From: Propionispira arboris
GTDB lineage: Bacteria > Bacillota > Negativicutes > Selenomonadales > Selenomonadaceae
Length of the DNA: 64,000 nt
NCBI RefSeq assembly: GCF_900109225.1
Contig: NZ_FNZK01000015.1
Span: forward strand, 1-64,000
Direction: 5' to 3'
The stretch's first letter is position 1, and each line of letters opens with the position of its first letter. The translations under genes and the position numbers were made by a program. The notes beneath the pieces were generated by a model that saw only the letters and a list, made by a program, of their open reading frames with translations, was not told the origin of the DNA and made no database searches. Positions 1-64,000 of the stretch are shown here, one piece after another.

Positions 1-1
1 T

Positions 2-211
2 AACCTGGAAAGTATTCAAGGAGCGCTTCTTCGTATGAATCGCTCCATTCAATCCGAAGGTACTTTTGGCATCATGAAAAATAACCGCTGGTACAAAAGA
101 ATCGTTCGAAAAGGCATGGAACAAGTACGTTTAGAGATTTTCCTGGTTTCTATCGGGCATAATCTTTATAAATACCACAATAAAAGACTACGTTTGAAGA
201 AAGCCGCATAA
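2..211 (+). CDS. Transposase C-terminus, IS1182-like (partial)
   Basis: This is an open frame entering from the left edge and ending at a TAA at 209-211, about 69 residues. The fragment reads as the end of a DDE transposase of the IS1182 type: a QSEGTFGIMK segment, a basic stretch, then an IGHNLYKYHNKR segment typical of the last helix, and a KKAA end. The catalytic part lies outside the window. It is the 3' end of an insertion sequence whose right end appears to fall near position 341-348. Confidence 0.75.
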   Translation, partial: NLESIQGALLRMNRSIQSEGTFGIMKNNRWYKRIVRKGMEQVRLEIFLVSIGHNLYKYHNKRLRLKKAA

Positions 212-300
212 ACTGTAGAAAAACAGTTTTTATGGGGAAAGGGGTTGTGTACCCTTTTTAAGGTAATTGCCCGCTTGTTTACTCAATATGCATAGAAAAA

Positions 301-348
301 GAGGATGTGGACAAAATGATTTCTCATTTTGTCACATCCCCTTTTTTT
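301..348 (+). terminator. Hairpin with T-run downstream of the transposase
   Basis: The arm at 301-319 pairs almost perfectly with 324-341 and is followed by seven T. It can act as an intrinsic terminator and probably doubles as the IS end. It also faces the end of the convergent amidohydrolase gene. Confidence 0.7.
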
Positions 349-364
349 GTGGGATTTTTATGCC

Positions 365-1603
365 TTATGCTTTTAAAGCCTTGTCTGCCAAACGTAAAAA
401 TGCACTGGCCGTAATTTCAAGATCGGCATCTGGTGTATCTTCTTGCTTACAATGGGACAGACCTTTTGCTGACATAGCAAACATCATAATGGACGGTACT
501 ATTTTAGCCATTTCAGCTGCATCATGGAGCGGACCAGAATACATCGTGGTATCTTCTCCCGTTTCCTCTTGGACTGCTTCTTTACAAAGTTTAGTCAGCT
601 GTGGATCAAAAATAGTTGGCTCAATATTCCATATTTTTTCCCACGTCACGGTTACATTATGTGTTTTAGCCGCGGCTTGTGCTGCGGTATGTGCTTCGGC
701 AAACATCGCTTTTAATTTTTCAGGGTCTATGGAGCGCTGATCGAGCGAAATCGTACAAGTTTCCGGCACAATTGTAACAACATCTGGCGTTACACTGGCT
801 TTTCCGACGGTGCAGACCCCATCATATTTTAAAGCGATTTCACGAAAACTCAAACTTGCCTGAGCCGCTGCTAAAAAAGCATCCTGACGCATTAAAGTTG
901 GGAAAGAACCAGCATGAGCCGCCTGCCCTTTAAATTTAAGATAATGACGTTCACAACCGGTAATACCATAAACACAAGCAACGGATTTTTTTGTCTGCTC
1001 CAGAACTGGTCCTTGCTCAATATGAAGTTCCAGATAGCCGGTAATATTTTTATCGGCAAATTCCGCATGAACTTCCATAATATGATCAAGATCCACATCA
1101 TAGGCTTTTAACGCATCAACCAAAGGAACACCATCGTTATCCTTGAGGTCAATAATATCTTTTATATCCATCGTTCCTGATACAGCTGAAGAGCCTATTA
1201 GGCTGCGACCAAAGCGTCCACCTTCCTCATCGGCCCAGTTTACAAGATAGAGTGTTTTTTTTGGTTTCACACCCTTTTTACCATACCGATGAATAACTTC
1301 CATTCCAGCAACGACGCCCAAAGCACCATCGAGCCAGCCACCGTTTGGTACGCAATCCAAATGGCTGCCAATCAAGATTGCCGCTTCCGATTCACCTTCA
1401 ATTTTTGCCCAGCTGTTACCAGCTTTATCAATGCTGATTGTTGCCCCTTCAGCGATCATTTTTTCAGCAAACCAATCTCTGGCTTTTTGCCAAGTTGGTG
1501 TCCAGGCAATTCGCTGCGCGCCATTTTCATCGGAAGTCATTGCTGCCAGTTCTCTTAAATTTGCCACTACCCGTTTAGCCCCTGCTTTTAAGTCATATTC
1601 CAT
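365..1603 (-). CDS. pydC: N-carbamoyl-beta-alanine / carbamoyl-amino-acid amidohydrolase (M20 family)
   Basis: This zinc-dependent amidohydrolase of the hydantoinase/carbamoylase family (M20/M28 fold) has 412 residues, normal for the family. Given its neighbours it should hydrolyse N-carbamoyl-beta-alanine to beta-alanine, CO2 and ammonia, the third step of reductive uracil breakdown. Visible metal ligands are H81 in SHLDCVPNGG, D92 in WLDGALG and E127/E128 in DEEGGRFG, followed by ELHIEQGP. The start at 1603 is chosen because AGGAGG lies just upstream; an earlier in-frame codon at 1627 has no such site. It is the last gene of the leftward permease-pydB-preA-pydC unit. Allantoate amidohydrolase is the main alternative, but the pyrimidine neighbours argue against it. 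Confidence 0.88.
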   Translation of the reverse strand: MEYDLKAGAKRVVANLRELAAMTSDENGAQRIAWTPTWQKARDWFAEKMIAEGATISIDKAGNSWAKIEGESEAAILIGSHLDCVPNGGWLDGALGVVAGMEVIHRYGKKGVKPKKTLYLVNWADEEGGRFGRSLIGSSAVSGTMDIKDIIDLKDNDGVPLVDALKAYDVDLDHIMEVHAEFADKNITGYLELHIEQGPVLEQTKKSVACVYGITGCERHYLKFKGQAAHAGSFPTLMRQDAFLAAAQASLSFREIALKYDGVCTVGKASVTPDVVTIVPETCTISLDQRSIDPEKLKAMFAEAHTAAQAAAKTHNVTVTWEKIWNIEPTIFDPQLTKLCKEAVQEETGEDTTMYSGPLHDAAEMAKIVPSIMMFAMSAKGLSHCKQEDTPDADLEITASAFLRLADKALKA

Positions 1604-1648
1604 TTCGTTTCCTCCTAGTTTTACCATTCATTATAAAAATAGCGTTGC

Positions 1649-2905
1649 TTAAACAATATTACGTAAATCTTCCGTAGGTTTATAATAGGAAGTTTTCATA
1701 ACAATAATCTGTTTCGGACAAACTAAACTGCACAAAGAACAACCATCACATTTATCCACATCAATTTGGATTTTATGATTGACTGCCTCAATTGCCCCAT
1801 ACCCCGATTCATTGCAGGCAATCAGACATTTCTGACAAAAAATACATTCTGCCGAGGTCGTCAATTTTGCTTTAGCCGTATACTCACGACTCAAATTGGT
1901 ATGTGATGTCATTTTTTTAGCGGCAATCCCACAGATATTACTTAATTTCTCGATTTTTTTCTCCTGCATATAGACTTTCAACCCTACCAGCATCGGCTTG
2001 ATAATTTGAAAACCTTCCAACATCGCTGCCGTACAAATCTGCACGACACTTGCGCCTACGGCGATATACTCTATGGCATCCTGCCACGTACCAATACCAC
2101 CAATACCATAAACGGGGACATCCACCGCACTTGAAATTTGCGCTACACATTTTAACCCGATTGGTTTTACAGCATAACCGGAATAACCACCATAGGTTGA
2201 TTGCCCCTGTACGGTCGGCATAGGCGACAATGTATCTAAATCAACCCCCATCAGGCACTGCACAGTATTGATGGCCGCAATGGAATCTGCCCCCGCTGCC
2301 GCAACGTTTTTAGCAATGGCCGTAATATCCGTAACATTTGGTGTCAATTTTACAATAACCGGTAGCTCTACCGCTTCTTTAACCCATTTGGTAATCATCG
2401 CGGCAATTTCCGCACTCTGACCAATTGCCGCCCCAACCCCTTGTTCCGGCATACCATGCGGACATGAAAAGTTTAACTCCAACGCATCCGCACCAGCACG
2501 TTCCATTTTATAGGCAAGATTTTTCCACGAGGCTGCCGATAAATCTGCCATAATACTGGCAATCAAAATCTTATTAGGATATTCTTTTTTTATGGCGCGG
2601 ATTTCTTCACTCCAATAGCTACAGTCTTGTTTACTGACCAGTTCAAAATTCTCGAAACCGATGTTATGTCCCTTTTTATCTTTTAGAACACTAAACCGCG
2701 GACTCACATCACTGATTTTCATATCATCTGGTTTGATGGTCTTGATGACAGCTCCGCCCCAGCCCATTTGAAACGCTTTGCGAATAAAGTTCCCGTCGGA
2801 TGTCGGCGGCGCCGAGGCTAAAATAAAAGGATTTTCAAAATGCAGTTTACCAATGTCGACACTTATATCCACATCATCTGTTGATTTTATTTCATTTATA
2901 TTCAT
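1649..2905 (-). CDS. preA: Dihydropyrimidine dehydrogenase, PreA-type subunit
   Basis: This is a flavoprotein reductase that reduces uracil or thymine to the dihydro form, the first step of the reductive pathway. The 418 residues comprise an FMN-binding dihydroorotate-dehydrogenase-like barrel, with the NFSCPHG motif holding the catalytic Cys148, and a C-terminal ferredoxin domain. That domain has two Fe4S4 cysteine sets: C354, C357, C360, C364 and C386, C389, C392, C396. The start is at 2905, behind GGAGAGAG; an upstream in-frame codon at 2935 lacks a ribosome site. In E. coli PreA works with the FAD/NAD(P)H subunit PreT. No preT is present here, so the electron donor is not evident from the window. 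It lies 34 bases downstream of the dihydropyrimidinase gene. Confidence 0.9.
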   Translation of the reverse strand: MNINEIKSTDDVDISVDIGKLHFENPFILASAPPTSDGNFIRKAFQMGWGGAVIKTIKPDDMKISDVSPRFSVLKDKKGHNIGFENFELVSKQDCSYWSEEIRAIKKEYPNKILIASIMADLSAASWKNLAYKMERAGADALELNFSCPHGMPEQGVGAAIGQSAEIAAMITKWVKEAVELPVIVKLTPNVTDITAIAKNVAAAGADSIAAINTVQCLMGVDLDTLSPMPTVQGQSTYGGYSGYAVKPIGLKCVAQISSAVDVPVYGIGGIGTWQDAIEYIAVGASVVQICTAAMLEGFQIIKPMLVGLKVYMQEKKIEKLSNICGIAAKKMTSHTNLSREYTAKAKLTTSAECIFCQKCLIACNESGYGAIEAVNHKIQIDVDKCDGCSLCSLVCPKQIIVMKTSYYKPTEDLRNIV

Positions 2906-2939
2906 AAAAGCTCTCTCCTCAATGCACCCGGACAATTCC

Positions 2940-4331
2940 TTAAAGAATCATTGGTGCTGACCGTTTAATAAATTTACCAGCACCAGCTTTCCCAACAAAG
3001 CTGCCAGCTTCAGCAATAATTTTACCAGCAGCAATCGTCATAATTGGATAGCCTTTTAGCTCAAAACCTTCATAAGGCGTATAATCGACATGTTCATGTA
3101 AAATTGATTTTGTTATGGTTTGCAGTTTTTCTGGATCAAAAATCACCAGATCGGCATCACTATCAACAGCTATCGTGCCTTTTTTGGGATACATACCAAA
3201 TATTTTAGCTGGATTTGTCGCGGTAACCTCTACTAACTTTGTCAGTGTCAATTTCTGATCACGGACACCCCTGCCAAATAAAAGCGGCATACGTGTTTCA
3301 ATGCCCGGTGCTCCGTTCGGAATTTTAGCAAAAAATTCGCGACCCATTTCTTTTTGTCCTTCCATAAAGAACGGACAATGATCGGTTGCCACCGCTTGGA
3401 TGTCGCCTTTAGCAAGCCCCAGCCATAAAGGTTCCTGGCTGTCTTTTTTACGAAGCGGTGGTGACATGACATATTTTGCTCCATTAAAGTCTGCTTCGCG
3501 GTAATTATCCTCATCTAAAAACAAATATTGCGGACAAGTTTCTGCCATAATCGGAAACCCCGCGTCACGAGCTCGTTTAAGCTCTGCCAGCGATTCTTTA
3601 CAACTCAAATGAACAATATAAAGCGGTGCATCTACCAATTCAGCCATCGCAATTGCCCGATTCACAGCTTCAGATTCAGCTAAATTCGGACGACTCAAAG
3701 CATGATAAATCGGTTCGATTTTATTTTCCGCTTTAAATTTTTTCACCAAATAATCAATCACATAATAATTTTCAGCATGAACACAAACCAGACCACCATG
3801 ATCCTTGGTAATCTTTAACGCCTTCATGAGGGTATCATCGGTAACACGATACCCCTCATACGTCATAAATAACTTGAAGGAAGAATACCCCGCTTCAATA
3901 ATAGCTGGAATTTCTGCCATGATTTCATCTTTCATATCCGTAATGGCAATATGAAAGCCATAATCAACGGCCGCTTTCCCGGCCGCTTTTTTTTGCCAAA
4001 TCTCGGTTGTTTCCGCTAAAGTCGCATCTTTCGGCTGAATGGCAAAGTCCACGACAGTCGTGGTGCCGCCGCAAGCCGCCGCAATCGTGCCCGTCGCAAA
4101 ATCATCACTCGAAACGGTCCCGCCAAAAGGCATATCAAGATGTGTATGGACATCTATGCCACCCGGCAAAACATATTTGCCATCTGCATCAACGATTTTT
4201 TTGGCTGAACAAGTAAGATCTTTTCCCATTAAACAAATTTTTCCATTTAAAATAGCTATATCAGCTATATATATATCACTAGCAGTAACAATCGTCCCAC
4301 CCTTTACGATAAGATCAAATTCTTCCATCAT
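2940..4331 (-). CDS. pydB: Dihydropyrimidinase (D-hydantoinase)
   Basis: This cyclic amidohydrolase opens dihydrouracil to N-carbamoyl-beta-alanine, the second step of the pathway. The 463 residues match the usual length. The binuclear metal site is complete: H62 and H64 in DVHTHLD, the carboxylated lysine K153 in FKLFMTYEGY, H185 in VCVHAEN, H241 in YIVHLSC and D317 in ATDHCPF. The start at 4331 has GGGAG six bases upstream; a second ATG follows immediately. It lies in one operon between the NCS1 permease and preA, with short gaps and no terminator. Confidence 0.93.
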   Translation of the reverse strand: MMEEFDLIVKGGTIVTASDIYIADIAILNGKICLMGKDLTCSAKKIVDADGKYVLPGGIDVHTHLDMPFGGTVSSDDFATGTIAAACGGTTTVVDFAIQPKDATLAETTEIWQKKAAGKAAVDYGFHIAITDMKDEIMAEIPAIIEAGYSSFKLFMTYEGYRVTDDTLMKALKITKDHGGLVCVHAENYYVIDYLVKKFKAENKIEPIYHALSRPNLAESEAVNRAIAMAELVDAPLYIVHLSCKESLAELKRARDAGFPIMAETCPQYLFLDEDNYREADFNGAKYVMSPPLRKKDSQEPLWLGLAKGDIQAVATDHCPFFMEGQKEMGREFFAKIPNGAPGIETRMPLLFGRGVRDQKLTLTKLVEVTATNPAKIFGMYPKKGTIAVDSDADLVIFDPEKLQTITKSILHEHVDYTPYEGFELKGYPIMTIAAGKIIAEAGSFVGKAGAGKFIKRSAPMIL

Positions 4332-4342
4332 AACAATCTCCC

Positions 4343-5815
4343 TTATTTTTCAGTTACCGTTTCTTCTACTGCAACAGGTTCCGGCATAACCTTCATAAGT
4401 ACAATATAAGAAACAAACGATGCGCCAAAGCCAACAAACCAGGCATAATCAAACAACCAGGATAAGGATGGAACAACTTTACCAATCAAGGCAGCACCGA
4501 CACCAACAAGTAAAGCTAAAACTGCCATGATGTTCACACCTTTTGTATACGAATATTCGCCTTGTTCCTTATAAAGATCTTCCAGGTTCAATTCCGTTTT
4601 ACGCAAGATAAAGTAATCCGCAATCATAATAGCAGCAATCGGTCCGAGAAATCCAGAATAAACATTGAGCCAGTTGAAAATATACATGCTAGGATCTGAT
4701 AAAAGTTTCCAAGGCATGATTAGCACTGCACATACACCAGTAATCAAGACGCCAGTTTTAAATGAAATATGTTTTGGGGCAATATTGGAAAAATCATTTG
4801 CTGGTGACACAAGATTTGCGGCAATATTAACCGATAATGTAGCCACAATAATACCAAACAACGAAAAAGCTAAAACTAACGGATTCGAAAATTGCAATAA
4901 CAAATCAACGGGGTCCCAAATTGCTTTTCCATAAACAACAATCGTTGCCGAAGATATGACAACACCCATAATGGAAAAAATCGTCATCGTCGGCGGTAAA
5001 CCAATTGCCTGTCCCAGCATTTGCTCTTTTTGCCCCTTGCCAAAGCGAGTAAAATCAGGAATATTCAACGATAAAGTCGCCCAAAACCCAATCATCCCGG
5101 TCAAAGATGGTACAAAAACCGGTAAAAATTTATCCCAGGTATCCAGTTTGCCTGTTTCAGCAAAAATAGGACCAAAACCGTGTGCTTCATTGACAATCCA
5201 AACTAGTAAAATAAAGGTCATAATCAAAACGAGTGGTGCTGCCCAGTTTTCAAACTTACGAATTGAATTCATCCCTTTATAAACAAGTAAAATATTCATA
5301 ACCAAAAAACCAATAAACGTAATCATGGCCGGTAAGCTTAATCCGGCAATATTGATATCCCCGCCGAACGTTTTCCAAGCTGGAAACAAGGCAATAAAAA
5401 AGTTATTAACTGCCGTCCCGCCGATAAAAGCATTAATACCAAACCAGCCGCAGGCAACGCCGGCTCTTAAAATTGCGGGAATATTAGCGCCAAATGTTCC
5501 AAACGATGCTCGAGCCAAAACCGGGAAAGGAATTCCATATTTTGTTCCTGGATGCGCATTTAAGAGCATCGGCACCAGCACGATCAGATTTCCTAATGTA
5601 ATCGTAAGAATAGCCTGCTTCCAATCCATGCCTAAAGCAATTAATCCACTTGAAAGCATATAGGTTGGAATACAATGCGCCATACTAACCCATAAAGCCG
5701 CAAAATTGTATGTGCTCCAATTTCTCTCCTCCAATGTCGTTGGTGCTAAATCTGCGTTATAAAGACTGCTATGTGATACATCTGTTTTTAGTTCAATTAA
5801 TTTTTCCGTAGCCAT
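4343..5815 (-). CDS. NCS1-family nucleobase permease (uracil/allantoin type)
   Basis: This is a 490-residue, strongly hydrophobic transporter of the nucleobase:cation symporter-1 family with about twelve membrane segments. The N-terminal part, with DLAPTTLEERNW followed by membrane segments, is typical of PucI, Mhp1 and FurD-like members. The substrate is inferred from context: it is the first gene of the unit encoding dihydropyrimidinase, PreA and the amidohydrolase, so uracil or a hydropyrimidine is most likely. Hydantoin or allantoin cannot be excluded. Its leader, about 190 bases, contains a promoter, a strong terminator and two ANTAR-type hairpins, so its expression is probably set by antitermination. 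Confidence 0.9.
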   Translation of the reverse strand: MATEKLIELKTDVSHSSLYNADLAPTTLEERNWSTYNFAALWVSMAHCIPTYMLSSGLIALGMDWKQAILTITLGNLIVLVPMLLNAHPGTKYGIPFPVLARASFGTFGANIPAILRAGVACGWFGINAFIGGTAVNNFFIALFPAWKTFGGDINIAGLSLPAMITFIGFLVMNILLVYKGMNSIRKFENWAAPLVLIMTFILLVWIVNEAHGFGPIFAETGKLDTWDKFLPVFVPSLTGMIGFWATLSLNIPDFTRFGKGQKEQMLGQAIGLPPTMTIFSIMGVVISSATIVVYGKAIWDPVDLLLQFSNPLVLAFSLFGIIVATLSVNIAANLVSPANDFSNIAPKHISFKTGVLITGVCAVLIMPWKLLSDPSMYIFNWLNVYSGFLGPIAAIMIADYFILRKTELNLEDLYKEQGEYSYTKGVNIMAVLALLVGVGAALIGKVVPSLSWLFDYAWFVGFGASFVSYIVLMKVMPEPVAVEETVTEK

Positions 5816-5862
5816 AATACCATCTCCTCTGATTTTTCAAATTTACAAATAAAAAATAACCC

Positions 5863-5911
5863 TTCATATCCATATGATAGTAAGCGTCATTGCTTTTGAT
5901 CTCGATATGAA
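5863..5911 (-). promoter_or_regulatory. Second ANTAR-type hairpin in the pyd leader
   Basis: A second copy of the hexaloop hairpin, AAGC-AATGAC-GCTT, lies at 5882-5895 on the minus strand. It sits inside an eight-pair stem formed by 5904-5911 and 5863-5870, which is followed by a T-rich tract. The sequence GCAATGACGCT is identical in both copies. It may be the partner hairpin of a dual element or a second control point. Confidence 0.45.
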
Positions 5912-5930
5912 TTTATCCCTTCAAAAATAC

Positions 5931-5971
5931 AAAAACGCTCAAGGCATATAGCCTTGAGCGTCATTGCTCAA
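5931..5971 (-). promoter_or_regulatory. ANTAR-type hairpin overlapping a leader terminator (pyd operon)
   Basis: On the minus strand, 5971-5954 forms a six-base-pair stem TTGAGC/GCTCAA closing the hexaloop AATGAC, with A at loop position 1 and G at position 4. Those are the two conserved loop bases of hairpins bound by ANTAR antiterminators. The 3' half of this stem is also the 5' part of a perfect ten-pair terminator (5936-5945 with 5951-5960) followed by five T. The two structures exclude each other, as antitermination requires. The protein partner is not in the window. Confidence 0.6.
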
Positions 5972-6010
5972 TTAAAATTCTTCACCATTTGTACTCTTGA
6001 ATTGATTTTC

Positions 6011-6039
6011 AGTATAGCATTCGCAAAATCGATCGTCTA
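6011..6039 (-). promoter_or_regulatory. Promoter of the permease-pydB-preA-pydC operon
   Basis: On the minus strand the -35 is TAGACG (6034-6039), the spacer is 17 bases and the -10 is TATACT (6011-6016), preceded by ATGC. It matches the ATGCTATACTGAAAA core found at the divergent pucR promoter. Transcription should start near 6004. Confidence 0.6.
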
Positions 6040-6047
6040 TGTTCTAC

Positions 6048-6067
6048 AGCACAAAAAACTCTGTGCT
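6048..6067. promoter_or_regulatory. Candidate operator upstream of the pyd promoter
   Basis: This is the inverted repeat AGCACA-8-TGTGCT, ending eight bases from the -35 of the leftward promoter. A 16-of-20 match (7490-7509) lies eight bases from the -35 of the aminotransferase promoter. Binding by the PucR-type protein encoded at 6305 is an inference from position only. Confidence 0.4.
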
Positions 6068-6123
6068 ATCCCCATAGCAAAATCAAGCCAAAATTTTTAT
6101 TTTAATTAAGAAGATTTTTCACC

Positions 6124-6152
6124 TTTTCTATTTAGCTGATTCATGCTATACT
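6124..6152 (+). promoter_or_regulatory. Promoter of the pucR-like gene
   Basis: A weak -35 TTTTCT (6124-6129), a 17-base spacer and a -10 TATACT (6147-6152) preceded by ATGC. The start would be near 6159, just ahead of the structured leader at 6173-6254. Confidence 0.5.
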
Positions 6153-6172
6153 GAAAAACAAATGAATGAAGT

Positions 6173-6254
6173 AAAGCCAAATTGATCCATTCGCTCGATG
6201 TTTGAGCGGCCAGGATACATTTTTTGTATTCTTTATGGAGATTTGGCTTTTTTT
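6173..6254 (+). ncRNA. Structured leader with three-way junction and terminator, upstream of pucR-like gene
   Basis: A ten-pair closing stem (6173-6182 with 6241-6250) is followed at once by a T-run, so it reads as a terminator. Inside it are CCAT/ATGG (6187-6190 with 6235-6238) and two hairpins: CGCTC/GAGCG (6192-6196 with 6204-6208) and GGATACA/TGTATTC (6213-6219 with 6225-6231). The result is a three-way junction sealed by a terminator stem. It does not match the purine riboswitch or another class I can name. Confidence 0.5.
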
Positions 6255-6304
6255 ATTGTACTTATCGCCCTCCCTGACGAAAGAAAAAATAAGGACGGAT
6301 GCTT

Positions 6305-7465
6305 ATGTCAATTCGATTGGCTTATCTTTATCAAAAAGCAGAAAGAATCTATCGCATGAAGTTGATTGCCGGCGAATCTGGTATCAATCATAGTGTCCAA
6401 TGGGTTCATATGATTGAAGATGAAACAGCCGCTACCTTTCTGCGCGGCAACGAACTCGTCTTCACAACCGGTATCGGTCATCAGGGTGAAACGTGGCTGC
6501 TCTCCTTTGCCAAAGGTCTTGTGAGCCATCATGCCGCTGGTCTAATTGTCAATACGGGACCTTATATCAAGACAGTACCGCCTGAACTCATTCAATATTG
6601 CAAAGAAAATGAATTTCCTTTATTTACCATACCATGGGAGATTCATCTTGTGGATGTGACACGTTATTTTTGCCGCTGCATTATTCATCGGGAACAAAAA
6701 GAACTCAATGTAGCCGAAGCTTTTAAAAATGCCATTTTTTTCCCGGAAAAAAGTTCCTATTATCAAATTCAACTCGAATCACAAGGTTTTAACATTCACT
6801 GGCATTATTGTGCTGTAGTGCTGGCTGTACAAACAGATAAAGAAGATCATAGTGAAAAACTACTAAATGAAATTCAGTCCTTTAGTGAGATCATTATTAG
6901 CCATCTGGTAGAGCATTATTGTATCTCCATCCACAATAATCAACTGCTCATCATCTTTGCTAACACGGAGGATAAGACACTAGAAACTTGCATTGATAAA
7001 ATCTTGCAGCATTATGAGCAAAAAAATCGGCTTTATGCTTGTCATATTGGAATTGGCCAAAATAAAGGCGGTCTTTTACTGTTAAGCAAAAGTTATAAGC
7101 AGGCAATTTCGGTACTGCGCCTTTCGCAAAAAAATAAAATCGCCAAAGTTTATTACAAAGATGTCGGAATCTACAAAATCCTGCTCTCCAGCGGTGATAT
7201 CAATGTGCTATATGAAATTTATAATGATACGCTTGGCAGTCTGGCCGACTATGATGCCGCCAATAAAACCGACTATTTACTGACGTTAAAATGCTATCTT
7301 GAAAACGATGGCAGTGTACAGACCGTCGCCAAACTAACCTTTGTTCATCGCAACACTATCAATTATAAACTAAAAAAAATCAAAGAAATCATGAACTGTC
7401 CGATTAACAGCGTCGAAGACCGCTTACGAATTTTATTAGCTTACAAAATCAAGGATATCTTATGA
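6305..7465 (+). CDS. PucR-family transcriptional regulator
   Basis: This 386-residue regulator has the PucR layout. The N-terminal part (roughly residues 1-120) resembles the purine-catabolism regulator domain, with a NHSVQWVHMIEDE segment. The middle region is a degenerate GGDEF-like segment, and the C-terminal PucR/CdaR helix-turn-helix (about 320-386) contains VAKLTFVHRNTINYKLKKI. The start at 6305 is preceded by AAGGACGG at good spacing; the ATG at 6299 is too close to that site. It lies between the divergent transporter/pyrimidine operon and the aminotransferase unit, so it is the likely local regulator responding to pyrimidines or their products. The effector is unknown. Confidence 0.88.
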   Translation: MSIRLAYLYQKAERIYRMKLIAGESGINHSVQWVHMIEDETAATFLRGNELVFTTGIGHQGETWLLSFAKGLVSHHAAGLIVNTGPYIKTVPPELIQYCKENEFPLFTIPWEIHLVDVTRYFCRCIIHREQKELNVAEAFKNAIFFPEKSSYYQIQLESQGFNIHWHYCAVVLAVQTDKEDHSEKLLNEIQSFSEIIISHLVEHYCISIHNNQLLIIFANTEDKTLETCIDKILQHYEQKNRLYACHIGIGQNKGGLLLLSKSYKQAISVLRLSQKNKIAKVYYKDVGIYKILLSSGDINVLYEIYNDTLGSLADYDAANKTDYLLTLKCYLENDGSVQTVAKLTFVHRNTINYKLKKIKEIMNCPINSVEDRLRILLAYKIKDIL

Positions 7466-7489
7466 ACACTTGAAATAAAACTGTGTCTT

Positions 7490-7509
7490 AGCACAAAAGA
7501 CTTTGGGTT
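7490..7509. promoter_or_regulatory. Candidate operator upstream of the aminotransferase promoter
   Basis: AGCACAAAAGACTTTGGGTT shares 16 of 20 positions with the site at 6048-6067 and sits eight bases before the -35, the same distance as there. Its right half-site is degenerate. Confidence 0.35.
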
Positions 7510-7517
7510 TCAATTGA

Positions 7518-7546
7518 TTGTATTTGATTTTTGCGGATGCTATAAT
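7518..7546 (+). promoter_or_regulatory. Promoter of the aminotransferase-dehydrogenase unit
   Basis: -35 TTGTAT (7518-7523), 17-base spacer, -10 TATAAT (7541-7546). It gives the unit its own transcript start near 7553, separate from pucR. Confidence 0.65.
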
Positions 7547-7580
7547 CAACCCAGCAAGACAAATGCATACATAAAGATGC

Positions 7581-7625
7581 AAAGCAATGGAGCTTTCAAT
7601 TAAAGCCTTTCATTGCTCTTTTTTA
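7581..7625 (+). promoter_or_regulatory. ANTAR-type hairpin within a leader terminator (aminotransferase unit)
   Basis: AAAGC (7581-7585) and GCTTT (7592-7596) enclose the hexaloop AATGGA, with A at position 1 and G at position 4. The same bases form the 5' arm of a terminator (7583-7596 with 7602-7617) followed by CTTTTTT. The structure lies between the promoter at 7518-7546 and the gene, so it is a leader attenuator rather than only the end of pucR. It is the same logic as in the divergent pyd leader. Confidence 0.55.
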
Positions 7626-7658
7626 TTTCAAAATTTATAAAGATAGAGGCGATTTTAC

Positions 7659-8981
7659 ATGACAGAACAAGAAATCAAAGACCAAGATTTAAAATACAAT
7701 TTACACTCTTGGTCTAAACAGGGTAACTTAAATCCAATTGCCGTGGCAAAAAGTGAGGGCATCTACTTTTTCGATTATGCCGGCAAACGCTACACTGATA
7801 TGTCATCCCAACTCGTTAACCTAAATCTTGGGCACAGCAACAAGGAGATCGTTGCTGCCATCAAAAAGCAGGCCGATCAATTCTGCTTTATGGCGCCAGG
7901 CTATGCTGTAGAATCACGTTCAACTCTCGCTAAAATGGTAATTGATCTAATGCCGGACAACATGGGCAAAGTATTTTTTACCAATGGTGGTGCTGATGCC
8001 AATGAAAACGCCATCAAAATGGCGCGAATGTTTACGGGACGAAACAAAATTTTCAGCCGTTATAGAAGTTATCACGGATCAACCTTTGGCGCCGGCAACT
8101 TAACGGGTGAACCACGCCGCTATCCACTCGAACCAGGAATCCCCGGCTTTATAAAATTCTTTGACCCGTATGTATATCGTGAAGCCATCAATTTTGCCGA
8201 CGAAGAAGCAGCCACTGCTTTTTATATTACGAAACTACGCGAACAGGTTCTCTATGAAGGCGCCGATAATATCGCTGCCATTGTCATGGAAACCATTACA
8301 GGTTCCAATGGTGTAATCATCCCACCCAAAGGCTATCTCAAAGGCGTCCGCAAAATTTGCGATGATTATGGCATCATGATGATCTGCGATGAAGTCATGG
8401 CTGGTTTTGGTCGTACCGGTAAAATGTTTGCCTTCGAACACTTCGATGTGAAACCAGATATCGTCTCGTTTGCCAAAGGAATTACCTGTGGTTATGTGCA
8501 GCTCGGCGGCGTGGCTGTCAGCAAAAAAATTGCTGCCTATTTTGATGACCATACTTTACTTTGCGGTTTGACATATAGTGCCCATCCACTAGCCTGTGCA
8601 GCCGGTGTTGCTGCCCTCAAATATTATAAAGATGCTCATATTTTAGAAAATGTCGAAAAAGTCGGCAAAGTCCTTGGTGAACTGCTCGAAGCTTTCAAAA
8701 TGAAACATCCTTGTATTGGCGATGTCCGTTATATAGGTCTGTTCTCTGCCTTAGAACTTGTGAAAAACAGACAGACCAAAGAGCCCCTGGTCGCTTATGG
8801 GCAAGATCCAGAAGGTATTATGGGTGGTATTATTAAAAAGCTAATCGGGAAAGGTTTCGTAACATATTCACACGAAAATATGATTATGGTTGCACCACCA
8901 CTCATCATCACCGAAAACCAGCTGCAAGAAGCCATGACAATTTTAGATGAAGTATTATACAGCGTCGACAAAACAATCTAA
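7659..8981 (+). CDS. Class III aminotransferase, probable beta-alanine (omega-amino acid) aminotransferase
   Basis: This is a PLP enzyme of the class III (omega-amino acid) family, 440 residues. The PLP lysine is K273 in SFAKGITCGYVQLGG; the cofactor-binding ICDEVMAGFGRTGKMFAFE and the FFTNGGADANENAIK segments are intact. Relatives include taurine-pyruvate and beta-alanine aminotransferases. Placed opposite a complete uracil-to-beta-alanine set and followed by an iron-type dehydrogenase, it most likely converts beta-alanine to malonate semialdehyde, matching the role named PydD in described extended pyrimidine pathways. The amino acceptor (pyruvate or 2-oxoglutarate) cannot be told from sequence. 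Taurine is the main alternative substrate. Confidence 0.85.
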   Translation: MTEQEIKDQDLKYNLHSWSKQGNLNPIAVAKSEGIYFFDYAGKRYTDMSSQLVNLNLGHSNKEIVAAIKKQADQFCFMAPGYAVESRSTLAKMVIDLMPDNMGKVFFTNGGADANENAIKMARMFTGRNKIFSRYRSYHGSTFGAGNLTGEPRRYPLEPGIPGFIKFFDPYVYREAINFADEEAATAFYITKLREQVLYEGADNIAAIVMETITGSNGVIIPPKGYLKGVRKICDDYGIMMICDEVMAGFGRTGKMFAFEHFDVKPDIVSFAKGITCGYVQLGGVAVSKKIAAYFDDHTLLCGLTYSAHPLACAAGVAALKYYKDAHILENVEKVGKVLGELLEAFKMKHPCIGDVRYIGLFSALELVKNRQTKEPLVAYGQDPEGIMGGIIKKLIGKGFVTYSHENMIMVAPPLIITENQLQEAMTILDEVLYSVDKTI

Positions 8982-9033
8982 TAAAAATTGATATTACGCT
9001 TGGGGCTCGCCACCAAGCTTCAGGAGGTATTTT

Positions 9034-10137
9034 ATGTTTCGTTTTGCTCTACCGACAAAAATAATTTTCGGCAAAAAATGTGTAAAAGAACATGCTGCTG
9101 AACTGCTTACGCTCGGCAAAAAAGCTTTTATTGTCACCGGAAAATATTCAGCAAAATTAAATGGTTCGTTACTGGATGTTCAGGAAGCTCTTGAGTCAAT
9201 CGGTATTTCGTATATTCTCTTCGATCAAATCACCAGTAATCCGACGATTGATCAAGTACGCACGGCAGCGCAAATTGCCCGCGAGAAAAAAGTTGATTTC
9301 ATCATTGGCATTGGGGGCGGTTCGCCGCTTGATGCAGCCAAAGCTATCGCCGTGCTTGCCACCAATGAACTCGATGACCAGCAATTATTCACAGGGCCCT
9401 ATGCCCAACCATTTTTGCCAGTTGCAGCCGTTCCGACGACTGCGGGAACCGGTAGTGAAGTGACTCAATATTCTATTCTCAGCAATGCGAATCTGGAAAC
9501 AAAAACCTCGATAGCTCATAGCGGTATTTTCCCAAAGCTAGCGTTTCTCGATGCTCGCTATACGACAAAACTACCAAAACGCGTGACCATTCATACTGCC
9601 GTTGATGCTTTATCCCATTCTCTGGAAGGCTATTTATCCGTCAAAGCAAATACCTTTAGCAATATTTTTGCCGAAAAAAGCTTACATCTTCTAGGTGAAT
9701 GCCTGCCTTATATAAGTAAAGACCCCACACTTCAGATTCGTGAAAAACTGCTTTATGCTTCCATGCTCGGCGGGATCGTCATTGCGCATACTGGCACAAC
9801 CGCCGTTCATTCGATGGGATATTCCTTAACGTATTTTAAAGGAATTGACCATGGTCGTGCCAATGGATTGCTACTCGCTGAATATTTGCGATACCTTGAT
9901 GTATCATATCACGAGAAGATACAATCAATCCTTCAGATACTACAAATGAAGACAATTGATGAATTTGCGGCAAAAATGCATCATCTTTTAGGTGAAACCG
10001 ATACCATCACCGCTGCAGAAGTTAAACTTTTTAGTGAAAAAGCAGCGGGTGCCGCAAATATTTCCAATACCTTGCTGCCGCCAACCGAGCAGGATTTGGC
10101 GGCAATGTTCCAGAAAAGTTTAAAATTTGTCTCGTAA
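9034..10137 (+). CDS. Iron-type alcohol dehydrogenase, probable malonate semialdehyde reductase
   Basis: This 367-residue group III (iron-containing) alcohol dehydrogenase has an NAD(P)-binding GGGSPLDAAKA segment and a VPTTAGTGSEVTQYS motif. Metal ligands are visible at D191, H195, H259 and H273. AGGAGG lies upstream of the ATG. It directly follows the aminotransferase, so the expected job is reduction of malonate semialdehyde to 3-hydroxypropionate, the PydE role in extended reductive pyrimidine pathways. This disposes of a toxic aldehyde and of reducing equivalents in an anaerobe. Substrate specificity is inferred only from the neighbourhood. Confidence 0.85.
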   Translation: MFRFALPTKIIFGKKCVKEHAAELLTLGKKAFIVTGKYSAKLNGSLLDVQEALESIGISYILFDQITSNPTIDQVRTAAQIAREKKVDFIIGIGGGSPLDAAKAIAVLATNELDDQQLFTGPYAQPFLPVAAVPTTAGTGSEVTQYSILSNANLETKTSIAHSGIFPKLAFLDARYTTKLPKRVTIHTAVDALSHSLEGYLSVKANTFSNIFAEKSLHLLGECLPYISKDPTLQIREKLLYASMLGGIVIAHTGTTAVHSMGYSLTYFKGIDHGRANGLLLAEYLRYLDVSYHEKIQSILQILQMKTIDEFAAKMHHLLGETDTITAAEVKLFSEKAAGAANISNTLLPPTEQDLAAMFQKSLKFVS

Positions 10138-10191
10138 CCAAACAATGATCAGACCTATTTTTTCATTTGGTAGAAAATAATATAAAATCTC

Positions 10192-10262
10192 GCAATGATG
10201 CCTGGCGCAAACCAACACTCCTAGCTAAGGAGTATTGGTCTTTGTGCTGGGTTCTTTTGCTT
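10192..10262 (+). terminator. Long hairpin in front of the binding-protein gene
   Basis: Bases 10201-10210 pair with 10242-10251 and 10211-10222 pair with 10228-10239 around the loop AGCTA, about 22 pairs in all with wobbles, followed by TTCTTTTGCTTTTT. A possible weak promoter (TATAAA near 10181) lies before it, so it may be the terminator of the dehydrogenase unit or a leader attenuator. GCAATGATGC just upstream resembles the hexaloop hairpins of the other leaders, but its stem has only two pairs. Confidence 0.6.
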
Positions 10263-10297
10263 TTTATAGAAATCGTACGATAAAAGGAGGCTTTTCC

Positions 10298-11446
10298 ATG
10301 GTTAAACAATATTTATGTATTGCAGGTTTAATCCTTTCTGTTTTTGTTTCTGGCTGTGCCGGAATTGGTGACTCCAAGGACATTAAAATCGGTGGTAATC
10401 TCGAAATGACGGGAAGTACCGCATCTTATGGACAATCCATGTCCAACGGCATCAAACTTGCTCTCAAAGAAGTAAACTCTTCCGGCGGCGTATTGGGTAA
10501 ACAAGTGACATTTACCGTTGCCGATAACAAATCTGAACCATCCGAATCCGCCAATGCGGTTACCAAATTAATTACTCAGGATCATGTTTCTTTGATTTTG
10601 GGTGCCGCAGCCTCTTCGAACACCATTGCCGCCGCTCAAATTGCTGCTGACAATAAAGTTCCCTTTATCACACCATTTTCTACCAATCCAAAAGTAACCG
10701 TCAATGATGGCAAATTAAACGATTTTGCTTTTCGTGTCTGTTTCATTGATCCTTTTCAAGGAACTGTAATGGGGCAATTTGCTACAAAAACATTAAAAGT
10801 AAAAAAAGCTGCAATCTTTATTGATAATAGTGCTGATTATTCGAAAGGATTAGCACAGTATTTTGAAGAAAGTTTTGTAAAAAATGGCGGTGAAATTATA
10901 GCAAAAGAAGCTTACTTGCAAAAAGACCAAGACTTCAAAGCCACTTTAACGAAAATCAAAGCCAGTAATCCAGATGTACTGTTTATCCCTGGTTATTATG
11001 AAGAAGTTGGTAAAATCATCAAACAAGCCCGTGAAATCGGCTTTACCATTCCGATCATCGGTGGCGATGGCTGGGATTCAACAAAACTCGTTGACATTGC
11101 TGGTCCAGATGCACTCAATAACACATATTTTTCCAACCATTATGCAACCGATGCCAAAACTCCAGAAATCGTAAAATTTATTGAAGCTTATAAACAGGAA
11201 TATGGTCAAGTACCAGATGCACCAGCAGTCCTCGGTTATGATGCTGCGTATATGGCAATTGACGCTATAAAACGTGCCAACAGCGCCGATCCACTCAAAA
11301 TCAAAGATGCATTAGTGACCACAGCCGGACTCCAGCTCGTAACCGGTAATATCAGCCTTGATGAAAACCATAATCCAATCAAATCAGCTGTTGTCATCGA
11401 ATTTAAAGATGGTAAACAAGTCTACAAAGAAACGATCAATCCATGA
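10298..11446 (+). CDS. Amino-acid ABC transporter substrate-binding lipoprotein (LivJ type), orphan
   Basis: This is a periplasmic-binding protein of the branched-chain amino-acid (Peripla_BP_6) family, 382 residues. The start at 10298 sits behind AAAAGGAGG; a longer frame from 10235 has no ribosome site. The signal peptide ends in the lipobox VSGC with Cys20 as the lipid-modified residue. The mature part starts with KIGGNLEMTGSTASYGQSMSNG, typical of LivJ-like sensors. No permease or ATPase genes (livHMGF) follow: the gene ends in a terminator shared with yitT. It may work with a transporter encoded elsewhere, or as a ligand sensor for a product of the adjacent pathway. Confidence 0.88.
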   Translation: MVKQYLCIAGLILSVFVSGCAGIGDSKDIKIGGNLEMTGSTASYGQSMSNGIKLALKEVNSSGGVLGKQVTFTVADNKSEPSESANAVTKLITQDHVSLILGAAASSNTIAAAQIAADNKVPFITPFSTNPKVTVNDGKLNDFAFRVCFIDPFQGTVMGQFATKTLKVKKAAIFIDNSADYSKGLAQYFEESFVKNGGEIIAKEAYLQKDQDFKATLTKIKASNPDVLFIPGYYEEVGKIIKQAREIGFTIPIIGGDGWDSTKLVDIAGPDALNNTYFSNHYATDAKTPEIVKFIEAYKQEYGQVPDAPAVLGYDAAYMAIDAIKRANSADPLKIKDALVTTAGLQLVTGNISLDENHNPIKSAVVIEFKDGKQVYKETINP

Positions 11447-11470
11447 TATTTTCATCGTAAATAAAACATA

Positions 11471-11524
11471 AAAAAAGGAAATGATCAGCAGTAATAAACT
11501 GCCTTGATCATTTCCTTTTTTTTT
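11471..11524. terminator. Bidirectional terminator
   Basis: AAAGGAAATGATCA pairs with TGATCATTTCCTTT across a loop of about 20 bases, with A and T runs on either side. It ends both the binding-protein gene and the convergent yitT-like gene. Confidence 0.85.
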
Positions 11525-11541
11525 ATATTTTGCCTTATTTG

Positions 11542-12456
11542 TTAATGAATTGCCTTTTTCTTAAACATACCACCGACAATATCATGAACCGGATTAATCG
11601 TCACAAAAGAAGCCTCATCTTTTTCCATGACAATTTCCTTAAGTTTATCGACTTCCAAACGAGTTACCACACTATATAAAACCTTTTTCGGATCACCCGT
11701 ATAGCCGCCTTCACCATGTAAAAGCGTAACCCCACGGCCAAGTCTGGCCATGATTGCTGCTGTAATTTCCTCGTGATTTTCCGTAACAATCATAACAGCA
11801 TAAGATTCATCGAGCCCCTTAATGACAATATCAATCATCTTTGATATAACAAAGTAAGCAACCAATGAATACATGGCTTTATCCCAGCTAAATACCAGGC
11901 TGGCACTGCTTAAGATAAATAGATTGATGAACATAACTACTTCACCAATGGAAAAACTACTTTTTTTGTCCAAAATAATTGCCACAATTTCCGTACCGTC
12001 CAGCGAGCCGCCATTACGAATAATGAGACCTACGCCCAGGCCTGTGATGATCCCACCAAAAATTGCCGCGAGAAATAAATCGCCAGTAAGTTTTTCGACT
12101 GGACCAAAGTAAGCGGTCCAAGCCGATAGGGAAAGGATTGCAAATGTCGTTGAAAAAGCAAATCGTTTGCCAATCTGCTTATAACCAAGATATAAAAACG
12201 GTAGATTAAATAGGATAATAAAAATCCCTAATGGCTGACCCGTCAAGGCACTAGCCATAATTGAAATACCAACCACTCCACCATCAATAATATTATTCGG
12301 AACTAAAAAAATTTCAAGTCCCACAGCTGTAATAATCGAACCAATAAATAGGCTTACATATTTTTTGATATAAGCCTGTACTTTTTTTCGATGCTTTGCT
12401 TTACGTTTTTGTTCAGCAGCTAATTCGGGATCTAATATCATTTCATTTTCGGCCAT
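11542..12456 (-). CDS. YitT family membrane protein (DUF161/DUF2179)
   Basis: This 304-residue protein has a basic N-terminus, five or six membrane segments from about residue 35 to 200 (DUF161 type) and a C-terminal cytoplasmic DUF2179 domain with YAVMIVTENHEEITAAIMARLGRGVT and YSVVTRLEVDKLKEIV segments. The family is widespread in Firmicutes; its biochemical role is not established. AAGGAG precedes the ATG. It is transcribed alone, convergent with the binding-protein gene. Confidence 0.88.
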   Translation of the reverse strand: MAENEMILDPELAAEQKRKAKHRKKVQAYIKKYVSLFIGSIITAVGLEIFLVPNNIIDGGVVGISIMASALTGQPLGIFIILFNLPFLYLGYKQIGKRFAFSTTFAILSLSAWTAYFGPVEKLTGDLFLAAIFGGIITGLGVGLIIRNGGSLDGTEIVAIILDKKSSFSIGEVVMFINLFILSSASLVFSWDKAMYSLVAYFVISKMIDIVIKGLDESYAVMIVTENHEEITAAIMARLGRGVTLLHGEGGYTGDPKKVLYSVVTRLEVDKLKEIVMEKDEASFVTINPVHDIVGGMFKKKAIH

Positions 12457-12711
12457 AAATCAGTTCTCCTTTTCTTTATATACTATATATTATACATACA
12501 TAAGTTAAGTTCTGGCAAATGCCGATGCGCCTCACAGCCAATTACAGAGAATTAAAGCCATATTTAAAAAAATGATTTAATCTGAATATTATGCATTCTA
12601 AGCTAAATTTCCGTCTATTACTTGACTTTAAGCAAATATATAATGCAGATGCATATTTAACCTTATATTTACTTAAATAATGTCCTATTTTCCTTTAGGT
12701 GAACGGATTTA

Positions 12712-12770
12712 TTTATGATTGACTTTGACGTTTTATATGAAGTTTTTTTATTTTTATGATTGACTTTGAC
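12712..12770 (+). promoter_or_regulatory. FruR operator: two direct repeats
   Basis: The 18-base sequence TTTATGATTGACTTTGAC occurs at 12712-12729 and again at 12753-12770, 41 bases (about four helical turns) apart. DeoR-type sugar regulators bind direct repeats of this kind in front of their own operons. The second copy contains the -35 of the fru promoter, which would give repression by occlusion. Confidence 0.65.
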
Positions 12771-12789
12771 CTATTCTGAGTGATATATT
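12760..12789 (+). promoter_or_regulatory. Promoter of fruR-fruK-fruA
   Basis: -35 TTGACT (12760-12765) inside the second repeat, 18-base spacer, -10 TATATT (12784-12789). The start would fall at about 12796, close to the ribosome site. The 356 bases between the yitT start and fruR hold this regulatory region and otherwise nothing I recognise. Confidence 0.5.
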
Positions 12790-12812
12790 TAGCTTAGAAA
12801 GGCGTGATTGAT

Positions 12813-13586
12813 GTGCTCACTGAAGAACGGTATGCAACCATCCTAAAAATTCTTGATGAAAAAAAAGCTGTAACGGTTCTTGAATTAACCAAGATATTGA
12901 ATTCTTCAGAATCGACAATCCGACGTGATTTAACAGCCCTTCATCAAAGCGGCAAATTATATAAAGTATATGGTGGCGCAACTTCGATCGACAATAATTA
13001 TAGTACCCGTGAAGAAGATGTGACTACCAAACATGATATGCATATGAACGAAAAAGCGACAATTGCCAAAGCTGCCGCAGCGATGGTTGAGCGTAATGAT
13101 TTTGTTTATATTGATGCTGGCACAACAACCGAACTTATGATAGAACATTTAACCGAATCACATGCCACCTATGTCACGAATGGTATCATACATGCAACAA
13201 AATTAGTTACCCGCGGTTTTAAAGTTTTTGTCATTGGTGGTGAATTAAAGGAAACCACTGCTGCCATGATCGGTACGGAAGCAATGAATAATTTAAGGTC
13301 TTACAATTTCACCAAAGGTTTTTTCGGCGTGAACGGTATCAGTACAAAATCCGGGTTTTCAACCCCTGACTCGAGTGAAGGTTTGGTAAAGAGTGAAGCC
13401 TTATCACGGTGTAAAAAAGCTTTTGTATTGGCTGACAATTCCAAATTCAATAAGATCTCGCCCATTACATTCGCGAATATATCATGTGCCACAATTATTA
13501 CAACAACCTTAACGGACAAAAAATATCTAGACTATACAAATATTATCGAGGTGAATGAAAATCATGATTTATACAGTAACATTTAA
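12813..13586 (+). CDS. fruR: DeoR-family regulator of the fructose operon
   Basis: This 257-residue DeoR-type repressor has an N-terminal winged helix (MLTEERYATILKIL, then LTKILNSSESTIRRDLTALH) and a C-terminal sugar-phosphate sensor domain with IDAGTTTELMIEHL and GGELKETTAAMIGTEA. The start is the GTG at 12813, which gives the usual MLTEER opening and a good distance from GAAAGG; the GTG at 12804 is too close. It heads fruR-fruK-fruA and should repress it until fructose 1-phosphate accumulates. Its end overlaps the start of fruK. Confidence 0.9.
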   Translation: MLTEERYATILKILDEKKAVTVLELTKILNSSESTIRRDLTALHQSGKLYKVYGGATSIDNNYSTREEDVTTKHDMHMNEKATIAKAAAAMVERNDFVYIDAGTTTELMIEHLTESHATYVTNGIIHATKLVTRGFKVFVIGGELKETTAAMIGTEAMNNLRSYNFTKGFFGVNGISTKSGFSTPDSSEGLVKSEALSRCKKAFVLADNSKFNKISPITFANISCATIITTTLTDKKYLDYTNIIEVNENHDLYSNI

Positions 13587-14466
13587 TCCTTCTTTAGACT
13601 ATATCATCCGTCTTGATTCTTTCACTGCCGGTGAAATCAATCGCACCAAATATGAACAAATTCTCGGCGGCGGCAAAGGAATTAACGTATCCATCGTTTT
13701 AAAAAATCTTGGTTTCAATTCTACAGCACTTGGTTTTATTGCTGGTTTTACTGGTAAAGAAATCGAACGCCAACTGCAGAGTTTTGGCTGCAACAGTAAT
13801 TTCGTCAAACTAGACGAAGGCAATTCTCGAATTAATGTCAAAATTAAAGCTGAGAATGAAACTGAAATCAACGGACAAGGTCCCGTAATTAACCAAGCAG
13901 CTCTCAATCAATTATTTTCGCAACTTGATGCACTGCAAAAAGACGATATTTTAGTTTTAGCAGGCAGTATTCCAAACACGCTCCCCGATGACATCTATGA
14001 AAAAATCATGAGTCGTCTCATGGATAAAGGTATCCATATCGTGGTTGATGCAACCTGCAACTTACTCTTAAATGTACTAAAATATAAACCATTCCTCATT
14101 AAACCGAACAATCATGAACTTGGTGAAATGTTTAATGTCGTTTTAAAAACCGATGCCGAAATCGTTGAATATGCCAAAAAGCTGCAAGAAAAAGGTGCCC
14201 AAAATGTTCTGATTTCCATGGCAGGCGACGGGGCAATCTTATTAACTGCCGATGGACAATTTTTCAAAAGTGCAGCACCAAAGGGAATTCTGATTAATTC
14301 TGTTGGTGCAGGTGACTCAATGGTGGCCGGATTTATTACCGGTTATCTCGAGTCAAATGATCTGAAGCAAGCTTTTCATATGGGAGTAGCTACCGGTTCC
14401 GCATCAGCTTTCTCCGAAAATCTTGCTACCAGACCGGAAGTTGAAGCGTTGCTGCAAACAATCTAA
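13564..14466 (+). CDS. fruK: 1-phosphofructokinase
   Basis: This PfkB-family kinase, 300 residues, phosphorylates fructose 1-phosphate to fructose 1,6-bisphosphate. It opens with MIYTVTFNPSLDY, as most FruK proteins do, and has the GGGKGINVS substrate loop near residue 35. The NSVGAGDSMVAGF motif carries the catalytic aspartate near the end. The ATG at 13564 is preferred over 13555, which lies one base from GAGGTG. It overlaps fruR by 23 bases and is followed after 128 bases by fruA. Confidence 0.93.
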   Translation: MIYTVTFNPSLDYIIRLDSFTAGEINRTKYEQILGGGKGINVSIVLKNLGFNSTALGFIAGFTGKEIERQLQSFGCNSNFVKLDEGNSRINVKIKAENETEINGQGPVINQAALNQLFSQLDALQKDDILVLAGSIPNTLPDDIYEKIMSRLMDKGIHIVVDATCNLLLNVLKYKPFLIKPNNHELGEMFNVVLKTDAEIVEYAKKLQEKGAQNVLISMAGDGAILLTADGQFFKSAAPKGILINSVGAGDSMVAGFITGYLESNDLKQAFHMGVATGSASAFSENLATRPEVEALLQTI

Positions 14467-14479
14467 AGACTTATAAAAT

Positions 14480-14521
14480 GTCGGGTTCCAGGGAATTATA
14501 CCAGAACTCGGGAATAATTCC
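14480..14521 (+). promoter_or_regulatory. Intergenic stem-loop between fruK and fruA
   Basis: GGAATTAT at 14493-14500 can pair with ATAATTCC at 14514-14521, and CGGGTTC with GAACTCG as a competing pair. No T-run follows, so it is not a terminator. mRNA processing or stability is a guess. Confidence 0.3.
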
Positions 14522-14594
14522 TTCATATAAACCGAACTGATTGCCGGTGCAGTCAATCCATATCTTATTATGAAAACAAAGGGAGGATTTTATT

Positions 14595-16475
14595 ATGCGT
14601 ATTACGGACTTATTAAAATTAAACAGTATTTCCCTCGATGCAAAAGTATCTGATAAAAAAGGCGCCATTGATACCCTGGCCGATCTTATGGAAAAAGGCG
14701 GTAACCTATCAGACAAGGAAACGTATAAAAAAGCGGTATTCGCTCGTGAAGAATCTGGCACAACCGGTCTTGGTGACGGCATTGCTACCCCACATGCAAA
14801 AAGCAGTGCAGTAAAAGAAGCTGGTCTCGCCGCTATGGTTATTAAAGATGGTATTGAATTTGATTCACTTGATGGCCAACCAGCAAGATTGTTTTTTATG
14901 ATTGCCGCTCCAGATACTGCAGCCGATTTGCATGTTGAAGTATTAAGCCGTTTAGCTACACTTATTATGGACCCCGAATTTAAAGAAGCTTTAATTTTAG
15001 CAAAATCAAAAGAAGAATTCTTAAAATTGATCGATACGAAAGAAGCTGGCAAATTCAATGCCAAACCGGAAACGACCCCGACTGATGGATATCGTGTGCT
15101 TGCTGTTACAGCTTGTCCGACAGGTATTGCCCATACATTCATGGCTGCGGAAAGCCTTGAACAGCATGCTAAACAAATGGGTATTCCTTTCAAAGTTGAA
15201 ACCAATGGCTCGGGTGGGGCAAAAAACACCCTAACCGCCAAAGATATCAAAAATGCCGAATGCATTATTATAGCCGCTGATAAAAATGTCGAAATGGCTC
15301 GCTTTAATGGCAAACCGGTTATTCAAACAAAAGTATCAAATGGTATAAATAAAGCAGAAGAACTTTTAAATAAAGCGATCAGCGGTACCGTTCCAATCTA
15401 TAATCATACAGCAAATACCGATTCAGCTTCGTTTGATTCGGATGAATCGGAAAGCGTCGGCCGCCAAATCTATAAACATCTGATGAATGGCGTATCGCAT
15501 ATGCTTCCATTCGTTATCGGCGGTGGTATCTTAATTGCCCTTGCTTTCTTATTCGATGTATTTGATCCGGCCAATCCGAGTAAATTCGGCTCTAATACAC
15601 CACTCGCTGCTTTCTTCATGGGTGTTGGTGGTGCATCCTTTGGTTTTATGCTGCCAGTACTCGCCGGTTTTATTGCCATGAGTATTGCTGACCGTCCTGG
15701 TCTTGCTGTTGGTTTTGTCGGTGGTGCATTAGCGAACTCCGGTGGATCTGGATTTTTAGGTGCACTACTTGCAGGGTTTGCAGCTGGTTACATCGTCCTC
15801 GGACTGAAAAAAATATCCTCGGGTCTTCCTCAAACACTTGAAGGTATTAAACCTGTTCTTATTTACCCATTACTTGGTGTATTTTTCATGGGTGTCCTCA
15901 TTACCTTTATCATCAACCCACCAGTGGCTGGTATCAACACTTGGATGATGGATACACTCAAAAACATGGATCCAAGCAGCAGAATTTTATTGGGTGTTAT
16001 TTTCGGTGGCATGATGGCTGTTGATATGGGTGGACCTGTCAATAAAGCCGCCTATGTTATCGGTACAGGTGCTCTCGCAAATGGTGAATTCGGCGTGATG
16101 GCCTCCGTTATGGCTGGCGGTATGGTTCCACCACTTGCTATTGCCCTTTGCACTACATTTTTTGGTAATCGTTTTACCGAAAGTGATAGAAAATCAGGTA
16201 TTACGAACTATATTATGGGTCTTTCCTTCATTACGGAAGGGGCCATCCCATTCGCCGCAGCCGATCCATTACGCGTTATTCCGTCTTGCATCATTGGCTC
16301 AGCAACAGCTGGTGCGCTTTCGATGGCTTTTGGCTGCACACTTCGTGCTCCACATGGCGGTATTTTCGTTGTACCAACAATCGGTAACCCCCTCATGTAT
16401 TTAGCAGCAATCGCCATTGGTTCAGTGGTCGGCATGATACTGTTAGCAATTTTAAAGAAACCTTTAACGAAATAA
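14595..16475 (+). CDS. fruA: PTS fructose transporter, fused EIIABC
   Basis: This membrane permease takes up fructose with phosphorylation to fructose 1-phosphate. It has 626 residues with domains in the order A-B-C. EIIA (about 1-150) carries the phospho-histidine H67 in GIATPHAKS; EIIB (about 165-265) carries the phospho-cysteine C174 in TACPTGIAHTFMAAE. EIIC (about 290-626) holds the membrane segments with GGGILIALAF and the GGMMAVDMGGPVNK loop. GGGAGG precedes the ATG. The gene ends at a bidirectional terminator shared with the mgtC-like gene. Confidence 0.95.
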   Translation: MRITDLLKLNSISLDAKVSDKKGAIDTLADLMEKGGNLSDKETYKKAVFAREESGTTGLGDGIATPHAKSSAVKEAGLAAMVIKDGIEFDSLDGQPARLFFMIAAPDTAADLHVEVLSRLATLIMDPEFKEALILAKSKEEFLKLIDTKEAGKFNAKPETTPTDGYRVLAVTACPTGIAHTFMAAESLEQHAKQMGIPFKVETNGSGGAKNTLTAKDIKNAECIIIAADKNVEMARFNGKPVIQTKVSNGINKAEELLNKAISGTVPIYNHTANTDSASFDSDESESVGRQIYKHLMNGVSHMLPFVIGGGILIALAFLFDVFDPANPSKFGSNTPLAAFFMGVGGASFGFMLPVLAGFIAMSIADRPGLAVGFVGGALANSGGSGFLGALLAGFAAGYIVLGLKKISSGLPQTLEGIKPVLIYPLLGVFFMGVLITFIINPPVAGINTWMMDTLKNMDPSSRILLGVIFGGMMAVDMGGPVNKAAYVIGTGALANGEFGVMASVMAGGMVPPLAIALCTTFFGNRFTESDRKSGITNYIMGLSFITEGAIPFAAADPLRVIPSCIIGSATAGALSMAFGCTLRAPHGGIFVVPTIGNPLMYLAAIAIGSVVGMILLAILKKPLTK

Positions 16476-16485
16476 ATCGTAACTC

Positions 16486-16527
16486 AAAAAGGCGGACTCA
16501 AAATAAAAATTTTGAGTCCGCCTTTTT
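16486..16527. terminator. Bidirectional terminator fruA / mgtC-like
   Basis: AAAGGCGGACTCAAAA pairs with TTTTGAGTCCGCCTTT across TAAAAA, with T or A runs on both sides. Confidence 0.88.
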
Positions 16528-16544
16528 ATTTTTTTACAACAAAT

Positions 16545-17204
16545 CTATTCAACATCTACACTGATAATGCCCTCGAGTTGCTTTAAGGCCTGCACAATAA
16601 AAATCGTTTTCAAGCCATTATGATTATAGATAAAAAGATCAATGATCATTGTATCTTCTGTATCGTTTTTTGCTTTAATACTTCTAATTTTAAGCTGTAA
16701 ATCTTCCAAGCATTCACTGATATGAACCAACTGGCCCGGTGCATCTATTGTTTGAATCATAATCGCTAAGTTTTTTTCATGTGTTACCCAGTCATCCAAT
16801 CGTGACAAGGTCCCGAGTGTACCAAATACTAACGCTGAAGTAAAGAGTGCTCCAGAATAAAAACCAGCTCCTACAGCCAGGCCCACACCAGCAACAACCC
16901 ATAGACAAGCAGCTGTCGTAAGCCCTGTAACCGTAAGTCCTTCTTTCATTATGGCACCAGCACCCAAAAAACCGATCCCACTGACCACCTGTGCGGCCAA
17001 ACGCGCCGGATCTGCATTGGTCAAACCTTCAACCTGTTGATAAATGGCCTCGGAAAGAACCATGATCAGACATGAACCCAAACAAACCAGTACATTGGTC
17101 CGCAAGCCTGCCGACTTCCGCCGTGATTGTCGTTCATACCCGATCACACCACCCAAAATACAAGATAATGTCAAACGCAATAATAATTCCCATTCTGAAA
17201 CCAT
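16545..17204 (-). CDS. MgtC/SapB family membrane protein
   Basis: This 219-residue protein has the N-terminal membrane domain of the MgtC family (segments RLTLSCILGGVIGYERQ, GIGFLGAGAIMKEG, GLTTAACLWVVAGVGLA) and a soluble C-terminal ACT-like domain from about residue 145. MgtC proteins are tied to Mg2+ homeostasis and F-type ATPase control in pathogens; in most Firmicutes the role is untested. It stands alone. Its upstream region contains the DnaA-box cluster. Confidence 0.88.
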   Translation of the reverse strand: MVSEWELLLRLTLSCILGGVIGYERQSRRKSAGLRTNVLVCLGSCLIMVLSEAIYQQVEGLTNADPARLAAQVVSGIGFLGAGAIMKEGLTVTGLTTAACLWVVAGVGLAVGAGFYSGALFTSALVFGTLGTLSRLDDWVTHEKNLAIMIQTIDAPGQLVHISECLEDLQLKIRSIKAKNDTEDTMIIDLFIYNHNGLKTIFIVQALKQLEGIISVDVE

Positions 17205-17311
17205 ATATTCACCCCACTTGTATTAAAATATTCTCCTAATTTTACAATTAGTCCTGCAAAAAATCAAGGATTCATGATATTCCATTTTTATCCAAAAAAA
17301 AATAACTTGCC

Positions 17312-17423
17312 TGTGGATATGTGGATAAAATAGTGCATAACTCTAAATATTGCACTTTATCCACACAAAACATCCATATTTTGTGCTTAAACAGAAAAAA
17401 TATTCAGGTTTTCCTGTGGATAA
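17312..17423. other. DnaA-box cluster away from oriC
   Basis: There are four DnaA 9-mers in 112 bases: TGTGGATAT 17312-17320, TGTGGATAA 17320-17328, TTATCCACA 17357-17365 and TGTGGATAA 17415-17423. Three are exact consensus. The cluster lies in the 369-base gap between the mgtC-like and tetR genes, about 30 kb from oriC. It could titrate or reload DnaA, or let DnaA regulate a neighbour. Confidence 0.65.
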
Positions 17424-17504
17424 CTTTTGTAAAATCAAACTACCGACCTTTAAACAGAACTAAATTTCTTTCTTTATACTATATAATTTCATGAAAAATT
17501 TGAC

Positions 17505-17533
17505 TTGTCAAAAATTTAAAAGCATACTATGAT
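17505..17533 (+). promoter_or_regulatory. Promoter of the tetR-exporter operon
   Basis: -35 TTGTCA (17505-17510), 17-base spacer, -10 TATGAT (17528-17533). The operator at 17539-17558 covers the expected start site. Confidence 0.65.
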
Positions 17534-17538
17534 AGAAG

Positions 17539-17558
17539 TTAATCAATCGATTAATTAA
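17539..17558. promoter_or_regulatory. TetR operator, 20-base palindrome
   Basis: TTAATCAATCGATTAATTAA is a palindrome with one mismatched pair, centred just downstream of the -10 and 25 bases before the tetR start. Position and symmetry point to autoregulation by the adjacent TetR protein. Confidence 0.6.
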
Positions 17559-17573
17559 GAAAGGATTAGAAAT

Positions 17574-18170
17574 ATGGAACTAGACAGTAAAAGAAAATTA
17601 ATCGACGCCGCCATTGTCTTATTTGCCAATGATGGCTTTGACAAAGTATCCATCCGTAAAATAGCTGAAATGGCCAACGTCAACAGTGCTCTTATCTCTT
17701 ATTATTTTCAGGGCAAACGTGGTCTTTATCTGGCTGCTGTTGATAAACAATCCAATGATTTATTAGTCTTTATAGAATCGGCGAAAAATTCAAAGCGAAC
17801 GCCACCAGAAATTATTTCTTTGTATGCCAAAACAATGCTGCATCTTCATCTAAAAAACCCATACTTAATTAAAATAATATATCGTGAATTTCTCGGTCCA
17901 CCTATTTTTCTTGATCTGTTTTTAAAAAATAAAATACAGGATTTATTTACAATTTTATGTACATGTATCAAAAATGGTATAGACAATCAATATTTTCGCC
18001 AGGATCTGCAAATTGAACAAACTGTCGTTCTCTTAATTGGTATGGTCAATTTTTATTTTATTGGTCAGCCCATTCGCGCTAAAGTCCTAAAACAAACAGA
18101 TTATACCGCTGAGTGCTATATGGAGCAAGCAATCAAAATTTTCTTGGCGGGTATCAAAAGGAGAGACTAA
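17574..18170 (+). CDS. TetR/AcrR-family repressor of the exporter operon
   Basis: This 198-residue regulator has an N-terminal TetR helix-turn-helix (residues about 10-55: VSIRKIAEMANVNSALISYYF) and a helical C-terminal ligand domain of the CecR-like type. It is the first gene of an operon with a HlyD adaptor, two ABC ATPases and an ABC-2 permease, the same arrangement as the E. coli ybiH(cecR)-ybhGFSR drug-efflux cluster. It should repress the operon until a toxic ligand binds. One base separates its stop from the next start. Confidence 0.9.
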   Translation: MELDSKRKLIDAAIVLFANDGFDKVSIRKIAEMANVNSALISYYFQGKRGLYLAAVDKQSNDLLVFIESAKNSKRTPPEIISLYAKTMLHLHLKNPYLIKIIYREFLGPPIFLDLFLKNKIQDLFTILCTCIKNGIDNQYFRQDLQIEQTVVLLIGMVNFYFIGQPIRAKVLKQTDYTAECYMEQAIKIFLAGIKRRD

Positions 18171-18171
18171 A

Positions 18172-19158
18172 ATGAAAGCGAAACCAAAACCTCTTGCTAT
18201 CATCATTTTACTCATAGTAATCGGGCTCTTAATCTGGTCTGGATACAATTATTACCAGCAAAAACAAACAGCTAAAATTTCTACCGGTACCATTGAAGTC
18301 ACAAAAGCGGATATCACAACGAAAATTAATGGCTATATGACCGAACTTACAATTAAAGAAGGCGATCATGTAACCCCAAATCAGGTTATCGCCAAAATTG
18401 ACCGCAAAGATCTTGCCGCTGCACTAACACGTGATACCGCGGCCCTCGCCAAAGCCCAAGCCGACCTTACCGATTTACAAAAAGGAGCTCGCCCCGAAGA
18501 ATTGCGTGAAGCATCCGCCAATACCGCAGCTATGCAGTCTGCCTACGACAAAGCTGCCAAAGACTATAGTCGGTATCAATCACTTGCTGCCGAAGGGGCA
18601 ATAGCCACACAGCAGCTCGACAATGCCCAAGCCGCCTATGAATCAGCTGCCGCCAATCTAAAGGCAGCGCAAGAAAAAGAACAACTGGTGCTTGCTGGTA
18701 ACCGCACGGATCAAATAGCCGCTTCCGAATATGAAGTAACGCGTTGCGCTGCCGTGCTGCAAGCATCTCAAATTGCCTTAGCCGATATCACCATTTATAG
18801 TCCTTTGGATGGTTTAATCCTAACGAAAAATTTTGAACCCGGTGAATATGTAAATGCTGGTACTGCCATCGCGACCGTAGCCGATATGAATGACTGCTGG
18901 GTCAAAATTTATGTCCCTTCCGCCGATCTTGGCAAAATAAAAATCGGCGGAGCGGTAGATGTTATGATTGATGCTTTTCCAGACCGAATTTTCACCGGCC
19001 ATATAACCGAAATCAGCGATACCGCTGAATATACGCCGCGTCAAAGCATCACAAAAAGCGAACGAGCCAATATGGTTTTTGCCGTCAAAGTTGCCGTAGA
19101 TAATGAAGAAATGATTCTCAAACCTGGCATGCCAGCCGATGTGATTTTCAATGATTAA
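18172..19158 (+). CDS. HlyD-family membrane fusion protein (YbhG-like)
   Basis: This 328-residue periplasmic adaptor has one N-terminal membrane segment (about 10-28), a biotinyl-lipoyl-like half (TKINGYMTELTIKEGDHV), an alanine-rich coiled-coil hairpin (about 85-195), then the second lipoyl half and a beta barrel. Such proteins link an inner-membrane exporter to the outer membrane, so their presence fits a diderm cell. It overlaps the next gene by eight bases, showing translational coupling. No TolC-like gene is nearby. Confidence 0.9.
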   Translation: MKAKPKPLAIIILLIVIGLLIWSGYNYYQQKQTAKISTGTIEVTKADITTKINGYMTELTIKEGDHVTPNQVIAKIDRKDLAAALTRDTAALAKAQADLTDLQKGARPEELREASANTAAMQSAYDKAAKDYSRYQSLAAEGAIATQQLDNAQAAYESAAANLKAAQEKEQLVLAGNRTDQIAASEYEVTRCAAVLQASQIALADITIYSPLDGLILTKNFEPGEYVNAGTAIATVADMNDCWVKIYVPSADLGKIKIGGAVDVMIDAFPDRIFTGHITEISDTAEYTPRQSITKSERANMVFAVKVAVDNEEMILKPGMPADVIFND

Positions 19159-20053
19159 CATTATTGAAGTAACAAAAAGCTTTGGCAGTGTCATGGCCAT
19201 TGACAATCTATCCCTGCATATCCAAAAAGGTGAAATTCTTGGTCTGGTTGGCCCCGACGGTGCCGGTAAATCAACGCTCATTCGTATAATGATTGGTTTA
19301 CTCGCAAAATCTTCTGGTCATATTGATGTACTAGGGAGTACAAACATTGAATCTGTTAAAAATAAAATGGGTTATGTCCCGCAAAAATTCAGTCTATATC
19401 AGGATCTTACAGTCATGGAAAACATCACCCTCATTGGCTCATTATATGGAATTGAAAAACAAAAAATCCAACAAATATCACAAGAAATCCTTACATTTAC
19501 TGGACTATGGCAATTTAAAAACCGCCTCGCTGGTAAGTTATCAGGCGGCATGAAACAAAAACTGGCACTTGCTGCCGGACTGATGCATAAACCCGCGGTA
19601 TTTTTTCTCGATGAACCCACAACTGGTGTAGATCCTGTCGCCCGCCGTGAATTTTGGCAGCTCTTATACAATCTAAATAAAGAGGGAATGACCATTGTCG
19701 TTGCCACCCCCTATATGGATGAGGCCGAACTTTGCCATCGCGTAGCCTTCATCAATCTAGGCCAATTGATTTCCTGCCAAACTCCAGCACAGTTTATTGT
19801 AGCCTATCCCCATCAGATTCTCGAATTATCGGTCGAAAGTAAACATATCAATCATCATATAAAGGACTGCTATTTACTTGATCTGCATTCATTTGGCAAT
19901 AAATATCATATTGTTACCAATGATATAGATCGCACCCGCACTGACATCGAACAAAAGCTCACCCAGCAAAAAATACCGATTCTGAAGTTGCAAAAAATAA
20001 AACCATCCCTAGAAGATGTTTTTGTTTTGTTTACTGCGCAAGGTGGTGCTTGA
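19151..20053 (+). CDS. ABC exporter ATPase 1 (YbhF N-half type, degenerate H-loop)
   Basis: This nucleotide-binding subunit of 300 residues has Walker A GPDGAGKST near residue 35, signature LSGGMKQK and Walker B VFFLDEPTTGVDP. The switch (H-loop) region reads VVATPYMDEAE, with proline where most ABC ATPases have histidine. The GPDG form of Walker A plus TPYMDEAE suggests the first half of YbhF/RbbA-type double ATPases, here a separate gene. It may be the weak or non-catalytic site of an asymmetric pair with the next ATPase. Confidence 0.92.
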   Translation: MINIIEVTKSFGSVMAIDNLSLHIQKGEILGLVGPDGAGKSTLIRIMIGLLAKSSGHIDVLGSTNIESVKNKMGYVPQKFSLYQDLTVMENITLIGSLYGIEKQKIQQISQEILTFTGLWQFKNRLAGKLSGGMKQKLALAAGLMHKPAVFFLDEPTTGVDPVARREFWQLLYNLNKEGMTIVVATPYMDEAELCHRVAFINLGQLISCQTPAQFIVAYPHQILELSVESKHINHHIKDCYLLDLHSFGNKYHIVTNDIDRTRTDIEQKLTQQKIPILKLQKIKPSLEDVFVLFTAQGGA

Positions 20054-20054
20054 A

Positions 20055-20963
20055 ATGACGTTAGCTATTGATACACAAAATTTAACCTGCCGTTTTGGTG
20101 ATTTTACTGCAGTCGACAAAATCAATCTCAAAATAAAAGAAGGCAATATCTACGGATTTCTCGGTCCGAATGGCTCGGGAAAATCCACAACCATTCGTAT
20201 GTTATGTGGTATTCTCACCCCGACGTCTGGCACCGGTCAGGTATTAGGTTTCGATATTTTACAGGAACAAGAGGAAATCAAAAAACATATTGGCTATATG
20301 TCACAGAAATTCAGCCTTTATGCAGATATGACCGTGCGAGAGAATCTCGAATTTTATGCTGGTATGTATTCACTAACTGGTCAAATCAAAAAAGAACGCA
20401 TGCAAGAAATGCTTCATATGGCAAACCTCGAAATGAAAGAAAACTCACTCACAGCAACGTTATCCGGTGGTATTAAGCAGCGTCTGGCACTTGGCTGTGC
20501 GATCCTGCACCGTCCAAAAATGCTCTTCCTTGATGAGCCCACTGGCGGTGTCGATCCGAAATCACGCCGTCTCTTTTGGGAAATCATTTATAACTTAGCC
20601 GCTCAAGGTACGACGATTCTCGTTACAACTCATTTCATGGATGAAGCTGAACATTGCGATGCAGTTGGCTTCATTTATGCCGGAAAATTAGTGGCAACTG
20701 GAACCACGGGCGAATTAAAAGCCAGCATCTCTGGTAAGCTTTTGTCATTAAAAAGCGAAGATTCCCTAGCCCTGCTTGCACAAATCCAACAAGCTGAGAT
20801 TCCCTATGAAGATGCTTATATCTTTGGTAAGGATCTTCATATCCTTATGGCGGATAAACACCTAACACGGCTTCAGAATTGGCCTTATGAGATCATTGCT
20901 CCCACGATGGAGGATGTATTTGTCCATTATATAAAATTCCAGACAAAGGAGGTAACGAAATGA
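20055..20963 (+). CDS. ABC exporter ATPase 2 (YbhF C-half type)
   Basis: This nucleotide-binding subunit of 302 residues has Walker A GPNGSGKST, signature LSGGIKQR, Walker B MLFLDEPTGGVDP and an intact H-loop in VTTHFMDEAE. The start at 20055 overlaps the stop region of the previous gene and uses AAGGTGG; a longer frame from 20016 lies inside that gene. It likely pairs with ATPase 1 as a heterodimer driving the downstream permease. It overlaps the permease gene by four bases. Confidence 0.93.
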   Translation: MTLAIDTQNLTCRFGDFTAVDKINLKIKEGNIYGFLGPNGSGKSTTIRMLCGILTPTSGTGQVLGFDILQEQEEIKKHIGYMSQKFSLYADMTVRENLEFYAGMYSLTGQIKKERMQEMLHMANLEMKENSLTATLSGGIKQRLALGCAILHRPKMLFLDEPTGGVDPKSRRLFWEIIYNLAAQGTTILVTTHFMDEAEHCDAVGFIYAGKLVATGTTGELKASISGKLLSLKSEDSLALLAQIQQAEIPYEDAYIFGKDLHILMADKHLTRLQNWPYEIIAPTMEDVFVHYIKFQTKEVTK

Positions 20964-22078
20964 TACGGTTACGCGCATTACTCGTTAAGGAATTCATTCA
21001 AATGAAACGTGACAATATTACCCTTGCCATGATGGTTATGATGCCAATTGCTCAATTACTCGTTTTTGGTTTTGCCATCAATACCGATGTCAAACATCTA
21101 AAAACCGTTGTTTTTGATCAATCCTTAAGTGCCGAAAGCCGTGATCTTTTAACAGGGTTCACGGCCAGCGAATATTTTGATATCAAATATGTCGTCTCTA
21201 GTTTTGAAGCAGTGAATCAAAAAATCGAAAGTGGTGATGCAAAAGTTGGCATAATCATCCCGCCAGATCTTTCGGCGAATCTAAAGCATAGTCGCGCTAC
21301 GCCGATTCAGGTCATCGTTGATGCCAGTGATTCAACATCTGCGTCGTCAGCTATTGCCACAGCCCAATCGGTCGGTCAGCTCAAATCCCAGGAATTATTG
21401 CTCGCCCAAAAAGGCATATCAGCATCTGCAGCCAGTCTTTATAATATCCGAATACGGGCCTGGTATAATCAGGATTTTATTACCGCCTATTACATGGTCC
21501 CCGGTATCATGGGGATCATTTTAACCATGACTATGGTGATGATCATGGCTATGGCTATTGTCCGTGAACGCGAAACCGGTACGCTGGAACAGCTCATTGT
21601 TACCCCGTTAAAGACCTATGAACTCATGATTGGTAAAATTATTCCCTACATCATTATTGGTTATATGCAGGCCACCATTGCTCTTATTGTCGGGATTGCC
21701 GTATTTAATCTGCCAATTCGCGGCAGTATCGGTTTATTATATGGTTTAACATCATTTTTCATCATGGCTTCCTTAACACTTGGTGTACTCATTTCAAGCT
21801 TAGCGAAAACGCAAATGCAAGCGATGCAAATGTCTTTTTTTATTTTTATGCCTAGTATTTTGCTTTCAGGCTTCATTTTTCCGCGTGATGCCATGCCAAC
21901 TCTATTTTATGCATTAGGTCAATTACTCCCACTTACCTATTATTTAGAAATTTTGCGCGGCATCATTTTGAAAGGAAACAGCATCACTTTATTATGGGGA
22001 CAAATCTTTGCCTTAGTTATTTTCATTGCAGCCACACTGGGCCTCGCTATCAAAAAATTCAGCAAAACACTCGATTAA
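20960..22078 (+). CDS. ABC-2 type permease of the TetR-controlled exporter
   Basis: This is a 372-residue ABC-2 permease: an N-terminal membrane segment (about 20-40), a large extracytoplasmic domain (about 45-175) and five C-terminal membrane segments with ERETGTLEQLIVTPLKTYELMIGK between them. It is related to YbhS and YbhR. Only one permease gene is present, so it may form a homodimer, unlike the E. coli system with two. It is the last gene of the operon. Confidence 0.92.
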   Translation: MIRLRALLVKEFIQMKRDNITLAMMVMMPIAQLLVFGFAINTDVKHLKTVVFDQSLSAESRDLLTGFTASEYFDIKYVVSSFEAVNQKIESGDAKVGIIIPPDLSANLKHSRATPIQVIVDASDSTSASSAIATAQSVGQLKSQELLLAQKGISASAASLYNIRIRAWYNQDFITAYYMVPGIMGIILTMTMVMIMAMAIVRERETGTLEQLIVTPLKTYELMIGKIIPYIIIGYMQATIALIVGIAVFNLPIRGSIGLLYGLTSFFIMASLTLGVLISSLAKTQMQAMQMSFFIFMPSILLSGFIFPRDAMPTLFYALGQLLPLTYYLEILRGIILKGNSITLLWGQIFALVIFIAATLGLAIKKFSKTLD

Positions 22079-22166
22079 TAAAACATAAGCGGCCTGCGTT
22101 CATTCATGCTATATTTATGGAATTCTAAGATAAATCAAATCTTCTTGTGTTATTTTAAAATAATAA

Positions 22167-22195
22167 TTGCACTAAAAATCATATAAATTTATAAT
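22167..22195 (+). promoter_or_regulatory. Promoter of the LCP-protein gene
   Basis: -35 TTGCAC (22167-22172), 17-base spacer, -10 TATAAT (22190-22195). It serves the LytR-CpsA-Psr gene independently of the exporter operon. Confidence 0.65.
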
Positions 22196-22282
22196 AGAGG
22201 GATATGCTTTTAAATTATTAAAAATAACTAGACTTAAAAATCCATAAAATTAATTTTAAAATGAAGAAGGTATGTGTGTTTT

Positions 22283-23521
22283 ATGAATCTTCCGCAAGAC
22301 AAACCGAAAAAAATGACTGCCACGACAAAGTGGTTTATTGCATTTATTGCTCTATTTATTCTCGCAGCATCTGCAGGAGCTCTTTTTGCAGCCTCCGGAT
22401 ATTTTGATGCTCCTAAACCACCGCCAAGCGAGGGTATGCTCTCAGCAAAAGATAAAGCAAATATTATGATCATGGGGGTAGACAGCCGCGCTGATGATGT
22501 CGGGCGCAGTGATACCTTGATGGTAGCAACAATCGACCCCAAAAAAGATCAGGCTTCACTCCTTTCAATTCCCCGTGATACACGCGTCAAAATCAAAAAT
22601 CATGGCTTTGATAAAATCAATCATGCCTATGCTTTTGGTGGGCATGAATTAACCAAAGATACTGTAGAAAATTTTCTCGGAGTAACACTCGATCATTACA
22701 TCATTATTGATACACATGCCTTTCAACGTATTATTGATACCATTGGTGGCATCGATATTGATGTAGAAAAGCGCATGTATTATGAAGATCCCTGGGATGA
22801 TGATGGCGGTCTCATAATTAACTTACAGCCAGGCATGCAGCATATGGATGGTAAAACGGCTATTACCTATGTCCGCTACCGTGATGAAGAAGGGGACCTT
22901 GGACGTATTCAGCGTCAACAAAAATTCATGAAAGCGATTTTCGATAAAATAGCATCACCATCGATTATTATGAAAATACCATCGATTATTAAAGAAGTCA
23001 GTAATTCTATCAAAACAGATATGTCGATTCGCCAAATGATTGAATTTGCTGGAACGATCAAAGAATCACAAAAAAATGGTCTAAAAACTGATATGGTTCC
23101 AGGCAGACCTCTTTATATTGATGAAATAAGCTATTGGATTCCAAATATCAAAGAATTAAGACAAACTTTGGCAAATGCCTTGGGTCTCACTATGAATATG
23201 AGTATGACAAGTTCAATGGAGCGTCAGATATTGGAATATGAAAATTCCATTCCAGCAACAGCAAAACCAGTCCCAGCAACAGATACATCCATTGGGCATG
23301 CCACTAAACGCAGTGAACCAGCAAATAGCAGTAAACAAAGTAAAACTGCACCCGTCAGCAAAGATAAAAAAAGTTCAAGTGACAGCAAAAATTCAGATGC
23401 AAAACCACTAGAAAAAATACCATCTAAACAAGAATCCGGTAATGCACCTCCTTCGGATACACAAGGACCAGCAAAATCGGCAAATGGTCCATCGGTTTCT
23501 GACAATACAAAAACTCAATAA
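22283..23521 (+). CDS. LytR-CpsA-Psr (LCP) family protein
   Basis: This is a membrane-anchored glycopolymer ligase of about 412 residues: a short cytoplasmic tail, one membrane segment (about 18-38), an LCP domain (about 60-235) and a low-complexity Ser/Lys/Pro tail from about 315 to the end. LCP motifs include MGVDSRADDVGRSDTLMVATI, SIPRDTRVKI and DKINHAYAFGG, plus the ITYVRYRDEEGDLGRIQRQQ arginine-rich segment. LCP proteins attach polymers to peptidoglycan or the envelope. The ATG at 22283 is preferred; a GTG at 22274 is only three bases from GAAGG. Confidence 0.88.
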   Translation: MNLPQDKPKKMTATTKWFIAFIALFILAASAGALFAASGYFDAPKPPPSEGMLSAKDKANIMIMGVDSRADDVGRSDTLMVATIDPKKDQASLLSIPRDTRVKIKNHGFDKINHAYAFGGHELTKDTVENFLGVTLDHYIIIDTHAFQRIIDTIGGIDIDVEKRMYYEDPWDDDGGLIINLQPGMQHMDGKTAITYVRYRDEEGDLGRIQRQQKFMKAIFDKIASPSIIMKIPSIIKEVSNSIKTDMSIRQMIEFAGTIKESQKNGLKTDMVPGRPLYIDEISYWIPNIKELRQTLANALGLTMNMSMTSSMERQILEYENSIPATAKPVPATDTSIGHATKRSEPANSSKQSKTAPVSKDKKSSSDSKNSDAKPLEKIPSKQESGNAPPSDTQGPAKSANGPSVSDNTKTQ

Positions 23522-23557
23522 AAATAAAGGCATGCCAAATGGCATGCCTTTATTTTA
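23521..23557. terminator. Bidirectional terminator LCP gene / gyrA
   Basis: AAAATAAAGGCATGCC pairs with GGCATGCCTTTATTTT across AAAT. It serves both convergent genes. Confidence 0.88.
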
Positions 23558-23559
23558 TT

Positions 23560-25992
23560 TTACGTATCTGCTTTTTGATCCATGGCAGCTAAAGAAGCCA
23601 CCTTATCATTTAAATCGGTCCGCATCAATTTTACACCTTGTGTGTTTCGACTAATAACGGATACTTCATCGACATTGGTCCGAATTACAATGCCTTCTGT
23701 TGTAATGAGCATCAGTTCCTGACCTGGACGAACTACTTTAAGTCCAACAACACTACCAGTTTTATCCGTTACTTTCATGTTGATGAGCCCTTTACCACCG
23801 CGTGTCTGCGAACGATATTCTGAAGTAGCTGTCCTTTTACCGAAGCCTTCTTCTGTAACCGTAAGTACTTCCGCATCACGTTTGAGATTATCCATTCCCA
23901 CAACAACATCCGTTGTTTTAAGACGAATTCCTCTAACACCACGGGCATTTCTTCCCATCGAACGAACATCGCCCTCCGCAAAAGAAATCGCCATTCCAGC
24001 TGAAGTTCCTAAGATAACATACCTGGTACCATCGGTCAGTTTTACCCCAATCAAATCATCATCATCATCAAGAGTGATTGCAATTAAGCCACCCTTACGC
24101 GTCGTATCAAATTCCATGAGTTCTGTTTTCTTAACAATCCCTTTGCGAGTTGCCATAAACAGAAAACGATCCGCCGTGAATTTTTGAATTGGAATAACCG
24201 CTGTGATCTTTTCATTTGGTTCAAGTTGTAAGAGATTGATAATAGCCGTTCCTTTAGCAATTCGGCTTGATTCAGCAATTTCATACCCTTTTAAACGATA
24301 GACACGACCACGGCTGGTAAAGAACAAAATGGTATGATGCGTTGTTGTAACAAGCATATTTTCCACAAAATCTTCTTCTTTTGTTCCCATGCCAGTTACG
24401 CCACGACCACCACGTTTTTGATTTTTATATGTATCAATCGGCATGCGTTTAATGTAATTATTATGAGTAAGCGTAATAATTACATCTTCTTCGGCAATAA
24501 GATCTTCCATCGCGAGTTTTGAAAAATCAGCGGTAATTCTCGTGCGACGAGCATCACCAAATTTTCGTTTTACTTCAATTAATTCTTCTTTGATTATATT
24601 TAAAATCTTTGTTTCATCAGCCAACACCGATTCTAACCACGCAATTGTTTTTAAAATTTCCTGATATTCTTCTTCGATTTTTTCGCGTTCTAAACCAGTT
24701 AATCTTTGGAGACGCAAGTCAAGAATCGCTTGTGCCTGTTTCTCCGATAAATTGAAACCAGTCATCAAACCTGCACGTGCGATATCTGCTGTTCTGGATC
24801 CGCGAATCGTCTTAATAACCGCATCAATATGATCTAGAGCAATCGTCAAACCTTCTAAAATATGTGCTCTCGCTTTTGCTTTACTTAGTTCATAACGAGT
24901 CCGGCGAGTAATGACATCTTTTTGATGTTCAATATAATAATAAAGAACTTCTTGTAATGTAAGAACACGCGGGCGGCCATCAACCAATGCCAGCATGATA
25001 ATACCAAAACTTTCCTGTAATTGCGTATGCTTATACAACTGATTTAAAATTACATCTGGATTGATATCCCGGCGCAATTCAATTACTACACGCATACCAT
25101 TCCGATCAGATTCATCACGAAGATCCGTAATACCCTCAACGGTTTTATCACGAACAAGTTCAGCGATTTTTTCTACAAGGCGAGCTTTATTAACCTGATA
25201 CGGAAGCTCTGTAACCAAAATACGAGGTTTACCATTGGACATAACTTCAGCCCGAGCCTGCGCCCGCATCTTCACTACACCACGGCCAGTTCGATAAGCT
25301 GATTGAATACCTTCTTGTCCCAAAATTAACCCAGCTGTCGGAAAATCTGGTCCTTTAATAACCGTCATGAGTTCCTCGATCGTTACATCAGGATTTTCTA
25401 TCATTAATAAAACGCCGTCAACTACTTCATTCAGGTTATGCGGCGGAATGTTCGTTGCCATGCCTACAGCAATCCCCGATGAACCATTCACCAAAAGATT
25501 TGGCAGTTTAGAAGGAAGAACGGTTGGTTCCTTCAGTGATTCATCATAATTCGGTGCAAAATCGACTGTTTCTTTTTCGATATCTTGCAGCATTGCTTCC
25601 GCAACCTTTGACATACGTACTTCTGTATAACGCATTGCCGCAGCGGAGTCACCATCAACCGAACCAAAATTACCATGTCCATCAGCCAGCATATATCTAG
25701 ACGAGAAATCTTGTGCCATCCGCACGATAGCTTCGTAAACGGAGCTATCACCATGCGGATGATATTTACCTAATACTTCCCCGACGATACGAGCCGATTT
25801 CTTATATGGTTTATTGGACCCCATTCCAGCTTCATGCATCGCATACATAATACGACGATGGACTGGTTTCAAACCATCACGGACATCCGGCAATGCACGC
25901 ATGACAATAACACTCATCGCATAATCGATATAAGAATTTTGCATCTCATCTTCAATTTTTACCGGTAAAACTCTACCTAAACCAAAATCCAC
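23560..25992 (-). CDS. gyrA: DNA gyrase subunit A
   Basis: This topoisomerase II A subunit has 810 residues. The breakage-reunion domain has the catalytic tyrosine Y121 in MRYTEVRM, and the quinolone-determining region reads [13 protein letters not shown] with S83 and E87, the common wild-type state in Firmicutes. The C-terminal half carries the six-blade beta-pinwheel with the GyrA box in NQKRGGRGV. The start is a GTG at 25992 behind GAGGTG. It lies about 14 kb from gyrB, whereas in many Firmicutes the two are adjacent. Confidence 0.97.
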
Positions 25993-26196
25993 ATTCTCAC
26001 CTCAAAATCATATTCTCTAACTCTATTTTAAAAAAATATATTAGCTTTTATCTCTAGCTCTTAATTATATCATTTTTTAGAAAAAATGTCCATAAATCCA
26101 CAGTTTATAAGGGTTTGTGAAAAACAATATATATTCTTTTTATGAGTATTAAAAATACATATCACAATAATAGAGATTCTTAAATACGTAAAAAAA

Positions 26197-26228
26197 AGAA
26201 TGGTTTTATCCTTAAAAAAAACCATTCT
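26197..26228 (-). terminator. Terminator of the ATPase-less exporter operon
   Basis: AGAATGGTTTT pairs with AAAACCATTCT; on the minus strand it is followed by a run of seven T. The 241 bases between gyrA and this operon hold nothing else I recognise. Confidence 0.75.
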
Positions 26229-26234
26229 CTCAGC

Positions 26235-27398
26235 TTATTTTGTATTGATAGACAAAGCATTTACTATATTGCATTCAATTTCACAAAATTTTTTATACCG
26301 ATAAATCGACCACATCAACATAACACAGCCATACATATATAAAATAAAAATATCCTCATAACCAACAGGGGAAAAACCAGCCATCATAAAACTGCGTAAA
26401 GGCGAGGCAATATGGGTGTAGGGAATAAAAAAAGCGATTTTTTGGATAAACCACGGCATCGCACTGGATGGCCAGGTATACCCAGAAATCATAAAAACGG
26501 GAATGACACCGGCCAAAGCTAAACGATAAAAAAGGAAAAAATCTTTTATAAAAGATGCAATAACACTGGCTAATGTAGTCATTGCAAAAATAAAACCTAA
26601 CCCAAGTAAAAACACCTGCCCCAAATCACCTTTATACGGCAAATCAAACACAAAAACCGCAATCGTTAAATGCATAATAAAGGCGAGCGAAGCAGCTATC
26701 ATAAATGGCATAATCTTACCAATTATAACCTGACTGGCTGCATAGTGCGTATACTGTTTCGCTTTATATTCCATAAAAACAGAAGCAGTCGTCGGAATAA
26801 ACATTGTCATTTGAAACGAAGTCATAAGCAGCCCAAATAAAAAAAACAACTTATAATCCAATGTTGGATTATACAATATCCGCGTTTTCATTTGTACAGG
26901 AACAATTTTAGTTTCTATATTCTTAATACCAGACTGACTACGCAACAAATTAACGGCCGTCTGCTGAGCAAACACATCAAATACATCCTGCGCTGCCGTA
27001 ATAGCCGTATTTGTCACCATTAAATTTGTCCCGTTAATTTGCACAACAATTTGAGAAGAGCGTCCATTTTTTATATCGTGCGCAAAATTTTTCGGGATTC
27101 CAATCCCAACAATTGCTTTTTTTTCATAAAGATACCGCTGCATCTCCTGTGGTGAATTCACATATTGTACAACCGAAAATCGTTCCGTATTTTCAAAGCC
27201 ATCGGTTAGTTTACTACTAAAATAGGTCTGGCTTTCATCACAAATAACCAAAGGAATCTGATCCACCGAATTTTTGCTGAATAACGTGCCAAACAATAAC
27301 AAATAGCAAAGTGGAATAACGAACATACTAAAGATCAATTTTGGTTTTTGTGTCACGAGAATTTTTAATTCACACAGGGTAATAGTCCACCAAGTCAT
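26235..27398 (-). CDS. ABC-2 type permease 2 of an ATPase-less exporter operon
   Basis: This 387-residue ABC-2 permease has an N-terminal membrane segment, a periplasmic domain (about 40-190) and C-terminal membrane segments. It is a paralogue of the gene before it, which it overlaps by four bases (ATGA). GAGGTG precedes the start. The operon runs hlyD-permease-permease and encodes no nucleotide-binding subunit. It must borrow an ATPase encoded elsewhere or work in another way. Confidence 0.88.
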   Translation of the reverse strand: MTWWTITLCELKILVTQKPKLIFSMFVIPLCYLLLFGTLFSKNSVDQIPLVICDESQTYFSSKLTDGFENTERFSVVQYVNSPQEMQRYLYEKKAIVGIGIPKNFAHDIKNGRSSQIVVQINGTNLMVTNTAITAAQDVFDVFAQQTAVNLLRSQSGIKNIETKIVPVQMKTRILYNPTLDYKLFFLFGLLMTSFQMTMFIPTTASVFMEYKAKQYTHYAASQVIIGKIMPFMIAASLAFIMHLTIAVFVFDLPYKGDLGQVFLLGLGFIFAMTTLASVIASFIKDFFLFYRLALAGVIPVFMISGYTWPSSAMPWFIQKIAFFIPYTHIASPLRSFMMAGFSPVGYEDIFILYMYGCVMLMWSIYRYKKFCEIECNIVNALSINTK

Positions 27399-28555
27399 AT
27401 TTTCACCTCTGCCTCAAGTAATACAGTTTTTATTCTTTTCTTACAAACCAAACCTGTCACGACAAAAGCGACTAGCCCAAAACAACATAAAATCAGACTA
27501 TTGTGTCCTATGTTTTCGGAAGAACCCATTAATAAAATATCACGAACCGGATCCGCAATATAATTCATCGGTAATAAATATGCATAAAATTGCGTAAAAA
27601 TATTTTTTGAAAATTCTGGCCATGAATAACCACTATATAAAAAAGCTGGCATAAAGTAAATAAATTCAATGGGATGAAACGGTACCATAACACTGGGCGC
27701 CATGGCCGAAAAAAGCATACCTATCGTAACCACAGCAAAAATAAATGAACTATATAAAATTAAAATATCAAAAAAGCTCCCGATAAACGGAATATTATAG
27801 ACAAAAACATAAAGACCAATCGCCAAAAGTGCACCTGCCAAAGATAAAATCCAATAGGCAGCTATTTTACCAAATAAAATCACTAGCAGCGAATTTTTCT
27901 TCCATAAATCAAGATTTGTATATTCTCTCACAATAGCTAAAAAAACGGCCATCATGATACCAATTTGTACACCATTTGTCACCATCCCTGGTAACATAAA
28001 GGGCAGATAGGAATTCGTTGGATTATTGAATATACGCAGCCTCATACTCACCGGAGCTACTGCATAGGCAGCTTGCCCAGGAAATTGTCCCATTGCTTCC
28101 ACTAATTTTTTACCAAGACCGCCATTATATGTAGTAATAATCTCTCTGGCAAAGGACAATGCCGAATTCGGGTACATAAGATTTTTGCCGTTGCTCGTAA
28201 CGATCACACTCGAGCCAATACCCGTTTTAATATGTTTAGCGAAATCTGAAGGAATACCAATACCAACTAAAGCATCTTCACAATCCAAAACTTTTTCATA
28301 TTCTTCCTGCGTTTCTACAACAGCCACAATGTCAAACCGCTCCGAATCCGCAAAAGCTGACACCAATGAACGACTGGCACTGCTTTGATCCTGATCTAAA
28401 ACCACCACGGGAATATATTTTAAACTTTCCGCACCATAAACATAGCCAAAAAAAGCAGCATACAAAATCGGTAAAAAAAATAAGAAAAGCACATTCTTTT
28501 TCTCTTTTAAAATAAACTGAATTTCCTTAAAAAAAATAGAAATTAACCTCATCAT
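27395..28555 (-). CDS. ABC-2 type permease 1 of an ATPase-less exporter operon
   Basis: This 386-residue ABC-2 permease has the family layout: a first membrane segment in NVLFLFFLPILYAAFFGYVYG, an extracytoplasmic domain to about residue 180, then five or six segments. The start is the ATG at 28555, placed just after the hlyD stop; the frame also contains an upstream TTG at 28564. It forms a pair with permease 2, reminiscent of YbhS/YbhR. No Walker motifs occur in either protein. Confidence 0.88.
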   Translation of the reverse strand: MMRLISIFFKEIQFILKEKKNVLFLFFLPILYAAFFGYVYGAESLKYIPVVVLDQDQSSASRSLVSAFADSERFDIVAVVETQEEYEKVLDCEDALVGIGIPSDFAKHIKTGIGSSVIVTSNGKNLMYPNSALSFAREIITTYNGGLGKKLVEAMGQFPGQAAYAVAPVSMRLRIFNNPTNSYLPFMLPGMVTNGVQIGIMMAVFLAIVREYTNLDLWKKNSLLVILFGKIAAYWILSLAGALLAIGLYVFVYNIPFIGSFFDILILYSSFIFAVVTIGMLFSAMAPSVMVPFHPIEFIYFMPAFLYSGYSWPEFSKNIFTQFYAYLLPMNYIADPVRDILLMGSSENIGHNSLILCCFGLVAFVVTGLVCKKRIKTVLLEAEVKI

Positions 28556-28560
28556 TTTTA

Positions 28561-29574
28561 TCAACCTGCTATATGAAACTGCATCCCTGGACGGAGTTTC
28601 TCTGAATTCACCTGAATTTTTACATTAAAAGTAATAATATCTTTTTGATCGCGTTCACTCGTCGCACGATATGTTGCATATTCAGACTTTTTGCTAACAT
28701 CAACAATTGTGCCATTCACGATAAGATTTGCATCCCGACCTTGCATTGAAACTGCCGTGCCAAGTTGGTATTTTGCCAAATCGGTTTCTGGTACTTTCAA
28801 ATTAATCCAATTGTCATTCGGATCTTGTATACTCACCAAGGGAATTCCTGTCGAAATCATCGCACCCACTTCAACATACTTAGCCGTGATTACACCATCA
28901 AATGGTGCTCGGATTTCTGTTTCATCAAGATTGACTTGTGTTTGATCAACAGCAGCAGCAGATTGTTCTATTTTACTGCGCAAAGATTCTTCATCCGCAA
29001 TATTTTCTTGGTGCTGCATCACATTTGCTTCGGCTTCGGCCACTGAAGCTTCGGCTTCTTGCCTGGCTGCCACAGCTACCTGATATTTCGTCTGATAACT
29101 TTTAAACGTTTGTTCCGATACAGCGTTGCCTTCTAATAATTTTGCAAACCGATCATAATCAGATTGTGCTTCATCAAGATTCGCTTCCGCCTTCGCTAAT
29201 TGAGCCTTGGCTGCATTGACAGTCGAAAGCAAAGTTTGATCTTTAATTTTCGTATTAACGGATGCCTGATTCAGTTGGGCCCGCAACGCTTTTTCACCAG
29301 CAACAGCCTGTTTGGACTCGGCTGAAATTTCACGGCTGTCCATACGAGCCAGAACTTGTCCTTTTTTTACAACATCGCCTTCTTTTACCAGCAAATCTAC
29401 AACACGTCCTGCTATTTTTGAATTTATATCAATTTCTTTGGCTTCAGCACGTCCCCACACTTCTTTCGACTGAGCCGAACTTGTAGCACAACCACTAAAA
29501 AAAGCCGACATACCGATCAATAGAATTCCTAAAAGAGCTGGATACTTTTGATACCGAATTACATGAGCTAACAT
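28561..29574 (-). CDS. HlyD-family adaptor lipoprotein of the ATPase-less exporter
   Basis: This is a 337-residue membrane fusion protein. The N-terminal hydrophobic segment ends in a lipobox-like FFSGC, so it is probably lipid-anchored. The lipoyl-like half has EIDINSKIAGRVVDLLVKEGDVVKKGQVLA, followed by a long coiled coil (about 95-215) and a second half with TEIRAPFDGVITAKYVEVG. It is the first gene of the operon and is divergent from a LysR gene about 510 bases away. Confidence 0.9.
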   Translation of the reverse strand: MLAHVIRYQKYPALLGILLIGMSAFFSGCATSSAQSKEVWGRAEAKEIDINSKIAGRVVDLLVKEGDVVKKGQVLARMDSREISAESKQAVAGEKALRAQLNQASVNTKIKDQTLLSTVNAAKAQLAKAEANLDEAQSDYDRFAKLLEGNAVSEQTFKSYQTKYQVAVAARQEAEASVAEAEANVMQHQENIADEESLRSKIEQSAAAVDQTQVNLDETEIRAPFDGVITAKYVEVGAMISTGIPLVSIQDPNDNWINLKVPETDLAKYQLGTAVSMQGRDANLIVNGTIVDVSKKSEYATYRATSERDQKDIITFNVKIQVNSEKLRPGMQFHIAG

Positions 29575-29799
29575 AATTTCCCCCTGCTAAAAACTTGTTG
29601 CAAAAACTATTTTGATCGAAGTAAAATAAAAAAGCACAGAAACCAGTCTTTTGCAAATACGATAAACTTTACAAAATTTACAGGCCACTATGCTTGATAA
29701 CTTTATTTTATTCAAAAATATTCCATGAACAAGAAAATTTTTTAACTTATCGTCTGATGCTTTATTATAGTCAAAATTTATTCATATGTATAATACAAA

Positions 29800-29844
29800 A
29801 AAGAAATCTGATTCATACAAAAAATGTATGAATCAGATTTCTTT
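29800..29844 (-). terminator. Perfect 20-pair hairpin upstream of the hlyD operon
   Basis: Bases 29800-29819 pair with 29825-29844 around five A. Read on the minus strand a T-run follows, so it would stop leftward transcription before the hlyD operon. As no gene ends here it is either a leader attenuator or the end of a small leftward RNA. Confidence 0.6.
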
Positions 29845-29921
29845 GTTTCGCAAGATAGTTTCTATAATGCCATCTTTATACTATAATAAAACAACAATCT
29901 AAATTTATAAAAAATGATGAA

Positions 29922-30070
29922 TATATAGAACGCATTAAAGAAATTACATCCAGTCTATCAGTCTGCCAGGAATGGAGTATAGGGCATCGTTTGCTTCCTA
30001 CGTAACGCCACGGAGCCCTATACCCCATTCCTGACGATTGCCATATAAAATTTTTAATGCCATATATATA
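29922..30070. repeat. MITE-like element, copy 1
   Basis: The left end TATATAGAACGCATTAAAG (29922-29940) is matched, inverted, by TTTAATGCCATATATATA (30053-30070). The interior contains a perfect-but-one 19-pair stem (29967-29985 with 30015-30033) with a 29-base loop. A related pair of ends occurs at 33824-33926. No open frame is inside, so it looks like a non-autonomous element. Confidence 0.5.
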
Positions 30071-30083
30071 GATGGAGCCGCTG

Positions 30084-30977
30084 ATGATTAATTTAAAAAA
30101 ACTATATTATTTTCTAACTGTAGCTAAAGAAGGACAAATTACCAGTGCGGCAAAAAAACTTTGTATTTCCCAACCACCACTAACCGCACAATTAAAAAAA
30201 TTTGAAGAAGAACTTGGTGTTCAATTAATAAAAAAAGTTGGACGCAATATAAAACTCACCGAAGCGGGTGAAGCCCTTTATGAAAAAGGTAATCAAATTG
30301 TAGAGCTCGTCACAAAAACACAAAAAGAAATCAAAGATATTGACAAAGGCGAGGTCGGAACCTTATCGATTGCCGCCGTTACTGCTTTAGGTGCTACATT
30401 CCTGCCCGAACAAATCCTAAATTACAGCCAAAAATATCCTAAAATTTCTTTTCGTATCTATGATGCTGATAACCATATGATTACAAATCTCCTGACAAAC
30501 GGTGTAATTGAAATCGGCATTGTTTTATGCCCGGTTGATACAACAATCTATGATTCAATTCCCCTGCCAACACAGTTGATGGTCGCTGCCATGCATCCAA
30601 AATGGAACCAGCATCCCTCGCAAAACTCCGTTACCTTGAAAGAATTGAGTGATAAACCATTGATTTTACATCGTTCAAGTGAACGCATCCGAGCTTATTA
30701 TGAAGACAATAATCTAAATCCGAATATCATTTGTCTGCATAATGATATTCGTTCCATGATAGCCTTGAGCAACACCGGACTCGGTATTGCCATCATCCCA
30801 AAAACCAGCGCCTTGTTGAATCAAAATAAAAATTTAATCTATAAAGAGGTTTCCGAACCAATACTCCCCTTATATGCCAATATCATTTGGAGCCGCAATC
30901 GTTATTTATCAAATATCGCAAAAAACTTTTTAGAAATGCTGCAAAATTCACCAATGCCACTTGCAAGTAAAAAATAA
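30084..30977 (+). CDS. LysR-family transcriptional regulator
   Basis: This 297-residue LysR regulator has an N-terminal winged helix (LKKLYYFLTVAKEGQITSAAKKLCISQPPLTAQLKKFEEELG) and a C-terminal co-inducer domain from about residue 90. The ATG at 30084 has GGAG six bases upstream; an earlier ATG at 30072 lies within that site's leader. It is divergent from the ATPase-less exporter operon, its most likely target, but the 500 bases between include a repeat element, so the link is tentative. Confidence 0.9.
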   Translation: MINLKKLYYFLTVAKEGQITSAAKKLCISQPPLTAQLKKFEEELGVQLIKKVGRNIKLTEAGEALYEKGNQIVELVTKTQKEIKDIDKGEVGTLSIAAVTALGATFLPEQILNYSQKYPKISFRIYDADNHMITNLLTNGVIEIGIVLCPVDTTIYDSIPLPTQLMVAAMHPKWNQHPSQNSVTLKELSDKPLILHRSSERIRAYYEDNNLNPNIICLHNDIRSMIALSNTGLGIAIIPKTSALLNQNKNLIYKEVSEPILPLYANIIWSRNRYLSNIAKNFLEMLQNSPMPLASKK

Positions 30978-31004
30978 ATAGTGTGAAAGAAAAAACAATC
31001 CGGA

Positions 31005-31913
31005 TTACTGACCCATAAGCTGATCATAAATATAGCCTTCCCGAACCCCGGAATCACTGTAGATAATCTTTTCACTGCCAAAATATTGCGCTAAAACAGA
31101 AGCGATAATGATCCCGGGAATGATCGTATGAATTCGTTCTGGTACCGTTTTCATTAAAATAACAGCTTCTTCCGAAGGCATTGGTTTACTACGGGTAAAA
31201 CGCCACACAATATCGGCCAAGGTTTCGGTCGGAATTTCGACATTTTTACGATTTATTTGAAAAAGTTGGTTATATAAAATAACGGCCCCTTTAAATGTAC
31301 CACCAATACCACATATATTGAGATGACTTACATTTTTAAAAGCATCTGCACTCGTAATTATTTGCCTCACTTCCTGCATCATTTGCTCTGCTTCAGTTGG
31401 ACTCGGCAAAAAATCAACGACATATTTAGTATGCAGGTACAAAGATCCAATCGGTAAACTTATTTTTTTATAAATTTTATGATCAGAATAAGCCACTATT
31501 TCCGTACTAGCACCACCAATATCAATCAATAGTCCAGCTGATTCCGTGCTATCATGCGTTGCTCCAATAAAGTCAAGTCTTGCCTCTTCATCCCCGGACA
31601 ATACCCGCAAAGCAATACCAGTTCGCTGAATGATTTCCTCTACAGCCAATTTACTATTTTTTACATTTCGCAAGGCAGCTGTCGTAAAAGCTGTAATGTC
31701 CGTAATCTGAAAACTATCCAGAAAATACTTAAACTCTTGTAATATTTCACAAGTTTTTTCAATTCCTTCTTGCTTCATCATGCCATCTTTGATATAAGCT
31801 GCAAGTCCCACTGTATGTTTCTTTTTCATGAGCAACTCTATTTCGCCTGGCCCAATATCATAAACCGCCAATCGAATCGTATTTGAACCTATATCGATCA
31901 TTGCATGAATCAA
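31005..31913 (-). CDS. Ppx/GppA phosphatase family protein
   Basis: This 302-residue protein matches the two-lobed actin-like core of exopolyphosphatase/pppGpp phosphatase: MIDIGSNTIRLAVYD in the first lobe, and GLLIDIGGASTEIVAYSD and ICGIGGTFKGAV in the second. It is of the short type, lacking the C-terminal HD-like domains of E. coli Ppx. The start is probably the TTG at 31913 behind GGAGG; an internal ATG at 31901 is the alternative. Polyphosphate or guanosine pentaphosphate is the likely substrate. Confidence 0.9.
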   Translation of the reverse strand: MIHAMIDIGSNTIRLAVYDIGPGEIELLMKKKHTVGLAAYIKDGMMKQEGIEKTCEILQEFKYFLDSFQITDITAFTTAALRNVKNSKLAVEEIIQRTGIALRVLSGDEEARLDFIGATHDSTESAGLLIDIGGASTEIVAYSDHKIYKKISLPIGSLYLHTKYVVDFLPSPTEAEQMMQEVRQIITSADAFKNVSHLNICGIGGTFKGAVILYNQLFQINRKNVEIPTETLADIVWRFTRSKPMPSEEAVILMKTVPERIHTIIPGIIIASVLAQYFGSEKIIYSDSGVREGYIYDQLMGQ

Positions 31914-31997
31914 AATTGCCGCCTCCTATAAAATTTACATCTTTACATTCATTTTAATCGAAAAATAGACATCCGTAAATTGAAAAATTATAAAAAA

Positions 31998-32041
31998 GCA
32001 GTTGCACTCAGTTCAAAGAATTGAGTGCAACTGCTTTTTTT
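31998..32041. terminator. Terminator of the chemoreceptor gene
   Basis: AGCAGTTGCACTCA pairs with TGAGTGCAACTGCT across an 11-base loop, with T-runs on both strands. On the minus strand it follows the chemoreceptor stop. Confidence 0.85.
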
Positions 32042-32044
32042 AAA

Positions 32045-33787
32045 TCAAATTCGGAATTTTTGTGTTTCATTTTGTAAAATTTGTGCAATGGAAGCTAATT
32101 CTTCACTCGATGAAGACACTTCTTGCATTGCGGCCGATTGTTCTTCAACCGAAGCAGATACCGTCTGCGATTCAGCAGCTACACTTTGGCTGGCCGCATC
32201 AATTTTCTGCGTTGCCGAAACAATACTGCGTTCACTAATGGCAATTTCTTTTATTTTACCTGATATTTCACGAATTTCCAGAGTTACGACATTCATCAAA
32301 CTTGTTATATTCTTAAATGTATTTCCAGCATTTATAACACGTTCCGCACCGGATTGTACTTCTGTTGTACCACGATTCATAACAGTAACCGCATTTTCCG
32401 TTTCATTTTGTACTTCATTGATCAAAGCAGCAATATGTTTCGCCGATTTCTGTGATTCTTCTGCCAGTTTTCTAACCTCATCCGCAACTACAGCAAAACC
32501 GCGCCCCATTTCACCAGCTCGAGCAGCTTCAATCGCTGCATTTAACGCAAGTAGATTGGTTTGTTCGGCAATACCTGACATAACACCAATGATCTGCCCA
32601 ATTTCACGGGAACGTTCACCCAGTTTTTGTACGACTTGAGCCGAATGATTTACTGTGCTTTCAATATGATGCATTTGTTCAACTGCATTTTCAATCTCCA
32701 CATTACCCTCTGCAGCCGTATTTTCCGCTTTTTCTGTATGTTCGAGCATAACATCGGAGTTTTCGGATACTTCATTGATATTTTTGGAAATTTCTTCAAC
32801 GATCCCTTTTGTATATTCTACAGATTGCGCCTGATCAGTGCTCGCCATAGCTACGTTATTAATAGAAGAAGCAATTTGAGTACTCACCATTGCTGATTGT
32901 TCAGCACTAGACGAGAGTTGTTCCGATGAAGAAGCAACCTGTTCAGCATTCTCTTGAATATTGCGAATTAATTTGTTGAGCGAAGTAATTGTAATATTAT
33001 AGGAAGCTGCTAATTGCCCAAACTCATCAGACGAAAAAACCACGGCATGATCAGCCAGATTCCCCCCGGCAACCTCTTTGGATATTCGCAATAATTCCTT
33101 TACCGAACGCTGAATATTCTTATTGATCAAGTATCCAATTACTAAAATAAACAGAATTCCAAAGAAAAGAACGATCGTTTGAATTACGTCCGTTTTTTTA
33201 TAAAGCGATTTTGATTCTGCATTCAAAGTATCTGCCTTGTTCACATCCACGTCAACTAAGGCATCAATTTTCCCCTGCATTTCAAGATACGCCTCGCTTA
33301 GTTTCCCATTGGCCAAAGTAATGCTTTCCATTTTTTTCCCATCTTGATCTAATTTAAACAATTGTTCATTCAATGTAAAGTACGTTGCCATGTCTTTATG
33401 AATCTGATCGACCAGTTGTTGTTGCTCTACCGCATCCACTGGATTATTTTTCCCCAGATATTCAATATTTTTCATATAACGCTCACTGCTTTTATCAATT
33501 GCAGTTTTCGCTTCGTCCATCGCCTTTTTTGCTTTGTCACGGTCCGCTTTATCATCTGCATAAATAAATTTATATGTATTGATGCGAATTCGGCCAAATG
33601 CTTCATTAATCATATGTGAATCATCCATCATTTTCATCCAGGTATCGGTAATCTCATCCGACTTATGCGCTACAGTTGTGACTGCATACATACCATACAC
33701 ACCTAAAAATAAAGTAACGGCAAAAATACAAGCAAACGATACACGTAATTTTGTTTCAATACTTAAATTATTTAGTTTTTCAAACAT
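32045..33787 (-). CDS. Methyl-accepting chemotaxis protein
   Basis: This is a 580-residue chemoreceptor. A first membrane segment (about 12-32) and a second (about 185-207) flank a four-helix-bundle sensor domain. A HAMP segment (about 208-260) and a cytoplasmic signalling coiled coil follow, with the conserved hairpin tip [41 protein letters not shown]. No C-terminal CheR-tethering pentapeptide is seen. No other chemotaxis gene is in the window. The ligand is unknown. Confidence 0.93.
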
Positions 33788-33823
33788 ATTTGATCCTCCT
33801 AACTTTTGATATCACTGCCAAAG

Positions 33824-33926
33824 TATATAGAACGTATTAAAGATTTTTTATGGCAATTATTGGGTAAGAAACTATAAAAGAGAGCAGCGTTAACGGAAAA
33901 ATAGAAATACTTTAATGCGTTATATA
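33824..33926. repeat. MITE-like element, copy 2
   Basis: The left end TATATAGAACGTATTAAAG (33824-33842) is matched inverted by CTTTAATGCGTTATATA (33910-33926). The left end continues with TATGGCAAT, which also occurs inside the inverted right end of copy 1. It lies in the 315-base gap between the chemoreceptor and ppiB, which otherwise holds only promoter-like AT-rich sequence and the ppiB terminator. Confidence 0.45.
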
Positions 33927-34045
33927 ATTTGATTATGTAATTTTTGGTAATGAAATCATAAATAAATAGTAACAACAATAGAACTATTAGTCAATATTTT
34001 TTAAGTATATAGTCCTATAGGTGTATTATTGGAAATTATAGGTAA

Positions 34046-34083
34046 AAAACGGCAACTGCCTAAATAATAAGCAGCTGCCGTTT
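34046..34083 (-). terminator. Terminator of ppiB
   Basis: ACGGCAACTGC pairs with GCAGCTGCCGT (one mismatch); on the minus strand six T follow. Confidence 0.75.
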
Positions 34084-34102
34084 ATATAGATACTATATTG
34101 AG

Positions 34103-34534
34103 TTAATCTTCAACAACCGTAACATTTTCCATAAGGTCACCTTGTTCGATAAGGTCCATAATATCATACCCATCGATAATTTGACCAAATACAGTATGAA
34201 CACCATCTAAATGCGGTTGCGGTTCTAAAACTAAGAAAAATTGACTACCACCGGTATCTTTACCACGATGAGCCATCGATAATGCACCACGATTATGTTT
34301 GTGCGGATTACCTTCCGTTTCACATTTAATACTATAGCCAGGACCACCCGTACCATTACCACTTGGATCGCCGCCCTGCACAACAAAGTCTGGAATTACG
34401 CGATGAAATTTCAAACCATTATAAAACCCTTCCTGAATGAGTTTAACAAAATTAGCTACTGTTCCCGGTGCTTCTTTGTCAAAAAGCTCAATCGTTATTT
34501 TACCATTTTTTGTTTCAATAATTGCTTTTTTCAT
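34103..34534 (-). CDS. ppiB: Peptidyl-prolyl cis-trans isomerase, cyclophilin type
   Basis: This small cytoplasmic cyclophilin of 143 residues has the [25 protein letters not shown] core, [34 protein letters not shown] and no signal peptide. The catalytic arginine is in FHRVI. It catalyses proline isomerisation in protein folding. It is transcribed singly. Confidence 0.93.
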
Positions 34535-34596
34535 AAACTTAAAAACCTCACTTAAAAAAATACTAATTTTATTATACTATAGATAATCCTATAGAA

Positions 34597-35364
34597 TCAA
34601 TTTTTCAACAAATCCCATAATTGTTTACCAATCAAAATAGTGGTCATTAAAATAAATAACGGTTTAACATAAGCAACACCTTTCGATAATGCCATTTTTG
34701 TGCCAAAATATGCACCTAAAATCATTGCAATCCCCATCGGTATTGCATAGACATAATTGACCAGACCCAAATACATAAATAATAAAGCCGCTGCCAAATT
34801 ACTGGAAAAATTCAAAGCCCGTGCATTGGCTGCTGAACAGATAAAATCAAAACCAATACATAAAAAAGCAAAGAGGAGAAAAGAACCCGTTCCTGGTCCA
34901 AAAAATCCATCATAAAACCCGAATACCAGAGCAATCATTGCACTAAAATACATTTTTTTCTTCGTCATCCCGGCATATGTTGATTTTTCTCCCCAATCTG
35001 TACGAAAAAGACTATAAACGGTTACAGCAATCAACATCACAACCACAAGCGGCCGCAAAAAATCAGGTGGAATTTCCCTTACCACGAATACGCCCAGCAA
35101 AGAACCAATAAACGATAAAGGAAATAAGTATTTTATAATTTTAAAATCCACTTTACCGGAACGCATAAATGAAATCACACTCGTCAAAGCTCCTAAAAAT
35201 GCAGCTGCCTTATTCGTTCCTAGTGCCACAACAGGCGGAAGACCTGTAAGCATAATTGCCGGAAGCGAAATCAGACCGCCCCCTCCTACAACCGAATCAA
35301 TAAATGAAGCTAAAAAACCAGCTCCCATCAAAAAACATATCATCTCTAAACTAATTTCATCCAT
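34597..35364 (-). CDS. TSUP family permease (TauE/SafE type)
   Basis: This 255-residue protein has seven or eight membrane segments and the two family repeats: SFIDSVVGGGGLISLPAIMLTGLPP near the N-terminus and FYDGFFGPGTGSFLLFAF in the middle. Such proteins export or import sulfite, sulfoacetate or related organic anions. No sulfur-metabolism gene is adjacent, so the substrate is open. GGGAG precedes the ATG. Confidence 0.9.
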   Translation of the reverse strand: MDEISLEMICFLMGAGFLASFIDSVVGGGGLISLPAIMLTGLPPVVALGTNKAAAFLGALTSVISFMRSGKVDFKIIKYLFPLSFIGSLLGVFVVREIPPDFLRPLVVVMLIAVTVYSLFRTDWGEKSTYAGMTKKKMYFSAMIALVFGFYDGFFGPGTGSFLLFAFLCIGFDFICSAANARALNFSSNLAAALLFMYLGLVNYVYAIPMGIAMILGAYFGTKMALSKGVAYVKPLFILMTTILIGKQLWDLLKN

Positions 35365-35465
35365 TTCAGTTCTCCCATCTATACTTACACGATATAATCA
35401 TAAATACATATGTAAGTATATAATGTTATGAAATGACAGGCAAATTTTTTTAGAATGATTTACTT

Positions 35466-36458
35466 TTACTGCATACCCCGTCCCGTAAGCGGCACAATCA
35501 CCTGATAATTATCCGGTTTTCCATTTTCAAAAAATTGCAAAGCCCCTGCTACCGCAACAGCTGAAGTCATTTCGACATACATTCCCTGACGAGCTAAAAT
35601 GTCCTGTGCATATAAAATAGACTCATCCTCTACTGTTATAACATCACCTTGACTATTTTTTATCGCCAGCAAAATTTCATCCATGCGTTGTGGCTGACCC
35701 ACTGCAATTCCTTGCGCAATCGTCGGTGTAATTTGATGTTCAGGAAGATTGTGAATTTTTTGGTATAACGGTTTACAATGATCACTCTGTACAGCAATCA
35801 ATTTTGGCAGGCGGCCAATTTCCTCAAAACCATAATAAAGACCTAATAACATTGTACCGTTTCCGACTGGAACAAATATGTAATTTGGCACTTGTTCATG
35901 TAATTGATGATAGATTTCATATGCTAACGATTTTGTTCCCTCAAAAAAAAGTGGATTATACACATGCGAAGCATAATATGCTTTTGTTACCGCCTCAAGT
36001 ACAGCAGCAGCTGTCTTATCACGCGCACCATCTACCTTGGTAATCGCTGCACCGTAAGCTTTGATTTGTTTTATTTTACCAGGTGAAGTTGACTCTGGAA
36101 CATAAATAGAAGCTTTTATACCCGCAGCAGCTGCATAAGCGGCCATGGCAGCTCCGGCATTACCAGAAGAATCTTCGACAATTTCACGGATTCCAACATT
36201 TTTTAATTGATTTATCATCATAAATGCACCACGGTCTTTAAAAGAGCCCGTTGCATGAAACTGCTCTAGTTTTAAAAAAAGATTCAGTTTATTAATTTTC
36301 ATTTTCAATAAAGGTGTTTCAACTTCACCTAAAGAAACTGAATTATGTAATATTTCACTTGGATCTTTAAATAACTTAAACAAACCGCCACATTCACATT
36401 TATATGACCTCGTATTTATTGGATAATTTTTTTTACATTTTGAACAATAAAAATACAT
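35466..36458 (-). CDS. thrC: Threonine synthase (short form with N-terminal zinc ribbon)
   Basis: This PLP fold-type II enzyme of 330 residues turns O-phosphohomoserine into threonine. The N-terminus carries CSKCKKNYPINTRSYKCECGG, a zinc-ribbon motif with four cysteines; the PLP lysine is in ATGSFKDRGA and the phosphate-binding loop is EDSSGNAGAAMAA. It is shorter than the common 350-400-residue enzymes. The ATG at 36458 follows GGGGG; a TTG at 36473 is the only longer option. Another PLP ammonia-lyase-type activity remains possible because no other thr gene is nearby. Confidence 0.8.
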   Translation of the reverse strand: MYFYCSKCKKNYPINTRSYKCECGGLFKLFKDPSEILHNSVSLGEVETPLLKMKINKLNLFLKLEQFHATGSFKDRGAFMMINQLKNVGIREIVEDSSGNAGAAMAAYAAAAGIKASIYVPESTSPGKIKQIKAYGAAITKVDGARDKTAAAVLEAVTKAYYASHVYNPLFFEGTKSLAYEIYHQLHEQVPNYIFVPVGNGTMLLGLYYGFEEIGRLPKLIAVQSDHCKPLYQKIHNLPEHQITPTIAQGIAVGQPQRMDEILLAIKNSQGDVITVEDESILYAQDILARQGMYVEMTSAVAVAGALQFFENGKPDNYQVIVPLTGRGMQ

Positions 36459-36707
36459 TTTAAGAACCCCCAATTTAGAAATTCAAAAACAAGCAAAATA
36501 AAAAAATTTAAACAGATATCTCCTCCTTTGCAAATGCAGACCAAAATCCTCAAGACTTACAGCGAATATATATATAACATAAAATATGTATAATGTTTTA
36601 AAGCTTAGTTTTTATTTCTCTTTAAGCCAATTCATTTCCTTTATTTTAATAAAAATTTAAAGTTTAATTTTTTATTTTGTATTATGTATAATTTTTTTCA
36701 TATTCTA

Positions 36708-36736
36708 TTGACATGTTTCTTATTTAACCATATAAT
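36708..36736 (+). promoter_or_regulatory. Strong promoter of tRNA-Pro
   Basis: TTGACA (36708-36713), 17-base spacer, TATAAT (36731-36736): both hexamers are exact consensus. The 391 bases between thrC and the tRNA hold this promoter, the hairpin at 36745-36782 and otherwise AT-rich sequence. Confidence 0.85.
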
Positions 36737-36744
36737 ACAAGTAC

Positions 36745-36782
36745 GTCAATAGTCGGATGAAAATAATTTTTCGACTATTGAC
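36745..36782 (+). ncRNA. Hairpin in the 5' leader of tRNA-Pro
   Basis: GTCAATAGTCG (36745-36755) pairs perfectly with CGACTATTGAC (36772-36782), 8 bases after the predicted start and 67 bases before the tRNA. A T-rich but interrupted tract follows, so it may be a weak terminator or a processing element. Confidence 0.4.
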
Positions 36783-36849
36783 AAATTATTATTTTTAGAG
36801 TATCATATTATATGTTGCTGTAGTAACTAGTGAATCCCATATAACTTAT

Positions 36850-36926
36850 CGGGGCATGGCTCAGTTTGGTAGAGCACCTGGCTTGGGACCAGGGGGTCGC
36901 AGGTTCGAATCCTGCTGCTCCGACCA
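36850..36926 (+). tRNA. tRNA-Pro (anticodon UGG)
   Basis: A full cloverleaf of 77 bases: acceptor CGGGGCA pairs with TGCTCCG, the anticodon stem CCTGG/CCAGG encloses CTTGGGA with anticodon TGG, the T-loop is GGTTCGAATCC and CCA is encoded at the 3' end. Confidence 0.97.
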
Positions 36927-36938
36927 TCACGCAAAATC

Positions 36939-36967
36939 AACTTTCTCGCTTATGGGAAAGTTTTTTT
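36939..36967 (+). terminator. Terminator of tRNA-Pro
   Basis: AACTTTC pairs with GAAAGTT across about ten bases and is followed by seven T. Confidence 0.75.
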
Positions 36968-36991
36968 ATTTATAAAATATTCTTTAAAGAC

Positions 36992-37020
36992 TTGCCAAAA
37001 AACACAAAAAGGTGTATTCT
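36992..37020 (+). promoter_or_regulatory. Promoter of a candidate small RNA
   Basis: -35 TTGCCA (36992-36997), 17-base spacer, -10 TATTCT (37015-37020). Transcription would begin near 37027 and end at the terminator at 37113-37121. Confidence 0.55.
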
Positions 37021-37026
37021 ATTAGT

Positions 37027-37121
37027 CGGGGAACTACTACATATATTATGTAGTAGATGGCAAAGGGTATAGAGGCGGCAAAAGCGAGAGCGGATCGGAA
37101 AGCTCTCGCTTTTGTTTTTTT
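37027..37121 (+). ncRNA. Candidate small RNA, about 95 nt
   Basis: Between a promoter and a strong terminator lies a non-coding stretch with two hairpins. The first is perfect, CTACTACATA/TATGTAGTAG (37034-37043 with 37047-37056, loop TAT). The last is the terminator AAAAGCGAGAGC/GCTCTCGCTTTT (37080-37091 with 37102-37113) followed by a T-run. The middle, GATGGCAAAGGGTATAGAGG, is unpaired. No coding frame of note is inside. I cannot assign it to a known family; it could also be the leader of the next gene. Confidence 0.5.
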
Positions 37122-37318
37122 ATAGATTAAAACAGTAGGAATGATGATTATATTTATATTTTAACTTTCTTTATTTATAAATCCTTGAATATATGGTAAA
37201 ATAAATTACAGAATTTTATTATATATTGACTGATAAATACCAATGCTATTTCAAAAGTAATTACATACTTGTATCGTATAAAAGTTAGACAATAACTAAA
37301 AGAATTGGAGTCTTGGCT

Positions 37319-37912
37319 ATGACGAACAAAATTTATGCGATTATTGGACCCCATGCTTCAGGAAAAACCCTGTTGATTCAACATTTAAAATTATTGGGTC
37401 TTCCTTATATTTTGAGTTATACAACAAGAAAACCAAAAGCAAATGAAAAAAATGGTGAGGATTATCATTTTGTTGATAAAGAAACTTTTTTCAAACTAGA
37501 TTTAATTGAAAAAGTCACCTATCGAGGCGAATATTATGGGCTCTCCAAACTTGAACTTTTAAAAACCTTGCAAACTTGCAATCGAAGCATTATCTTACTT
37601 GAAGCCAACGGATTAAAGCAATTAACCAAACTTTTATCAGAACGCATTGAATCCATTTATATAATGGCTGATTATGTAACACTCGTTGAACGGATGCTGA
37701 TGATGAAAGAATCAAATGATGATATCAAACATAACTTGGAATATGCTGAAAATAATGGTGAGTTTGAAACTTGGAAAGTCACCACACATGTTGTAAAAAA
37801 TGTGCTTGATCCGAATATTGCCATCGACCAGATTTTATCATTTATGGGGCTCATGGATCGTAAAAAAATAAATCCATTACAAAACAGCAAAAATTTAAAT
37901 AGTAAAATTTAA
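37319..37912 (+). CDS. Guanylate-kinase-like P-loop protein
   Basis: This 197-residue protein has a P-loop GPHASGKT near residue 10 and a SYTTRKPKANEKNGEDYHFVDKETF segment. That is the GMP-binding region of guanylate kinases (normally TTRxxRxGExxGxDYxF). The second half is divergent and lacks the usual lid arginines in recognisable form. It may be a second, specialised guanylate kinase or a related nucleotide-binding protein. The ATG at 37319 follows GGAG; a TTG at 37313 is the alternative. Confidence 0.7.
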   Translation: MTNKIYAIIGPHASGKTLLIQHLKLLGLPYILSYTTRKPKANEKNGEDYHFVDKETFFKLDLIEKVTYRGEYYGLSKLELLKTLQTCNRSIILLEANGLKQLTKLLSERIESIYIMADYVTLVERMLMMKESNDDIKHNLEYAENNGEFETWKVTTHVVKNVLDPNIAIDQILSFMGLMDRKKINPLQNSKNLNSKI

Positions 37913-37962
37913 AAAAGGATCTCTATCTCATACTTTAAAATATGAATAGAGATCCTTTTTTG
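37911..37962. terminator. Bidirectional terminator
   Basis: AAAAAAGGATCTCTAT pairs perfectly with ATAGAGATCCTTTTTT across a 20-base loop. It serves the guanylate-kinase-like gene and the convergent htpX. Confidence 0.88.
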
Positions 37963-37963
37963 A

Positions 37964-38827
37964 TTATCTTAACGCTTTGGCTTGTTCTTTAAGTTTAGCA
38001 ATACGTTGCACGGTTGCTGGATGCGTACTAAACAGATTCATTATTTTTTCCGTTGAACCAGCCAGCGGATTAATAATAAACATATGAGATGTTGCTGGCG
38101 TAGCCTGACGCATCACAACATTCTTTGCATAATAATCAATCTTTTCAAGAGCACTTGCAAGGGCTAATGGATTTCCACAAATTTTACCACCACTTGCATC
38201 CGCTTCATATTCACGCGATCGTGAAATTGCCATTTGAATCAACATAGCAGCCAATGGAGCTACGATGATGGTAAATAATAAGCCCGCCGTACCACCACTA
38301 TCCTCTTCATCGTTACTGCGTCCCATACCAAAGATAGCCGACCATTGTGCCATTGTAGCAATCCATGAAATGACCCCGGCAATCGATGCTGCCATTGTAC
38401 TAATTAATGTATCACGATGTTTTATATGGGAAAGTTCATGGGCTACAACGCCAGCCAGCTCATCATATTGTAATGTTTTCATAATCCCGGTAGTAACAGC
38501 AACGGCTGCATGGGATGGATTGCGCCCCGTTGCAAAAGCATTTGGAACATCTGTATCTATGATATAAACTTTTGGCATTGGTAAATCCGCATTTGCACAT
38601 AATTTTTCAACCATATTATAAAGGTCCGGTGCCTGCGTCGGTGTTACTTCACGCGCATCATAAGCTTTCAGCACAATGGAATCACTATACCAATATGTGA
38701 AAAAATTCATTCCAAATGATATGAGCAGCATAATCGTTGCTCCATTTTGACCACCAAACGCACCGCCGACTGCAACTAAAATACCCGTAAGCAATGCCAT
38801 GAGTATCGTTGTTTTTAACATATTCAT
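37964..38827 (-). CDS. htpX: Membrane zinc metalloprotease HtpX
   Basis: This is an M48 membrane protease of 287 residues: two N-terminal membrane segments, the zinc motif HELSH (H130, E131, H134) in VVAHELSHIKHRD, the third ligand in SREYEADASG, and two further membrane segments. It degrades misfolded membrane proteins. The start is the ATG at 38827, nine bases after GGAGG; the ATG at 38836 overlaps that site. Confidence 0.93.
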   Translation of the reverse strand: MNMLKTTILMALLTGILVAVGGAFGGQNGATIMLLISFGMNFFTYWYSDSIVLKAYDAREVTPTQAPDLYNMVEKLCANADLPMPKVYIIDTDVPNAFATGRNPSHAAVAVTTGIMKTLQYDELAGVVAHELSHIKHRDTLISTMAASIAGVISWIATMAQWSAIFGMGRSNDEEDSGGTAGLLFTIIVAPLAAMLIQMAISRSREYEADASGGKICGNPLALASALEKIDYYAKNVVMRQATPATSHMFIINPLAGSTEKIMNLFSTHPATVQRIAKLKEQAKALR

Positions 38828-38884
38828 AGAAAACATCCTCCATTATTTTTATTTAAATTTAAGACATCTTATTTAAAATGGATC

Positions 38885-39613
38885 TTACTTATAAGATACC
38901 ATATTTTTAGCGTTTTTTAAATTTTTTACATGTATTTTATTAAAATACCAGCCAATTGATAAAACAATTGTAGTCAATCCACATTCAATATAAGGTGCAC
39001 CAGATATAAAATAATATCCTATGCCAGGATCGGTAACCATCATTTTGCCTGAAGTCCAGGCAAGTATTCCCGAACCAAAATAAATAATAATTGGAAATTT
39101 ATTCATAAGCCACAAAAAAAATTGCGCACCACATAAAACGATTGGAATACTAACCATTAAACCACTAAAAATAAGTATCCATTTATCACCGCTGACTGTA
39201 TTCGCAACACCCGCCAATGATAAAATATTATCCATACTCATAATTAAATCTGCAGCTAAAATTGTTTTTATCGCTACAAGCAATGTGGAGGTCTTTTTTA
39301 TCTCAACCACAGCCGAACCTCCATGATCTATTAAAAGTTTCATCGCAATATAGAGCAGTGCTAAACCACCAATAAATTGTAAATAAACAATCGAGAGTAA
39401 GGTTGCAGCAAAACATGTCAGTACTATACGAATAAAAACCGCACCAAAACAGCCGATAAACATAGCTTTAAATCGTTGTTCTTTTGGTAAGTTTTTACAG
39501 GTTAACGCAATTAGAATGGCATTATCACCGCTCATAATAAGATCTAACAAAACAATACTGCCAAAAGCAACAAGCCACTCTGCGGAAAAAATCGTACTAA
39601 AAATCATGTCCAT
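38885..39613 (-). CDS. TerC-family membrane protein, probable Mn2+ exporter
   Basis: This 242-residue TerC/YjbE-type protein has about seven membrane segments and the acidic motifs LDLIMSGDNAILIAL and AADLIMSMDNILSLAGVANT, which form the putative metal site. A yybP-ykoY riboswitch lies directly upstream, a common pairing for manganese export proteins. Excess Mn2+ would therefore be expected to raise its expression. The substrate is inferred from the riboswitch. Confidence 0.88.
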   Translation of the reverse strand: MDMIFSTIFSAEWLVAFGSIVLLDLIMSGDNAILIALTCKNLPKEQRFKAMFIGCFGAVFIRIVLTCFAATLLSIVYLQFIGGLALLYIAMKLLIDHGGSAVVEIKKTSTLLVAIKTILAADLIMSMDNILSLAGVANTVSGDKWILIFSGLMVSIPIVLCGAQFFLWLMNKFPIIIYFGSGILAWTSGKMMVTDPGIGYYFISGAPYIECGLTTIVLSIGWYFNKIHVKNLKNAKNMVSYK

Positions 39614-39639
39614 GATCTTGTAATTCTCCTTTTATAAAC

Positions 39640-39775
39640 AAAAAACCTTGCCTCAGCCAAATACATGACATGAGACAAGGTCTTACTTACAAATTAATGC
39701 CGATCGTACCGGAGTTCTCACCCGTCTTGACGATAATCGATCGTTCAGCTACTCCCCTTGCAGGAATTATACTCT
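39640..39775 (-). promoter_or_regulatory. yybP-ykoY (Mn2+) riboswitch with terminator
   Basis: On the minus strand the leader contains the hallmark CAAGGGGAGTAGC near 39748-39760, followed by an ACGGG-type second segment. The expression platform is the terminator ACCTTGTCTCA/TGAGGCAAGGT followed by TTTTTT (about 39641-39682). It sits in front of a TerC gene, the usual partner. Identification is by recognised motif and context, not by alignment. Confidence 0.85.
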
Positions 39776-39819
39776 CATACTACCATAAAAATTTTCTAAT
39801 GTCAAATATAGACAACAAG

Positions 39820-41829
<2,010 letters not shown>

Positions 41830-41841
41830 CTATAGCAATAA

Positions 41842-42098
41842 TCAAAATGCGCCATCATTATCAAAGACTGTATCAGCACGTTTTTTTAAAGTAACAGAAG
41901 ATATTGCCGATAAATATATTTTATATTTCGTTACAATAAGCGATTTCGGTTGATTTTCTGAAACATCAATTACTTTTTTTTCGCACGCATTTTTTGAATA
42001 AATTCACGATTCACTGAAGAACGAAAACTTTTAAAATCATTAATCGAAATCACATCTTTTAATGCGACCACTGTATCACTTCCGAGATGCAGAAACAT
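41842..42098 (-). pseudogene. remB: RemB/YaaB (DUF370) gene with frameshift in A8
   Basis: The start at 42098 follows CAGGAGGACAAATC and encodes MFLHLGSDTVVALKDVISIN, the typical opening of the DUF370 regulator between recF and gyrB in Firmicutes. The frame runs into a run of eight A (41974-41981) and stops at TAA 41970-41972 after 42 residues. With one more A the frame continues through VIDVSENQPKS, IVTKYKIYLSAISSVTLKKRA to a stop at 41842, 85 residues, the family length. It overlaps the dciA end by 23 bases. A real loss, a read error, or slippage at the A run would each explain it. Confidence 0.8.
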
Positions 42099-43038
42099 GA
42101 TTTGTCCTCCTGAATTCTTTTGCTTTTGTTTGCTTAGGGCTATTTTTATTAATTTTTTTCAAGGTCTTTCGAAATGGCAAATCATGCCTAAATTTATATA
42201 ATGTCTTCTTTATAAGATCTTCATTTAACTGATCAGGCGGAATACATCGATACAGCATGGTTAACGTCTTCGCGTCCATACTAGCTGTATCTTCTGGATC
42301 AACTTGCGTCACAAGTTTCTGCATCATTTTAATGCGCTCTTTGTTTACCATATCCTGACTGCACGAAATATATTTATAAATATCTGCATAACGAGCCCAT
42401 GGTACATCGCTAAGAATCTTACGAATTTTAGCCTCGACCTCGTGTCTACTTTCACGCTCACAAATATTACAATACAATTGTTCTTTCGGACAAAGAACCT
42501 GACATTTTGCACAAGGATGCCATTCATATTGCTTTTCTAGTTTGTGCAGTTTTAAATTTTTTTGATACAAACGTACCAGCTGTGCCCGCAAATTTTCATC
42601 TTGAATAGACTCACATTGTCGATTCACCTGTTCTATTTCCTGTTTTTCCAATGTCACATGCCTTAAAAATTTACCAAGATTAGGTCCTTCATTATTTTTT
42701 TCAATTGTTTTCGCGGTACTATCAAATTCATAATTACGAAAACGAAGATCCTTTACCAATGCTTCACCAATAAAATGATTAATCTTAGCAATAATGTCAA
42801 TTTTCATCATGGATAAATGATGTGACCAAACTGAATTTTTTACAGTCAAAAACAAAATTCCATATTCAAGTTCCGCGGGTTTTGACTGCATTGCAATATC
42901 ATGACCAACAATTTTGGACCAATAAAAAAAAATCAATTGAGATTTATATTGTTTATTCACACCAATTGAATGAATCATTTTTGGGATTATCAAATTTACT
43001 TTCTCAAATTGGGACGATCGTGCTTTACTAAATCCCAA
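42076..43038 (-). CDS. dciA: DciA-like (DUF721) protein with zinc-ribbon extension
   Basis: This 320-residue protein has an N-terminal DUF721 domain (about 15-105: FFYWSKIVGHDIAMQSKPAEL, LFLTVKNSVWSHHLSMMKIDIIAKIN). DUF721 proteins of the DciA group load or assist the replicative helicase. A charged helical linker follows, then a CxxC-CxxC zinc-ribbon-like segment with C176, C179, C190 and C193, and a helical C-terminal region of unknown role. Most DUF721 proteins are far shorter. The start is a TTG at 43038 behind GGGGTG. It lies between recF and remB-gyrB. Confidence 0.8.
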   Translation of the reverse strand: MGFSKARSSQFEKVNLIIPKMIHSIGVNKQYKSQLIFFYWSKIVGHDIAMQSKPAELEYGILFLTVKNSVWSHHLSMMKIDIIAKINHFIGEALVKDLRFRNYEFDSTAKTIEKNNEGPNLGKFLRHVTLEKQEIEQVNRQCESIQDENLRAQLVRLYQKNLKLHKLEKQYEWHPCAKCQVLCPKEQLYCNICERESRHEVEAKIRKILSDVPWARYADIYKYISCSQDMVNKERIKMMQKLVTQVDPEDTASMDAKTLTMLYRCIPPDQLNEDLIKKTLYKFRHDLPFRKTLKKINKNSPKQTKAKEFRRTNHVSASRK

Positions 43039-43042
43039 ATTA

Positions 43043-44143
43043 TCACCCCACTATCGTTCCAGCAGACACTATATGATATTGACCTACTTTTCCTTTTGGA
43101 AAATAAGCCTGATCGGTTGCTGTAATAAAAGTCTGAATCCGTTTTTTCTGAATAAAAAGCAATAATTGCTCACGCCTAGCAGCATCAAGTTCACTCATAA
43201 CGTCATCTAATAGTAAAACGGGATATTCTCCTGTTTCAGATTTAATGAATTCTAATTCAGCCAGCTTTAATGCAAGAACACCAGTGCGCTGCTGACCTTG
43301 CGATCCAAATGAGCGTAAATTGATTTGATTCACATTTAAAACCATATCATCACGATGTGGACCAATACTTGTACTACCACGTAAAATATCCACTTCACGA
43401 GATTCTTTCAATTTACTATTATACCATGAAATGAACTCCCCTGTCATACCATTCTCTATTCCGTTTATTTCATACGTAATTTCTAAGCTTTCGCGATTTG
43501 TCGAGATACGTCTATGCATTAGATTCGCCAGCATATTAAGTTTTTTTACCGCATCCAATCGCTTATGCACTATGATCGCCGCAGATTTTTCTAATTGTGG
43601 ATCCCAGTTATCGAGCATATCACTTTTTGCCCGGCGCTCCCTGATTTTTTTTAAAAGCATATTTCGCTGCGCAACAATATGTGTATATTTCGTCAGCTCA
43701 TGATAATAAGCAGGACTTGCCTGTGATATCTCTATATCAAGAAAACGACGCCGCCCTGCTGGTGACCCTTTAATTAAAAACAAGTCTTCCGGGGAAAACA
43801 AAACTACATTGATCGCCCCGATTAAATCTTTTTGTTTAATAGTCTGCCCATTATAAATAATACTTTTCTTTTTTTCCTGACTGAAGTGAAATTTTAATTG
43901 ATTCTCAACATCAAGTCTCTCAAAATCAAGTTGCACAAAACCTTCTTTTTCATCCCAACGAATCAGATCCAGATCCGTATTTGTGCGATGTGAATGTCCC
44001 ATAGCAGCATAATAAATGGCTTCGATGATATTCGTTTTTCCTTGTGCATTTTCGCCTAAAAAAATATGAATATTTTTATCAAATTGCAATTTTAAATCTC
44101 GATAATTACGATAGTTGTGTAAAGTAAGTTTCTTGACTTTCAT
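43043..44143 (-). CDS. recF: DNA replication and repair protein RecF
   Basis: This is a 366-residue SMC-like ATPase that loads RecA at gaps. Walker A is GENAQGKTN near residue 31, the signature segment is RSFGSQGQQRTGVLALKLAE, and Walker B/D-loop is PVLLLDDVMSELDAARR. It is coupled to the upstream S4-domain gene, in the standard dnaN-yaaA-recF order. Confidence 0.96.
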   Translation of the reverse strand: MKVKKLTLHNYRNYRDLKLQFDKNIHIFLGENAQGKTNIIEAIYYAAMGHSHRTNTDLDLIRWDEKEGFVQLDFERLDVENQLKFHFSQEKKKSIIYNGQTIKQKDLIGAINVVLFSPEDLFLIKGSPAGRRRFLDIEISQASPAYYHELTKYTHIVAQRNMLLKKIRERRAKSDMLDNWDPQLEKSAAIIVHKRLDAVKKLNMLANLMHRRISTNRESLEITYEINGIENGMTGEFISWYNSKLKESREVDILRGSTSIGPHRDDMVLNVNQINLRSFGSQGQQRTGVLALKLAELEFIKSETGEYPVLLLDDVMSELDAARREQLLLFIQKKRIQTFITATDQAYFPKGKVGQYHIVSAGTIVG

Positions 44144-44145
44144 GC

Positions 44146-44370
44146 CTATTCACCCTGTACTTTAACTACTTTCCAAGTTCCAACACCATTAATTTCCAAA
44201 ATATCGCCAGGAAATACTTTTTTTCGTTTTTCCGTCACGAGAACTTGATTTAATTTAATAACCTGATCTTCAATCATAAATTTCATTTGACCACCAGATT
44301 CAATAATTCCAGCCCATTTTAAAAGCTGGTCCATTTGTATGACATCGGTTTTAATCTCGATATTTTCCAT
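44146..44370 (-). CDS. yaaA: S4-domain RNA-binding protein YaaA
   Basis: This 74-residue single-domain S4 protein has MDQLLKWAGIIESGGQMKFMI and VFPGDILEING segments. The start at 44370 follows AAGGAGAG; the longer frame to 44457 has no ribosome site and runs through a palindrome. Homologues between dnaN and recF associate with the ribosome. It is two bases from recF. Confidence 0.9.
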   Translation of the reverse strand: MENIEIKTDVIQMDQLLKWAGIIESGGQMKFMIEDQVIKLNQVLVTEKRKKVFPGDILEINGVGTWKVVKVQGE

Positions 44371-44413
44371 TATAAGCTCTCCTTCTCTATATGTCCCTAA
44401 TATCTTAAAATAT

Positions 44414-44456
44414 TGAATTTCAGGGACAAAGGAGTGTCCCTTGTCCCTGAAATTCA
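44414..44456. repeat. REP-like palindrome between dnaN and yaaA
   Basis: A perfect 16-pair inverted repeat (44414-44429 with 44441-44456) around 11 bases, built from TTTCAGGGACAA and its complement, with an extra GTCCC in the loop that allows alternative pairing. No T-run follows on the minus strand. It resembles dispersed extragenic palindromes. Confidence 0.5.
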
Positions 44457-44477
44457 TTTAAAATTATATTTTCTGTT

Positions 44478-45590
44478 TTAAGAATTTGTTCGAACTGGTG
44501 TAACAATATAGTTATAGGTATCATCATCTGAAGGTTTAATATTAGCTGGTGTTAATGATTTATTTAGGGAAAAATAAAAAATTTCGCTTTCAATATTTTT
44601 TAGTATATCCGTTACATATTTTGCATTAAAAGCGATATCGATTTCCGGACCTTCAATTGATACAGGGACAGATTCTTCAGCTTTTCCAATATCAGGGTTA
44701 TTCGAGGTAATTACAACTTTATTTTCAGTAAATATCAGCTGAATTATATTATAATCACCCGCACGAGAAATTAAAGAAACACGATCTACAGCCGACTGAA
44801 AAGCATGCGTATTTATTTTAATTTTTGTATTAAATTCTGGTGGAATAACGCGTTGATAGTCAGGGAATTGTCCTTCAATCAATCGAGATGTTATGTAAAC
44901 ATTATCAAACGCGAAACTAATTTGATTATATGAACAATTGACAGTGACATTCGAAGGAATTTCGGAGATCATTATCTTTGTTAATTCATTTAGTATTTTT
45001 GATGGAATAATGATTTTAATATTACCCGTAAAATCATCTAAAATTTCGCGTTTTATAGATAAGCGATGTGTATTTGTTGCTACCATCACTACGTCTGAAT
45101 TATTTACTTCAAGAAGACAACCTGTGAAAACTGGACGTGCTTCATCTGTTGAACACGCAAAAACTGTTTTTTTAATTAAATCACGAAAAATGTTATCGCG
45201 AATCTGAAACGTAATATTTCCTGTTAATTGTTGGACGGTAGGAAATTCATTTGCTGGTAAACTTAATAAATTAAATTCGGCTGTATTGGATGATATTTTA
45301 ACCGTTTGATCAGCACGATTTGAAATAATTTCTACATTTTCTCCTGGTAGTCTTCGTGTTACTTCTTGAAAATAACGGCCAGATAATACAATTGCCCCTG
45401 GTTCATCAATTTGGGCATCAATTTTACAGGTAATCCCTATTTCATAGTCAGTAGCTTGTAATTCTAAGGTATTATTCGTAGCATTTAAATAAATTCCAGA
45501 TAAAATAGGCATTTGTGGTTTACTCGATACAGCTTTAGACACAATTTGAACAGCTTGAACAAGTTCATCTTTAGGACAGGTAAATTTCAT
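44478..45590 (-). CDS. dnaN: DNA polymerase III sliding clamp (beta subunit)
   Basis: This 370-residue beta clamp has three clamp domains: the N-terminal MKFTCPKDELVQAVQIVSKAV, the middle domain with FACSTDEARPVFTGCLLEV, and the C-terminal end YNYIVTPVRTNS with the usual peptide-binding pocket region. AAGGAGGACAAAA precedes the ATG. It follows dnaA after a 246-base gap that holds DnaA boxes. Confidence 0.97.
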   Translation of the reverse strand: MKFTCPKDELVQAVQIVSKAVSSKPQMPILSGIYLNATNNTLELQATDYEIGITCKIDAQIDEPGAIVLSGRYFQEVTRRLPGENVEIISNRADQTVKISSNTAEFNLLSLPANEFPTVQQLTGNITFQIRDNIFRDLIKKTVFACSTDEARPVFTGCLLEVNNSDVVMVATNTHRLSIKREILDDFTGNIKIIIPSKILNELTKIMISEIPSNVTVNCSYNQISFAFDNVYITSRLIEGQFPDYQRVIPPEFNTKIKINTHAFQSAVDRVSLISRAGDYNIIQLIFTENKVVITSNNPDIGKAEESVPVSIEGPEIDIAFNAKYVTDILKNIESEIFYFSLNKSLTPANIKPSDDDTYNYIVTPVRTNS

Positions 45591-45838
45591 TTTTGTCCTC
45601 CTTCTTATATATTATTACTTGTTATATTTATAATAAAAAAATAGTCGTCGTAGTCGTAGGGCCTGTGGAAATGTTGATAAGTAAGAAATACAATTGGGTT
45701 ATTAACATTTTGACTGTTAGTAACTTGTTTATAAATATAAGGTGACTTATCCACATATTCACAGGTAATTTATGGATAAGTACTTACAAACATTTCATCT
45801 ACAGGAAAACGACAGACTTATACACAGAGTTATACACT
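45591..45838. other. oriC, dnaA-dnaN side: DnaA boxes
   Basis: The dnaA-dnaN gap holds TTATCCACA (45747-45755) and near matches TATGGATAA (about 45771), TTATACACA (45818-45826) and TTATACACT (45830-45838). This gives a second box cluster next to dnaA, as in bipartite Firmicutes origins. Confidence 0.65.
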
Positions 45839-47303
45839 ACATGCTTTCAATTCGTTGAATCAACTCTTTGATAATATTATTGAGTTTTATATCTTCGTTT
45901 CGTTCTCTGCATATTTTATCGTGAGCATGAATTACGGTCGTATGATCTCGTCCACCAAACATCTCACCGATGCGTGGCAGTGAACTATCCGTCAATTCGC
46001 GGCATAGATACATGGCTATTTGCCGCGGAAAAGCAAGATTTCTGGTTCTTTTTTTTACGAGTAGTTCATCTACTTTTATTTTAAAATAAGAGGCAACGAT
46101 CTCCTGAATAAGTTCGAGTGTAATTTGTTTTGTTTTGTCAGTAGGATAGACATCTTTTAAAGCCTCAGCAGCCAGTTCATTTGTCACAAGCTGATTATTC
46201 AAAGAAGCATAAGCAACTACGCGCGTTAAGGCTCCTTCGAGCTCACGAATATTATTGTCGATTCGGCTGGCAATGTATACCATTACGTCATTTGGAACAT
46301 TTAAACTTTCAATTAATGCTTTTTTTCGTAAAATTGCTATCCGTGTTTCAAGATCAGGGGCCTGAATATCAGTAATAAGCCCCCATTCAAATCTTGAACG
46401 CAAGCGATCTTCTAGTGTTTGAATTTCACGAGGATGGCGGTCGCTCGATATAATAATTTGTTTATTTGCATCATGCAAAGTATTAAAAGTATGAAAAAAT
46501 TCTTCCTGAGTATGTTCTTTTTTTGATAAAAATTGAATATCGTCCACGAGCAATACATCAATATTTCTATATTTCTGGCGAAAAGCTTCTGGTTTACCAT
46601 CACGGATAGAGTTTATAAGCTCATTAGTGAATTTTTCACTTGAAATGTATAAAACACGCATTTCAGGGTGATTTTGAATTATTTTGTGACCGATGGCGTG
46701 CATTAAATGGGTTTTTCCAAGACCTACACCGCCGTACATAAAAAATGGATTATAAACTTTCGCAGGGGATTCGGCTACAGCAAGTGCGGCTGCATGGGCG
46801 AATCGATTGGAATTACCCGTTACAAAAGTTTCGAAAACATATTTTGGATTGAGGGAAAATGAATCACCAGGAGCAATGGGGGAAGGAATTTCTGGCTGGA
46901 GGATTGGCTGGTTTTGATCATCCAGCATCGTAGTCTGAAAGGGAACCTGATAAGATATATTTGCCGTATCTTTTTGTTCTTGCAGGGAAGCCGCCGGTCT
47001 TGATAATGTCTGGGGAAGTGGAATTTCTGACTGATTATTATTTAGTTCTGTATTTAGACTGGTAATATCAATTGCCAGTCGTGCTTTGGTAACCTCATAA
47101 CTAGCATCAACGATAAATGGAATATAATGTTTTTCAATCCATTCTTTTGAAAAACCAGTCGGTGTACCAAGTTCGAGTGTTGTTGTCGTCAAAGAAAGTG
47201 GAATAAGTGGTTTTAACCAAGTTTCACAAACGATTTGGGAAAGGGAGTCTTCTAATTTTGTTAAAATTTGTTCCCAGTTGGCATTTAATTGAGTTTGATC
47301 CAT
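45837..47303 (-). CDS. dnaA: Chromosomal replication initiator DnaA
   Basis: This 488-residue initiator has domain I (about 1-90), a variable linker (about 90-150), the AAA+ ATPase with Walker [10 protein letters not shown] and Walker [11 protein letters not shown], and the C-terminal box-binding domain with [16 protein letters not shown]. It binds the boxes on both sides of the gene and opens the origin. The long intergenic region before it is oriC. Confidence 0.98.
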
Positions 47304-47700
47304 AGAGAAAATCCTTTCTAAAACGAGATATAAACAATATTTATTAACATCTTAATAAGATATCCACAATTTTATACACAGGTGTGGATATCTTATTAAA
47401 GAAAAACGGAAAAAAGGCGAAAAAAAATACAAAATCGGAAAAAAATATTTTCACGAAGCTTTGTATTCGCTAGGATTGGCAATTGTTTTTGCAGCTGTGG
47501 ATAAAATTGTGGATAAGTGTTAAATTTTGTTAATAAATCAAAGCTTTTCGGTATAAAATGGTAACAGTTGTAGAAAATGTGGACAACTAGCTAAAGATAT
47601 ATTACCAAAATAGAGCGAAGTTATCAACAGGTATTTAAAGAAAATAAAGAAAAGATCGAGAAATATCCACAGTTTTATGTTTATATGCACCTTAATTTTC
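47304..47700. other. oriC: oriC, dnaA-rpmH side: DnaA-box array
   Basis: The 515-base gap between dnaA and rpmH holds at least seven DnaA-box-like 9-mers: 47360-47368, 47383-47391, 47496-47504, 47508-47516, 47578-47586, 47621-47629 and 47663-47671. The pair at 47496 and 47508 is two exact TGTGGATAA on the same strand, 12 bases apart. The very AT-rich stretches around 47400-47460 and 47640 could serve as unwinding element. Strand-of-gene switch here supports the origin. Confidence 0.85.
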
Positions 47701-47729
47701 TTGACACTAGCGGCTATGTAGTCTATAAT
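47701..47729 (+). promoter_or_regulatory. Promoter of rpmH
   Basis: TTGACA (47701-47706), 17-base spacer, TATAAT (47724-47729): a full consensus promoter, 90 bases before rpmH. Confidence 0.9.
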
Positions 47730-47818
47730 TTTTATAGTTAAAATTTGTGATAAATAGGCATAGTGATTTTAACTTTATTCGATTGTTTTTTGTATTGTGG
47801 CAAGGAGGTGCTTGAGAT

Positions 47819-47953
47819 ATGAAACGTACTTATCAACCAAATACGCTCTGGAGAAAAAGAACGCATGGTTTTCGTGAACGCATGAAGACCCAAGGTGGTC
47901 GTCTCGTTTTAAAAAGAAGACGTGTTAGAGGCAGAAAAAAATTATCTGCATAA
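47819..47953 (+). CDS. rpmH: 50S ribosomal protein L34
   Basis: This is a 44-residue basic ribosomal protein, [18 protein letters not shown] to KKLSA, full length for L34. AAGGAGGTG precedes the ATG. It stands first in the conserved rpmH-rnpA-yidD-yidC-jag order. Confidence 0.97.
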
Positions 47954-47956
47954 TAT

Positions 47957-47982
47957 TAGGTCACTCCGGTGACCTATTTTTT
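47957..47982 (+). terminator. Hairpin after rpmH
   Basis: TAGGTCAC pairs with GTGACCTA around TCCG and is followed by six T. It probably attenuates read-through from rpmH into rnpA. Confidence 0.7.
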
Positions 47983-48007
47983 CCATTTGGCGGAATGAGG
48001 ATCCATT

Positions 48008-48352
48008 ATGTATAAATTATCCAAGCAGAAAATTCTGCGGAAAAACAGAGAATTTCAAAGTGTTTATCGATATGGAAAATCATATGCAAACAGGTATATG
48101 GTTTTGTATGTCTTATCTGTAAAAGAACCGCAGAGCAAAGTTGGTTTTGCAGCCGGTAAGCGACTTGGCAATGCCGTTACACGAAACCGTTTAAAGCGTC
48201 TGCTTAGAGAAACGTACAGATTGAATCAAAATCAATTAAAAATGAAACATAATTTATTGTTAGTTGGCAGAAAAGCTGCTACGACTGTTAAATGTGCAGT
48301 CGTTGAACGAGCTTTTAAAGATTTATGTAAAAAAGCTCGTATTTTGGAATAA
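48008..48352 (+). CDS. rnpA: Ribonuclease P protein component
   Basis: This 114-residue basic protein cofactor of RNase P helps to mature tRNA 5' ends. The RNR-type motif [20 protein letters not shown] is present. GAGG lies upstream of the ATG. It is 13 bases from yidD. Confidence 0.95.
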
Positions 48353-48365
48353 GAGGCGGATTAAA

Positions 48366-48575
48366 ATGAAACGGATATTTATTTTTTTGGTAACATTTTA
48401 TCGGATTGGTATTTCTCCGCTAAAACCGCCGTCTTGTCGTTTTATCCCGACTTGTTCGGAGTATGCGTTAATTGCAATTGAAAAATACGGGGCACGGCGT
48501 GGTGGCTGGATGGCCGTAAAACGAATTTTACGATGTCATCCTTTTCATGCAGGCGGTTATGACCCTGTGAAGTAA
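48366..48575 (+). CDS. yidD: Membrane protein insertion efficiency factor YidD
   Basis: This 69-residue protein has the hallmark [19 protein letters not shown] and [12 protein letters not shown] motifs. The start at 48366 follows AGAGGCGG; a longer frame lies within rnpA. It assists YidC-dependent insertion and sits in the usual place between rnpA and yidC. Confidence 0.95.
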
Positions 48576-48604
48576 TAGAGATAACAAGTTGAGGATGTGA
48601 GATT

Positions 48605-49258
48605 TTGTTTATATTCGATATGCTGATAGGTTTTCTGCAAAGCATTTTAGAATTTTTCTATCATATCAGTGGAACCATTGGTTTAGAAAATTATGGATTG
48701 GCAATTATTTTAATGACTATTGTCATTAAATTATTACTTTATCCATTAACGGTAAAACAAGTGAAATCAATGAAGGCAATGCAGGATATGCAGCCGGAAA
48801 TGAAAAAGCTGCAAGAAAAGCATAAAAAAAATCCGGACGTACTACAAAAAGAAATGGCAAAACTATATAAAGAATCCGGTGTAAATCCATTGGCTGGTTG
48901 TTTGCCGCTTATTGCTCAGATGCCGATTTTGATGGGAATGTTTTATGCGCTTCGAGACTTTAATTATGTCGGTGATCCGCAATTTTTGTGGATGTCTAGT
49001 TTATCGGATGCAGACCCATTTTACATCTTACCTGTTTTGTCTGCCCTGACCACGTTTGTTCAACAAAAACAAACGTCGGCAGAAATGAATCAACAGACAA
49101 AAATGATGATGATCTTTATGCCTTTATTTATTGGCTGGATTAGCTGTACCTTTCCTTCTGGACTTGTTATTTACTGGGTTATCAGTAATCTTATGCAGAT
49201 TTTACAGCAATGGTGGATGTATCGTGGTGAAAACACTATAAAAAGGGAGGCTGCTTAA
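48605..49258 (+). CDS. yidC: Membrane protein insertase YidC/OxaA
   Basis: This 217-residue short YidC has five membrane segments, with YGLAIILMTIVIKLLLYPLTVKQ and SGVNPLAGCLPLIAQMPILMGMF; the conserved arginine-type groove position lies before the first of these. No lipoprotein signal is visible. The start is a TTG at 48605 behind GAGG; an ATG at 48620 is the alternative. Confidence 0.94.
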   Translation: MFIFDMLIGFLQSILEFFYHISGTIGLENYGLAIILMTIVIKLLLYPLTVKQVKSMKAMQDMQPEMKKLQEKHKKNPDVLQKEMAKLYKESGVNPLAGCLPLIAQMPILMGMFYALRDFNYVGDPQFLWMSSLSDADPFYILPVLSALTTFVQQKQTSAEMNQQTKMMMIFMPLFIGWISCTFPSGLVIYWVISNLMQILQQWWMYRGENTIKREAA

Positions 49259-49260
49259 CA

Positions 49261-49893
49261 ATGGCTGCTGCAGTTGAAAAAACCGGTAAGACTATTGAAG
49301 AAGCGCTGAATTCGGCACTGGCGGAACTTAATTTAACCAAAGACCGTGTTGATTATGAAGTTATGGTAGAACCAACCAACGGTTTTTTTGGTCTCATTGG
49401 TGCTAAACTTGCAAAGGTAAAGGTAACTGTAAAAAAATTGACTCCGGTTGAGGTTGCACTTGATTTTTTGCATAAGATTTTTTCATCGATGAAACTTGCT
49501 GTTGAAATTCAACAAGCCGCAAAAGAAGAGCATTATATTTTTAATCTCAAAGGAAATGATTTGGGTATTTTAATCGGTAAACATGGTCAAACATTGGATG
49601 CATTACAGTATCTAACAAATTTAGCAGCAAATCGTGATTTGAGCGAAGAAAAAATTAGAATAATTATTGATGTAGAAGATTATCGGAAACGTCGAGAGGA
49701 AACTCTATGTCGTTTAGCGATGCGTCTGGCTGATAAGGTACGGCGTTCTGGAGAAAAAATTGTTCTTGAGCCGATGAATCGTCATGAACGTAAGATTATA
49801 CACACTGCATTACAGGATAATAATCGGATTATGACTTATAGTGACGGTGAAGAGCCTTATCGAAAAGTTGTAATTGCTGTGAGGAATAATTGA
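49261..49893 (+). CDS. jag: RNA-binding protein Jag/KhpB
   Basis: This 210-residue protein has an N-terminal Jag_N domain (about 1-55: KTGKTIEEALNSALAELNL), a KH domain (about 80-145 with LIGKHGQTLDALQYL) and an R3H domain at the end (RHERKIIHTALQDN). It binds RNA and affects cell elongation and division in related bacteria. GGGAGG precedes it, with only two bases after yidC. Confidence 0.93.
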   Translation: MAAAVEKTGKTIEEALNSALAELNLTKDRVDYEVMVEPTNGFFGLIGAKLAKVKVTVKKLTPVEVALDFLHKIFSSMKLAVEIQQAAKEEHYIFNLKGNDLGILIGKHGQTLDALQYLTNLAANRDLSEEKIRIIIDVEDYRKRREETLCRLAMRLADKVRRSGEKIVLEPMNRHERKIIHTALQDNNRIMTYSDGEEPYRKVVIAVRNN

Positions 49894-50189
49894 AATAAAA
49901 AGGCGGCTTACGGCGTGCTTTTTTATTGATTATAGTATTTTTGCAGGGCTGCTTGATTTTTGTGTATCCATACTGTAACATGTGATATATTGGACTACGA
50001 GAGAACTGTGAAAGGGCTGTCTCAAATTTTATTTGGGAGGGCTCTATTTTTTTGTTGAATTTTATCTACGGTTTCATGACTTTATTTATTCAATCTGCTA
50101 TGATATAAAATAATAGATTGAACGGATATAACTTTATTTTTAAGATCTGTTTTGAATAAGAATGAAAGGGTATTATAGGTGATAAAACA
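49894..50189. other. Intergenic region jag-mnmE
   Basis: The 296 bases contain a GC-rich stretch with a T-run just after jag (49903-49926), an imperfect terminator, and a second imperfect hairpin with a T-run at about 50011-50053 (AGGGCTGTCTCAAA against TTTGGGAGGGCT). No open frame or RNA gene is evident. Confidence 0.4.
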
Positions 50190-51572
50190 ATGCAAATTGA
50201 TACAATTAGTGCTATTGCAACTGCGGTGGGTGAAGGAGGTATTGGAATTATCCGCATTAGCGGTAAGCAGGCTGTCGACATTGCTAGTAAGATATTTCAA
50301 GCTAAAAATCATCTGCCAATGAGAGATATTATTTCACATCAAGCAACATATGGCAGTGTGATTGACCCGGTGAATTCAACCATTATAGATGAAGTTTTAT
50401 GCATTCCAATGTATGCACCGCATTCTTATACGCGCGAAGATGTTGTAGAAATTCATTGTCATGGCGGTAGCCTGCCGTTGCGAAGAATTTTAGAATTGAC
50501 TTTTAAGGCAGGAGCACGCTTAGCAGAACCTGGTGAATTTACGAAAAGGGCTTTTTTAAATGGACGACTTGATTTATCACAGGCACAGGCAGTCATGGAT
50601 ATTATTCGTTCTAAAACGGATGCCTCTTTGCGTATGGCTGTGGGGCAGTTAGAGGGATGCTTTTCTGATAAAATTCGTGAGTATCGGCATCAGATTTTGG
50701 AAATGATTGCTCACTTAGAAGCAGCCATCGATTTTCCCGAAGATGATATTGATGAAGTTGCAACAGATGAAGTAAGAGACAATATCATTATTTTGCGGGA
50801 AGAGATGGTGAAACTATTAAAAACTGGGAAAACGGGACGTATTTTACGCGAAGGTTTGGAAACAGCAATTATTGGTAAACCAAATGTTGGAAAATCTAGT
50901 CTTTTGAATTTATTATTAAATGAAAATCGAGCGATTGTAACTGATATCCCAGGTACAACGCGTGATATTATAGAAGAATATGCTAATATTGGTGGTGTTC
51001 CGCTTAAAATCATTGATACGGCGGGAATTCGTGAAACGGAAGATATCGTTGAACAACTTGGGGTGGAAAAAGCATGCAGCTATATTGAACGAGCTGATCT
51101 TGTTTTAGCTTTGTTTGATTTTTCCCGGGAAATATCGAGTGAGGATAAACAAATCTTGGCATTACTCGCAAAAAAAGAAGCCTTGATTCTTATCAATAAA
51201 AGTGATTTGGAAGCGAAATTAGATATTGCATATATTAAATCTGTTCTGCCAAATCATAAAATAATAGAAATTTCGACTATCTCGGAAGCTGGCTTACCTG
51301 AACTTGAAACAGCGATTGTGGATATGGTTTATAGTGGGCAAGTGCAAGCTGAAGAAGGTGCTTTTGTGAATAATGTTCGTCAAATCGAGGCTTTGCGCCA
51401 AACCGATGAACATCTTGAGGAAGCGTTGCAGACAATACATCGTGAAATGTCACCCGATTTTATTGTGATTGATCTGCGTTCTGCATGGGAAAAGTTGGGG
51501 GAAATTACAGGTGATACGGTCGGTGAAGATATCATTGATCAGATTTTCAGTCAATTTTGTATTGGAAAATAG
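50190..51572 (+). CDS. mnmE: tRNA modification GTPase MnmE
   Basis: This 460-residue GTPase works with MnmG in making carboxymethylaminomethyl-uridine at tRNA wobble positions. It has an N-terminal tetrahydrofolate-binding domain (about 1-118), a helical domain with inserted G domain ([28 protein letters not shown]) and the C-terminal CIGK end. A palindrome of the Noc-site type lies inside it at 51120-51133. Confidence 0.97.
51120..51133. promoter_or_regulatory. Noc-binding-site-like palindrome in mnmE
   Basis: TTTTCCCGGGAAAT matches 13 of 14 bases of the B. subtilis Noc site ATTTCCCGGGAAAT and contains a perfect 12-base palindrome. It lies about 3 kb from the gene for the ParB/Noc-type protein. 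Confidence 0.4.
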
Positions 51573-51592
51573 TTTATAAGGAGATGTATTTT

Positions 51593-53473
51593 GTGTTTGT
51601 TGCAGGGAAATATGATGTCATTGTCATCGGAGCTGGTCATGCCGGAGTGGAAGCTGCCCTGGCATCAGCTCGGATTGGTTGTAAGACATTGCTTACGACG
51701 TTAAATATGGATAATATTGCGATGATGCCATGTAACCCATCGGTTGGTGGTCCAGCGAAGGGGCATTTAGTACGTGAACTCGATGCACTGGGCGGTGAGA
51801 TGGGGCTGAATGCAGATAAAACATGTATTCAATATCGTATGCTCAATACAGGAAAAGGACCGGCTGTGCACGCACTCAGGGCACAGGCAGATAAAAAACT
51901 GTATCAATTTACGATGAAGGAAACGTGTGAGACTCAACAAAATCTTGACGTGAAACAATTATTGGTGGAAAAATTGCTAGTCGAAAATGATACGATTCAA
52001 GGTATTCAAATTGAAACTGGTGAAATTTATTATTGTCGTGCAGCAATTTTGGCATCTGGTACGTATTTACGCGGGAAAATAATTCTTGGTGAAAATAGTT
52101 ATACTGGTGGACCAAATGGGCAGAGAGCAGCTGAAAAATTATCTTCATCATTGCAAACCTTAGGTGTAGAGCTGATGCGTTTCAAGACGGGGACACCAGC
52201 ACGTGTTGATCGACGTACGTTGGATTTTTCAAAGATGATTATTCAGCCAGGAGATGAGGAGGCCCACAACTTTTCATTTATGAGTGATATTACGACGCGG
52301 GAACAAGTGCCCTGCTGGCTTACGTATACGAATGAACAGACTCATCAGGTTATTCGGGATAATTTATATCGTGCACCAATGGCCAATGGAATGATAGAAG
52401 GTATTGGTCCGCGTTATTGTCCTTCGATTGAGACAAAAATTGTTCGCTTTCCCGATAAGGAAAAGCATCAGTTATTTCTTGAACCGGAAGGCTTAAATAC
52501 AGAAGAAATGTATGTGCAAGGGATGTCCACAAGTTTACCGATTGATGTGCAAATGAAATTTTTGAAAACAATTCCTGGTCTGGAAAATGTTCAGATTATG
52601 AGACCGGGTTACGCAATCGAATATGACTGCGTAGATCCACTTCAACTTAAATTGTCGTTAGAATTTAAAAAAATCCATGGCTTTTTTTCGGCTGGACAAG
52701 CTAACGGGACATCTGGTTATGAAGAAGCTGCTGCGCAGGGGCTGATTGCTGGTATTAATGCTGCTATGTTTGTGAAAGATCAAGAACCACTTATTTTGAA
52801 ACGTTCAGATGCTTATATCGGTGTTTTAATTGATGATCTTGTAACGAAGGGGACACATGAACCGTATCGAATTATGACTTCGCGGGCTGAATATCGCTTA
52901 CTGCTGCGACAGGATAATGCGGATTTGCGCTTAACAGAAAAAGGTAGACGTGTAGGTCTTGTCTCAGATGAACGGTATGCAAGATTTAGTGAAAAAAGGC
53001 AGAGTATTGAAGAAACCTTGATTTTATTGAAAAATATAAAAATAAACCCGAATAAAGAAACGTTACTTAAACTACAGGCGATCGGATCCTCGGATATTCG
53101 TACCACAACTTCGCTATATGATTTACTGAAACGTACGGAATTATCCTATGATTTGGTGCAAAGTCAATTTGAGCTGCCCGCTGTTTCAGCGGAGGTCAAA
53201 AATCAACTGGAAATTATGGTTTGGTATGAAGGTTATATAAAAAAACAATTAGAACAAGTCGAACGGACCGAAAAATTAGAAGAAAAATTGCTTCCTGACA
53301 GTATTGACTATGCGATTGTGCCTAGTTTACGGGATGAGGCGCGTGAAAAATTGAGCTTTATTAAACCGCGGTCGATCGGACAGGCCAGTCGTATTTCAGG
53401 AGTATCTCCAGCAGATATTTCAATCCTACTGGTGTATCTTGAACAAAATCGCCGTAGTGGAGGAATAAGATGA
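51593..53473 (+). CDS. mnmG: tRNA uridine modification enzyme MnmG (GidA)
   Basis: This FAD-dependent partner of MnmE has 626 residues, normal length. The dinucleotide fold is [17 protein letters not shown], followed by [27 protein letters not shown]; the C-terminal domain ends with [18 protein letters not shown]. The start is the GTG at 51593 at good distance from AAGGAG; upstream frames overlap mnmE. Confidence 0.97.
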
Positions 53474-54189
53474 TTTTTAGTGAAGAGTTAAGTAAAGCGG
53501 CAGCTCTCTATCAGTTATCGTTGACACAAGATCAAGCGGAGGCTTATAATAAATATTTTGACTTACTGATCAGGTGGAATCAGCAGGTTAATCTTACGGC
53601 GATTACACAACCAGATCAGGTAGCTGTTAAACATATGATTGATTCTATCAGCTGTTTTGATCAGACTGTATTTTTTGCTGGAGCACATATGATTGATGTT
53701 GGTACAGGCGCTGGTTTTCCTGGTTTGCCGCTTAAAATTTTTCAAGCTGATTTAGATTTGACTTTATTGGATTCTTTAAATAAACGAGTAAAATTTTTGC
53801 AGTGCGTAGTCGATGAACTCAAATTAGAAAACACAACCGTCATTCATGCTCGTGCGGAAGAAGGGGCCAGGCAAAAACAGTATCGGGAACAGTTTGATGT
53901 TGCTGTTTCAAGAGCCGTGGCTAGATTGACTGTTTTATGTGAATATTGTCTGCCATTTGTAAAAATTGGGGGATATTTTGTGGCACTTAAGGGTATGCAG
54001 TATGCAGATGAAGTGGATGAGGCAAACAGGGTAATTGCAATCCTTGGCGGAAAGCTTGAAAAAATTGTTCCTGTGAAATTGCCTGGACTTGATGATATTA
54101 GAGCAGTGCTTTATATAAAAAAAATCAAGAAAACGCCAACGGTTTATCCGCGTAAAGCAGGTACCCCGGAAAAAAGTCCCCTTTCTTAG
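53470..54189 (+). CDS. rsmG: 16S rRNA (guanine-N7) methyltransferase RsmG
   Basis: This 239-residue SAM-dependent methyltransferase has the SAM-binding [17 protein letters not shown] motif and [19 protein letters not shown] upstream. It modifies G527 (E. coli numbering) of 16S rRNA. Its start overlaps the mnmG stop by four bases. Confidence 0.96.
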
Positions 54190-54274
54190 TAAGAAAAAGG
54201 GTTTTCTTGAGTAGAAAACGAACTAACTAAATGAATCAATTTTTAAATCATGTTATAGATATAGGGGTGGGTGA

Positions 54275-55231
54275 ATGAAAGGTTTAGCCAGATTGTTTGG
54301 AATAGGTTCTGATACATCCAAAACTCAGGCTGAAAATACTGTGACACAAGCTGATGTTGCGGTAATTGAAAAAGCTTTGCCGCTAACTGTTGCCGCTGTT
54401 GATACTTCAGCCGAATTGCAGCAGGAAAGCGACACTAGGAACAATGTACGATTTTTAGATATTACACAAATTATTCCTAATCCATTTCAACCACGTAAGA
54501 CGTTTCAGCTTGAGGCGTTACAAGACTTAGCGGCATCAATTCAATCGTTTGGTGTCATCCAACCGCTTTTAGTGAGGAAAAAGGGTTTAGGGTATGAGCT
54601 TGTAGCTGGTGAACGCAGGCTACGTGCTTCTAAAATGGCAAAACTTACAGAAGTTCCGGTTATTGTAAAAACATTAAATGATACTGAAATGGCTGAAATT
54701 GCTATGATTGAAAATTTGCAGAGAGAAGATTTGCATTTTCTTGAAGAGGCAGAAGGTTTTTCTCAACTTTTACATAAATTTGGGTTTACACAAGAAGAGC
54801 TTGCTAAACGTATGGGAAAAAGTCAGTCAACGATTGCTAATAAATTACGTCTATTGAAATTAAGTATACAAATTCGGACTGAGTTATGTGATGCAAAACT
54901 TACGGAACGTCATGCGAGGGCTCTTTTAAAATTACCAGATGAAGCGAAACAGCAGGAAGCTTTGCTGGTGATTATTGAAAAATCACTAAATGTACGCGAT
55001 ACAGAACTTTTGATTCAAGAAATGTTAGAGGAAATTTCCCAGGAAATAACGCCGAAAGTTTCTCGTAAAAATGTTGTAAGAATTGTGCGCGATGTGAGGA
55101 TTTTCCTTAATACAATAAACCAAGTTGTTGATCAGATGAAGCAGTCTGGTTTGAAAGTGAAGGTTCAGCAAGAACAGTCAGAAGAGTATATTACGGTGAA
55201 GATGATCATTCCAAAACACAAGAAAAAATAG
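54275..55231 (+). CDS. ParB/Noc-type chromosome-binding protein
   Basis: This is a 318-residue ParB-family protein with a variable N-terminus (about 1-65), the CTP-binding ParB N domain (about 70-160 with IIPNPFQPRKTF and ELVAGERRLRASKMA), a helix-turn-helix (TQEELAKRMGKSQSTIANKLRLL) and a C-terminal dimer domain. Its place after rsmG is that of noc; a parA partner gene does not follow. parS-like sites lie 8-9 kb downstream and a Noc-like site in mnmE, so sequence alone does not decide between ParB and Noc. AGGGGTGGGTG precedes the ATG. Confidence 0.88.
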   Translation: MKGLARLFGIGSDTSKTQAENTVTQADVAVIEKALPLTVAAVDTSAELQQESDTRNNVRFLDITQIIPNPFQPRKTFQLEALQDLAASIQSFGVIQPLLVRKKGLGYELVAGERRLRASKMAKLTEVPVIVKTLNDTEMAEIAMIENLQREDLHFLEEAEGFSQLLHKFGFTQEELAKRMGKSQSTIANKLRLLKLSIQIRTELCDAKLTERHARALLKLPDEAKQQEALLVIIEKSLNVRDTELLIQEMLEEISQEITPKVSRKNVVRIVRDVRIFLNTINQVVDQMKQSGLKVKVQQEQSEEYITVKMIIPKHKKK

Positions 55232-55265
55232 TCTTTGTATTTGTTTAAATGTGGAGGGAATTTTT

Positions 55266-55853
55266 ATGTTAAAACGTTATTTCTTATTTTTTGCCATATG
55301 GTTGTCTTTTGCAGCTGTTTGTCAAGCGGCACAACCACCGTTACCGGCTTCAAAGCCAGTTGATGCTTCCAGTAGTGGTTTGTCGGCTGAAAAAGCGAGC
55401 TCGGATAAAAAAGATACGGTGGTGACAGATCGTTTTGTCCAGATTTTTGCGGATGAGACCTATACGTATTATTTAGATGTGAAGACGGCACAGCGAATTG
55501 CCTGTCCCTATCGTGATGATGAACAGCTAATTGATGTTTGGGTTAAGCTCGTTGAACCACAAGATACAGCTTATCATTATCCGCAAACTTATATTTTAGA
55601 ACATTATTATCTTCGTCCAGCAAAAAAACAGATTCAGTTATTATGCGAAGCCGAAATTGCTGGGCGTCCCACAAACGATCTCGTCCAAAAACCATATCTT
55701 GATGCAAATTGGGAAAATATTGTACCTGGAAGTGTAGAAGATTCCTTGTATCAAGTTGTGATTGAAAAAATGAAAGTTTTATCTCCAGAGAAAAAAATCA
55801 AGAAGTCTGGTGGCAGTAATTTTTTTGATAACGTACTGCGAATTGCCATGTAA
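55266..55853 (+). CDS. Secreted protein of unknown function
   Basis: This 195-residue protein starts at 55266 behind GGAGGG and has a signal peptide of about 21 residues ending FAAVCQA-AQ. A short Pro/Ser linker and a globular part follow, which includes FADETYTYYLDVKTAQRI and VWVKLVEPQDTAYHYPQTYILEHYYLRPAKKQIQLL. This pattern recalls small secreted proteins that describe cell-surface use of colour-type stress domains, but I do not recognise a family. It follows the parB/noc gene by 34 bases and may be co-transcribed. Confidence 0.65.
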   Translation: MLKRYFLFFAIWLSFAAVCQAAQPPLPASKPVDASSSGLSAEKASSDKKDTVVTDRFVQIFADETYTYYLDVKTAQRIACPYRDDEQLIDVWVKLVEPQDTAYHYPQTYILEHYYLRPAKKQIQLLCEAEIAGRPTNDLVQKPYLDANWENIVPGSVEDSLYQVVIEKMKVLSPEKKIKKSGGSNFFDNVLRIAM

Positions 55854-55888
55854 TACTGTAGTGTGAATTTTAACGGTTTTTTAGACGT

Positions 55889-55940
55889 AAAAGAGGCACA
55901 AATTGATGAAGTTCAACTTCACCAATTTGTGCCTCTTTTT
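55889..55940. terminator. Bidirectional terminator
   Basis: AAAAGAGGCACAAATTGATGAA pairs with TTCACCAATTTGTGCCTCTTTT around a short loop. It serves the secreted-protein gene and the convergent formyltransferase gene. Confidence 0.88.
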
Positions 55941-55958
55941 GTAATTCTCTAATTTTCA

Positions 55959-57131
55959 TTAGTGATGAAATAAGCGAATTCCGGTAAATGCCATAGTCAT
56001 ATTATATTTATCGCAGGTTTCAATTACATTATCATCGCGAATTGAGCCGCCGCTTTGTGCTACAAAATCAACGCCGCTTTTGTGAGCCCGTTCAATATTA
56101 TCGCCAAAAGGGAAAAAGGCATCGGACCCAAGCGCTACACCCGTCAGTGTTTTCAGCCAAGCCGATTTTTCTTCTTTTGTAAAAACGGCGGGCTTTTCGG
56201 TAAAGACTGTTTCCCAAACACCATCTTGCAACAAGTCCATATAATCATCTGAAATATAGGTATCAATCGCATTATCGCGGTCTGGACGACGTATATTTGT
56301 TTTGAAAGGCAGTTGAATTACTTTTTGATTTTGTCTTAAATACCAGACATCGGCTTTACTGCCGGCGAGTCTTGTACAATGGACGCGTGACTGCTGACCA
56401 GCTCCAATTCCAATCGCCTGACCATCTTTGGTATAACATACAGAATTAGATTGTGTATATTTAAGTGTGATGAGTGCAATTAAAAGATCACGTTTTGCAT
56501 TGTCTGATAAGTTTTTCTTTTTCGTCGGAATTGTCTCAAGACAAGTAGCATCTATTTTTAAAGTATTGCGTTTTTGTTCGAAAGTAATACCAAAAACTTC
56601 TTTTTTTTCAATCAATGGTGCTTCATAACTTGGATCAACTTTAATGACCAGATAGCTGCCTTTGCGTTTTGTTTTGAGTATTTCGAGTGCCGCCGCAGAA
56701 TAAGATGGTGCGATAATCCCATCCGATACTTCACGGGCAAGAAAAGATGCTGTTTGAGCATCACATTCTGTCGATAAAGCGACAAAATCACCATAAGAGG
56801 ACATTCTGTCGGCACCGCGCGCCCGAACGTAGGCTGTTGCAATGGGGGACAATTCGATGCCATCAACAAAGTAGACTTTTTTTAAAATATCGGATAATGG
56901 TGTCGCTACAGCAGCTCCAGCGGGGCTGACGTGTTTAAAGGATGCTGCTGCCGGCAGACTGGTCGCTTGACTCAATTCCTGGACGAGCTGCCAACTGTTG
57001 AATGCATCTAAGAGATTGATATAACCAGGTTTGCCATTTAATACAGTAATGGGAAGATTACCGGATTCAACAAAGATTTTTGCTGGCTTTTGATTTGGAT
57101 TACAGCCATATTTTAGTTCAATTTCATTCAT
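55959..57131 (-). CDS. purH: AICAR formyltransferase, stand-alone (PurH C-terminal domain type)
   Basis: This 390-residue protein matches the transformylase part of PurH: KYGCNPNQKPAKIF at the start, the catalytic SFKHVSPAGAAVA, and the end DNIERAHKSGVDFVAQSGGS with RDDNVIETCDKYNMTMAFTG. It formylates AICAR in purine synthesis. The N-terminal IMP cyclohydrolase domain of normal PurH (about 190 residues) is absent, so ring closure must be done by a separate protein. A ZTP riboswitch precedes it, in line with this substrate. It is transcribed singly. Confidence 0.9.
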   Translation of the reverse strand: MNEIELKYGCNPNQKPAKIFVESGNLPITVLNGKPGYINLLDAFNSWQLVQELSQATSLPAAASFKHVSPAGAAVATPLSDILKKVYFVDGIELSPIATAYVRARGADRMSSYGDFVALSTECDAQTASFLAREVSDGIIAPSYSAAALEILKTKRKGSYLVIKVDPSYEAPLIEKKEVFGITFEQKRNTLKIDATCLETIPTKKKNLSDNAKRDLLIALITLKYTQSNSVCYTKDGQAIGIGAGQQSRVHCTRLAGSKADVWYLRQNQKVIQLPFKTNIRRPDRDNAIDTYISDDYMDLLQDGVWETVFTEKPAVFTKEEKSAWLKTLTGVALGSDAFFPFGDNIERAHKSGVDFVAQSGGSIRDDNVIETCDKYNMTMAFTGIRLFHH

Positions 57132-57159
57132 ATAGAGAATCTCCTTTACTTAAAAAAAG

Positions 57160-57262
57160 ATATCAAAAAGAGCCCACTTGTCTTGGGTCTTTTTTGCCCA
57201 GACGGTCGGCTCTTTTTTGCTATACTTCATGTGGTCATTTCCACTTCCGTCAGTCGTATAAC
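57160..57262 (-). promoter_or_regulatory. ZTP (pfl) riboswitch with terminator
   Basis: On the minus strand 57262-57191 reads ACGACTGACGGAAGTGG, then ACCACATGAAG, then GCCGACCGTCTGGGC, the conserved 5' and 3' parts of the pfl motif that senses ZTP/ZMP. The expression platform pairs GAGCC (57210) with GGCTC (57170), followed by a T-run. ZMP is AICAR, the substrate of the downstream enzyme. Assignment is by recognised motif. Confidence 0.82.
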
Positions 57263-57275
57263 AACTTCTAGTATG

Positions 57276-57304
57276 AATGTATCATTGGGGCTCTTTTTTG
57301 TCAA
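57276..57304 (-). promoter_or_regulatory. Promoter of the riboswitch-formyltransferase unit
   Basis: On the minus strand: TTGACA (57299-57304), 17-base spacer, TACATT (57276-57281). Confidence 0.6.
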
Positions 57305-57472
57305 GCTGAGTCGCTTTTTTATTTTTTATAGTCGCAGCTTGGTGGGGATGGCTTCTATGGATAAAACAAGATTAAATAATAAATAAAAAAACAAATAGTA
57401 GCTTTAATTTATATTGTTTAGGAAAAAACAATATAAAAAGAGTCTAAATAATAAAATATTTACGATTGGTAC

Positions 57473-57501
57473 TTGATTTTTTTCCTTGTATAGTTTATTA
57501 T
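57473..57501 (+). promoter_or_regulatory. Promoter of the sorbitol operon
   Basis: TTGATT (57473-57478), 17-base spacer, TATTAT (57496-57501). Downstream, CAAATGTT/AACATATG (57516-57523 with 57533-57540) is a candidate operator for the SorC-type regulator. The remaining upstream sequence (57305-57472) holds a TTTATATTGTTT inverted repeat at 57406-57436 and nothing else clear. Confidence 0.55.
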
Positions 57502-57579
57502 AAGCACAAGGATAACAAATGTTATGTATGGGAACATATGTGACAATGCATTACATTATAAATATAAATAGGTGGTGTA

Positions 57580-58554
57580 TTGATGATACCGGTAGAACGA
57601 CGTTTATTAATAAAAGTGGCAAACATGTATTATATAGAGAATATGAAACAGAGTGATATTGCTGCTAAGCTGGGGATGAATCGTACAACTGTAAGTAAAT
57701 ATTTAAAAAGAGCCATGGACGCAGGACTTGTTAAAATATCAATTGTTGATGATTCTTATGCATATTTAGAAGCAGCTTTAGAACGAAAATTTAATCTTAA
57801 GGAAGTTTATATTGTTTCATCCAATTCTGATTCGGATGAAGTAAAAAATAATATGGGAAAAGCCGGACTGGCTTTTTTAAAACGCATTATTGCGGTTAAT
57901 AAAATAATTGGTTTTGCCTGGGGGAGTTCAATCGGTGCATTGGCTAGACAGTCTGCTTTAGAACATTGCAGCCCGGTATCAGTTGATTTTGTTCCGCTGG
58001 TAGGTGGACCGGAAAATATTGATAGTGAGTTTCATGTTAATACGATTTGTTATAAGGTAGCGCAGGCATTTTCTTCAAACAGCCATTATTTATATGCGCC
58101 GGCTATTACGAAAACAGCGGAGATTCGCGAGGCGATTATTCAAGATGTGAATTATGCAAATATAGTTGAATATTGGAACAATATGGATATTGCTTTTGTC
58201 GGTATTGGAGCTCCAGTTAAATCTTCGAATCTTGTTTGGGCTGGTGATTTTGCTACTGGTGCTTTTGCTAAGGAAAGTATTGATAATTTGGCTCAATCTG
58301 GTGTAGTCGGCGAAATTTGTTCTATTTTTTATGATAGCAATGGTTTAGTTGTAAAAACTGACTTTACTGATAAAATAATCGCAATTGGATTGGAAAAACT
58401 TAGAACATTGGAATATTCAATCGGGATTGCTGCTTCAAAGGAAAAAGTGCCGGCTATTTATGGGGCACTTAAAGGGAAATTTATTAATGTATTGATTTCT
58501 GATGAAGATACAGCAAAATTGTTATTGGAATATGAAGGAGGTGCACCGATTTAA
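57580..58554 (+). CDS. SorC-family regulator of the sorbitol operon
   Basis: This 324-residue regulator has an N-terminal helix-turn-helix (about 15-55: MKQSDIAAKLGMNRTTVSKYLKRAM) and a C-terminal sugar-phosphate-sensing domain (about 60-320) with GFAWGSSIGAL and VDFVPLVGGPENID. The family controls sorbitol, sorbose and related operons. AGGTGG precedes the ATG. It is the first gene before gutM-srlAEBD and its likely effector is sorbitol 6-phosphate. Confidence 0.88.
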   Translation: MMIPVERRLLIKVANMYYIENMKQSDIAAKLGMNRTTVSKYLKRAMDAGLVKISIVDDSYAYLEAALERKFNLKEVYIVSSNSDSDEVKNNMGKAGLAFLKRIIAVNKIIGFAWGSSIGALARQSALEHCSPVSVDFVPLVGGPENIDSEFHVNTICYKVAQAFSSNSHYLYAPAITKTAEIREAIIQDVNYANIVEYWNNMDIAFVGIGAPVKSSNLVWAGDFATGAFAKESIDNLAQSGVVGEICSIFYDSNGLVVKTDFTDKIIAIGLEKLRTLEYSIGIAASKEKVPAIYGALKGKFINVLISDEDTAKLLLEYEGGAPI

Positions 58555-58626
58555 TTTAGCAAACATATGGATTACAAATTCAAAGGGTTGGATTTTGTTT
58601 AAAGAGTATTAAAGGAGGAACATATA

Positions 58627-59040
58627 ATGTTGTGGTTGATTTTATTGGGGGCTTTGATGTGGATTTTGCAATGTGTATTAGGCCTTTTGCAGTTTCGCCG
58701 CTTCAATCGCCATCTGAAACACCTTAGATCCTTTGGCAGAGTTGCAATTGGCCGATCAAAAGGCAGAGTGGTCGCAGGTGCAGTGGTATTGTTGTGTATT
58801 GATGAAAACTGCAATATCATCAAAGGTGAAAAAATTGAAGGACTAACAATCTTTGCTGGTGTGAAGTCATTTGACTGCTTGAATGGAATCAACTTATTAG
58901 ACCTAAATGAGATGGTTTGTGCAGGGCTGCCTAAACAGACTAAAAAAGCTGTATTACAGGCTGTCGAAGATTATAAATCATTTAGCCAGTTGGAATTGGA
59001 AAAAAAAATGATGACTACAGCCAATGAATTAGCTGACTGA
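58627..59040 (+). CDS. gutM: Glucitol operon activator protein GutM
   Basis: This 137-residue protein has one N-terminal membrane segment (MLWLILLGALMWILQCVLGLLQ) and a soluble part with RFNRHLKHLRSFGRVAIGRSKGRVVAG, typical of GutM/SrlM. It is a co-activator of glucitol operons. AAGGAGG precedes the ATG. Confidence 0.88.
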   Translation: MLWLILLGALMWILQCVLGLLQFRRFNRHLKHLRSFGRVAIGRSKGRVVAGAVVLLCIDENCNIIKGEKIEGLTIFAGVKSFDCLNGINLLDLNEMVCAGLPKQTKKAVLQAVEDYKSFSQLELEKKMMTTANELAD

Positions 59041-59149
59041 GCGGGTCTTTGTGTTTCATTCGATATTTGTTTATATCAAAATATTTTCAAACCTTTGATT
59101 GTGATAAATGATTAATATGCCAAAAGTCAAAAAGAAAGAAGGGTTATTT

Positions 59150-59704
59150 ATGGATTCATTAGTTTTCTTAGCACAAGGTTTTATCGGTATGTTTAATGCA
59201 GGAGGTAAAACATTTGTTTCTCTGGTTACCGGTATTGTTCCTACTTTAATCTGTTTACTCGTAGCAATGAATGCTATTATTCGTTTTGTTGGCGAAGATA
59301 AAATTGAAAAACTTGCGCATCTTTGTGCAGGTAACGTAATTGCAAGGTATATGATCCTTCCTGTTATTGGGACATTTTTCTTTTGTAATCCAATGACATT
59401 ATCACTGGGCAAGTTTATGCCAGAAAAATTTAAACCAAGTTATTATGCGGCAAGTTCATTTTCTTGTCATACCTTAAATGGGTTATTTCCTCATGTAAAT
59501 CCTGGTGAACTTTTTGTTTTCTTAGGAATTGCAAATGGCATTACTCAGCTTGGTTTTCCTACCGTTGACCTGGCATTACGTTATTTCTTAGTTGGGATTG
59601 TAACGAATTTCTTAAGAGGCTGGATTACGGATTTTACGACATCTTATGTTGAAAAACAGCAGGGGGTTAAATTAAATACGGAAGTTGTCGCAATCAAGTC
59701 CTAA
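59150..59704 (+). CDS. srlA: PTS glucitol/sorbitol EIIC (first permease part)
   Basis: This 184-residue membrane subunit has [19 protein letters not shown] and a central segment [43 protein letters not shown]. It forms the sorbitol channel with SrlE. The ATG at 59150 follows GAAGGG; a longer frame from 59108 has no good ribosome site. Confidence 0.92.
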
Positions 59705-59746
59705 ATACTGAACATGAGAATGATAACGTAAAGGAGATTACTAAAA

Positions 59747-60742
59747 ATGGCAGATTATAAAGAAATTGTTGTATCCGCAGGTAAGGGGGGCTTTGGCGGC
59801 CCGCTTGTGCTCACGCCAACGGATAAGAAAAATAAAGTGGTAAATATAACCGGTGGTGTAATATCACCAATTTCACAGAAAATTGTAGAGATGACGGGTT
59901 GCGAACTTATTGATGGCTTTAAAACCAAGGTGCCGGACGATGAAACGTTATGTGTGGTAATTGATTGCGGAGGTACGCTTCGTTGTGGTATTTATCCGCA
60001 AAAACGGATACCAACAATCAACCTAAATCCAACAGGACCTAGTGGGCCTCTGGCACAGCATATTAAAGCCGATATTTATGTATCCAATGTAACAGAAGCC
60101 AATATTACCTTCAGTGACGGATCAGTGGCAGCAGCTGTTTCGACTTCAGTTGTACCTGGGGGCATCAGTAAACGCTCTTATGATACAAGCAAAAAAATAT
60201 CGGAACAACAGGTTGGGGCGATGGCGAAAATTGGTAAGATGATGGGTTCGATTACCGCTACATTGTACCAAGCCGGGCGTGATACAATTAATACGATTAT
60301 TAAGACCATATTACCATTTATGGCATTTGTATCGATGCTTATCGGTGTCGTTTTAAGTACAGGAATAGGTGATGTTATCGCGAATTTCTTAACACCACTT
60401 GCAGGATCCTTTGGTGGTCTATTGATTTTATCTCTTATATGCTCATTTCCATTTCTTTCCCCATTTTTAGGACCGGGGGCTGTTATAGCACAGGTTATCG
60501 GGGTTTTAGTTGGTGTGGAAATTGGTAAAGGCAGTATTCCGCCGCATCTTGCATTGCCAGCACTATTTGCTATTAATGCACAAGCTGCTTGTGACTTTAT
60601 CCCAGTGGGGTTAGGTCTGGCAGAAGCAGAAGCCGAAACGGTTGAAGTTGGGGTACCATCTGTACTTTATTCCCGCTTTATTACAGGTCCGCTTACAGTA
60701 GCAATTGCTTGGTTGGCTAGTTTTGGCTTATATGAAAGTTAA
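59747..60742 (+). CDS. srlE: PTS glucitol/sorbitol EIIBC
   Basis: This 331-residue subunit has an N-terminal EIIB part (about 1-120, with [15 protein letters not shown] holding the candidate phospho-cysteine) and C-terminal membrane segments from about 185 ([43 protein letters not shown]). It transfers phosphate to incoming sorbitol. AAGGAG precedes the ATG. Confidence 0.92.
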
Positions 60743-60825
60743 ATAAAATAACAACTTTTATTGGCAGGATAAAGTTAAAAGATTTTATTCTGCCGAAAAA
60801 GTTGAATTTTTTGGGGGTATTACAA

Positions 60826-61194
60826 ATGCAGACAATTTATAAGACAAAAGTAGTGAAGCTGGGGTCTTTAGTAGAATCTTTCAAAAGTGAAAAAATGATG
60901 ATTTTATTTAATGAAAATGCTCCTGAAGAGTTAGTGGATTATTGTGTGCTTCATGATGGAAATCAATTACAAGATCTTATTAAAATAGGAGATATTTTTC
61001 AAATAAATCAACGCAAATATAAAATCGTTTTTGTCGGAAATCAAGTGCAGAAAAATTTACAGGATTTGGGACATATCACATTGCGTTTTAATAATAATCA
61101 GGAAGGCGAATCATTAGAAGGTAGTTTGTATCTTGAAGATTTGCCAATTGGGGCAATAACTTTAGGGGATGAACTTACGATTATACGTGTTTGA
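60826..61194 (+). CDS. srlB: PTS glucitol/sorbitol EIIA
   Basis: This 122-residue cytoplasmic subunit has VDYCVLHDGNQLQ near residue 40, with the candidate phospho-histidine, and LGHITLRFNNNQEGESLEGSLYLED in the second half. The ATG at 60826 follows GGGGG; a longer frame from 60802 has no ribosome site. A weak terminator follows. Confidence 0.9.
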   Translation: MQTIYKTKVVKLGSLVESFKSEKMMILFNENAPEELVDYCVLHDGNQLQDLIKIGDIFQINQRKYKIVFVGNQVQKNLQDLGHITLRFNNNQEGESLEGSLYLEDLPIGAITLGDELTIIRV

Positions 61195-61212
61195 TCTAAC
61201 AAAGAATATAAT

Positions 61213-61242
61213 AAAGGCTGCAGCGTACGCGACGGCCTTTTC
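61213..61242 (+). terminator. Hairpin after srlB
   Basis: AAAGGC pairs with GGCCTTT across about 15 bases that can themselves fold, followed by TTTTCT. It probably reduces but need not stop read-through to srlD. Confidence 0.55.
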
Positions 61243-61322
61243 TATAAAAATAAAATGTGAAGAAATGCACATACTTTAGGCTGGATGAATATTTGGTCAA
61301 AACTAGAATAGGGGAGATAAAA

Positions 61323-62141
61323 ATGGAATCTTGGTTGAAAATAGAAAGAAAAACAGCAATTGTGACTGGTGGGGCCTCAGGCATTGGTAAGGCAGTTGCA
61401 CAAATGTTTTTAGATAATGGAACAAATGTTGTAGTTTGTGATATGAATCCGAGTCAACCAGAGTTTGATACGCATTCAGCGAGTGGTGAAATGTTGTATG
61501 TTGTTACGGATGTTACGAAAGCGTCAAGTATTTCTTTGATGCTTGATCTGGCCAAAAAGAAATTTGGTAAAATTGATATTCTTGTTAATAATGCTGGTAT
61601 TAATATTCCTCGCTTGTTAATTGATGCCAAAGAGCCGGCTAGTCAATATGAGCTAACTGAAGCTGTTTTTGATAAAGTTGTAGCAGTTAATTTAAAAGGT
61701 GTATATCTATGTGCACAGGCCGTTGGTAAAGAATTTATTAAAAATGGTGAAGGAGTCATCATTAATATGTCGTCGGAAAGTGGTCTGGAAGGCTCTGAAG
61801 GACAAAGTATTTATGCTGCTACTAAAAATGCAGTCAATTCGTTTACTCGCTCATGGGCGAAGGAATTAGGTAAGCATAATATCCGTGTGATTGGCGTGGC
61901 ACCAGGTATTCTCGAAGCAACGGGACTACGAACGATTCAATATGAAGAAGCTTTAGCGTATACAAGAGATATTTCAGTTGAACAACTTCGTTCTGGCTAT
62001 AATAGTACAGCAACTACACCACTTGGACGTCCAGGAAAATTGGATGAAGTAGCGAATCTTGTTTTGTTTTTAAGCAGCAAGCGAGCGGGCTATGTTCACG
62101 GTGTTACATATAATGTTGCAGGTGGCAAAACGCGAGGTTAA
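61323..62141 (+). CDS. srlD: Sorbitol-6-phosphate 2-dehydrogenase (SDR family)
   Basis: This 272-residue short-chain dehydrogenase has the NAD-binding TGGASGIGKAVAQ, the NNAG motif in LVNNAGINIP, and the catalytic Ser and YxxxK in YAATKNAVNSF. It oxidises sorbitol 6-phosphate to fructose 6-phosphate, which the next gene's product phosphorylates. The ATG at 61323 follows AGGGGAG; a longer frame from 61257 lacks a site. Confidence 0.9.
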   Translation: MESWLKIERKTAIVTGGASGIGKAVAQMFLDNGTNVVVCDMNPSQPEFDTHSASGEMLYVVTDVTKASSISLMLDLAKKKFGKIDILVNNAGINIPRLLIDAKEPASQYELTEAVFDKVVAVNLKGVYLCAQAVGKEFIKNGEGVIINMSSESGLEGSEGQSIYAATKNAVNSFTRSWAKELGKHNIRVIGVAPGILEATGLRTIQYEEALAYTRDISVEQLRSGYNSTATTPLGRPGKLDEVANLVLFLSSKRAGYVHGVTYNVAGGKTRG

Positions 62142-62160
62142 TGTAAAGTATTTTGTTCTC

Positions 62161-62217
62161 AAGCAGTCAGGTTAGAAAATGTTTTTATTTTTTCTAGCCT
62201 GACTGCTTTCATTTTTT
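62161..62217 (+). terminator. Terminator of the sorbitol operon
   Basis: AAGCAGTCAGGTTAGAAAA pairs with TTTTCTAGCCTGACTGCTT, followed by a T-rich run. Confidence 0.82.
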
Positions 62218-62297
62218 CTCTATAGCTACATGGTTATAGATTTTACAGGAATTTTTCGTTGAGAAGCGAATACTATAGAGCAGGAGGCGATCATTTT

Positions 62298-63260
62298 ATG
62301 TTAAAAAGTATTGCAGTGATAACAAGCGGCGGAGATAGTCCTGGTATGAATGCAGCAGCTCGCGCCGTTGTTCGAACCGCGTTATATGAAGGGGTTAAGG
62401 TTTGGGGTATCAATGATGGCTATAAAGGCTTATTAGAAGAAAATATGTTTGAAATGAAATCGCAATCGGTAAGTGATATTATTCAGCGTGGGGGAACTTT
62501 TTTGGGAACGGCGCGTTGCCCAGAATTTGAAACACCAGAAGGCCGTAAAAAAGCATATGATATTTTGGTCAAAAAAGGTATTCAGGGTTTACTTATTATC
62601 GGTGGTGACGGCAGTTTGCGCGGTGCCCAAAAATTAAGTGCGGAACAAGGAATCCCGATTGTTGGCTTACCGGGGACGATTGATAATGATGTTTGGGGTA
62701 CGGATTATACGATTGGTTCCGATACCGCAGCGAATACGATTGTTGAAGCAATTAATAAACTGCGGGACACGGCATCCGCGCATAGCCGCATTATTGTTAT
62801 TGAGGTTATGGGCCGTAAATCGGGTTGGCTGGCAATGGTTGCGGGTATCTCTGGCGGTGCAGAATATATTCTTGTACCAGAAGAAACATATGATTTGGAT
62901 GCTATTTGTGATAATTTGAGGACCAGATATGCCCGTGGCAAACGTTCTAGTATTATTGTTGTAGCGGAGGGCGTTGGTAGTGGCACCGCGATTGGCAAAA
63001 TTATAGGCGATAAAACGGGGATTGATACACGTATATCAGTTTTGGGTCATATTCAACGTGGGGGATCGCCTTCCGTTGAGGATCGTTTGAAAGCAAGTCG
63101 CCTTGGTGAAAAAGCGGCATTAGCATTGATTTCTGGTTTATCAAATATCGTTTTTGGCTTTCAAAAAGGTAAAATTGTCAGTATTGATTTGCATGATGCT
63201 GTAACAAATATAAAAAGTTTAGATCCGGACTATTTGAGGTTAGCTAAAATATTAAGTTGA
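62298..63260 (+). CDS. pfkA: 6-phosphofructokinase
   Basis: This 320-residue ATP-dependent phosphofructokinase has the N-terminal ITSGGDSPGMNAAARAVVR, the RGGTFLGTARCPEF segment, the GGDGSLRGAQ loop and the catalytic PGTIDNDVWGTDYTIG. GGDG (not GGDD) suggests an ATP rather than pyrophosphate donor. AGGAGG precedes the ATG at 62298. Transcribed from its own region after the sorbitol operon, it completes sorbitol entry into glycolysis. Confidence 0.95.
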   Translation: MLKSIAVITSGGDSPGMNAAARAVVRTALYEGVKVWGINDGYKGLLEENMFEMKSQSVSDIIQRGGTFLGTARCPEFETPEGRKKAYDILVKKGIQGLLIIGGDGSLRGAQKLSAEQGIPIVGLPGTIDNDVWGTDYTIGSDTAANTIVEAINKLRDTASAHSRIIVIEVMGRKSGWLAMVAGISGGAEYILVPEETYDLDAICDNLRTRYARGKRSSIIVVAEGVGSGTAIGKIIGDKTGIDTRISVLGHIQRGGSPSVEDRLKASRLGEKAALALISGLSNIVFGFQKGKIVSIDLHDAVTNIKSLDPDYLRLAKILS

Positions 63261-63273
63261 TGAGACCAACAAA

Positions 63274-63289
63274 TGTTTCACGTGCAACA
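63274..63289. promoter_or_regulatory. parS-like site 1
   Basis: TGTTTCACGTGCAACA differs at one base from the ParB centromere consensus TGTTTCACGTGAAACA. It lies 13 bases after pfkA. The second site at 63424 is its exact reverse complement. Confidence 0.75.
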
Positions 63290-63378
63290 TTTGTTTTGTC
63301 CGCTGTCGGAATTCTTTATATTTTTCCTGACAACCTAATAGGCTAGACATCATTGATTTGATACATTCGATATATAAA

Positions 63379-63415
63379 CAAAAGCAGCAAACACATTTGT
63401 TTGCTGCTTTTTGTT
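63379..63415. terminator. Bidirectional terminator
   Basis: AAAAGCAGCAAACA pairs with TGTTTGCTGCTTTT around CATT; it follows pfkA and the convergent MetH-like gene. Confidence 0.85.
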
Positions 63416-63423
63416 GGTAATAA

Positions 63424-63439
63424 TGTTGCACGTGAAACA
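63424..63439. promoter_or_regulatory. parS-like site 2
   Basis: TGTTGCACGTGAAACA matches the ParB site with one variable position. It abuts the stop codon of the MetH-like gene. Confidence 0.75.
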
Positions 63440-64000
63440 TTATTTTAAAAGATTTTTTGCTAAATTTACGGCTACGACACCATCTTTGGCATAACAGTCC
63501 GCACCAGCTTGATTGGCATATTCTTGTGTAAGGACAGCACCCCCAACCATTACCTTTGCGTTACTGCCAGATTTTTTGAGTGCATGGATTACGGTATCAA
63601 TTTGCGTCATCGTTGTTGTCATTAACGCACATAAGCCAACAATATCAGCATCATATTCAAGAGCTTTACGGACAATCGTTTCCGCATCAACATCTTTTCC
63701 TAAATCAATTAGCTGAAAACCATTGTTTTCTAATAATGCCGCTACAATATTTTTCCCTAAATCGTGAATATCTCCTTTTACTGTAGCAATGACGACGGTG
63801 CCATTGTTTTGTAAATTTTGCGCAGGTAAGATTTCTTTTATTTTTAAAAAAGCAGCACGCATCGCCTCAGCAGAAAGTAAAACTTGAGGTAGAAATAATT
63901 TTCCATTGCCAAACCCAATTCCGATGTCATTCATGGCAGCAGTTAATGCTTTTTCCGTGATTTCTGTTGGTGGATATTTCTCAGCCAAAGCTCTTTCAAC
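63440..64000 (-). CDS. Cobalamin-binding C-terminus of a MetH-like methyltransferase (partial)
   Basis: The frame is open to the window edge and ends at 63440. About 187 residues are visible: a helical cap (EKYPPTEITEKALTAAMNDIGIGFGNGKLFLPQVLLSAEAMR) and a Rossmann B12-binding domain with the corrinoid ligand motif GDIHDLGKN and a GGAVLTQEYANQAGADCYAKD end. This is the pattern of the C-terminal part of anaerobe-type MetH (homocysteine methyltransferase); a separate corrinoid protein is the alternative. The upstream domains lie outside. Confidence 0.8.
   Translation of the reverse strand, partial: VERALAEKYPPTEITEKALTAAMNDIGIGFGNGKLFLPQVLLSAEAMRAAFLKIKEILPAQNLQNNGTVVIATVKGDIHDLGKNIVAALLENNGFQLIDLGKDVDAETIVRKALEYDADIVGLCALMTTTMTQIDTVIHALKKSGSNAKVMVGGAVLTQEYANQAGADCYAKDGVVAVNLAKNLLK

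Follow-up and report, generated by a model that had tools for sequence, protein, structure and literature searches.

Does a leader in Propionispira arboris, upstream of a putative pyrimidine-breakdown operon, belong to an ANTAR antitermination system, and can such a system act through a single hexaloop hairpin per terminator? Structural work has narrowed the minimal ANTAR target to a single hexaloop while maintaining that antitermination needs both hairpins (PMC8934654). The crystal structure has one dimer on one hexaloop, whereas Enterococcus faecalis genetics demand two (PMC8934654, PMC3369931). We analysed a stretch of 64,000 nucleotides of the P. arboris genome (hereafter ‘the window’, contig NZ_FNZK01000015.1) together with related genomes. 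We consider it probable that the leader represents a one-hexaloop variant of ANTAR antitermination, as part of a regulon for nitrogen supply that a PdtaS/PdtaR-like pair controls, although the binding, the antitermination, the signal and the acting protein are all inferred.

Hexaloop modules in the window

The operon lies on the minus strand and contains genes for an NCS1 nucleobase permease (4343..5815, the first gene of the controlled operon; TIGR00800 above cut-off, with Transp_cyt_pur), a dihydropyrimidinase/hydantoinase (2940..4331; TIGR02033 above cut-off), a PreA-like dihydropyrimidine dehydrogenase (1649..2935; NF006183 above cut-off) and a hydantoinase/carbamoylase family amidase (365..1627; TIGR01879 above cut-off; beta-ureidopropionase role inferred). 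A PucR-family regulator gene on the plus strand is divergent from the operon, and is followed by genes on the same strand for a class III aminotransferase (7659..8981; beta-alanine role inferred) and, 3′ of it, an iron-containing alcohol dehydrogenase (9034-10137). Taken together, the operon and the plus-strand genes suggest an inferred reductive route that degrades pyrimidines to beta-alanine and beyond. The likely promoter of the operon (TAGACG-17-TATACT with an extended −10 element, 6011..6039, minus strand) is identified by consensus match only.

An initial annotation of this leader had described two minus-strand copies of GCAATGACGCT, each folding into a stem with an AATGAC hexaloop, the first of which overlaps a perfect ten-pair terminator. 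The positions of both copies were confirmed, and both loops carry A at position 1 and G at position 4 (‘A1/G4’) above a closing C-G pair. The first copy forms hairpin P2a (TTGAGC[AATGAC]GCTCAA, 5954..5971, minus strand), with six pairs and a predicted stability of −7.3 kcal/mol. Its overlap with a terminator was borne out by the sequence and fold of positions 5960-5936: terminator T1 (5929..5967, minus strand; −25.4 to −26.4 kcal/mol) has a core, CGCTCAAGGC-TATAT-GCCTTGAGCG, that makes ten perfect pairs across those positions and is followed by TTTTTG. The P2a/T1 module as a whole folds at −26.4 kcal/mol (z −7.7), with none of 200 shuffled sequences equally stable. Because the hairpin and the far more stable terminator are mutually exclusive folds, the terminator is expected to win unless the hairpin is held.

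The second copy forms P2b (AAGC[AATGAC]GCTT, 5882..5895, minus strand), a four-pair hairpin located 58 nt from P2a and identical in the sister species (G001) and in a genome from another family (G155). The annotation, while correct about overlap at the first copy, had missed that P2b also overlaps a terminator-like structure, T2 (5851..5891, minus strand; −9.5 kcal/mol), whose stem at 5891-5855 is followed by a TTTT run (TTTTATTTG) and which is kept in the same two genomes. A further module, on the plus strand at 7581-7617, had also escaped it. That module comprises the hairpin P2c (AAAGC[AATGGA]GCTTT, 7581..7596, plus strand; kept in G001, locus L066) and an overlapping terminator, T3 (7583..7624, plus strand; −12.3 kcal/mol), with a stem at 7583-7617 followed by CTTTTTT; its core begins 75 bases upstream of the aminotransferase gene. 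All three window modules combine an A1/G4 hexaloop, a C-G closing pair and overlap with the 5′ arm of a terminator.

By our own comparison, each window copy agrees at 12 of 13 positions with the published ANTAR 13-mer AGCAANGRRGCUY (PMC3369931), and the shared loop features are those selected by NasR in SELEX experiments (terminal C:G pair, A1 and G4; PMC7496416). Across the genome, GCAANGRNGCTY is commoner than chance would give, with 31 matches as opposed to 12 for its reversed form; with a following T-run the counts are 11 and 0 (on the reverse strand, T-run variants of a single site are among those counted). A search of the leader found no Rfam family at gathering score, with weak sub-threshold matches only.

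Orthologous leaders were located through the permease, which had a match in 11 of 300 genomes (P. arboris included). In the sister species the leader region is 92% identical and both GC-closed hairpins are kept, with copy 1 retaining its GAGC/GCTC core and losing its outer two pairs. G155, with a permease 87% identical, keeps both modules; in the first, the hairpin retains its GAGC/GCTC core, the loop is now AACGGG and the terminator stem has changed. At 78% identity (G078) we found ggc[AATGGC]gct plus a strong hairpin, which was not called as a module because no T-run follows the hairpin immediately. More distant leaders carry gagc[AACGGA]gctc with a terminator (G273, 43%) and, by eye, a GAAGGG loop without A1, also with a terminator (G244, 45%); in six genomes at 30-33% permease identity the leader scan called no module.

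ANTAR proteins and distribution of the module

The genome encodes two ANTAR response regulators over the Pfam cut-off, on contigs C30 and C19, which satisfies one of the checks set out with the annotation. The C30 protein contains a receiver domain with its phospho-Asp and an ANTAR domain, and its gene adjoins that of a PdtaS-like kinase with a PdtaS GAF domain. Its closest PDB match is the antiterminator 1S8N (Rv1626), followed by EutV, so that protein and neighbouring kinase together resemble the PdtaS-PdtaR pair of Mycobacterium. All four residues through which EutV contacts RNA (Arg142, Lys149, Glu160 and Tyr164; PMC8934654) are retained in the C30 protein. Among the best 30 loci of the class, 28 could be aligned over the domain; all 28 keep the first three contacts, whereas the fourth position holds Tyr 22 times and Phe 6 times.

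The C19 protein, encoded beside ethanolamine ammonia-lyase genes, has Gln, Arg, Ala and His (QRAH) in place of RKEY, and was rejected as the likely reader for the loss of these four contact residues. A scan of the 18-kb C19 ethanolamine stretch for hexaloop-terminator modules called none. One observation tells against the proposed circuit: in the PdtaS-like kinase gene on contig C30 (L012, 8080-8340) the ATPase part is interrupted by an in-frame stop, leaving an open frame of 414 in P. arboris as opposed to 477-526 in five relatives. Either this strain may have a modified circuit, or a sequencing error may account for the base.

For comparisons across genomes, 61 terminator-overlapping sites were reduced to 57 by removing four that appeared coding-like (L117, L128, L148 and L150, the last of which resembles a true leader) and to 48 by removing nine that were redundant. 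The list is a sample drawn from the matches listed and not the full set. Elsewhere in the P. arboris genome, terminator-overlapping sites precede genes for P-II, LamB/YcsF (5-oxoprolinase A) and an SsnA-like amidohydrolase (a name that we presume for this Amidohydro_1 gene, the family assignment being from Pfam), and further sites lie before genes for a carbamoylase-like M20 protein, an ABC permease and an amino-acid-binding protein. The same sites were called in the sister species, except that before the ABC permease gene, as were the three window modules. In other families the module precedes nifH, amtB, carbamoyl-phosphate synthase (carA) and carbon-nitrogen hydrolase genes, as well as M20 peptidase, amino-acid permease and Liv-type binding-protein genes.

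By our reading of the gene names, nitrogen-related genes lie downstream of 37 of the 48 sites, a count that includes M20 and peptide/amino-acid uptake genes and for which not every protein was scanned; about 11 sites precede genes without a clear nitrogen role (e.g. MerR, EamA, Na/sulfate symporter and CBS). The targets include pyrimidine and 5-oxoproline breakdown and probably purine breakdown, in which they differ from those of EutV. The recurrence of the module before P-II, 5-oxoprolinase, nifH, amtB and peptide/amino-acid scavenging genes suggests a nitrogen-supply regulon. The nifH-type leaders L143, L158 and L137, found in relatives, all carry modules, arranged as a tandem pair in L143 and L158 (Pfam was run on L143 only).

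A class-wide sample of 300 genomes comprised 240 with an ANTAR domain and 60 in which none was detected. The pattern with a T-run occurred in 126 of the former and 14 of the latter (Fisher P 4e-5, uncorrected for relatedness). Genomes with the domain held 563 pattern matches, against 46 for the reversed control; those without it showed no excess (24 against 28). Reverse-strand counts in this sample include T-run variants.

These observations bear on the possibility that the hexaloop is read by some other RNA-binding protein or by a ligand, with no ANTAR protein involved. Binding has not been shown, and a convincing-looking module (L122) is present in G206, where no ANTAR domain was detected, so this possibility survives; we nevertheless regard it as very unlikely, given the match to the ANTAR consensus, the confinement of the excess over control to genomes with the domain, the nitrogen-related genes downstream and the retention of the contact residues. 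Domain and pattern match occur together in only 126 of the 300 genomes.

The upstream hairpin

In E. faecalis the hexaloop that overlaps the terminator (P2) is preceded by a second, P1, across linkers of 5-12 nt. P1 is reported to be required there: its deletion ablated induction, and a change of linker drastically reduced induction (PMC3369931); a 20-nt linker extension abolishes EutV action (PMC3369931, PMC8934654). NasR binds a single hairpin at ~12 uM as compared with 1 uM for two (PMC7496416).

We compared the region upstream of P2 with that in positive controls, taken as EutV-type (ethanolamine) loci by name: 23 of 80 loci gave 37 sites, or 32 without near-copies. P1 was detected in both leaders of the Veillonella magna controls, which belong to the Negativicutes. 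Under a relaxed rule (A or G at position 1, C-G closing, at least 4 pairs, tolerance of one mismatch or bulge and a gap of up to 40 nt), P1 was found at none of the 48 sites (1.6 expected from shuffles), in contrast to 29 of the 32 controls. The annotation had found no clear P1 for the first copy, and this absence turns out to be general. Requiring C-G closure, at least 3 pairs and a gap to 15 nt gave 1 of 48 sites against 23 of 32 controls (P 8e-12). The loosest rule, which accepted 3 pairs, any type of closing pair and a gap of up to 20 nt, gave candidates at 7 of 57 sites, within the range of shuffles (mean 4.1, at most 9), and at 28 of 37 control sites (shuffles 2.6). The 40 nt upstream also fold less stably at the sites than in the controls (mean z −0.30 vs −1.38). 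Hairpins of any kind with 3-8 nt loops, sought upstream of P2 at the 48 sites, were near shuffled expectation at each loop size; the largest excesses were 17 vs 13.3 for loops of 6 and 15 vs 11.9 for loops of 8.

Predicted −10 boxes, which like all promoters called here are consensus matches only, end a median of 32 nt upstream of P2 (47 of 48 sites called), and in 12 of the 48 leaders only 11-24 nt lie between the end of a near-consensus promoter and P2, which would leave little or no transcript for a P1. On the sequence evidence, these sites have no P1 above chance.

Two sites upstream of a sigma-54 activator-like gene (L155 and L170) have, by eye, a hairpin with a six-nucleotide loop just before P2. 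With loops of ATTAAC and GCAAAC, neither has G4 and neither was accepted as P1; it may be a degenerate one.

A canonical dual-hexaloop system could still be at work if the first of two tandem hexaloops served as P1 for the second, or if a weak P1 were hidden. Two modules do occur in series in the window, in the nifH leaders and in one transporter leader, and one of the seven candidates under the loosest rule is a weak A1/G4 hairpin (TTTG[AAGGGA]TAAA) 16 nt upstream of the second module of the window. Against this, two modules are present at just 5 of 43 non-redundant loci, the window hairpins are 58 nt apart as compared with the 5-12 nt linkers of the eut leaders, in which a 20-nt extension abolishes EutV action, and upstream hexaloops are not above shuffles. 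We give this explanation little credence, and return to one hexaloop per terminator as the preferred reading.

Stem covariation, loop positions and a proposed mechanism

Pairs 1-3 of the hexaloop stem are fixed by the search pattern in nearly all of the 48 non-redundant sites, and covariation could be assessed beyond them. Pair 4 is A-T in 29 sites and G-C in 9, giving 38 Watson-Crick pairs against 25.8 expected (none of 5000 shuffles as good), with the caveat that the search pattern allowed only C or T as the last base. At pair 5, 25 sites are Watson-Crick against 13.7 expected (P 0.0002). Covariation at pairs 6 and 7 was not significant in this set (P 0.08 and 0.39). None of these shuffles corrects for relatedness. 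Related leaders therefore show the covarying stems that the ANTAR reading needs and, with ANTAR genes present in the genome, the annotation’s view of the leader gains support; the sensed signal remains an inference, and there are no binding or expression data.

Loop identity was examined among the matches listed for seven genomes (an incomplete list in the case of G072), counting overlapping terminators of −9 kcal/mol or better. Such overlap was found for 35 of 43 A1/G4 matches, as opposed to 0 of 11 matches carrying another base at position 1 and 1 of 36 for which position 4 differed. In 30 module-rich genomes, selected for high counts, the changed-loop patterns also exceeded their own reversed controls (position 1, 89 vs 24; position 4, 148 vs 39), indicating that the reversed control is low and not perfectly neutral; the A1/G4 pattern gave 313 matches vs 3 reversed, in 29 of those genomes. 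Several strings in other genomes with G at position 1 resemble true modules by eye. Position 1 may tolerate G, and position 4 looks strict.

That these are plain terminators or attenuators carrying a hexaloop by chance, with no regulation by hairpin exchange, could be argued from the weakness of P2b, which alone folds at only −3.0 kcal/mol and is equalled in stability by 12 of 200 shuffles. The idea is hardly tenable in view of the A1/G4 preference among terminator-overlapping matches, the covariation of pairs 4 and 5 and the conservation of modules across families. A DNA operator or chance repeat was rejected, since the hairpins covary and the modules overlap terminators. The modules, their conservation and covariation, the A1/G4 preference (for terminator-overlapping matches) and the link to ANTAR genes are thus established as features of the sequence.

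The mechanism that we propose for one-hexaloop antitermination is as follows. By default the intrinsic terminator would form and transcription would stop ahead of the operon, the 3′ arm of the hexaloop hairpin doubling as part of the predicted 5′ arm of the terminator. An active ANTAR regulator, most likely the PdtaR-like C30 protein encoded beside the PdtaS-like kinase gene, would bind the hexaloop by contacting A1, G4 and its C-G closing pair, hold the short hairpin and block the terminator, so that the operon is transcribed. In the window, two gates in series would control uracil uptake and breakdown, and a single gate beta-alanine processing, with the divergent PucR gene alongside.

Such a system would share with EutV of the E. 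faecalis eut genes (PMC3369931, PMC8934654) the A1/G4 hexaloop, a P2 overlapping an intrinsic terminator, an ANTAR response regulator with a partner kinase, a nitrogen theme and several modules per regulon, and would differ in having no P1 at 5-12 nt upstream. Actinobacterial ANTAR RNAs differ in having dual stem-loops, few of which overlap terminators (PMC8164766). NasR/nasF and AmiR/amiE are alike in the A1/G4 loop rule, in terminator overlap and, for NasR, in the C:G closing pair; unlike the sites here, their leaders have two hairpins. To our knowledge, neither NasR nor AmiR relies on a two-component response regulator as its sensor.

We see in these leaders what look like naturally occurring exceptions to the two-hexaloop requirement. 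It is likely, in our view, that ANTAR antiterminators with one hexaloop per terminator control the nitrogen scavenging and fixation genes of the whole class. That class is inferred to be Negativicutes; the best GroEL matches among plasmid-collection records are from Bacillota. If our view is right, P1 would be a dispensable recruitment aid, and the leaders would represent in nature the minimal single-hexaloop target that the EutV structural work proposed and did not find for antitermination. They also offer a natural setting in which to test how termination is prevented by an ANTAR dimer. In the open-licence literature we found no report of ANTAR control of pyrimidine breakdown or of ANTAR targets in Negativicutes, and none of single-hexaloop antiterminators beyond PMC8934654. 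The published target searches known to us require two hairpins (PMC3369931, PMC8164766) and would miss the single-hexaloop form by design; we infer that the published dual-hairpin covariance model, which has the same requirement, would also miss these sites. The proposal provides a likely control circuit for pyrimidine-breakdown, nifH, amtB, P-II and 5-oxoprolinase genes in many anaerobes, and predicts one two-component system behind all of them.

Two further RNA structures were observed in the window. The leader of the PucR gene (6165-6262, plus strand) is predicted to form a three-way junction that is closed by a long stem, with a U-run behind it (−34.9 kcal/mol, z −6.05). This structure is conserved in G001 and G155 and matched no Rfam family; a model built on it found 6 of 300 genomes at E 0.01, with strong matches only in P. 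arboris and G155 (G001 being outside the sample), and it is possibly an attenuator or riboswitch. The second is a match to the ZMP-ZTP riboswitch at 57189-57267 on the minus strand (58.5 bits).
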